Assembly: GCA_021827525.1 (NCBI GenBank)
Contig: JAKAVJ010000004.1
Span: 1 to 36,501 of the forward strand
DNA length: 36,501 nucleotides
From: Microcaldota archaeon
Lineage (GTDB): Archaea; Micrarchaeota; Micrarchaeia; Micrarchaeales; Micrarchaeaceae
Direction of reading: 5' to 3'
Both the position numbers and the translations under genes were made by a program. The notes under the pieces are model-generated. The model had not been told where the DNA came from. It did no database searches and saw nothing but the letters and a program-made list of their open reading frames with translations. Shown piece by piece: positions 1-36,501 of the stretch; positions within the stretch are counted from its first letter, which is position 1; each line of letters begins with the position of its first letter.

Positions 1-954
1 GCGCATACCCTTGGCATAGGCATAATAGAGGATGGGAAAGTCATTGCCAACGTCAAGCGCATGTATCCGATATCGGACAAAGGCATGATACCCATGCGCG
101 TAGCAGATTTCCACGTCAGGGGAGTCAGAAAGCTTCTGCGAGAGGCGTTTTCAACAGCAGGCATGGACATAGAAGATATAGAGGCAATAGGGTATACGAT
201 GGGCCCCGGGATAGGGCCGTGCCTGAGCGTGGGCAACATAACAGCAAAGACGCTAGCTTCTAAGTACCACATCAAGATATATCCTGTGAACCATGCAATA
301 GCGCACATAGAAATAGCAAAGCACCTCAACAAATTCAGCGATCCGTTGGCCCTGTATGTGAGCGGCGGCAACTCGCAGATATTGGGGATTACTGATGAAC
401 CATTCAAGCATTATCGCGTATATGGGGAGACGTTCGACATAGGTGTAGGCAACATGCTCGACAACTTCGCAAGGGCGGCAGGTCTGAAGCCCGCGTGGGG
501 ATCCAGCGTAGCAAAGCTCGCCATCGGAGGGCGTTACATTCCTATGCCCTATACCGTAAAGGGAATGGATTTCGCGTTTACTGGGTTGCAGACAAAAGCA
601 GTAGGCATGCTGAAAGGCAGCAGCCCGCGTGACGTGGCGTTCTCATTGCAGGAAACAGCATTCTCAATGCTTTGCGAGGCAACAGAAAGGGCTCTCGCCC
701 TTCTCGGCAAGAAATCGCTGCTCGTCTGCGGCGGGGTTGCACAGAGCCAGAGACTCAAGGAAATGCTGCAGCACGTCGCCGACTCGCAAGGAGCCAGGTT
801 CGGCTTCGCGCCTGACCAGTACAATGCCGACAACGGGGCAATGATAGCGCTCGTTGCCGAGAAGATGCTCAGATCGGAGAAGCGCAGCTACAGCATTGAG
901 GATTGCGGAGTCAGGCAGGATTACAGGGCGGACGGCGTCGAGATAACGTGGTGA
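1..954 (+). CDS. kae1: tRNA N6-adenosine threonylcarbamoyltransferase Kae1 (5' truncated by window edge)
   Basis: Frame is open from base 1 (AHTLGIGIIEDGKVIANVKRMYPISDKG...), matching the Kae1/TsaD N-terminus. Contains GPGIGPCLSVGNITAK, NHAIAHIE, YVSGGNSQ and CGGVAQSQRL motifs. Confidence 0.95.
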   Translation, partial: AHTLGIGIIEDGKVIANVKRMYPISDKGMIPMRVADFHVRGVRKLLREAFSTAGMDIEDIEAIGYTMGPGIGPCLSVGNITAKTLASKYHIKIYPVNHAIAHIEIAKHLNKFSDPLALYVSGGNSQILGITDEPFKHYRVYGETFDIGVGNMLDNFARAAGLKPAWGSSVAKLAIGGRYIPMPYTVKGMDFAFTGLQTKAVGMLKGSSPRDVAFSLQETAFSMLCEATERALALLGKKSLLVCGGVAQSQRLKEMLQHVADSQGARFGFAPDQYNADNGAMIALVAEKMLRSEKRSYSIEDCGVRQDYRADGVEITW

Positions 955-958
955 ACAT

Positions 959-1564
959 ATGGCAACGAAGCTCATAGCCAAGGGTGCGGAAGCAGAGGTC
1001 TACAAGACAAGCGCCTTCGGCACAGACGCCATACTAAAGGACAGGAAACCCAAGGCATACAGGATAAGGGAACTTGACGAAGGCATAAGGTCTGCAAGGA
1101 CCAGAAGCGAGGCCAAGGCAACGTCCATTGCGGATTCTATAGGGGTAAGGGTGCCAAACATTCTTTTTGTGAAGCGCTACCAGCTGTTCATAACATACAT
1201 AGAGGGCTCGCAGATGAGTGCCCTAATGCAGCAGGGCAGGAGGATTAGCAAGGGTTTGCTGATGCAAGTGGGCAAATATCTAGGCATGCTGCACAATGCA
1301 GGCATTGCCCACGGCGATTTCACGCCTGCCAACATACTGATCGATTCCAAAGGCGAGCCCTGGGTTATAGACTTCGGCCTATCTTCCATATCGGATTCCA
1401 TAGAGGAAAAGGCTCTAGATCTTCTCCTGATGAAAAGGTCAATAGATAGGGCAAGCTACGCCTATTTCATCGAGGGCTATTCAAGCAAAGCCCATGCATG
1501 CAAGATTGTGCTCACGCGCCTGTCAGAAATAGAGAAAAGAGGAAGATATAACGAGCGGTCTTAG
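959..1564 (+). CDS. bud32: KEOPS-associated kinase Bud32
   Basis: Small RIO/Bud32-type kinase with HGDFTPANILID and VIDFGLS motifs, directly downstream of kae1. Confidence 0.92.
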   Translation: MATKLIAKGAEAEVYKTSAFGTDAILKDRKPKAYRIRELDEGIRSARTRSEAKATSIADSIGVRVPNILFVKRYQLFITYIEGSQMSALMQQGRRISKGLLMQVGKYLGMLHNAGIAHGDFTPANILIDSKGEPWVIDFGLSSISDSIEEKALDLLLMKRSIDRASYAYFIEGYSSKAHACKIVLTRLSEIEKRGRYNERS

Positions 1565-2622
1565 AACCTCCCTGCATTGGGGAATTCTATAGGGGCCTCA
1601 GCATCGTTTGCTTTCAGCTCCTTTCTCAGCTCCTCGGCGCTCGGCTGGTATATTACCCTCGAGTATATCAGTATGGCGAGCCCGGCTAGCATTATTGCAG
1701 CACCAGCTAGCGCATAGATTTCATGCGCATCAACAAACACGTAAAGGAAGAATATGCTTGTAAGCACATTAGATGAGAGGCCCAGCCATGTGCTCTTCTT
1801 TGAGCCAACGAATATCATCACCCCTGCTATGAAGCAGAAGAAGGCCAGGAGTATACCCAGTATTGCCGCTGCGTATGCGAATGTCGCATTTGATATGAAT
1901 GTGAAGAACCCTACCCTCTGCGCGAACGTTATCGCTTCCGCAAGGCTGTTGCCACCGAACAGGAGCACTATGACCATCGGCGCCATGAATATTATGCCTG
2001 AAACTATGTTGAGGTTGAGCGGCAGCTTCCTTATCCCGCTCAGCGATTCCTGCTCTGCCCCTGCCTTATCTATATCCTCAAGGCAGTAGTAGTTGCCGTT
2101 GCTCTCCACAAGGTCCTCGAAGCAAAACGGCCTATGGCAGTAATGGCATATTGCATACGCTGATCTCCACGGGTGCCACACGCAGTACATGCCTTCGGCC
2201 GCCTCCCTCTCCTCGCGCTCGCTCTTCGTGACCCTTTTTTCCTTGTCGCCCATCAGGCTTTCTGTTTCAGAAGCGCCTAATATATTTCCCAGTGCCGCCT
2301 CTACTTGCGTATAGCCCTCCGATGGCGGCACATAGGTCTCTTTGGCAACCTCTCCTATCCTCTCTTCTATCGGCGCAGCTGCTTGCTGCGCATTGTCAAT
2401 CTGCTGAAGTGCCGGGCCTCCAGAAGCTGCAGGAGCCCCTCCTATTTGCTGGTACCTGTACTCGTTGCCCGATTCTGCATGCGGCTCAGTTACTGTCTTG
2501 CCTTCGACCTGTTGGACAGGCGCTGCCTCATTCTGCATGCTGACAAATCCCGACGACTTGAACTCGCCCTTCTCTATTCTTTCCCTGAATATGAGCAAAT
2601 CCGTATCGGGATTTATCGTCAT
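1561..2622 (-). CDS. B-box zinc-finger-like multi-pass membrane protein
   Basis: Disordered N-terminus, then CVWHPWRSAYAICHYCHRPFCFEDLVESNGNYYCLEDID (B-box-like Cys/His spacing), then several hydrophobic helices. Confidence 0.7.
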   Translation of the reverse strand: MTINPDTDLLIFRERIEKGEFKSSGFVSMQNEAAPVQQVEGKTVTEPHAESGNEYRYQQIGGAPAASGGPALQQIDNAQQAAAPIEERIGEVAKETYVPPSEGYTQVEAALGNILGASETESLMGDKEKRVTKSEREEREAAEGMYCVWHPWRSAYAICHYCHRPFCFEDLVESNGNYYCLEDIDKAGAEQESLSGIRKLPLNLNIVSGIIFMAPMVIVLLFGGNSLAEAITFAQRVGFFTFISNATFAYAAAILGILLAFFCFIAGVMIFVGSKKSTWLGLSSNVLTSIFFLYVFVDAHEIYALAGAAIMLAGLAILIYSRVIYQPSAEELRKELKANDAEAPIEFPNAGRF

Positions 2623-2855
2623 CAGACCAACTTCTTGGAGCGCTCTATTGCTTGCCTCTTCTTCTGCTCGAATATGCCCCTATGCTTTGCGCAGCTTATG
2701 CAATAATATACCTTCATCTTCTCGAAGAACCTAACATCATTAGCATTCTTGAGCTCGGTGTTGAACCTCACCGCCTTTTCAAAGGCAACCGCTTTGTTCC
2801 TTGGTATCTTCCTGCCGCACGATTCGCATATGACTATAGTCTCTTTTCCTCTCAA
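2622..2855 (-). CDS. rps26e: 30S ribosomal protein S26e
   Basis: 77 aa with CESCGRKIPRNKA...YYCISCAKHRGI, the S26e zinc-binding pattern. The stop codon overlaps the start of the next minus-strand gene by 1 nt. Confidence 0.8.
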   Translation of the reverse strand: MRGKETIVICESCGRKIPRNKAVAFEKAVRFNTELKNANDVRFFEKMKVYYCISCAKHRGIFEQKKRQAIERSKKLV

Positions 2856-2918
2856 ATAAACACCTCTTATCTATTAACATCAAAAGGATTAATAATTATA
2901 ACTGCTAATTTACGCACT

Positions 2919-3464
2919 ATGAAGGTGTTTATAGTAAGCGATAGCAAGAGGAACGGGATAGCGCTTGCAAACATGGTGAATGCCAGCGGCAACATCGGCA
3001 TAATAAGCGAAAGCGACGTGAGCGAGCCCCAGCAGATAGTGTCGGAACTTGAGTCGCACAAGGATTCGTTCAGGCTCGCATTCGTTGTTACGGATAAGCC
3101 CATATATACCTGCACAGAAGTGAACAAGTCAGATAAGATGCGTGCAGCAGTGTGCAGCAATCCGCGAGATGTCGAGGAGGCGAAAGAGGCGCTTGCAAAC
3201 GTCATAGTGCTGAGGAATTCTTCGTTCCAGAAGATGGACATAGGCAGCATAATCAGTGCGAGCACAGGTAAGGACATCCCGCAGCTGGAAGGGTCGCAGG
3301 ACAGCCTATCATCGAAGCGCAAGCCCCAGAAGGCTCAGAAGAAGCAGAAAGCCGATGAAGATGAGGACGAAGAGGATAGCGATTACAAGGGCGACCAGAA
3401 AGCCAAGCAGAAGGGGAAAGGCATATTTGGCAAGCTCAAGGACTCGTTGGGCATAGACGAGTAA
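2919..3464 (+). CDS. RpiB/LacA-like domain protein with charged C-terminal tail
   Basis: ATG at 2919 is preferred over the ORF-track start, which overlaps S26e. MKVFIVSDSKRNGIALAN...KMRAAVCSNPRDVEEAKEALANVIVLRNSSF resembles the RpiB pattern. A Lys/Asp/Glu-rich tail follows. Confidence 0.5.
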   Translation: MKVFIVSDSKRNGIALANMVNASGNIGIISESDVSEPQQIVSELESHKDSFRLAFVVTDKPIYTCTEVNKSDKMRAAVCSNPRDVEEAKEALANVIVLRNSSFQKMDIGSIISASTGKDIPQLEGSQDSLSSKRKPQKAQKKQKADEDEDEEDSDYKGDQKAKQKGKGIFGKLKDSLGIDE

Positions 3465-3477
3465 TCCAAGGCCTGAC

Positions 3478-3852
3478 GTGCAAATGTGTGGTAATCAAAT
3501 GAAGACCGCAAACTGCAGCGACCTGATGAAGCTATCGATACCTGCCATCAGGTACGCGCTTGCAAAAGGCCTCTCAGAAAAGTATGGCATGGACCAATCG
3601 CGCATAGCGCTCTCGCTCGGCATAACTCAGGCAGCTGTAAACAAGTACCTGTCTGACAAATGCTCCGCCAACATATCAAAGCTCGGAAAAGCGGCATATG
3701 CCGATGGCATAGTTGGCAATAGCATGCTGGATGCGGCTTCCGGCGCAGACACGAAGAAGCTCAATGGGATGATAGACCGCGCAGCTTCGGGCAAAGCAAT
3801 GATAAACCTGATGAGCAAGAAGCTTGGCATAAAAGTGGCTTTACTTGCATGA
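3478..3852 (+). CDS. HTH transcriptional regulator-like protein
   Basis: GTG start. LSEKYGMDQSRIALSLGITQAAVNKYLSDK is a helix-turn-helix segment as in small archaeal predicted regulators. Confidence 0.6.
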   Translation: MQMCGNQMKTANCSDLMKLSIPAIRYALAKGLSEKYGMDQSRIALSLGITQAAVNKYLSDKCSANISKLGKAAYADGIVGNSMLDAASGADTKKLNGMIDRAASGKAMINLMSKKLGIKVALLA

Positions 3853-3886
3853 ATTATACAACATACTTGCATGAATTATACAACAT
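3843..3886. repeat. Exact tandem duplication, 2 x 22 bp
   Basis: ACTTGCATGAATTATACAACAT occurs twice in tandem (3843-3864, 3865-3886), spanning the stop codon of the preceding gene. Confidence 0.98.
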
Positions 3887-3895
3887 GGTAATCGG

Positions 3896-5392
3896 ATGAT
3901 GAAGAAAGAAGGCATAGACGCGCTGGTTAACCTGTGCTCCAGGCGCGGCATACTGCTGCCGTCTTACGAGATATATGGCGAGCTGGCGGGATTCTATGAC
4001 TACGGGCCGATAGGGGTTTCCATAAGGCACAGGATAGAGGGCCTTTGGAGGGACATGTTCATAACAGGCATGGGCAACATGGAGGTGTTTACGTCAATAA
4101 TAGGGCCAAGCATCATGTTCGAGGCGAGCGGCCACCTAAGCACGTTTACCGATCCGATATCCAAATGCGAGAAATGCGGTACTACGTACAGGGTTGACAA
4201 GCTTCTGCAGGCATATTATGAGGGCATCGGGGATACGAAGAAGGCCAACGGAGTGCTGAAGATGGGCATAGAGGATCTCGACAAAGCCCTCAGGGAGAGC
4301 GGGATAAAGTGCGAGAAATGCGGCGGCAACCTTGGCCGCGTAGTCAACTTCAACCTGATGATGGGAACGGATATAGGTCCATTGGGCAATGTCAAGGGCT
4401 TTCTGAGGCCAGAGACGGCGCAGGGAATATTCACCGACTTCAAGAGGCTTGCCAGGGCGTACGGCATAAAGCTCCCTATGGGCATAGGCCAGGTGGGCAA
4501 GGCCTTCAGGAATGAAATATCGCCTAGGAAGATACTGATACGCATGAGGGAGTTCTCGCAGATGGAGCTCGAGTTCTTCTTCGACCCTGGGGATAAGGCT
4601 CTTTATATAGACGGCTCAGAAATAAAGGATGCTGATCTGTCCAGGGAGGTAAACTTCCTGTCTCGCGATGTGCAGGAAGGCGGCAGCCAGGATTGCAGGA
4701 AGGCAAAGATAAGCGAACTCATAGCTTCGGGTCTTGTGCCAAACACGCTGATGGGGTACTTGCTGCAGAACGAGGGCGATTTCCTGAGCTCGCTAGGCAT
4801 AGCGGAAGACAAGATAAGGTACAGGCAGCCGATGAATGAAGAGCTGCCTCACTATTCCAAGGGCAACATTGACGTAGAAGTTCTAATGGGCAACGACTAC
4901 GAAGAGGTCATAGGCAACGCATACAGGACAGATTTCGACCTGCAGAACCACCAGAAATACTCCAAGGAAGACATGTCCATAGTCAATGGCGACAGCAAAG
5001 TAGTCCCGCATGTCGTTGAAGCGAGTTTCGGCTTGGACAGGCTGTTCTGGGCCGTGATGAGCAACTCCATCTATCATGACGATAAGCGCGGCTGGGACGT
5101 CCTGCTCCTGAGCAAGAAAGTAGCGCCTTACGATTATGCAGTGTTCCCATTGCAGAAGGACGACAAGATAATGTCGAAGGCGAAGGAGATTGATTCAAGG
5201 CTAAAGTCGATGAAGCTCTCTACACTTTTCGGCCAAAGCGGCAGCATAGGCAAGAGGTATGCAAGGGCCGACGAGATAGGCATACCGAACGCGATAACTG
5301 TCGACTATCAGACGCTAGAAGACGATACTGTGACAGTCAGGAATATAAATGATGCCGGCCAAATAAGGATCAAAGTAGGTGATATAAAGTGA
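3896..5392 (+). CDS. glyS: Glycyl-tRNA synthetase (archaeal/eukaryotic type)
   Basis: Class II aaRS: GILLPSYEIYGELAGFYDYGPIG, CEKCG zinc motifs, LRPETAQGIFTDF, FRNEISPR, VPHVVEASFGLDR. Confidence 0.96.
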   Translation: MMKKEGIDALVNLCSRRGILLPSYEIYGELAGFYDYGPIGVSIRHRIEGLWRDMFITGMGNMEVFTSIIGPSIMFEASGHLSTFTDPISKCEKCGTTYRVDKLLQAYYEGIGDTKKANGVLKMGIEDLDKALRESGIKCEKCGGNLGRVVNFNLMMGTDIGPLGNVKGFLRPETAQGIFTDFKRLARAYGIKLPMGIGQVGKAFRNEISPRKILIRMREFSQMELEFFFDPGDKALYIDGSEIKDADLSREVNFLSRDVQEGGSQDCRKAKISELIASGLVPNTLMGYLLQNEGDFLSSLGIAEDKIRYRQPMNEELPHYSKGNIDVEVLMGNDYEEVIGNAYRTDFDLQNHQKYSKEDMSIVNGDSKVVPHVVEASFGLDRLFWAVMSNSIYHDDKRGWDVLLLSKKVAPYDYAVFPLQKDDKIMSKAKEIDSRLKSMKLSTLFGQSGSIGKRYARADEIGIPNAITVDYQTLEDDTVTVRNINDAGQIRIKVGDIK

Positions 5393-6297
5393 CGTTTGAA
5401 AGTATGCATGTGCGCGAGTTCGAAGTCAAGGACTTCAGCCTGAAGCATACTTTCGAGAGCGCGCAGCCGATAACATTCTACGGCGACTATGACGAGCGAA
5501 CTAACAGCCTGGTCTATGCCGAAGGCGTGCACGTCATAAACGTGATGCACAGGCAGGCAGATGCGAAAAGCAGGCGCAGCCGCGTCGCCGTAGCCAGCAA
5601 GGACATAGGGTATGCCGAAAGGCATTTCAAAGAGCGGTTCAGAATCAACGACAACCTTGATCGGATATACGGAGAAATCGATACTGATAAATTCATGCAC
5701 GAATCTATAGCGAAATACAGAGGCATGCGCCTGACAGTGAACGACCCGTGGGAGACCACTGCGCTATTCATAATATCGCAGTTCAACAATGTAAAGCGCA
5801 TACGCTTCATAGCCAAGAACCTGATTGAGAGGTTTGGCACGCCAATAAGGGACGAGATGGACAATGTCATAGCAAAATCATTCCCGACAAGCGCAGAGAT
5901 TGCACGCGCAGATAGATCAGATCTGTTTGCGTGCGGAACAGGCTTCAGGGACAAGTACCTGAAGTCGGCGGCGGAGTTCTGTACTTACAACCTCGACTTG
6001 GACTCGCTGAGGTCCAAGGCCTATCCGGAGATAAAGGAGAGCTTAATGGAGATAAGCGGAGTCGGGGACAAGGTGGCGGATTGCATAGCGCTTATGGGGT
6101 ATGGCAAGACGGAGGCATGCCCGATAGACGTGTGGATGAAACGCATACTTGAGAACGTATATTTCAAAGGCAAGAAGCAGAGAATAAGCAAGCTGCATGA
6201 ATTTGCAGAGAAACGCTGGGGCAGATATGCAGGATATGCGCAGCAGTACCTTTTCTGGAACGGAAGGAGCAGTCTTGTAGGCAGGGCGAAACAATGA
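5389..6297 (+). CDS. ogg: 8-oxoguanine DNA glycosylase family (HhH-GPD)
   Basis: GTG start with GGTGAT SD at 5378-5383. Contains DPWETTALFIISQFNNVKRI and the HhH-GPD motif LMEISGVGDKVADCIALMGYGKTEACPIDVWMKRIL. Confidence 0.88.
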   Translation: MTFESMHVREFEVKDFSLKHTFESAQPITFYGDYDERTNSLVYAEGVHVINVMHRQADAKSRRSRVAVASKDIGYAERHFKERFRINDNLDRIYGEIDTDKFMHESIAKYRGMRLTVNDPWETTALFIISQFNNVKRIRFIAKNLIERFGTPIRDEMDNVIAKSFPTSAEIARADRSDLFACGTGFRDKYLKSAAEFCTYNLDLDSLRSKAYPEIKESLMEISGVGDKVADCIALMGYGKTEACPIDVWMKRILENVYFKGKKQRISKLHEFAEKRWGRYAGYAQQYLFWNGRSSLVGRAKQ

Positions 6298-6875
6298 GAG
6301 GAAGCACAGACATGAAGGAGGAGATTGAATCCATAGAAGCGGAGCTGGAGAAGAAGCAGAGAGTGCTCGACAAGATCAACGAGCTATCCAGGGATTCAAT
6401 CAGGTATTGCGCCAAGGCAATAAACATGATGCACAACCGCAAATTTGACGAGGCGGCATCTCTGCTCGCGCGGTCCAAGGCGCTGATATCGGATATCAAG
6501 CGCATTACCAGCGACGGCAACCTCCTGCTGATGCCCTCGCAGGAATTTGCCGAGGCGAGCGTTCTTTATGATATCACCAAGGATGCCGAGCAGCATAGCA
6601 TGCCGAGCTATAAGGAGCTGGGGATAAGCCCTGAAGCATACCTGCTTGGCATAATGGATGTTGTCGGCGAACTAAAGAGGGAGATACTCGATTCGCTTAG
6701 GGCCGGCGAGGTTGAGAGGGCGAAGTCGCACCTGACACTCATGGAAGGCATATACGATGCGACCAGGGCCATACGCTTTCCGGAATCAGTGCTCCCGGGA
6801 TTCAGGAAGAAGCAGGACGTAGCGAGGATACAGCTCGAGAACGCAGGCAGCGATATATTGAGGTTCACGAAATAA
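6294..6875 (+). CDS. Translin family protein
   Basis: All-helical; PSYKELGISPEAYLLGIMDVVGELKREILDSLRAGEVERAKSHLTLMEGIYDATRAIRFPES...GFRKKQDVAR matches the translin C-terminal pattern. ATGA overlap with ogg. Confidence 0.8.
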   Translation: MRGSTDMKEEIESIEAELEKKQRVLDKINELSRDSIRYCAKAINMMHNRKFDEAASLLARSKALISDIKRITSDGNLLLMPSQEFAEASVLYDITKDAEQHSMPSYKELGISPEAYLLGIMDVVGELKREILDSLRAGEVERAKSHLTLMEGIYDATRAIRFPESVLPGFRKKQDVARIQLENAGSDILRFTK

Positions 6876-6949
6876 TATCAATGCGGTAAATGCATCTTTG
6901 GTGTGATGCACGCATGAATGATTACGGAATTGCGCTTGTAGGTGGATAG

Positions 6950-8284
6950 ATGTACCATTACAAATCGCAGGGTTATAGCAGTTTGAGGGTGGACGGCGAA
7001 GGATTGGTGGAGCAGGCGAAGGACGCGACAAAATACCTGATAGGGCAGGTTTCTGACAACGGTTTCGTCTCGGCATCAGCAGACTACGGCTGGTACAAGC
7101 CGCACTGGTTTCGCGACTCCAGCTTCATTGCCATGTCGTTGTTGGGCGCCTCATCGATTCTCAGCAGCAAGGACGTAGAAACAGCCGCATCAGCAAAGGC
7201 TGCAGCCGACCGCATAATAAGGTTTAATATCAATGCAGTGGAAAAGTATATGCCGTCATTGCGCTCTTCCCTTAACATACCCTTTGAGGACAGGGACCGC
7301 TTCCAATCCATGCGCGTTCACATGCCAGCAAGAGTGGACCCAAGTGCCAACCTGTTCAAGGGCAGGGTTGGCAATACTGAAATAGACGATACCAACAATG
7401 ACTGGAACAAGTGGTTAATACAGTATGATACTCTTCCTCTTATACTTCTGTCGCTGGAGAGGAAAAGCATGCTGTTCGGGCTTGATATTAACGAGAAGGA
7501 TTTCATATCGAGGAATGCGGAAGGCATTGCAAGGTACCTGGGGAAGGTGTACCTCACCCCATCCAGCGATGCATGGGAAGTCGATATGGAATACCTGCAT
7601 TCGTACGACATAGCTGCCATATATAAAGCAAAAGAGATACTCAAAAGGTTCAGCGTTGACGGTACGATAGGTATTTCAGCGGCAGAGATAGAGCGCATAT
7701 TCAATTCGCTATACAATGGCGGCATGCAGCAGGCTATGAGAGACATGGTAAAGGATGGCGTGCTCTACAGCAGGCGCATGCCCTTCTCCGAACCGGATAC
7801 AGCGGCAGGCGTGGATTTTGAGGAAATGTTCATATTCACAAGGTTTGGCATAACCGACAGGGAGCTGGGCGCCGGTGTAGAGCGCAGGACAATGGCAGAG
7901 ATAGAGCGCAAGCTGTTCAACGGGCATGACATAGCAGTCAGAAATCTCCACGACACATATTTCTGCGGAGGGCGCTGGCTCATAAGCGGATATGAAAAGG
8001 CGATATACTTGCACAGGCTTGGCGCGCATGCAGAAGCCGAAGAGAAGGTCAAGAGGATCAATAACAGGTACTCGGAAGGCATGCCTGAGCAGGTGATAGA
8101 AGATCCAGCTACAGGTATAGACGAAGGCAATTACCTTGCCCTAAACGGCGGCAGGACAATACAGAGGCTCAACTGGTCCTATGCATCGATGATAGATTCG
8201 GTCGTGGAGCTCAGCGATGTTTTCGGCTGCCCTCCTGCCTCCTCGGCCATCAGCAAATACATGCGCTTCAAGAGATGCAGCTGA
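6950..8284 (+). CDS. GH15-type glycoside hydrolase (glucoamylase/trehalase-like)
   Basis: YGWYKPHWFRDSSFIAMSLL near the N-terminus; (alpha/alpha)6-type organisation and GIDEGNYLALNGGRTIQRLNWSYA near the C-terminus. Confidence 0.65.
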   Translation: MYHYKSQGYSSLRVDGEGLVEQAKDATKYLIGQVSDNGFVSASADYGWYKPHWFRDSSFIAMSLLGASSILSSKDVETAASAKAAADRIIRFNINAVEKYMPSLRSSLNIPFEDRDRFQSMRVHMPARVDPSANLFKGRVGNTEIDDTNNDWNKWLIQYDTLPLILLSLERKSMLFGLDINEKDFISRNAEGIARYLGKVYLTPSSDAWEVDMEYLHSYDIAAIYKAKEILKRFSVDGTIGISAAEIERIFNSLYNGGMQQAMRDMVKDGVLYSRRMPFSEPDTAAGVDFEEMFIFTRFGITDRELGAGVERRTMAEIERKLFNGHDIAVRNLHDTYFCGGRWLISGYEKAIYLHRLGAHAEAEEKVKRINNRYSEGMPEQVIEDPATGIDEGNYLALNGGRTIQRLNWSYASMIDSVVELSDVFGCPPASSAISKYMRFKRCS

Positions 8285-8322
8285 CAAGTACGCCGTGATG
8301 CATGCAGCATTCGCCCCTGCAG

Positions 8323-9453
8323 TCATTCTGCCTTGTCCTTGCTGAATAGGTCGTCGAGGTCGAGGTCTGACTTGCTGCCGAAGCTCTTGATATCCCTCTT
8401 GAGGCCCGCCTCGGTATACTCCGGAAATTCCACCCCGCTTACAACAAGCATGATCCTTACTGCATCCTTCTGCAGCTCCTCGTCTATCCTAGCCCCCCAT
8501 TTCAGGAGCGCATCCTCGCTTATCCTGCTTGCGACTTCCTGGAATATGCCTTCCGCCTCGCGCAGGGTTAGGTTTGCGCCACCCACAATGTTGACCAGCG
8601 CCTTCTTGGCTGTCGAAAGGTCGACATCGAGCAGCGGGCTCTTCAGTGCGTTTTCCAGCGCTACCATCGCCCTTCCCGTGCCGTCGGTGGCGTTGAACCC
8701 CTCTCCCGTGCCTATTACTGCGTAGCCAGAATCCTTTATGACTGTCTTGAGGTCTGCGAAGTCTATGTTTACCAGCCCTGGCTTGGTTACCATCTCCACA
8801 ATGCCTTTCGTGGCATTGGCGAGTATCTCATCAGATACCCTGAATGCCATGTTGAGCGGAAGGTCCGGCGCCACTGTGAGCAGCTTGTCATTATGTATTA
8901 TTATCGTAGTGTCGGCCACCTTCCTTATTTTTGCGAGGCCTTCCAGCGCGTTTCTCATCCTTGTAGTTCCCTCGCTCGAGAATGGCAGCGTCACTATTGC
9001 GACAGTGAGCGCTCCAGCCTCCTTGGCCTCGTGCGCTATCGTCGCTATTGATCCCGTGCCTGTGCCCCCTCCCAAGCCGCATGTCACAAACACCATGTTG
9101 GCGTCGCCGAGCATGTGCCTTATTGCATCCTTGCTTTCGAGCGCCGCCTCTTCTCCTACTTTCACATCGCTGCCTGCTCCGAGACCGCGGGTGACCTTCT
9201 TTCCCAGGAGGAGCTTGCGCTCGGCCTTCGTCTTGACCAGGTGCGGCGCATCAGTGTTCATCGCTGTCAGCACTGCGCCATCCACCTTTATCTCGCTCAG
9301 CCTGTTTATTGTGTTGCTGCCGCTGCCTCCTGTGCCTACAACATATATCTTCGGCTTTGCGGTCTCTATGAATCTAAGTATCTCCTCATCGTCCGCGCTC
9401 AACGCATTATCAGGCACGCTTTCCATCAAATCACTGCTACAAAATATGTTCAA
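8323..9453 (-). CDS. ftsZ: Cell division GTPase FtsZ
   Basis: Tubulin/FtsZ signature GLGGGTGTGS; VVGTGGSGSNTINRL; MNTDAPHL. Confidence 0.97.
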   Translation of the reverse strand: MNIFCSSDLMESVPDNALSADDEEILRFIETAKPKIYVVGTGGSGSNTINRLSEIKVDGAVLTAMNTDAPHLVKTKAERKLLLGKKVTRGLGAGSDVKVGEEAALESKDAIRHMLGDANMVFVTCGLGGGTGTGSIATIAHEAKEAGALTVAIVTLPFSSEGTTRMRNALEGLAKIRKVADTTIIIHNDKLLTVAPDLPLNMAFRVSDEILANATKGIVEMVTKPGLVNIDFADLKTVIKDSGYAVIGTGEGFNATDGTGRAMVALENALKSPLLDVDLSTAKKALVNIVGGANLTLREAEGIFQEVASRISEDALLKWGARIDEELQKDAVRIMLVVSGVEFPEYTEAGLKRDIKSFGSKSDLDLDDLFSKDKAE

Positions 9454-9583
9454 ATATCTGGTTCAATATTGTTCACTCAATAATTTTAAGCTTTGTCAAA
9501 ATATCCCCAAATACTGTACATAAAAGTATTGGAGCGCAAGGCATAATAAAACTGCATATGATAAACAGCTGTCGTAATCAATA

Positions 9584-10591
9584 ATGCATTGCGAATGCTT
9601 CATGATTCATATACCGGTGTTAGCGATGGCAGACCAATCCGCGAAGAATATAAAGGACAAGATGCTGAAGCAAGGAGTCAAGGACATAAGGATAAAGAAG
9701 GGCATGAAAGTAGAAGAGCTCATAGAATCGATGTCGAAGATGGGCGGCTTCTCTGGCCAGAACATGGTAAACGGCATAGAAATAATAGGCAGCATGCTCA
9801 AGGACAAAGGTTCGTTCAACTTTCTCTCGTTCCCCGCTGACATAGTCGCTACAGGCCTGCGCGGTGTTCTTGCCGGGATGGTAAAGCACTTCGACGCCAT
9901 AATAACTACGTGCGGCACATTGGACCACGACATAGCGCGCGCGTTCAAGGGCAAGTACAGTGTTGGGGCTTTCGAGGCCGACGATGCTCGTTTGCACCAG
10001 CTCGGCATATACAGGCTCGGCAACGTATTCATAGAGAACAAGGAGTACGGACTCAAGCTCGAGGATTCATTCAACGAGATAATGGGCAAGATATACAGCG
10101 CCAAGGGGCATAAGACGGAGTACAGCCCTACTGAGCTTCTAAGCGAATTCGGCAAGTACATGACAGATGAAAATTCGATACTGCGCCAGGCTTACCTGCA
10201 CAAGGTCCCAGTGTTCGTACCCGGCATAGTGGACGGCGCCTTCGGCACGCAGCTTGCAATCTTCTCGCAGGATCACGATTTCAAGATGAACCTGCTAAAG
10301 GACGAGCTTCTTCTTAGTGACATATCATTCGATCACAAGGTTACCGGCGCCCTGATGATGGGAGGAGGGATAAGCAAGCACCATGTAATATGGTGGAACC
10401 AATTCAAAGGCGGCCTTGATTATGCCGTATACATAACGACAGCGACGCAGTTCGACGGCAGCCTGTCAGGGGCAAGGCTTACGGAAGCGGTCTCATGGGG
10501 CAAGATAAAGGAGAAGGCGAAATACGTGACGATTGACGGCGATGTCACTATAATACTGCCTGTGATGGCTGCAGCATTGGGTCTTTCGTGA
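9584..10591 (+). CDS. dys: Deoxyhypusine synthase (internal ATG at 9626 possible)
   Basis: GMVKHFDAIITTCGTLDHDIARAF, LHKVPVFVPGIVDGAFGTQL, GGGISKHHVIWWNQFKGGLDYAVYITTATQFDGSLSGA. Confidence 0.95.
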   Translation: MHCECFMIHIPVLAMADQSAKNIKDKMLKQGVKDIRIKKGMKVEELIESMSKMGGFSGQNMVNGIEIIGSMLKDKGSFNFLSFPADIVATGLRGVLAGMVKHFDAIITTCGTLDHDIARAFKGKYSVGAFEADDARLHQLGIYRLGNVFIENKEYGLKLEDSFNEIMGKIYSAKGHKTEYSPTELLSEFGKYMTDENSILRQAYLHKVPVFVPGIVDGAFGTQLAIFSQDHDFKMNLLKDELLLSDISFDHKVTGALMMGGGISKHHVIWWNQFKGGLDYAVYITTATQFDGSLSGARLTEAVSWGKIKEKAKYVTIDGDVTIILPVMAAALGLS

Positions 10592-10598
10592 CGATCGT

Positions 10599-11855
10599 CT
10601 ATCCACTGAATTCTAGGGTGTCTCCTATCTTGGGCGCGTAGGCATCGAACCCTTCGCCGCGCAGCTCTTCGGCTAGCTGCTTGGTCCTCTCTGCATCGCC
10701 GTGCACGCATACAACCGCATTGGGCGAGCTTTCGCGCACGAACCTGTGGAGGTCGGAGTTGCCCGCATGCGCCGAGAAATCGTATACGCTGACTGGCGTG
10801 CTTATCCTGAGCTTCTTCTTGTCTATAGTGACTATCCCTGTATCGACGAGGTTCCTGCCGTTGGTGCCTTCGACCTGGTATCCTGTTATGAATATCTTCG
10901 AGTAGTTGTTGAGCCTAGTCAGATAGCTTAACACAGGCCCTCCGTTCAGCATGCCTGCAGTTGTGAGCACTACTGATGGGCTGTTAAATACCTCTTTCCT
11001 CGCCCTGACATCGTCTATCCAATTCGCTGTCCTGATACCTTCGGAAAGCAGTTCGGGGTGGCTTATGAAGTCCTTGTGCTTTGCTACTATCTTCGTCGCC
11101 GCTCTGCACATGCCGTCCACATATGTGATATCTGCGAGGCCGTTCTTGTAGAGTATTGACAGCAATTCTTGGCTCCTGCCAACCGCAAAAGATGGTATTA
11201 GTGCAGTTCCGCCATCGTCAAGCACGCTCCTTATCTCTTCTACAAAGCGTTTTATCAAAGCATCTCTGTCCGGATGCTCTTTTGACTCGTATGTTGACTC
11301 CATTATGAGAAGGTCGCTCTTTACTATCTCTGCGCCGTCGTGCAGGGTTTGCGGGCCGAGCTTGAAGTCACCTGTATACACCACTCTTTTGTAGTCCTTT
11401 GCCTTGCTCCTCTCGAGTAGCGTTATCGCGCTGCCGCATATGTGTCCCGCATCGAACAGTTCAATGTCGTAGTCGCCGAATGCAAATCTCTTATGGTATC
11501 TCGACGGTACGTACTTGTTGTTGAACATATTGACCTGCCTCTTGTAATAGCCTAAATTGGTGTGCTGCTTCTTCGCTACATTTATTGCATCGTCAAGCAG
11601 CAGTGTGGAAAGCTCAAGCGTAGGTTCAGTACCGAACGCAGGCACATGCATGCTCTCATATAGTGCTGGAGCATATCCACTATGGTCGAGGTGGGCATGG
11701 CTGAGCACCAGCGCGTCTATCTTCGGCATTCCTACGGGATACTCGTTCTTGTGGTCTATCTTTATGCCGTAGTCGAACATCACCGATCTATCATCCTTCA
11801 TCAGTATGGAGGACCTTCCGACTTCCCTGGCTCCTCCAAAGAATTTAAGCTGCAT
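10599..11855 (-). CDS. Beta-CASP metallo-beta-lactamase ribonuclease (CPSF-like, no KH domains)
   Basis: SHAHLDHSGYAPAL, GHICGSA, YTGDFKLG, ESTYESKEHPDRD, FAVGRSQELL, DFSAHAGNSDLHRFV, CVHGD. Confidence 0.92.
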   Translation of the reverse strand: MQLKFFGGAREVGRSSILMKDDRSVMFDYGIKIDHKNEYPVGMPKIDALVLSHAHLDHSGYAPALYESMHVPAFGTEPTLELSTLLLDDAINVAKKQHTNLGYYKRQVNMFNNKYVPSRYHKRFAFGDYDIELFDAGHICGSAITLLERSKAKDYKRVVYTGDFKLGPQTLHDGAEIVKSDLLIMESTYESKEHPDRDALIKRFVEEIRSVLDDGGTALIPSFAVGRSQELLSILYKNGLADITYVDGMCRAATKIVAKHKDFISHPELLSEGIRTANWIDDVRARKEVFNSPSVVLTTAGMLNGGPVLSYLTRLNNYSKIFITGYQVEGTNGRNLVDTGIVTIDKKKLRISTPVSVYDFSAHAGNSDLHRFVRESSPNAVVCVHGDAERTKQLAEELRGEGFDAYAPKIGDTLEFSG

Positions 11856-11970
11856 ATATTTTCCTCTGTGCGCAAAAAGAGATCATCTTATTATTGCATA
11901 TGTCCCATAATAAGTTTTTTTGACAATATATATAAACATTCTTATCGATATCACTTTATGCGGTGCTTGC

Positions 11971-12744
11971 ATGGCTGACGAACCAAATTTCATAGACCTT
12001 TTTGCATTGACAAAGATAACCCCGCAGACGGTGGTGGAGAAATTCGGCACATCGATAAACTCGTCGTTTTTCGATGCATCAAACATACTTGGAGGCCTCA
12101 AGATAAAGGGGCTGATAGATTTTACCACGGTGTTCGGTGGCCAGAACTCGATTGCGATAACAGACCTAGGGCACAAGCTCCTTGATGAGGCAACGGCAAA
12201 GGTGAACCTTCCGCTGGACCATCTGGACATAGCGATACTCGTGCAGCTCTCTGGAGGCAAGAGGTCCCTCAACGACCTGACAAACACGTTAAACATCATG
12301 CCAAAGGACCTTTCGATGCACCTCTATAAGATGATGCAGCAGGGATTCCTTTCTGCAGAATTCAGAAACGGGGTACTTAACCTCATGCTGTCTGAAAAGG
12401 GTTTCATGCAGGCCAAGGCCGGTCTTCCTACGGCGCAGCCGCAGCCAGCTCCTCAGCCAGTCGGACCGCAGGGACTGCAGCAGGCAGGCATCCAGAACCA
12501 GCCGACAATGCCACAGCAGGCGCAGCCGGTCCATGCAGCGCCCCAGCAAAATATCCAATATGCCGCTGCGCAGCCGCCACCTGCCGAAGCAACTGCGATG
12601 CAGCAGCAACCGCAAGGCAACGTGGAAGAGATGGCGCAGCAGCTGCAGCAGTCAAAGAAAAGCCGCAAGGGCATCACTGCTGTCGTGGTAATCATAATAG
12701 TGATTATAGCAGTGCTGCTGCTTTACATGTTAAAGCTCATATAA
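11971..12744 (+). CDS. Winged-helix-like protein with Gln/Pro/Ala-rich linker and C-terminal TM anchor
   Basis: ATG at 11971 preferred. Two HTH/wHTH-like N-terminal segments, then a PQPAPQPVGPQGLQQA...QQLQQ linker and terminal KKSRKGITAVVVIIIVIIAVLLLYMLKLI. Confidence 0.65.
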   Translation: MADEPNFIDLFALTKITPQTVVEKFGTSINSSFFDASNILGGLKIKGLIDFTTVFGGQNSIAITDLGHKLLDEATAKVNLPLDHLDIAILVQLSGGKRSLNDLTNTLNIMPKDLSMHLYKMMQQGFLSAEFRNGVLNLMLSEKGFMQAKAGLPTAQPQPAPQPVGPQGLQQAGIQNQPTMPQQAQPVHAAPQQNIQYAAAQPPPAEATAMQQQPQGNVEEMAQQLQQSKKSRKGITAVVVIIIVIIAVLLLYMLKLI

Positions 12745-12763
12745 GAGCACACATAGGGATTGA

Positions 12764-13381
12764 ATGGCGGGATTGGTAGAATATATGGAAGCCTACAGGC
12801 TAATGAAAAAATACGGGATAAAGACAGTGCAGAGCGCGTATGTTTCGAGCGCGGCGCAGGCAATCAAGTTTGCAGCAGGCGAGCCAATAGTGCTCAAGGC
12901 GATATCAGGCAAGGCGCTGCACAAGACAAAGAGCGGCCTTGTAGAGCTGAACCTCACAGGGGACAGCCAGATATCGGCAGCTTTCACACACCTGACGAAG
13001 GCTGCAGAAAAGTACAAGCCGTATAAGATACTCGCGCAGCACATGGTGCCCCAAGGAATAGAAGTGATAATGGGCGGAAGGGAGGACGCGCAGTTCGGCA
13101 AGCTGATACTGTTCGGCTTAGGCGGAATATACGTGGAGACATTCAAGGATGTGTCTATAAGGGTGTGCCCGATAAGGAAGACCGATGCCCAGTCAATGCT
13201 TGACGACCTCAAGTCAAAGAGCATAATAGCTAAGGATGCGAAGAGCGCTTCGATGCTCGAAGAGCTTCTGATGAAAGTATCAAGGATGCTCGTAGAGAAC
13301 GACATCAAGGAGTTGGACCTGAACCCGCTGATACTGCATGACGGCACATACGATGCCGTGGACCTGAGAATCCTGAAATAG
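12764..13381 (+). CDS. acdB: Acetyl-CoA synthetase (ADP-forming) beta subunit, ATP-grasp
   Basis: ATP-grasp_5 type; GIEVIMGGREDAQFGKLILFGLGGIYVETFKDVSIRVCPI and IKELDLNPLIL. Next to the alpha subunit. Confidence 0.93.
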   Translation: MAGLVEYMEAYRLMKKYGIKTVQSAYVSSAAQAIKFAAGEPIVLKAISGKALHKTKSGLVELNLTGDSQISAAFTHLTKAAEKYKPYKILAQHMVPQGIEVIMGGREDAQFGKLILFGLGGIYVETFKDVSIRVCPIRKTDAQSMLDDLKSKSIIAKDAKSASMLEELLMKVSRMLVENDIKELDLNPLILHDGTYDAVDLRILK

Positions 13382-13389
13382 GTGATTTA

Positions 13390-14799
13390 TTGGACAAGAA
13401 GAACGAATCTTACAAGGTAAAAAGCTTCGAGTACATGATGCACCCGAAGAGCGTTGCGATAATAGGCGCGTCGAACAACCCTGACAAGGTCGGCCACGTG
13501 ATACTGCAGAACTACCTCGATGTCGGCTATTCCGGGAAGCTCTACCCAATAAACATAAATGCTAACGGCAGCATAATGGGGCTCAGGTCATACAAGAGCG
13601 TCCTGGATGTCAAGAGCGACATAGACCTTGCCGTGGTAGCTATACCTGCGCAGCTCGTGCCCAAGGCACTAGAAGAATGCGGCAGGGCGAAGGTAAAGAC
13701 CACGATAATAGTAAGCGGCGGGTTCGCTGAGGTCGGTGAAGTCGATCTGCAGGATAAGCTCCTAGAGATAGCAAAAAGGTACAAGTTCACCATATTGGGC
13801 CCCAACTGCCTTGGAGTAATGGATCCAAAGTCGCGCGTCGATACGCTGTTCTTGCCTACATATAAGATAGACAGACCCAGGATAGGCGGAGTGAGCTTTG
13901 CGTCGCAGAGTGGCGCAGTCGGCAGCTCTGTACTCGACATGATAGCGCACGAGGGATTTGGCCTATCAAAATTCATATCATACGGCAATGCGATTGACCT
14001 GGATGAAGTGGATATACTAGACTATCTAGCGAAGGACAAGGAAACAAAGGTCATAGTGTTCTATATGGAAGGCGTGAAGCGCGGCAAGGATTTCATAGAG
14101 GTTGCAAAGAGGGCCACGCTGGAGAAGCCAGTCATAGTGATAAAGGGAGGCACTACGGAAGCCGGCGCAACGGCTGCGCATTCGCACACCGCATCGCTTG
14201 CCGGCAACTATGAAGCCTACGAGGCCGTGTTCAAGCAGTTCGGCATAATCAAGGCCGAGAGCCTGGACGACCTGCTGAACTTCTCTAAGATATTTGACAC
14301 GCAGCCGCTTGCCAAGGGCAACCGCGTCGCGATAATAACCAACGGAGGAGGCACAGGCGTGCTGGCAACGGATTCCCTATACAACAACAACCTGGTCCTG
14401 CCGCAGCTTTCGAAGGACTCAAGCACCAAGCTGCGTGCAGCGATGCCTCCTATAGTAAACATACGCCTGCCGCTGGATATGGCCGGAGACGCTGACGACA
14501 AGAGGTTCAACGTAGCCCTCGATGTGATAGGCAACGACCCCAACGTAGATGCTATAATGGCTATAGTGCTTTTCCAGACGCCAGGAGCGGACTCGAGGGT
14601 GGCGGCGAGCATAATGCACCACGGCGCCACGATAAACAAGCCCATAGTGGTGGTCAGCCCCGGAGGCAACTATACGCAGGCGCATGTGAATATGATGGAG
14701 AGCTCCGGCATACCTGTATATACGTCGCCAGAGAGTGCTGCAAGGGCGCTCGATGCGCTGGTTAAATATTCCAGATACAAGCTTGCAAGGGGTAGATGA
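13390..14799 (+). CDS. acdA: Acetyl-CoA synthetase (ADP-forming) alpha subunit
   Basis: TTG start with GGTGAT SD at 13381-13386. CoA-binding KSVAIIGASNNPDKVGHVI; AHSHTASLAGNYEAYEAVFKQFGII contains the phospho-His region. Confidence 0.93.
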   Translation: MDKKNESYKVKSFEYMMHPKSVAIIGASNNPDKVGHVILQNYLDVGYSGKLYPININANGSIMGLRSYKSVLDVKSDIDLAVVAIPAQLVPKALEECGRAKVKTTIIVSGGFAEVGEVDLQDKLLEIAKRYKFTILGPNCLGVMDPKSRVDTLFLPTYKIDRPRIGGVSFASQSGAVGSSVLDMIAHEGFGLSKFISYGNAIDLDEVDILDYLAKDKETKVIVFYMEGVKRGKDFIEVAKRATLEKPVIVIKGGTTEAGATAAHSHTASLAGNYEAYEAVFKQFGIIKAESLDDLLNFSKIFDTQPLAKGNRVAIITNGGGTGVLATDSLYNNNLVLPQLSKDSSTKLRAAMPPIVNIRLPLDMAGDADDKRFNVALDVIGNDPNVDAIMAIVLFQTPGADSRVAASIMHHGATINKPIVVVSPGGNYTQAHVNMMESSGIPVYTSPESAARALDALVKYSRYKLARGR

Positions 14800-14800
14800 A

Positions 14801-16129
14801 ATGGTAAAGATAGGAGACAGGACTAGACGCGTAATCGCCAGGGACAAGAAGGTATTCCTGACAACCACAAGAGAGGTTTATCCATTTGTTGCTGATCACG
14901 GAAACGGCGATTTCGTTTACGACTTCGAAGGCAACAAGTTCCTCGATTTCTCCAGCTTCATATCGGTGTACAACCTAGGCGTCAATGGCACTCCCGAGAT
15001 CAGGAAGGCCGTCATAGAGCAGGCAGGCAAGCTGATGCATTCGGCGTTCACCGATTATTATGCCGAGCTTCCTGTCGAGTTCGCTGAGAACCTGTTGAAG
15101 CTAATGCCTTCGGGCTTCGGGAAGATGTTCCTCTCCAACTCCGGGACCGAAGCGAACGAAGCAGCGATAAAATTCTCAAAGCTCTTCACGGATAGGCAAT
15201 ACTTGATGGCTTTCTACAATGCTTTCCACGGAAGGAGCACAGGATCGCTTGCACTGACCGCGTCGAAGACCGTGCAGCGCGAGCATTTCGGCCCGTTTTC
15301 AGATACCGTCCATGTGCCATATGCCTACTGCTACCGCTGCCCGCTGAAGCAGACATACCCTGATTGCGGATTTGCATGCATAGATTACATAAAGAAATAT
15401 CCGCTGAGCAAGGAGGTATCCGGTAAGGAAATCGCCGCATTTGTCTTCGAGCCGATACAGGGCGAAGGAGGGTATGTGGTGCCGCCCATGGACTACTTCA
15501 AGGAGATAAAGAAGCTCGCGGACGACTACGGCATGCTGCTCATAGACGACGAGGTGCAGGCCGGCTATATGCGCACTGGCAAGTTCCTCGCACTCGACAA
15601 CTTCGGCATAAAAGCCGACATATACACGATGGCGAAGGCTGTTGGAGGGGGCATGCCGCTAGGCGTTACAGTTACGAGCACATCGCTTGGCGACATACCG
15701 TCTGGCAGCCACGCCACGACATTCGGCGGCAACCTGGTATCGATAGCGGCAGCTAATGCTTCGATAAAGTACATACTCAGCAACAAGCAGAAGATCAGCA
15801 GGGAAGTAGTGCAGAAAGGCGCGCTCATGATGAAGAGGCTCGTGCAGATGAAGGAGGATTACGAGATAATAGGCGATGTCAGGGGCATAGGGCTGATGAT
15901 TGGCGTAGAGCTCGTAAAGGACAAAAAGTCAAAGGTGCCTGCGGTCAAGGAACGCGAAGGCATACTGAACAACCTGTTCCAGAGCGGAATGCTGGTTCTC
16001 CCTGCCGGCGAGTCATCCATACGCCTTATACCTCCATTGACGATAAGCTACGAGAACCTGGAGAAAGGCATGGACCTGTTCGAAAGCGCGATCGCGAAAG
16101 CATCAAAGCGGAACGGCATGCCGCGCTGA
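14801..16129 (+). CDS. Class-III aminotransferase (GABA/ornithine/acetylornithine type)
   Basis: FSNSGTEANEAAIKF-like motif, FHGRSTGSLALTASK, FEPIQGEGGYVVPP, LLIDDEVQAGYMRTGKF, HATTFGGN. ATG at 14801 preferred. Confidence 0.9.
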   Translation: MVKIGDRTRRVIARDKKVFLTTTREVYPFVADHGNGDFVYDFEGNKFLDFSSFISVYNLGVNGTPEIRKAVIEQAGKLMHSAFTDYYAELPVEFAENLLKLMPSGFGKMFLSNSGTEANEAAIKFSKLFTDRQYLMAFYNAFHGRSTGSLALTASKTVQREHFGPFSDTVHVPYAYCYRCPLKQTYPDCGFACIDYIKKYPLSKEVSGKEIAAFVFEPIQGEGGYVVPPMDYFKEIKKLADDYGMLLIDDEVQAGYMRTGKFLALDNFGIKADIYTMAKAVGGGMPLGVTVTSTSLGDIPSGSHATTFGGNLVSIAAANASIKYILSNKQKISREVVQKGALMMKRLVQMKEDYEIIGDVRGIGLMIGVELVKDKKSKVPAVKEREGILNNLFQSGMLVLPAGESSIRLIPPLTISYENLEKGMDLFESAIAKASKRNGMPR

Positions 16130-16149
16130 ATGCGTCAACGGCAGGTCAG

Positions 16150-17043
16150 CTAGGCATCGATACTCTGCCTCTTCATAAGCGACCTTAGTATTAGGGACGT
16201 GTGGCCCGCCTCTGTTAGCCTCCTGTATGAATATGCAACCCAATCCGGGCCGAAAGGCACGTAGATATTCATGTCTTCGCCTGACCCAGCCAATCTCACC
16301 GCCTCCCTGTTCATTATGCCTTTCAGCATGCCCAGCATCGCCCGCTTTTTGCTCCTTTTCTCAAGGCGCATCGCTTTGCTTATCATGTTCATGTCATGTG
16401 TTGCAATCATGAAAGCGCTTGCATGCCCGAAAAGGTAGTCCATCATGCTGCTATAGTGCTTTGTGACCTCGGCACGCGACTGGAACGCTATATCGCGCGG
16501 TTCGGTGTATGCGCCTTTCACCAGCCTTATAATGCCTCCGTCCCCGACGATCCGCTTCTCATCATCCATGCTCCTCCTGAGGTACGATTGTATGCATATG
16601 CCCGTATTGCCATATTTGATTGAGCGCCTGTAGAGCTCTATAGTACTGTCCACGGTATCGTGCTCCTCCATGTCCAGCCATACGAATATCCCATTCTTCT
16701 TGGCAGCCCTTGTGATTTTCAGGTAGTTGCGTTCCAATTCCTTCTCGCTCACGAGCAGGCCTAGCTGCGACGGCTTTACAGAGAGCGAAGCGCTGAGCCT
16801 CATTCCTGAGATACTGTTAATCAGGTACATATAGTTGGATACGGTGCTGTCTATCTTTGCCTTGGACCTGTAGGCTTCGCCCAAATTGTTCAGGATAGCC
16901 TTTATGCCCCTGCTGTTGAAAGCCTTTGCATCTTTGAGCGCGTCGTCCGCACGCGTGCCTGCAATCCATCTGCCTGCGACAAGTCTTGCCGCAGCCCTGC
17001 TCAGCATGCTATCCAATCTCTCACAATGTAGTATCAGAGACAA
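16150..17043 (-). CDS. putA: Proline dehydrogenase
   Basis: LSVKPSQLGL, FVWLDMEEHDTVDSTIELYRR, GNTGICIQSYLRRS, IRLVKGAYTEP, IATHDMNMI, NIYVPFGPDWVAYSYRRLTE. Confidence 0.88.
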   Translation of the reverse strand: MSLILHCERLDSMLSRAAARLVAGRWIAGTRADDALKDAKAFNSRGIKAILNNLGEAYRSKAKIDSTVSNYMYLINSISGMRLSASLSVKPSQLGLLVSEKELERNYLKITRAAKKNGIFVWLDMEEHDTVDSTIELYRRSIKYGNTGICIQSYLRRSMDDEKRIVGDGGIIRLVKGAYTEPRDIAFQSRAEVTKHYSSMMDYLFGHASAFMIATHDMNMISKAMRLEKRSKKRAMLGMLKGIMNREAVRLAGSGEDMNIYVPFGPDWVAYSYRRLTEAGHTSLILRSLMKRQSIDA

Positions 17044-17068
17044 GGAATAATACCTTTTCTAAAAAGCG

Positions 17069-17674
17069 TTAGATGCTGAAAAGGGCATGGGAGAGAATAG
17101 GCAGGTAGAATACTATAAGATATGTCAGCGGCAGAGATACAAGGAAGGCGAGTGCGACCTGCCTGATTGTATGGTGGTGGAGCATTATCCTGGAGTAACC
17201 CACAAAAGCAGCGATTATGAGCGTAATTGCAAAAGGCACAGCGCCCAGCACGTACAGTATCGCGATGCTCGGCCCGCTTATATCCCACACATGTATACTG
17301 ACCTTGTCAAAAAAGGTATTAATCAGGAAAGCCGCTATGGCATTGATGAAGTATGCGAGCATAAGCGTGCTTATTATGTACGGGGCTCCAAGCGCCCTAA
17401 GCACCAGAAACCCTATCAGGAATGAGGTCATGCTCACATAGAATATCGAATCCCTCTTCCTCCTCTGTGTGACAAATATATCGGTACCCGCTTTCCTTAT
17501 GTACGCAGCGGTGTATGCAATCTCCACGACTGCAGCGAACAGTATTGACACGGCGAGTTCGGCAATTGTCATGCCCTTTACGTATGCGAACAGCACGATG
17601 AAGAAGTAGAGAGGCGATACTTGCGGCACCATTATTAGCGATACAAACCTATAGACTTTTGTGAAAGTTGCCAT
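17069..17674 (-). CDS. PAP2-like integral membrane protein
   Basis: Five or six hydrophobic segments; KVSIHVWDISGPSIAIL and YSRIMLHHHTIRQVALAF resemble archaeal PAP2-family membrane proteins. Confidence 0.5.
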   Translation of the reverse strand: MATFTKVYRFVSLIMVPQVSPLYFFIVLFAYVKGMTIAELAVSILFAAVVEIAYTAAYIRKAGTDIFVTQRRKRDSIFYVSMTSFLIGFLVLRALGAPYIISTLMLAYFINAIAAFLINTFFDKVSIHVWDISGPSIAILYVLGAVPFAITLIIAAFVGYSRIMLHHHTIRQVALAFLVSLPLTYLIVFYLPILSHALFSI

Positions 17675-17689
17675 CGCAATGTCCCGCCT

Positions 17690-18157
17690 TCACTTATTGC
17701 CTTGTTCGGCAATGAGCGCATTCACGTGGTCGAGCAGCTCAGTGACGAAAGTTTTTGCCTTTTCACCATTTTCCTTCGTGTGTGCCGGCCAGTAAAACAC
17801 TACCTCATTTCCGAGGGTATTCGGCGTTACAGGCAATAAGGAATAACGGCCGTCGAGCATCTGCTTGAAATTAATGTTTGCATATGCTTCGGAGAATTTT
17901 GCTGGAGCAACGCCAAATGCCCGTGTAAACCTGCTTTTGTTAAGGAACCCAACGAACTCCAGCGCTTCGCCTTCGTCGCTGGCAATGCGCTCCAAATCAT
18001 TTGAGAGCCTCCTTAGTATCTGTGCTCTTTTATCTCCTGTAGGCGTAGTGCTCCGCAACAGCGGTGCAAGCTTCTTCTGCATCTTTATGCAATCAAAGAC
18101 TGTGGAAATACTTGCTTCCTGCATTTCAGCTTTCTGTCCAGTTTCCATGTTACACAC
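17690..18157 (-). CDS. Hypothetical protein, 155 aa
   Basis: Long ORF in tandem with the next minus-strand gene (18 bp gap); no family recognised. Confidence 0.6.
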   Translation of the reverse strand: MCNMETGQKAEMQEASISTVFDCIKMQKKLAPLLRSTTPTGDKRAQILRRLSNDLERIASDEGEALEFVGFLNKSRFTRAFGVAPAKFSEAYANINFKQMLDGRYSLLPVTPNTLGNEVVFYWPAHTKENGEKAKTFVTELLDHVNALIAEQGNK

Positions 18158-18175
18158 CTAAACATCATTACCTAT

Positions 18176-18868
18176 TCATACGGTCCTCTTTTTCAACGGC
18201 AGATTAAGGGCAGTGAGTGTTTTGGTAAGTATCTCCTTGTACGTGTCTATATAACCTGCTGTGAGCCCCAGCTCCTTCTCGAGCCTGTCTAGTTCTACGA
18301 GTGCGATATTCAATAGCACACTGCGTGTATCAACCTCCTTCTCATCTCTCCTGCCCATCCTAATGATATAAGGGCTGTCCTTCACGCTTTTCAGGGAACC
18401 GATGGCTGCTCTCCGAAGGTCCATTTGCTCATCATACCGCTTGTCGGGTGTAAGCCCAGAAAGGGCAATGATGTACCTTTGCGCCTTGTCCTTATACAGA
18501 GCGCTCGAGTCTGCCTTCGAATAGGTATGCACAAGATTCAGTGTTGCAGACAGCTCTTTATATAAAGCGAATAGCTCATAATAGTTCCTCGATATATAAG
18601 ACAGCTCATTGTTGACCCTATCAACCAATAGCTCGGTATCCTTGGGCACATCCTTAAAGAGCACCTCAAAGCGGATTCCTGCCCTAGACAGTACGGCCTT
18701 TATGTCTTCAGGCTTATCGCCAGCCTCGAATCGCCGCGTATATTCATCAAGAAGCATATTGCGAAACATGTTGAGTGCTGAATCTACTGCCACCGCTTCG
18801 ATCGGGTCATGGTTCTTCATATTCCCAATCCCTGCGGATTTGTGTTCGGATCTTGCCATAATGGTCAT
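18176..18868 (-). CDS. Hypothetical helical protein, 230 aa
   Basis: Long ORF with charged, helical composition; no family recognised. Start may be internal (MKNHDP...). Confidence 0.6.
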   Translation of the reverse strand: MTIMARSEHKSAGIGNMKNHDPIEAVAVDSALNMFRNMLLDEYTRRFEAGDKPEDIKAVLSRAGIRFEVLFKDVPKDTELLVDRVNNELSYISRNYYELFALYKELSATLNLVHTYSKADSSALYKDKAQRYIIALSGLTPDKRYDEQMDLRRAAIGSLKSVKDSPYIIRMGRRDEKEVDTRSVLLNIALVELDRLEKELGLTAGYIDTYKEILTKTLTALNLPLKKRTV

Positions 18869-18891
18869 CTACGATCTGAAAAGCACATATA

Positions 18892-18919
18892 TACCTATAT
18901 TTCCAAATATTTATAGGTA
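18892..18919. promoter_or_regulatory. Inverted repeat in divergent promoter region
   Basis: TACCTATA - 12 nt - TATAGGTA (perfect 8-bp arms) around AT-rich TATA-like sequence, between 18868(-) and 18976(+). Confidence 0.5.
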
Positions 18920-18975
18920 AGCGATAAAGCCCATGTCACATGTGAATCCATCGGATGCTGCCCAGGGCGATAATA

Positions 18976-19881
18976 ATGGCAGAAATAGAGGTAAACAACA
19001 TAGTGAAGCGTTTTGGCAGGGTAACTGCGCTATACAAGGTCAGCATGAAGGCCGGAAAGGGCATAAACATGGTGCTGGGCCCGAATGGTGCCGGTAAAAG
19101 CACGCTTCTAAGGTGCATAGCCGGCTTGTACAAGCCAGACGAAGGCAGCATAAGTGTTCTTGGCCGCAACCCCTATTACGATGATGCGGTAAGGAAGGGC
19201 GTATCACTAATATCGGACAACTACGGTCTCTACGATTACTTGGGCGTCCTCGACAACCTCAAATTCTTCGGCAGGCTGTATGGCCTCAGCGACAGCGAGA
19301 TAAGCTCTCGTGCACAGCGCCTGCTGAAGGAGTTCGACGCAAAGGAATATGCAGATAGGAAGGTTTACACGCTCAGCCGCGGAACAAAGCAGAAGGTTGC
19401 AATATGCAGGGCGATGCTCAGCGACCCGGAGGTAATGCTTCTTGACGAACCTACTGCATTCCTCGATGCCGCCTCTGCCGAGGAGCTTCGGGGAACTCTG
19501 CGCAGCATGGCAAGAGCCACTACCATGATATACGTAACGCAGAAGATAGACGAGGTAGAGAGGATGCAGGGCAGCATAACCGTTCTCAGGAAAGGCAGGA
19601 TAGCTGGCAGCACGGATCTTGAAAACATATACAGGAGCGTGTTCCCAGGGATGACGGTCAGGGTTAAGTTCGCGAAGCCTGTAAGCAAAGAACTGCTGTC
19701 AGGCATGAAGGGCATAAGGGCCGATTCCGCGAACGCGCAGAGCATAAGCATGAAGGTCAAGGGCTACAAGGACATAAATTCTATACTAAAGGCGCTGATG
19801 GACAGAGGCGCAGCCATAATAAGCGTTTCGTATGAGGAGCCTACCGTGGAGGATCTCATTAATGGTGGTCGCATTGGATAG
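18976..19881 (+). CDS. ABC transporter ATP-binding protein
   Basis: Walker A GPNGAGKST, signature LSRGTKQKVAICRAM, Walker B VMLLDEPT. ATG at 18976 preferred. Confidence 0.95.
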   Translation: MAEIEVNNIVKRFGRVTALYKVSMKAGKGINMVLGPNGAGKSTLLRCIAGLYKPDEGSISVLGRNPYYDDAVRKGVSLISDNYGLYDYLGVLDNLKFFGRLYGLSDSEISSRAQRLLKEFDAKEYADRKVYTLSRGTKQKVAICRAMLSDPEVMLLDEPTAFLDAASAEELRGTLRSMARATTMIYVTQKIDEVERMQGSITVLRKGRIAGSTDLENIYRSVFPGMTVRVKFAKPVSKELLSGMKGIRADSANAQSISMKVKGYKDINSILKALMDRGAAIISVSYEEPTVEDLINGGRIG

Positions 19882-20656
19882 CAGAAACGTGTTCGCAGTA
19901 GCAGCCAAGGACATAAAGGAAACCTTCAGCAGCATATCAATATACGGCCCAATGATGGGCATACCCCTGTTCTTCTCCATAGTGCTCCCAATACTGACCA
20001 TATACGTGACTATGTATGCTGCTCCATCAATAGCTGTAAAGCTTGCACTGCTCCCCGTAGCCAACCTGCCCGCCAACACCCTGAACAAGGTTTCATTCAT
20101 GAGCTTCTTCTCCCTAAATGTCCTCGGGCCGATATTCCTCACGATACCTATACTTACCGCAACGGTGATAGCCGCAGACAGCTTTTCCGGCGAGAAGGAG
20201 AGAAAGACATCAGAAGCCCTCCTCTCCACACCAATAAGCAAGTCCGAGCTGCTGACTGGAAAAATACTGGCGTCTCTGATACCTACAATACTTCTTACGG
20301 TGGGCGTGTTCGCAATATACGGCTCTATAATAGACATACTGTCGCACGGCTCATTCGGCGTCTATATACTGCCAAATGCCGAGTGGCTCCTCATGCTGGC
20401 ATCTTCGCCGTTCTTCGCCGCCGCTGCGATAGGGGTGGTAGTAATAATATCTGCGCACGTGCGCGGCGTAAAGGAGGCGCAGCAGATAAGCTCTCTGCTT
20501 GTGCTTCCTGTAATACTGCTGCCATTCGCAGCAATAACAGGCTTTGCGGACATAAACGTATCGTTCTTCGAGTACTTGATACTTGCCCTGGTGCTGATAG
20601 ACATAGCCGTGATAGCACTCAGCGTCAGGAGCTTCAGAAAGGAAGCTATATTATGA
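19862..20656 (+). CDS. ABC-2 type transporter permease
   Basis: Multiple TM helices; DSFSGEKERKTSEALLSTPISKSELLTGKI is typical of ABC-2/NatB-like permeases. Overlaps the end of the ATPase gene. Confidence 0.88.
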   Translation: MVVALDSRNVFAVAAKDIKETFSSISIYGPMMGIPLFFSIVLPILTIYVTMYAAPSIAVKLALLPVANLPANTLNKVSFMSFFSLNVLGPIFLTIPILTATVIAADSFSGEKERKTSEALLSTPISKSELLTGKILASLIPTILLTVGVFAIYGSIIDILSHGSFGVYILPNAEWLLMLASSPFFAAAAIGVVVIISAHVRGVKEAQQISSLLVLPVILLPFAAITGFADINVSFFEYLILALVLIDIAVIALSVRSFRKEAIL

Positions 20657-20684
20657 TTAGATGGCATATGTGAAGGTGAGATAA

Positions 20685-21098
20685 ATGAGATTCATGGCCT
20701 GGCACGTGGATTATTTCAAGGCAGTACCGAAGGATGAAGGGAGGTCGCCCCTTCTTGAGAAAGGCTCGCCGCTGAGCGTAGGCGAATCGCTCCTGGTGTT
20801 CATAAGCTTTGAGAAGGGCGACATGGCGAAGAGCGTCGACATAATAGACAGGGCCGTGCTAGAAATATCAAACATAACGGCGCAGATAAAGGTCTCGACC
20901 ATAGTGCTGAACCCGTTTGCGCATCTATTCGGCGATCTTGCCAGCCCCAGTGACGCGAGCATGCTGCTAAACGACCTGTATAGCAAGCTGAAGGACAGGG
21001 GATATGCTGTACACAAGCTCGCATTCGGAATGTTCTACGAGATAGAGCTGAAGGCTAAAGGGCACAAGCTTGCCAGGATTTCAAGGTCCATAACCTGA
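20685..21098 (+). CDS. Free-standing archaeal threonyl-tRNA synthetase editing domain (DTD-like fold)
   Basis: MRFMAWHVDYF...VFISFEKGD...IVLNPFAHLFGDLASPSDASMLLNDLYSKLKDRGYAVHKLAFGMFYEIELKAKGHKLARISRSI follows the archaeal ThrRS N-terminal editing domain pattern, with no catalytic domain after it. GGTGAG SD. Confidence 0.85.
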   Translation: MRFMAWHVDYFKAVPKDEGRSPLLEKGSPLSVGESLLVFISFEKGDMAKSVDIIDRAVLEISNITAQIKVSTIVLNPFAHLFGDLASPSDASMLLNDLYSKLKDRGYAVHKLAFGMFYEIELKAKGHKLARISRSIT

Positions 21099-21112
21099 TG
21101 TGGTGTCGAAGC

Positions 21113-22063
21113 CTATTTTGTTAGCACTTTGCAACCGTCCTTCTCTACGAGCATGGATACTTCAGCCTGCGAGACCAGCCCTTTGCTCACCTCTATTAAT
21201 GTCGGGTAGGGCTCTAGCGCGCCGCTCCTGACCAATTCCTGTATCGCTGCATACAAGCCAAACTTTGAAGGTATTATGTTGGACAGCCATCTCGCGGCGA
21301 ACGGCTCTGACGGATATTTGCTGGATATTTCGGCAAGCACCTGCCTCGCCCCCTGCGATCTCACTCCGGCCTCTCCATTGAACGAATATATCTCGCAAGT
21401 ATCGCCTTCTGTTATCATCCCCCTGCCTGTGGTGGCGAACGGCTCTATCGCTATCACCTTGCCCTCCTCGAGCTCGTCATCGCTGCCGTTGTCGTAATTC
21501 GGTATGAAGAGGTCAGCATGCAGGTCGTGCCTCCCTACTCCGTGCCCCCCTAGGTTCATTACCGGGCTGAAGCCCATGGACTTTATGGTCCTCTCTATCT
21601 CCTTCCCTATGTCCCGAACCTTTGCCCCGGCCCTGACCATGCTCACAGCATTTTCCAGGGCGTTGTTTGAAGCTTCTACGAGGTCCTGGTTCTCACCTGA
21701 GAAATCGACCGTGAGCGCGCAGTCGCCCAAAAGGCCATCCCTGGCAGCGCCGAAGTCTATCTTCATTACGTCCTTCTCCCCTATGGTCCTCTCATCCATG
21801 AGCGACGGCGTGTAATGCGCAGCCTCTACGTTAACCGACAGGTTTATAGGGAACGCTATATCGAATCCACTGTCCCTGACGAACTTCTCAACGCCATCGG
21901 CCAGCTCTACCAGTTTCATTCCTGGCTTGGCCATTTCCTTCGCCTTGTCTATCGCCCTGAAAGATATCGCTCCTACCTCCTCTATGGTCTTGATATCCTC
22001 CTCGTTCAGCCTCTCTTCTTCTCCTTCCATTCTATCCCTTTTGATCTTCACTTCCCACTGCAT
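21113..22063 (-). CDS. map: Methionine aminopeptidase type II (internal start MEGEEERLN possible)
   Basis: FPINLSVNVEAAHYTPS, MKIDFGAARDGLLGDCALTV, GHGVGRHDLHADLFIPNYDN, KVIAIEPFATTGRG. Confidence 0.94.
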   Translation of the reverse strand: MQWEVKIKRDRMEGEEERLNEEDIKTIEEVGAISFRAIDKAKEMAKPGMKLVELADGVEKFVRDSGFDIAFPINLSVNVEAAHYTPSLMDERTIGEKDVMKIDFGAARDGLLGDCALTVDFSGENQDLVEASNNALENAVSMVRAGAKVRDIGKEIERTIKSMGFSPVMNLGGHGVGRHDLHADLFIPNYDNGSDDELEEGKVIAIEPFATTGRGMITEGDTCEIYSFNGEAGVRSQGARQVLAEISSKYPSEPFAARWLSNIIPSKFGLYAAIQELVRSGALEPYPTLIEVSKGLVSQAEVSMLVEKDGCKVLTK

Positions 22064-22070
22064 TGCTGCA

Positions 22071-24551
22071 TCACAGTTTCTTCTGCTTGCCCAGGTTCTT
22101 CAGCTCATCCTCGTTGTAGTTTAGCTCCTTAAGTATCTTCATCACTGCGGGCATCACCTGGCTGTTGATATAATAGTCCGCATCATAGTCCTTGGCCATC
22201 TCTTCAAGCTCTGCCTTGTCCGATACGGAGCCTCCATGCGAAGTTATCACATAGCTTATCACGGCATGCTCGACCTCGTCCTTGCTCTTCACACCAGCCT
22301 CGACGGCCTTCTTGGCGGCAGAAAGCTCCGGCGATTTTGAGTCATACTTGTCTATGCTCTTCCTGAGCTGTGTGCTTATCGCGAGCTCGCCCAGCGGCAC
22401 GGTGCCGGACCGCAGGCGCTGTACCACCTCCTTAACTATGTTGGCGGCTTTCTCGGCGCTGCCCTCCTTGAGTATCGCTTCGAGCACGTTCCTCTGCGTG
22501 TCCCTGGCTATCCTCGACCAGTCCCTCCTCACAAGCTCGAATCCCCTTATCTTTATCCTGCCTGATGTGCTCAGCATCGCGTATTTCTTCTTCGCGCCAG
22601 CCGGATCCTTCTCATGTTTCTTGCCGACGAACACGGCCCTGACGAAAAAGTCCTCCAGCTCCAGCTCCATTGCCCCCGGGAGCGAGGCGTTGAAAGCTCT
22701 CATGAAAGCCAATGCCTCCTCATCTGTCTTGTTGCCTAGCAGCACCACTATCGAATCAGTATCGCCATATATGACTTTCAGGCCCGCCTTCTCAGCCTCC
22801 TCTATCGTCTTGGCTATGTACTGCCTGCCCCATGCCGTGACGCTGGACGCGCAGTCCCTCGAATACCATCTCGACCTGGCGTAGCCAAGATACCCATAGA
22901 ATGAATTGGCCGTTATCTTAAGCGCCTGCGACCTTGACCCGAGGAAGATGTTGTTCGGGTCCTTCTTGTATGCCTTCTTTACCTCCTTCCTCTGGTTGAT
23001 GAGCAGTTCGAGTATCATCGGGCTTATGCCTTTCCTATTCTTGTCGAACCTTGCGCCAGTTGGGGATTCGAAATAGTCCTTGCAATCGGTGCACAGCGTA
23101 GAGGGGTCTATGTTATGAGATATTATTATCGATGGATACAGCCCACGGAAGTCGAATATGGCCAAGTGCTCATATATGCCCGGGTCTGGCGTCTTTACAT
23201 ATGCGCCTATTATCGGATTCTTCAGCCTGTCCTCTATCTCATATTCGGACGGTTTGTTGGGTATGACTTCGTTGTAGCGCCTGGCGTAGCGCATAAGGAG
23301 GTATTCTACGAGCTGGCCTGTTGTCGAAACAGACACATCGCTCAATACATTCCCGGTAGTCCTTGACAGTTCTATCATGATAGGCATGAATGTGTTGTAG
23401 ACTTTCATGAGCGCATACGAATCGTTGAGGTTGTACTCTGCAAGCAGCTCCAGGTCTTCAATGCTGCCGTCCCAGAGCTTCCATATGCTCTTTTTCTCCA
23501 CGCTGATCTTCTTGTCATCAGATATGGCCTCGTAGACATTTTTCAAGGTGTAGCTGTTGAGCTTGAGCAGGTGCTCTGCCGCGCCTACCACCGATACGAA
23601 CTTTATCACCAGGTACATATCGACATGCACCCTTCCTCCTATCTTTACCTTGTCGACAAGGCCGTGCCTCTCTATCCTGGTATCGCCATAGCCGCGGCTT
23701 AGGTTGAAGTCGATGCCCAAGGCCTTCGCCCTCGCTATCATGTACCTTATGTCGAAATTCGCTGAATTGTATCCGGATATTACATCAATGTCATGCTGGT
23801 TGACTATTTCCACGAAACGGTTTATCAGCGCGGTTTCGTCCTTCACGACCTCCACGAAAGGCCTATCTATCTTCTTGAATGTGATGACCCCCTCGCCTTC
23901 CTTCCCTCCTGATACATACTTGTAGCTCAGCATTATGATTGGGTCGACATTCTCCCTAGGCACTTCGAGCGGGTTGTAGACCTCGATGTCGAACCAGAGC
24001 GTGTTGAGATTGAGTTCGCCTATCTCGTTCAGGAAGCTCATTCCGTTAAGCTTGATATAATCCGGGGTTTTGGAGGCTGAGAAGCGGTACACATGCAGCG
24101 GCGTCACATCCTTGTCTATGCCATACCTTCTCGAGAAAGGTATGTCGTACTCGTAGCATTTGCCGTACCTCATCATGTAGCTGCTGAATTTCGGGATGTC
24201 GGATGGCGTTTCCATATACACTCTGAAAAGCTTGGTTGGCCTGCCGAAGAAGCTTTTCTCATCTTCCTCCACTTTCACAGGCGTTATCTTTCTACCCATA
24301 TCGTTTGTGCTCATCTTGAGTATGCTGTCGCTATCCGCCTCGCCTGAAGGCACGAAATAGAAATAGGGCTTGAAGTCGTCATCCATCAGGTCGTAGGTCT
24401 TCCCGTCCAACCCTTTTACCGTTACTCTTATCACTACCTTACCGTTTATCGCGGCGTAGTCTATATCAAGTATTACTCCTTCGATCGACATGCTGCCTTG
24501 CGGTTCGGCATCTTTTTCTACGGTTGCAGCACTAGCGGAAGTCCTCGACAT
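22071..24551 (-). CDS. polB: Family B DNA polymerase
   Basis: Exonuclease motifs LWFDIEVYNP and ISGYNSANFDIRY; polymerase motifs FDFRGLYPSIIISHNI, KITANSFYGYLGY, YGDTDSIVV. No intein seen. Confidence 0.97.
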   Translation of the reverse strand: MSRTSASAATVEKDAEPQGSMSIEGVILDIDYAAINGKVVIRVTVKGLDGKTYDLMDDDFKPYFYFVPSGEADSDSILKMSTNDMGRKITPVKVEEDEKSFFGRPTKLFRVYMETPSDIPKFSSYMMRYGKCYEYDIPFSRRYGIDKDVTPLHVYRFSASKTPDYIKLNGMSFLNEIGELNLNTLWFDIEVYNPLEVPRENVDPIIMLSYKYVSGGKEGEGVITFKKIDRPFVEVVKDETALINRFVEIVNQHDIDVISGYNSANFDIRYMIARAKALGIDFNLSRGYGDTRIERHGLVDKVKIGGRVHVDMYLVIKFVSVVGAAEHLLKLNSYTLKNVYEAISDDKKISVEKKSIWKLWDGSIEDLELLAEYNLNDSYALMKVYNTFMPIMIELSRTTGNVLSDVSVSTTGQLVEYLLMRYARRYNEVIPNKPSEYEIEDRLKNPIIGAYVKTPDPGIYEHLAIFDFRGLYPSIIISHNIDPSTLCTDCKDYFESPTGARFDKNRKGISPMILELLINQRKEVKKAYKKDPNNIFLGSRSQALKITANSFYGYLGYARSRWYSRDCASSVTAWGRQYIAKTIEEAEKAGLKVIYGDTDSIVVLLGNKTDEEALAFMRAFNASLPGAMELELEDFFVRAVFVGKKHEKDPAGAKKKYAMLSTSGRIKIRGFELVRRDWSRIARDTQRNVLEAILKEGSAEKAANIVKEVVQRLRSGTVPLGELAISTQLRKSIDKYDSKSPELSAAKKAVEAGVKSKDEVEHAVISYVITSHGGSVSDKAELEEMAKDYDADYYINSQVMPAVMKILKELNYNEDELKNLGKQKKL

Positions 24552-24636
24552 GAAACCTAATATATATCTCCATAAAAGATTAATATAGCTATTTATATCA
24601 GAAGGCTGCCATCTTGATTGATAACTTAAATTTTCG

Positions 24637-24903
24637 GTGCGTCATATGATAAGTGCTATAGTTGCATCTTTGGATAAGGACAATCTGCTGATATCTCCGA
24701 CTACTGCCGAAGATCTGGAGTCGCTGAAGGGCAGGCGCATAAGGTACGTAGATTCAAGCGACAGGATTTGGCCGGGCAAGATAGTCGGCATAGATGGCGA
24801 ATTCCTCGTTGTAGCCTTCGACAAATTCCCCAGCGGCCTGGGCCAAGGGCAGCTGATAGACATACTCGAGGACAACGAAGACATAAACTACCTGGAAAAG
24901 TGA
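24637..24903 (+). CDS. Small beta-rich protein, possibly Gar1-like
   Basis: 88 aa, divergent from polB; ...KGRRIRYVDSSDRIWPGKIVGIDGEFLVVAF... loosely resembles Gar1. Weak assignment. Confidence 0.4.
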   Translation: MRHMISAIVASLDKDNLLISPTTAEDLESLKGRRIRYVDSSDRIWPGKIVGIDGEFLVVAFDKFPSGLGQGQLIDILEDNEDINYLEK

Positions 24904-24931
24904 ATTGCGTCTAGTTATTGTATCTTGCGGT

Positions 24932-25783
24932 TCACGGCGAGCTGACAAAATTTGCCGTTATTGTTCCGTTCGAGCTTACCGTCATGTTGGTGTACTGGGA
25001 TGCAGACGATAATGTAATGTTGCTTGTGCTCCAACTGGAGAATGCATAGCCTGCCGGAGGCACAGCATATACCTGGTACTTGCCCGGCAGCTCGAGTACG
25101 CGCGTATTGTTCGGGTATATAACGCCATTAAGTGACATATGGCCTGTGCTTGGGCTGTCATAGAGCGTGATGCTATGTATGTTTATGTCCGCGCTGAGGA
25201 AATCCTCCTCTGATGTGCCTGTGGATTTGTAAACTGCAGCGCTGCATGAGCTGATCGAGTCCGAGCCGCATATGCCATAATCTATCTCAAAAGAGTCGGT
25301 CAGCAGAGAGCCGAGCGGAGGAGCAATGCTACCGCTTATTGCGGCTTTGCACAGTATCAGCGAGCCCTGCGGCGCCAGGGCCGGCGTGCAGTTGCCCGTC
25401 CATGTAGCTGTGCCGGAAACGCCAAGGCCGGTTGTTGTGGCCGTAAACGAGTTGCTAGGCATGTATATCGGCGCGCCCAAGTTATTGCTGAAAAGCACGA
25501 TATACTCTATGGGGCGGGTTGATGTAGCAGCAGTGGCTATGGCCTCGTCACATGGGAGCGCAGGCTCTATGTTGCATGATGATTGTATATAGGAAGAGGC
25601 TGGCTTGGAGAACGAAAGCACAAATATCATCGAAACGAACAACGCTATTATGAGCATCGCCCATGAGTATGTTATGAGCATCTCTACCGCCGATTGCTGC
25701 CTCAAGCGCGGCTGGCCTGCAAGAGAATGCCGCAACCCATGCAATATCTGCTCCATACTACAACACTTTATTAAATTAATCAA
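24932..25783 (-). CDS. Class III signal peptide (type IV pilin-like) protein with C-terminal InlB-like repeat
   Basis: N-terminal RLRQQSAVEMLITYSWAMLIIALFVSMIFVL; C-terminal GKYQVYAVPPAGYAFSSWSTSNITLSSASQYTNMTVSSNGTITANFV resembles a divergent InlB B-repeat. Confidence 0.7.
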   Translation of the reverse strand: MINLIKCCSMEQILHGLRHSLAGQPRLRQQSAVEMLITYSWAMLIIALFVSMIFVLSFSKPASSYIQSSCNIEPALPCDEAIATAATSTRPIEYIVLFSNNLGAPIYMPSNSFTATTTGLGVSGTATWTGNCTPALAPQGSLILCKAAISGSIAPPLGSLLTDSFEIDYGICGSDSISSCSAAVYKSTGTSEEDFLSADINIHSITLYDSPSTGHMSLNGVIYPNNTRVLELPGKYQVYAVPPAGYAFSSWSTSNITLSSASQYTNMTVSSNGTITANFVSSP

Positions 25784-25863
25784 TCTTACACAATAATAAT
25801 ATTTGCTGCGCTATGCATATAGCATAATGCGTGGATGCACCCAATTTTTACCCCGGTGCCGAT

Positions 25864-26565
25864 ATGGTCAAGATTAGCATAATAGTACCTGCCTTGAACG
25901 AAGGCAAATACATAAAGAATACGCTAGAATCGCTCTCCAAGCAGAGCTTCAGCGACTTCGAGGTAATAGTGGTGGACGGAGGCAGCACTGACGGCACATG
26001 CAAAGTGGCGCAGAACTATGCAAGGATAGTCAAGCAGTCAAAGAAGGGCATAAGCTTGGCGCGCAACACTGGCGCTGCACACGCGAAGGGCGAGATATTG
26101 TTCTTCACTGACGCCGATACTGTCATAGGCAAAGACACATTGCGCAACATCTACACCCTTTTCAGGGACAAGAGCGTAGCAGTCGCTACCGGCCCAATAC
26201 TGCCTAAGGAAAAGGTAGGCTTAGCGGTCAGGATGCTTTATGCATTCAATTACAGGTCCTTGGTGAAATTCTCAATGCTCATAGGCAAACCATCGTTCAT
26301 TGGCTCCAACATAGCTATTAGGCGCAGCACGTTCAAGTGCATACATGGGTTCAACATATCATACCTCACATATGAGGATTGCGACATGACGATGCGTGCA
26401 GGCCGAGAAGGCCGCGCCGTGTACAATGATGGGATAAAGGTATACAGCAGCGCGAGGAGGGTTGTAAAATGGGGCATTGCGAAATATCTTGCGTTCACGA
26501 TACCGAACATGCTGAATTTTTATTTTCGTGACAGTCCGTCTAAATATTATGAGCCGATAAGGTAA
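25864..26565 (+). CDS. Family 2 glycosyltransferase
   Basis: ISIIVPALNEGKYIKNTLESLSKQSFSDFEVIVVDGGSTDGT, FFTDADTV. ATG at 25864 preferred. Confidence 0.93.
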   Translation: MVKISIIVPALNEGKYIKNTLESLSKQSFSDFEVIVVDGGSTDGTCKVAQNYARIVKQSKKGISLARNTGAAHAKGEILFFTDADTVIGKDTLRNIYTLFRDKSVAVATGPILPKEKVGLAVRMLYAFNYRSLVKFSMLIGKPSFIGSNIAIRRSTFKCIHGFNISYLTYEDCDMTMRAGREGRAVYNDGIKVYSSARRVVKWGIAKYLAFTIPNMLNFYFRDSPSKYYEPIR

Positions 26566-26648
26566 AACCGCCATAAAAGGTTATTTATATTTTGCTGTCA
26601 AAAGTTTCTTTTAATAGGCAGAATCCAAATTCTACTAAGGTGTATAAA

Positions 26649-27026
26649 ATGAAAATAAGTGAACTCAAAGCCGGAGCAAGCAACGTGACCATTCAGGCTA
26701 AAGTAGTAAAGAAAGATGACCCGAGGGAAGTAGTTACCAAATATGGCAAGAGGCTGAGCGTTGCAAACATAACGCTTGAGGACGATTCAGGCACAATACC
26801 TATGTCATTGTGGGGCAACGACATAAGCAAGGTCAGCGAAGGAGATACAATAGAGATAGTGAACGGGTATGTGAACGAATTTAGGGGTTCGCCGCAACTG
26901 TCCACAGGCAAGTTCGGCAAGATAAATGTGATAGAAAAAGGCAGCGGTTCGGAAGAGGAGCTCGGCGAGACTGAGGCGTACGATTCAGCGGAAGAGCTCC
27001 CTGGAGACTCAACGGAAGACGAATAA
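26649..27026 (+). CDS. OB-fold ssDNA-binding protein (RPA/SSB-like)
   Basis: MKISELKAGASNVTIQAKVVKKDDPREVVTKYGKRLSVANITLEDDSGTIPMSLWGNDISKVSEGDTIEIVNGYVNEFRGSPQLSTGKFGKI is a typical archaeal OB-fold SSB, with an acidic tail. Confidence 0.9.
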   Translation: MKISELKAGASNVTIQAKVVKKDDPREVVTKYGKRLSVANITLEDDSGTIPMSLWGNDISKVSEGDTIEIVNGYVNEFRGSPQLSTGKFGKINVIEKGSGSEEELGETEAYDSAEELPGDSTEDE

Positions 27027-27049
27027 ACTACCAGATCTTTTTAGGCAAG

Positions 27050-27072
27050 GCGACTGGCCAAGTGCCAGTCGC
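27050..27072. terminator. Hairpin between convergent genes (candidate bidirectional terminator)
   Basis: GCGACTGGC-CAAGT-GCCAGTCGC, perfect 9-bp stem with 5-nt loop. T-tract (CTTTTT) lies just upstream at 27037-27042. Confidence 0.5.
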
Positions 27073-27114
27073 TCTAAACCCTTTTCCTCAAATGTGCCAT
27101 ATATCAAATGGCGG

Positions 27115-27963
27115 TCATATCTCTGATTCGTAGTTCTTGACGTATGGCTCCTTGCACACGCTGGCGTTGTTGTTAATTGCATGGCATATCTGCGCAGTCA
27201 TAACGTCCGCAGCGCCTACTATGCCCTGCGATATGCCTGTGTTCGGGTTCTTCAAATCGCCTATTATGGTGCTCCAGTTATCGCCCTTGAGCAGCAGCGG
27301 CTCAGCCATCGCCCCTATCTCAATAGAGTAGTTGCCGTAATCTACTATCGGTATTGAGTAATTTGGTGATCCCGTATATTTCTCCGAGTAGAAGACCACG
27401 ACATTGTTATATTGGGACGGCACGGTCTGCAAGGGCTCATAATTGTTTATCGTGCTATTGAATATGTTCTTCGCTATCTCAAAAGCCGTGAAGTTTATCA
27501 CTTTGCTGGAATAGTGCGAGTTGTAGAACGTGAATGTAGGCGTATAAGGTGCATAATCGACCGCGCTAGATGTCATATAGTGCAGCTCTGTGAAGTTGCC
27601 GAAGCGCATCAGTGCCAATATAAGGCTCCATCTGGTGACTGCGCAGAAAGGGCAGTAATCCGCGCCTACATAAAGCACCATCGGCTTTCCATTGGCGCCT
27701 ACGAGCGGCTTGTTGTTATTCGTAATGAATGGAAGTGCTCCTTTAGGCCCTACTGGCACCGTTCCTATACCTATGTTATTCGCAAGAGAGACATTCTGCG
27801 CTATGCTATGTAGCTGCGATAGCACCGCATTGCTAGTCATGACATTGTCATATCTAGCTAGCCAACTAAAGTTCTCTAAAGAATTGAAATAGTATGCAGT
27901 CGCAGCAAGAACAACTGCAGCCAATATTATCACAGCAAGGTATTTCGATCTCTTGTCCATCAA
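27115..27963 (-). CDS. DUF929 family thioredoxin-like protein
   Basis: N-terminal TM anchor; [54 protein letters not shown] is a DUF929-type CxxC region. Confidence 0.85.
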
Positions 27964-28072
27964 ACCACAGCTTTTTCAAAGTAGCCAAGCATTACTATAT
28001 ATTCGAAACAAAAGGGCTAAATACCATAGCTGATAAAGCTATACGTGATGGTTCTAAGCTACGATTAGTTAT

Positions 28073-28209
28073 GGGGTTGTAGCGTAATTTGGCAGCGCAG
28101 CAGGCTCCAGATGTTTATTGTTTTGAAATGAGCTCACGCGATGATTAGGATCTGGAAATACGAACCATGAAGTTACCTGCTGATCTGGGTTCAAATCCCA
28201 GCAACCCCA
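28073..28209 (+). tRNA. tRNA-Trp(CCA) with 64-nt intron
   Basis: Acceptor GGGGTTG/CAACCCC, D arm GCGT..GCGC, anticodon stem GCAGG/CCTGC, loop CT-CCA-G^A, T arm CTGGG-TTCAAAT-CCCAG. Intron 28111-28174 between positions 37/38 (1-nt ambiguity). CCA not encoded. Confidence 0.9.
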
Positions 28210-28259
28210 AACGATGTAATGGTAGAATTGAAGATATTAATAAAGATTGTAGATACAAA

Positions 28260-28763
28260 CTATAGCTTTTTCTCGAAGACTATGAAATAGTCCCTAGTAC
28301 TAAATTTCTTCCTAAGAAAGCTCAATTTGGCTTCTTCTGAGATTTTTATCCTAGTCCGTCCATTTTTATTCTTGATTACTAGCTTCGTTGGTTGCCATCC
28401 ATTCTTTGCATAAAATTTTTCTACTTTGGGGTCTTTGGCAGACCCAGCTGTCAACGTATGCTGCCCCTTGCTCCTTACTTCATTTTCAAACGCACTAAGC
28501 AGTTTAGATCCTATCCCCTTTCTTGCATATCCCTTAGCTAAATCAACGCCAATTCCCCTCAAGTATAGTGATCCATCTCGTAGAGTACCTGGATAGGCTA
28601 TGCCTACCAATTCTTTCCCTTTAAATGCACAGAGATATAACCGCGGATATTTTTTAAAATTCTTCAGAAAAATATCAAAGCTCTCTTTATCCAGATATAC
28701 CTGTTGCATATTATAGAACTCTAAAAGTTCGCTACGCTTTATTGATCGTATTTCCACGGCCAT
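28260..28763 (-). CDS. GNAT family N-acetyltransferase
   Basis: GVDLAKGYARKGIGSKLLSAFENEVRSKGQHTLTAGSAKDPKVEKFYAKNGWQPT is the GNAT acetyl-CoA-binding motif region. Markedly AT-rich codons. Confidence 0.85.
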   Translation of the reverse strand: MAVEIRSIKRSELLEFYNMQQVYLDKESFDIFLKNFKKYPRLYLCAFKGKELVGIAYPGTLRDGSLYLRGIGVDLAKGYARKGIGSKLLSAFENEVRSKGQHTLTAGSAKDPKVEKFYAKNGWQPTKLVIKNKNGRTRIKISEEAKLSFLRKKFSTRDYFIVFEKKL

Positions 28764-28832
28764 ATTATCGCTGTGCTAAATATCAATATATATTCGAATT
28801 CTTTAAGTTTCCAATTCCTATGTTACCTATAT

Positions 28833-28848
28833 ATCCCAGCAACCTCAA
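28833..28848 (+). repeat. Degenerate duplicate of tRNA-Trp 3' end
   Basis: ATCCCAGCAACCTCAA versus ATCCCAGCAACCCCAA at 28195-28210 (15/16). Upstream GTTACCT (28822-28828) also matches 28172-28178, across the tRNA 3' splice site. Confidence 0.75.
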
Positions 28849-28925
28849 CTTATCCTATCAATTGCGCTAAATGGCAATGCAACTAAAACATAGCCCTAAG
28901 TTTCAAGATAATATTATTATCTATT

Positions 28926-29186
28926 ATGTGCCAATTATATGATGATTATACGTATACAACAATTCAAATAACTAAGCAGACTAGGGATAAATTGAATAGA
29001 TTAAAGCCCTATAAAAGGCTGACATACGAAGAGCCGATATCAGCACTAGTAGATCTGATTCCTGAAGGTGACGACGAAGGCAAATACAACCCAGACTTTA
29101 GAATGTCTATACTGCACAGTCTCTTAGATACGGTCCACGGTCGCGTATACACAACCAATGCGGTTAAAAAGCAGCTAAGATTATAG
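28926..29186 (+). CDS. Small RHH/antitoxin-like protein
   Basis: 86 aa; YTTIQITKQTRDKLNRLKPYKRLTYEEPISALVDLIP resembles a ribbon-helix-helix antitoxin N-terminus. AT-rich. Confidence 0.5.
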   Translation: MCQLYDDYTYTTIQITKQTRDKLNRLKPYKRLTYEEPISALVDLIPEGDDEGKYNPDFRMSILHSLLDTVHGRVYTTNAVKKQLRL

Positions 29187-29335
29187 ATCAACTTTCGAAG
29201 TGCAATCATGGTCAGGACGCTTGGTCACAGAAAAAATATTTATGATAACCTCTGATAGCTTCAAATTTCGGTAGCTAATTATGGCGGTCAAAGAAAATAG
29301 CAAGCAATTTATCTTTTGCATTGCTATCCCTCATT

Positions 29336-30037
29336 ATGGAGATGTTCGTCGGCACATCTGGGTGGATGTACGGCTGGAACAAAGGCGGTACTCTTGACTG
29401 GTACGTCGAAAACTCAGGGCTTAACGCAATAGAGCTCAATGCGAGCTTCTACAGGTTTCCGTTCACGAACCAGGTGAAGCATTGGGCTGAAAAGGGAAAG
29501 GGCCTTGCATGGTCCATAAAGGTCAACCGGCTGATAACGCACCAGTACAAGCTTAGCAAAAACTGCTGGCCTGCTATGGAGAAGTTCCTGAGCCTATTCA
29601 AGCCTCTTGAAGGCAGCATACGCTACTACCTCTTCCAATTGCCGCCCTTCCTGACACCGAACATTTTAGACAATGTGGAATCCCTCCTTAAAGAGTTTGA
29701 CATTGCTGACAGATTCGCCATCGAGCCGCGCTCTCCGAGCTGGTTCAATGAAGAGACATTCAAGAGGATTCGCGGGCTTGGCATAACATTCGTGAGCATA
29801 GACTCGCCAATTGGCGTAATAATAAAAAAGACGAACGATTCGATATACCTGAGGATGCACGGGCGGAAGTCCTGGTACAGCTACAATTACAGCAGCAAGG
29901 AGCTTGCAGCGGCAATCGGCAGCATAAGAAAAGAACGCCCCAAAAGCGCATACGTATTCTTCAACAACAACCATGACATGCTTGGTAATGCGAGAATGAT
30001 GAAGAAACTGTCGAATAGTTCAAGCGCTAGGAGATAG
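29336..30037 (+). CDS. DUF72 family protein
   Basis: FVGTSGWMYGWNKGGTLDWYVENSGLNAIELNASFYRFP...WSIKVNRLITHQYKL...YYLFQLPPFL...AIEPRSPSWF are diagnostic of DUF72. Confidence 0.92.
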   Translation: MEMFVGTSGWMYGWNKGGTLDWYVENSGLNAIELNASFYRFPFTNQVKHWAEKGKGLAWSIKVNRLITHQYKLSKNCWPAMEKFLSLFKPLEGSIRYYLFQLPPFLTPNILDNVESLLKEFDIADRFAIEPRSPSWFNEETFKRIRGLGITFVSIDSPIGVIIKKTNDSIYLRMHGRKSWYSYNYSSKELAAAIGSIRKERPKSAYVFFNNNHDMLGNARMMKKLSNSSSARR

Positions 30038-30343
30038 CGCCTTGCCGCTTTTGCCCTCTGCAAGCAGCGCCCTTATAGTGCCTGATGCCTTGATTGTATA
30101 GAACGCAACAGGGCTCTTCTCCATGCTCTTTATGAATGTCAGTGCTAGAACGAGCTTGCTGAACCCCTCGAGGCTGCACTTGATCAATACGCTGTTGCCC
30201 TTCGCTGATATTATCTTCGGGTTTACGTTGCTGTACTCAGCGCTCCCTATAGTGTAGAAGAGCTGGTTGTAGAGCTTGTTCTCCATGCCCTCCATGCTCG
30301 CTGTCGATTCTACAAGAATATATCTATGCTTTTCCCTCATCAT
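30020..30343 (-). CDS. rnp2: RNase P protein component 2 (Pop5)
   Basis: MREKHRYILVESTASMEGMENKLYNQLFYTIGSAEYSNVNPKIISAKGNSVLIKCSLEGFSKLVLALTFIKS is Pop5-like. Sits next to Rpp30. Confidence 0.8.
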   Translation of the reverse strand: MMREKHRYILVESTASMEGMENKLYNQLFYTIGSAEYSNVNPKIISAKGNSVLIKCSLEGFSKLVLALTFIKSMEKSPVAFYTIKASGTIRALLAEGKSGKALSPSA

Positions 30344-30349
30344 GCAGCA

Positions 30350-30877
30350 TCATCGCTTTCTCAATATGCTCCCTATGGCGTTCATGCCCGTGCGCGCATA
30401 TGCCTCTTCGACTCCAAGCGCTTTCGCAAGCTCGATAATCTGGACGTACGAATTGAGGTACAGCTGCGACCTTGCCATGCTTGCGAAATAAACCTCCATG
30501 CCGCTCTTCCTTGCCAGCCTTATGAAGCGCTCCGCCCTGTACATCCTCTTTGAGCGTTCAATATAGCTGGCTTCAAGTATGCTTGACAGCGGTATTATAA
30601 GCTTGGTATCAAGGTCCTTTATTATAGCCATGAGCTTCCTGTCTATGAAGAAATCCGACATGGAAAGCACCGCACCGTTGCGCGCTTCCTTGAGCAATCT
30701 TGTCTTGTCGCTTCCATAGGCAATGAAGACATCGCCCTTGACCCGCGGCACTGTTTTTGAGTCGACATCCACATATTGTATGTCTGAACCTAGCCTGAAT
30801 ATGCTTTCAAATCCCAAACGCTTCGCAAACCCCGGATCGATGTCAAATCCGCCGAATGCAATATCATAGTACTTCAT
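30350..30877 (-). CDS. rnp3: RNase P protein component 3 (Rpp30)
   Basis: MKYYDIAFGGFDIDPGFAKRLGFESIF...FFIDRKLMAIIKDLDTKLIIPLSSILEAS...AERFIRLARKSGMEVYFASMARS is Rpp30/PHP-like. Confidence 0.8.
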   Translation of the reverse strand: MKYYDIAFGGFDIDPGFAKRLGFESIFRLGSDIQYVDVDSKTVPRVKGDVFIAYGSDKTRLLKEARNGAVLSMSDFFIDRKLMAIIKDLDTKLIIPLSSILEASYIERSKRMYRAERFIRLARKSGMEVYFASMARSQLYLNSYVQIIELAKALGVEEAYARTGMNAIGSILRKR

Positions 30878-32095
30878 TCAATCATTCTGGGGTTCCTTCG
30901 CGTCAGGCATACCGAAGATGTCCTTCTCCAGTATCATTTTTGTCCTCTGCGCAGGATAGAGCAGCTTTATGAGCTTCGTATGGCCCCTTATCCCCCTGCC
31001 GGACTCGTAGGCCGCGATGAGGCCCTGCATCTCAAGCTCGTAAAGGTATTTTCTGTACCACCTTTCGCCCTTGGGCTCTTTGTGTATGCTCTCGCTTATG
31101 GACTTGTAGCGGTTATACACCTCGCCGCTGAATAGATAGGTATCAACCCCGTCAGAAAGCTTCTTGTATGAGCCGCCTCCCTGGGTCAGCAGCGCTATCG
31201 AGTATAAGACAAGCTTCTGGTGCTCCGGCAGCGTCGATACAACATCATATACAACATCGTCCTCAGCCATCTTCGCAGCCTTCTGTGCGTACTCGATCTC
31301 TACCTTATCCTTGCTGGCGTCTTCGCTGAGCTCGCCGGCCCGCGACATTATCTTCAGTGCGAGCCTCGCATCGCCGCTCTCCCTTGTAGCCGAAGCTGCT
31401 ATGAATCTCAGAACTTCGTCGCTTATTGCGTTCTTCTTGAAGCCAATCACGGCCCTATCGCTGAGTATCTCATAGAGCTCATTGGCATTATAATTCGAGA
31501 ATACAATCTCAGATTCATACAGCGACGACAAGCTCCTGGGGTCAAGGTAGTCCTTGAAAGAAACCTTGTTCGATATGCCTATCATCGTTACCCCTCCTGC
31601 CTTTATGTCGCTGTTTATCCTTGTGAGCGTGTATATAAGATCGTCGAGGTCCTTGACCACGTCTATCTCGTCCAATACGGCTACGAGTATCTTGTTGTCC
31701 TCCTCTATCCAGCTCCTAAGCTTCTCGTAGAGCTCTACTGCCCCATACCCTCTCTTCGCATATGTCGGCATATGGTCGGATATTATCTTGTTAAGGACCC
31801 TGTAGCGCGAATTGTAGACCCTGCAGTTTATATAGGATATCTGCGCCCTCGTGTTCGGTATGTTCTTGACCTCTTCTATGACATACCTGACGCACGACGT
31901 CTTCCCTACTCCTGTCTTGCCGTATATGAACAGGTTTCTTCCGCGCTCCCCTTTGAGCGCAGGCGCAATTGCGCGCTCTATATTGCCTATCTCCTTCTGC
32001 CTGCCTATGAGCTTCCTTGGGACGTAATGAGGCGATAGCACCTCCCTATTGGCGAATATTTTAGATTCTACTAAAAGGTCGCTAAGTGTCTGCAT
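30878..32095 (-). CDS. cdc6: Orc1/Cdc6 replication initiator
   Basis: LSPHYVPRKLIGRQKEIGNIERAI, FIYGKTGVGKTSCVRYV, VAVLDEIDVVKDLDDLIYTLTRI, C-terminal winged helix. Confidence 0.96.
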   Translation of the reverse strand: MQTLSDLLVESKIFANREVLSPHYVPRKLIGRQKEIGNIERAIAPALKGERGRNLFIYGKTGVGKTSCVRYVIEEVKNIPNTRAQISYINCRVYNSRYRVLNKIISDHMPTYAKRGYGAVELYEKLRSWIEEDNKILVAVLDEIDVVKDLDDLIYTLTRINSDIKAGGVTMIGISNKVSFKDYLDPRSLSSLYESEIVFSNYNANELYEILSDRAVIGFKKNAISDEVLRFIAASATRESGDARLALKIMSRAGELSEDASKDKVEIEYAQKAAKMAEDDVVYDVVSTLPEHQKLVLYSIALLTQGGGSYKKLSDGVDTYLFSGEVYNRYKSISESIHKEPKGERWYRKYLYELEMQGLIAAYESGRGIRGHTKLIKLLYPAQRTKMILEKDIFGMPDAKEPQND

Positions 32096-32175
32096 CTTAC
32101 CCCCAATCTTACTTTATGTATGGTAAAAAAGAAATATAAAACCAAAGTTTTCTTTTATTGAACGCCGCATCATAG

Positions 32176-32433
32176 TCAATTTATGAGTTTCCTGTCCTTG
32201 AGCCTGCCTATGTCCATCAGGCTATACCTCCATACTATATCGCCCTTCTCATCGCCCTGCACTGCCCACGGCTTAACAAGCACCACGTCGTTGACCTTTA
32301 TCCAGAACTTCCTGCGGTACCTCCCCGGTATTGAGCATGTGCGCTCCTTGTTGTCTGTGCACATGACCACGAACCTGCTCGCCCCAGATATCTTCGTCAC
32401 TCTCCCAAGAACTTCGTTGTCCCTAGGCACCAT
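32176..32433 (-). CDS. eif1A: Translation initiation factor aIF1A (true start possibly AUA at 32508)
   Basis: VPRDNEVLGRVTKISGASRFVVMCTDNKERTCSIPGRYRRKFWIKVNDVVLVKPW is the eIF1A OB-fold. Reading frame stays open upstream to 32517. Confidence 0.93.
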   Translation of the reverse strand: MVPRDNEVLGRVTKISGASRFVVMCTDNKERTCSIPGRYRRKFWIKVNDVVLVKPWAVQGDEKGDIVWRYSLMDIGRLKDRKLIN

Positions 32434-32520
32434 CAGTGCGCTCTCTACTACCTCTCCGGGCTTTTTCGGCTTTCCGCCGCTTTGGCCATAACCTCTATTG
32501 TAACCTATGCAATCACCCTA

Positions 32521-32940
32521 TCAGTAGCTCTTGACACCGTATCTCGCTCCGCACGCCTCGCAGATGAGGTACATCATTCCCCTCCCTGCTGCCTCGAGAT
32601 GCGTATCGGGCTTGTGGCACTCCCTGCATATCACATATATCTCGAAATACCTCTTTATCCTCTTGTCGAGCTCGCCGTTCGAAAACTTTCCGCTTATTAC
32701 CATGCGCTGATCCTCGACGCTTACCGGCACTGCCAGCTCCTTGCTCACGTACTTCGCTATCTCCGACGGCTTCCTCCTTGCCTTGTCGGCAATGGCGTTT
32801 ATGTTGCGCACTATGGTCTTAGTCCCCTGCACGAACGAGTCTACGGTAGGTATTACGAAGTCCTCCTTCGATGCAGAGAGCTCTGGAGCCAACGAATACG
32901 CCCTGTCCAAGAGTTTAGTATATTCTTCATCTTTCATCAA
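32521..32940 (-). CDS. eif2b: Translation initiation factor aIF2 beta subunit
   Basis: RKPSEIAKYVSKELAVPVSVEDQRMVISGKFSNGELDKRIKRYFEIYVICRECHKPDTHLE...YLICEACGARY: aIF2-beta with C4 zinc ribbon. Confidence 0.94.
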   Translation of the reverse strand: MMKDEEYTKLLDRAYSLAPELSASKEDFVIPTVDSFVQGTKTIVRNINAIADKARRKPSEIAKYVSKELAVPVSVEDQRMVISGKFSNGELDKRIKRYFEIYVICRECHKPDTHLEAAGRGMMYLICEACGARYGVKSY

Positions 32941-33112
32941 ATCTTCCTTTTGCGCCGCCCATTATTGCGCCTGCAATATATCGAGCAGCAATTGAACAGC
33001 AAGAATGTGCTGCACCGTTAATGCTTCATCAGACAAGATATAAAAGAATATTGCAAAATCCACTCATGTGGCGCGTCGCGCAATTCTAGCAGCATTTAGC
33101 TCAGTCTTGATA

Positions 33113-33123
33113 AAATATTTATG
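33113..33123 (+). promoter_or_regulatory. TATA-box-like element upstream of SRP RNA
   Basis: AAATATTTATG, centred about 27 nt upstream of the inferred SRP RNA 5' end. Similar AAATATTTAT strings occur at 29234-29243 and 18905-18914. Confidence 0.55.
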
Positions 33124-33144
33124 TATTGGCTGCCAATAGCTATT

Positions 33145-33402
33145 GGCAGATAGGCCGGGGAGCTAAGGGTTCTCCATCCGCAAATCCCTTTTGGCGGGCC
33201 AATGCCAGCGAAGTGTTATGTCGCTATATGGAGCCCATGCTTAGGTGCTGACGTCTTGCCCTATTTGATGGCTTTATATGCGAACCAGGCCAGGCCGGAA
33301 GGAGCAACCTTAAGCACGTAAAAGCCATGCTTATAGGATACAGGACCGAGCTGATGCATGGCAAACCCCATATGGCTTCTTAGCGCGGAGCTGGCTTCTG
33401 CC
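33145..33402 (+). ncRNA. ffs: Signal recognition particle 7S RNA
   Basis: Helix 8 signature GCGAACCAGGCCAGGCCGGAAGGAGCAACC; terminal helix GGCAGA (33145-33150) with TCTGCC (33397-33402). Ends approximate. Confidence 0.85.
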
Positions 33403-33459
33403 ATGGCCATGCGCACACAATAAGCATTTATTATAGTTGATTAGAAATTATTAGAGCGC

Positions 33460-33543
33460 GCCGGGGTCGCCTAGAGGTAGGGCGGCAGCCTGCTAAGCTG
33501 TTTAGTCGAAAGGCTTCCGTGGGTTCGAATCCCACCCCCGGCG
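33460..33543 (+). tRNA. tRNA-Ser(GCU), type II with long variable arm
   Basis: GCCGGGG/CCCCGGC acceptor; GCAGC-CTGCTAA-GCTGT anticodon arm (GCT); long variable arm; GTGGG-TTCGAAT-CCCAC T arm; discriminator G. Confidence 0.95.
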
Positions 33544-33629
33544 TATTGTCAATCATGCGCAAGCATGCACGCGGCTGGAGCTGCATCAGCGCAAAGAAAA
33601 AGAAATCATGTGCGCTTCTTAGACACAAT

Positions 33630-34103
33630 TCACTGTGTTTTCCTCCTTATGTCTGTGAATCTGACATCAAACATCTCGGTGTCCATCTTTAGCCTCATGC
33701 TGATTATGTCCCTAGCTTCGCTTTCATCGAAACCGGCATTGACGAGGCACCTTTTGATTGATGCCCTGCCCTTGCTTTCGGTAAGCACACCAGGTTTTAT
33801 CTTGCTGCTCAGGAGCAGTTCCACAATGGCTATTTCATGTTCGAAGAAATAATAGATGCCGCCCTTGAAATCATCTACAAATAGCCTGTCATTGCTATGC
33901 CCAAGGCTGATCGCAGTGCCACCCAGCTTTATCACGCGCATGTATCCTTCCTTGCTGAGCTGCTTTATCTCCCGCCTCATCTGCGCATTCATGCCCTCCA
34001 CATTCCTGTACAGCACGTTGCTCACAGTGTAAGGGCGTATCGCTTCATCCCAAGAGCTTATCACATTCTTCTTCTCGATTTCGAGATTTGTTGCCATTAG
34101 CAA
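33630..34103 (-). CDS. Hypothetical protein, possible winged-helix regulator
   Basis: 157 aa; YTVSNVLYRNVEGMNAQMRREIKQLSKEGYMRVIKLGGTAISL is wHTH-like. No family recognised. Confidence 0.55.
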   Translation of the reverse strand: MLMATNLEIEKKNVISSWDEAIRPYTVSNVLYRNVEGMNAQMRREIKQLSKEGYMRVIKLGGTAISLGHSNDRLFVDDFKGGIYYFFEHEIAIVELLLSSKIKPGVLTESKGRASIKRCLVNAGFDESEARDIISMRLKMDTEMFDVRFTDIRRKTQ

Positions 34104-34193
34104 TCACCGATAGAATTGTATTTATTCTTCTATCAAAGATATAAATAGTTGCCGCAATATCTTTTTACGGCTATCCTGCATTAATGAGAAAAA

Positions 34194-34215
34194 GCATAGG
34201 GCAACGGCCCTATGC
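34194..34215 (-). terminator. Hairpin plus U-tract terminator downstream of gdhA
   Basis: On minus strand GCATAGGGC-CGTT-GCCCTATGC followed by TTTTTC; perfect 9-bp stem, 9 nt after the gdhA stop. Confidence 0.75.
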
Positions 34216-34223
34216 GCTTGGAA

Positions 34224-35489
34224 TCAGTACCAGCCCCGTGCCTTCATTGTCTTCGCTACCCTATCTACTGCTATTATATACGCTGCTGTCCTGGGTGATA
34301 TCTTGGTACCCTTGCCTTCGTACTGGCTCTTTGTGTTCATCGTGTCAACGAACGACTTCGTTATTATTTTGTCAAGCTTAGAGTACACATCGTCAGCGCT
34401 CCAGTAGTAGCCGCCTATGTTCTGCACCCACTCGAAGTACGAGCCTATGACACCTCCGCTGTTAACTAGGAAGTCGGGCATGTCAAGCACTCCCTTCTCA
34501 TACAATATCTGGTCCGCCTCCGGCGTCACAGGTCCGTTGGCCAATTCGAGCACCAGCTTCGCCTTTATCTTGTCTGCGTTGTCGGCGCGTATCTGGTTCT
34601 CTATTGCTGACGGTATGAGTATATCGACATCCGATTCAAGCAGCTGCTCATTGGTCATCTTCGTGCCCCCTTCATAGTTCATCACGCTTCCCGTTTCATC
34701 TTTTGCCTTCTGCAGCTTAGCGAGGTCCAAGCCTTTCGGGTCGTAAGTTGCGCCCTTCGAATCGCTTATTGCAACCACGTTGGCGCCGAACAGCTTCTTT
34801 GAAAGCGTATATGCGTACATGCCTGCGTTGCCGAATCCCTGCACTGCTATCTTCGCCTTCTTCAGGTCTATGCCGAGCTTCTTAGCGGCTTCGCGCATCA
34901 CGAACATGCCTCCCATGGCTGTGGAATCGCTCCTTCCTTCGCTGCCCCACACCTCCAACGGTTTGCCTGTTATCATGCCGAATTCCTCCCTCCTCCTTAT
35001 GTTTGAATATTCATCGTACATCCATGCCATTATCTGCGGGTTGGTGTAGACATCGGGAGCAGGCACATCGAGCTCAGGCCCTACGAATTCGTATATCGCC
35101 CTTATATAGCCCCTTGAAAGCTGCTCTAATTCTTGCGCATTCATCTCCTTCGGGTTGCATATTATGCCTCCCTTCGCGCCTCCGAAAGGCAGGTTGGCCA
35201 GCGATACCTTCCATGTCATCCACGACGCGAGCGCCTTTACCGTGTCTATAGTCTCTTCCGGGTGGAACCTTATGCCTCCTTTGGCAGGGCCTCTAGCAGT
35301 GTTGTGGTGCACCCTGAATCCAGTGAACACCTTCGTTGTTCCGTCATGCATCCTTACCGGTATGTTTACGATGAGAGTTCTCATGGGCTCGCGAAGTATC
35401 TGATGTGCCTGCTCATCCAGTTTCATTATCTCTGCAGCCTTGTCCAGCTGCTCCTGCGCTATCCTGAAAGGGTTCAATTCTTCTGCCAT
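34224..35489 (-). CDS. gdhA: Glutamate dehydrogenase
   Basis: [90 protein letters not shown] at 35489 has GGTGAT SD. Confidence 0.96.
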
Positions 35490-35681
35490 TTTATCACCTA
35501 ATAGATCAAGCATGCACCGATGTGCAAATCTTACAAAATAAGAAATGCAGCAATAATTATTAAACATTCACGCATTGCTGCATATACCAGCTTCCGCCGC
35601 GCAACTGCATACATATCCAACACTACAGTGACAGAATGCAAACATGAAAACCTATATATTAAACATATCAAGGCGGAACTA

Positions 35682-35688
35682 TTTTAAA
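35682..35688 (+). promoter_or_regulatory. TATA-like box upstream of pilin gene 1
   Basis: TTTTAAA, 30 nt upstream of GTG 35712. The same string occurs 31 nt upstream of the second copy (36400-36406). Confidence 0.5.
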
Positions 35689-35711
35689 TCTTATATGCTC
35701 TATTATCTGTA

Positions 35712-36278
35712 GTGATTAACATGTTTGGGAAAGGAAAACAGAGGCGGCATGCTCTGAAACTTCAGAGCGCTATGGAATACCTGATGACATACGGCTGGGC
35801 AATACTGATAATAGCGGTTGTGCTCGGAGCTCTGTTCTCATTGGGTGTGTTTGGGAACCTTCTAGGAAACCACTGCGTAACAACGCCAGGATGGTCATGC
35901 GTATCAGCAACGCTGGCTACGAACGGCATACTAACAATGGATATAGGCCAGGCAACAGGCACTGCAATTACTCCGAAATACGCTGCTTGCGCATCAACTG
36001 CTGGTTCTAATGGATATCCAGCATTTGGAGATATTGGTGTAAATGGGATAGATCAGGGTACTGTATCCTTCAGCACTGGTACCGGAGCTATACAAAACGG
36101 TCAGGCATTCACATTGACAGTACCATGCTATACAGGTGCTCCAGGAACGGCTGCAACATCCAATTTCACCTTGGGCCAGGCCTTCACGGGCTTTGTATGG
36201 CTAAACTACACAGTAGCAGGTAGCTCTACGGCTGTTGTTGCACAAATAACAACCTCTTTGACCGAAAAGGCATCTTGA
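35712..36278 (+). CDS. Type IV pilin-like class III signal peptide protein
   Basis: MINMFGKGKQRRHALKLQSAMEYLMTYGWAILIIAVVLGALFSLGVFGN: basic leader plus QSAMEYLMTYGWAILII hydrophobic segment, then Thr/Gly/Ala-rich C-terminus. Confidence 0.85.
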   Translation: MINMFGKGKQRRHALKLQSAMEYLMTYGWAILIIAVVLGALFSLGVFGNLLGNHCVTTPGWSCVSATLATNGILTMDIGQATGTAITPKYAACASTAGSNGYPAFGDIGVNGIDQGTVSFSTGTGAIQNGQAFTLTVPCYTGAPGTAATSNFTLGQAFTGFVWLNYTVAGSSTAVVAQITTSLTEKAS

Positions 36279-36301
36279 TCCCGGCAATACTGAATTTTGA
36301 C

Positions 36302-36319
36302 GGAAGGCATTTGCCTTCC
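36302..36319 (+). terminator. Hairpin plus T-rich terminator downstream of pilin gene 1
   Basis: GGAAGGC-ATTT-GCCTTCC followed by TCTTCTTTTTGTTTTT. Confidence 0.7.
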
Positions 36320-36430
36320 TCTTCTTTTTGTTTTTATAATATCCAGCAAATCCGCTTTTTATGTATTATATATACTTGCAGTTTGCAATACTAGAAAGCT
36401 TTTAAAGGTTTATTGCATATACTTTTCATA

Positions 36431-36501
36431 GTGATTAACATGTTTGGGAAAGGAAAACAGGGGCGGCATGCTCTGAAACTTCAGAGCGCTATGGAATACC
36501 T
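36431..36501 (+). CDS. Second type IV pilin-like protein (3' truncated by window edge)
   Basis: 71 nt identical to 35712-35782 except one base (a GAGG/GGGG change in the basic leader); encodes MINMFGKGKQGRHALKLQSAMEY... Confidence 0.85.
   Translation, partial: MINMFGKGKQGRHALKLQSAMEY

Follow-up and report, generated by a model that had tools for sequence, protein, structure and literature searches.

A single GNAT acetyltransferase gene between repeated tRNA-Trp 3′ ends in a Micrarchaeota genome: a likely member of a mobile cassette family lacking its own integrase

The window, i.e. the whole 36,501-nt stretch of DNA analyzed here from contig JAKAVJ010000004.1 of a Micrarchaeota archaeon, carries an intron-containing tRNA-Trp gene, followed by one acetyltransferase gene of the GNAT family on the opposite strand and by a second copy of the tRNA 3′ end. 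Hits to neighboring genes come from metagenome-assembled genomes of Candidatus Micrarchaeota. The features of the locus are listed below.

28072/28073-28210, plus strand: tRNA-Trp(CCA) gene (ARAGORN with introns, Rfam tRNA), with the putative attB/attL at its 3′ end
28195-28210, plus strand: left core (attL), the functional tRNA 3′ end ATCCCAGCAACCCCAA; in the congener G001 the same core is followed by the right flank
28211-28848, no strand: 638-bp segment, likely a single-gene cassette; absent in G001, its last 137 bp 93% identical in G151:C24
28212-28230, plus strand: left-end arm CGATGTAATGGTAGAATTG, matching the left ends of other cassettes
28260-28763, minus strand: intact gene for a GNAT-family acetyltransferase of 167 aa, the cassette cargo (Pfam PF00583/PF13673)
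28775-28798, minus strand: promoter-like sequence TTCGAATATATA, about 25 nt upstream of the GNAT start in a leaderless arrangement; repeated upstream of DUF929
28802-28848, plus strand: right-end site (attR) TTTAAG-N3-CCAATT-N22-GCAACCTCA, supported by motif and spacing in other genomes, model search and alignment
28849-29203, plus strand: chromosomal right flank, homologous to that of G001, with an antitoxin-like ORF (28926-29186) and the remnant of a toxin gene

The tRNA-Trp(CCA) gene scores 54 bits against the Rfam tRNA model, its anticodon loop is interrupted by a 64-nt intron according to ARAGORN with introns, and it is 100% identical over 138 bp in two congeners, G001 and G002. An earlier note had claimed that the 3′ end of this gene recurs downstream at 28833-28848. 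This claim held: the core at 28195-28210 is repeated there, 638 bp apart, as ATCCCAGCAACCTCAA with 15/16 identical positions. When up to two mismatches were allowed, the 16-mer pattern occurred only twice in the 560,715-bp genome to which the window belongs, namely as these two copies, and 20,000 simulations of 1 kb with the local composition produced no 15/16 match. The 16-mer is thus not common across the genome, which would have refuted the claim. The note had also regarded GTTACCT, present before both copies (28172-28178 and 28822-28828), as an extension of the repeat. This argument failed, and the pair was rejected as extended tRNA homology: its distance to ATCCCAGC is 16 nt in one case and 4 nt in the other, and in the site alignment sister cassettes show GTAAAGACC where the window has the distal GTTACCT. 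The distal GTTACCT is therefore the cassette's own arm sequence rather than a copied tRNA fragment, and its likeness to the proximal one is a coincidence. A 35-nt inverted similarity (74%) between the tRNA-Trp intron (28138-28172) and the 5′ end of the GNAT gene (28737-28771) was judged borderline chance. The intron may also contain a box C/D-like guide.

The GNAT gene is the sole ORF of note inside the insert, in which no integrase, transposase or Cas1 was found; the earlier statement that the window lacks an integrase held for the insert. Its product matches PF00583 (Acetyltransf_1) with 32.6 bits against a curated cut-off of 20.7 (E 1e-7), and no NCBIfam model reached its cut-off to indicate the substrate class. 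As had been claimed, the gene is AT-rich, with a GC content of 0.383 and a GC3 of 0.371, where 28 long window ORFs have 0.509 and 0.630. It is absent from both congeners, and among the 300 other genomes of the phylum only one has a protein match at E<=1e-6 (38% identity). No close relatives were found in the plasmids, phages, viral contigs and genome contigs searched. The TTCGAATATATA region is 79% similar to the equivalent stretch upstream of DUF929 (27984-28007), and judged from sequence alone it might be the GNAT promoter. The gene is probably expressed from a promoter of its own and acetylates an unidentified substrate, expression and activity both being inferred.

The earlier note had proposed an att-flanked mini-insertion and suggested looking for an empty site in related genomes. 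Such a site is present on contig C31 of G001, where an identical tRNA-Trp runs directly into CTTATCCTATCAATTGCGC, which in the window comes after the distal copy. No relative was seen to carry the GNAT gene at the same place without the repeat. The att-flanked insertion at tRNA-Trp is thus supported, and the pattern extends far beyond one locus. G001 has this right flank a second time, on contig C16, where the sequence in front of it is different and ends in GGAAACCAGCAACCCCAA; we regard this as the end of another occupant of the site. The G002 contig breaks off at the very 3′ end of tRNA-Trp. Contigs break at this very position in several metagenome-assembled genomes (MAGs; G002:C26:1, G021:C10:12461 and G154:C5:1), as would be expected if alternative occupants coexist in the population.

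Directly right of the insertion, both the window (28926-29250) and G001 (L085:181-540) have an antitoxin-like ORF and, after it, a RelE-like toxin gene that is truncated, at different points in the two genomes. A DUF72 gene (29321-30037) separates the antitoxin-like ORF from the RNase P Rpp14 gene in the window; it is missing at this position in G001 and was not found elsewhere in G001 or G002.

The end of the GNAT cassette also occurs in another context. Contig C24 of G151, a genome of another genus, is identical to 28712-28848 at 127 of 137 bp (93%); the match stops at the core and is followed by a different flank. This copy sits at the contig start, without its left side or tRNA context. 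Since the contig opens inside the GNAT gene, the protein search had missed it.

Both ends of the insert resemble those of other cassettes. The right end of the family reads TTTAAG..CCAATT-N22-GCAACCCCA, and this motif recurs with the exact 22-nt spacing in G071 (twice), G009, G118 and G047. The left end approximates GTAA..G.TAGAATTGG, located 16 nt past the tRNA. Counted after CCCCA, the left-end consensus is ACGTAArGTTAGAATTGG, likewise at 16 nt, and the window matches 14 of 17 positions (AACGATGTAATGGTAGAATTGA, compared with ACCAACGTAAAGTTAGAATTGG in G118, TCCGACGTAAGGTTAGAATTGG in G047 and ACCAACGTAAAGTTAGGATTTGG in G116). Among 105 distinct tRNA-Trp 3′ flanks, only these four score 14 to 17, the next best scoring 11; of 2e6 random sequences, four score at least 14. 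The left-end 17-mer also gave eight matches in viral contigs, which is about the chance number by a rough estimate, and the right-end pattern gave none there. No convincing terminal inverted repeats of an ordinary transposon were found at the insert ends, and folding of the DNA revealed no significant attC-like single-strand hairpin at the site (z -0.5 to -1.35).

When the window is left out of the model and the tRNA-like core is excluded, each of its two arms alone gives only weak support. The left arm was recovered by the leave-one-out HMM in the correct register with E 0.003 in a 150-nt stretch. The right arm without the core reached only E 0.43, yet was the best match in the window and in the right register, and the right end including the core reached E 8e-4 in about 3 Mb. 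No single score thus decides whether the window belongs to the family; its membership is inferred from register, both ends, the G151 copy and the empty site taken together.

We built a right-end sequence model from six right ends, including that of the window, and searched 301 genomes of the phylum, noting that nearly all genomes involved are draft MAGs. Strong matches beyond the six model members numbered two each in G076 and G052 and one each in G086 and G151. Apart from the G151 match, all are on the strand of tRNA-Trp and less than 4 kb downstream of it. A weaker match in G158 (E 1e-4) is also downstream of tRNA-Trp. Applied to about 95 regions downstream of tRNA-Trp, the site model recognised 12 plus-strand sites, distributed over 9 of them, and the next best match had E 0.03.

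The arrays contain one to three cassettes each, with cargo including Fic, AIM24-like and isochorismatase genes. Fic, AIM24, DUF4143, isochorismatase and CPDase are Pfam names, while the cassette genes called here PH-like, IS630-type and short-chain dehydrogenase are what we take them to be by reading their sequences only. In G071, two tandem single-gene segments follow tRNA-Trp, each closed by a tRNA-like repeat, and their ends share TTTAAG..CCAATT-N22-GCAACC with the window. The G052 array begins with a PH-like plus membrane protein cassette, a Fic cassette and an AIM24 plus membrane protein cassette. G076 carries an IS630-type transposase with a short-chain dehydrogenase fragment, an AAA/DUF4143 cassette and a cyclic-phosphodiesterase-like cassette, the last of which begins with the left-end motif directly after the core. 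In G158, Fic is followed by a membrane plus PH-like cassette that is inverted relative to G052. The lone, integrase-less Fic gene of G158 has its repeat 1349 bp downstream of tRNA-Trp; this repeat was used as supporting evidence only, its right end being devoid of the CCAATT arm.

All-against-all comparison and DNA alignment showed that cassettes are common to several families, in differing order and once inverted: AIM24 plus membrane protein is found in G118, G047, G086 and G052, and Fic in G158, G028 and G052. G118 and G047, which belong to different families, have the same 1.2-kb cassette encoding AIM24-like and membrane proteins directly behind tRNA-Trp, 93% identical from the tRNA to the site and without any match beyond it in 6 kb; a chromosomal neighbor protein of the same two genera (G007 versus G047) is about 41% identical. 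In genus g5 the citrate-synthase flank is conserved and the content between this flank and tRNA-Trp varies. In G028 (L238), a site variant, ACGTRAATGAAGCTACCCGGCGACCCCAAACC, is repeated behind tRNA-Trp at +1135, +1267 and +4156 from the tRNA end and could represent a second subtype of the cassette site.

Integrases are frequent neighbors of the same tRNA. A tyrosine integrase is encoded less than 1.5 kb downstream in 10 of the 96 tRNA-Trp loci with downstream DNA, and integrases directly follow tRNA-Trp in G009, G037, G085, G054, G117, G007, G084 and G089. The G009 integrase matches PF00589 and has no relatives in the viral contigs; it belongs to an att-flanked element of 4694 bp that also encodes a methyltransferase-Mrr protein. 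The att-flanked element of G037 spans 7377 bp with a 26-bp repeat, and in G151 the tRNA-end repeat of an integrase-bearing element is 2844 bp away. The integrase elements of G009 and G034 carry end sequences other than those of the cassettes. No CCAATT-type site was found at any integrase locus examined, and no recombinase could be paired with the cassette sites. PF00589 has no match in the genome containing the window, which is 69% complete; the only integrase trace there is a fragment of 35 aa from the C-terminus of a tyrosine integrase, located about 1.3 kb from tRNA-Glu (L137, G000:C13:4558-4662).

We conclude that the 638-bp segment is likely (probability about 0.82) a non-autonomous single-gene mobile cassette of a Micrarchaeota cassette family at tRNA-Trp, and that the locus, in which no integrase is recognised, is a cassette site akin to an integron. 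Several parts of this reading are shown directly: the site exists empty and filled, a cassette end occurs in another context, terminal sites are common to the family, and tandem arrays are formed. It is likewise shown that the cassette pool is common to families with order and orientation shuffled, that insertion or excision at tRNA-Trp leaves the tRNA intact, and that the cassette or its relatives have moved between genera and families. The mechanism is inferred. The cassette, probably circular, would carry a core that recombines site-specifically with the tRNA-Trp 3′ end without damage to the tRNA. Around this tRNA-like core, inverted arm motifs are conserved in the family, each at a set distance. 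In the putative circular form the joined ends would read CCAATT-N26-CCCCA-N16-AATTGG, as at the internal G076 junction. Several cassettes may be strung head-to-tail, with tRNA-Trp serving as the insertion platform in the manner of an integron, and the reaction would be catalyzed in trans by an unidentified recombinase. That this recombinase is a tyrosine integrase is very likely but inferred, because integrases sit directly behind tRNA-Trp in several relatives; no enzyme has been identified. Among the possibilities raised beforehand, a decayed element, an element mobilised in trans or a cassette, a cassette mobilised in trans is best supported because many cassettes without an integrase share these conserved ends and because the GNAT gene is intact.

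Four other explanations were considered. The segment might be what remains of an ordinary, larger element integrated in the tRNA, of which the integrase and all cargo but GNAT have disappeared. Integrase-bearing elements do occupy tRNA-Trp of relatives, with repeats at the distances given above for G009, G037 and G151. However, the terminal sites of the insert match many small integrase-less cassettes and differ from the ends of the G009 and G034 elements, and the G151 copy has the same right end, so that the compact form was not trimmed independently; we consider this explanation unlikely. It is similarly improbable that the segment is ancestral and was lost from G001 when the repeats recombined. 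The comparison has just two congeners, and the G002 contig ends at the tRNA, but the scarcity of GNAT matches in the phylum and a GC content unlike that of the neighbors argue against it, and either direction still requires recombination at these sites. A transposon- or casposon-type insertion that merely targets tRNA ends and leaves a 13-16 bp target-site duplication is very unlikely. Casposons can also target tRNA ends, and the inner arms are imperfect inverted repeats. However, the cassette has neither a transposase nor a Cas1 homologue as a casposon would, terminal inverted repeats are absent, and the arms lie inside, 16 and 26 nt from CCCCA, not at the termini. Moreover, right cores are often unlike the host tRNA (G118 and G047), which is unexpected of a fresh target duplication, and array junctions hold one core each in direct order. 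Finally, a chance repeat next to a vertically inherited gene, conceivable for a lone 15/16 match, is all but excluded by the simulations and refuted by the empty site.

Beyond the mobile-cassette reading, the family might constitute a distinct Micrarchaeota cassette-capture system, an archaeal analogue of integrons with a double-stranded site of about 60 bp (inverted CCAATT/AATTGG arms around a tRNA-Trp-like core), a dedicated unidentified recombinase acting in trans and a cassette pool between families. We see as much reason to doubt this bolder reading as to accept it. Archaeal integrons with IntI and attC are known, as are CALINs (PMC9668308). The Micrarchaeota cassettes resemble them in being tandem, small and mostly single-gene, with a conserved site at one end, a common pool, shuffled order and an integrase often missing from the array; tandem cassettes are seen in G052, G076 and G071, whereas the window has a single one. 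Unlike in integrons, a tRNA gene takes the place of attI as the platform, and the site, tRNA-like and with arms reading CCAATT and AATTGG, forms no significant single-strand hairpin. As for IntI, none was seen and no integrase could be paired with the sites, in MAGs that are incomplete. The archaeal integron paper mentions neither Micrarchaeota nor tRNA (PMC9668308).

The closest known systems are additive tRNA islands. In streamlined marine Ca. Actinomarinales, cassettes anchored at tRNA genes carry repeats of tRNA fragments and have also been transferred between genera (PMC7771536), and the additive island fGI-2 of Methylophilaceae is marked by repeats of the last 20 bp of tRNA-Lys (PMC10872708). 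The likeness lies in variable content between close relatives and in cassette transfer between genera (PMC7771536, PMC10872708), and the hallmarks of such islands are met here: small cassettes at a tRNA, each closed by a tRNA repeat, with variable content and cross-genus transfer. In contrast, those islands are bacterial and the relevant sections describe no conserved end sequence beyond the tRNA fragment (PMC7771536, PMC10872708), whereas the Micrarchaeota cassettes have one or two genes and arm motifs at fixed spacing, and occur in several families of DPANN archaea at one tRNA. Tycheposons are likewise tRNA-anchored and transfer cargo depending on a tyrosine recombinase, but they are 4-200 kb in size and carry this recombinase (PMC10872708), unlike the smaller cassette of the window. 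As in archaeal tRNA-targeting elements and their satellites, the tRNA 3′ end is the att site, the tRNA is intact after insertion and tandem integration at one locus is known (PMC8371274; thaumarchaeal iMGEs, PMC6563490). The distal tRNA 3′ repeat, the intact tRNA and the empty site are all found here, but an integrase of their own is not: the cassettes, 0.6-1.5 kb with one or two genes, lack integrase, replication and virion genes.

No paper in the literature searched joins Micrarchaeota, integrase and tRNA in this sense. We place these loci among the tRNA-anchored cassette islands, as an archaeal form with cassettes of one or two genes, a conserved site class and integron-like arrays. DPANN genomes are tiny and their routes of gene gain are poorly known; a fixed site for capture and reshuffling between families would be a concrete, testable route. 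Integrons would then no longer be the only example of a cassette system based on site-specific recombination. The locus also illustrates that a seemingly decayed element next to a tRNA may belong, as one cassette, to a living system.

Some observations concern the integrases of the family. The cargo of the G009 integrase element (L080:2805-4268) is an N6/N4 DNA methyltransferase fused to an Mrr-type nuclease domain, and a similar gene adjoins an integrase on G001:C6. Tyrosine integrases 93-97% identical to each other are present in five genera of the family (L080 of G009, L116 of G001:C6, L117, L118 and L119). This integrase resides in tRNA-Trp of G009 and beside another tRNA, which we take to be tRNA-Pro(CGG), in G001, G034, G013 and G159. 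The 3′ ends of tRNA-Trp and the putative tRNA-Pro(CGG) are nearly the same, suggesting that one integrase has two tRNA targets.
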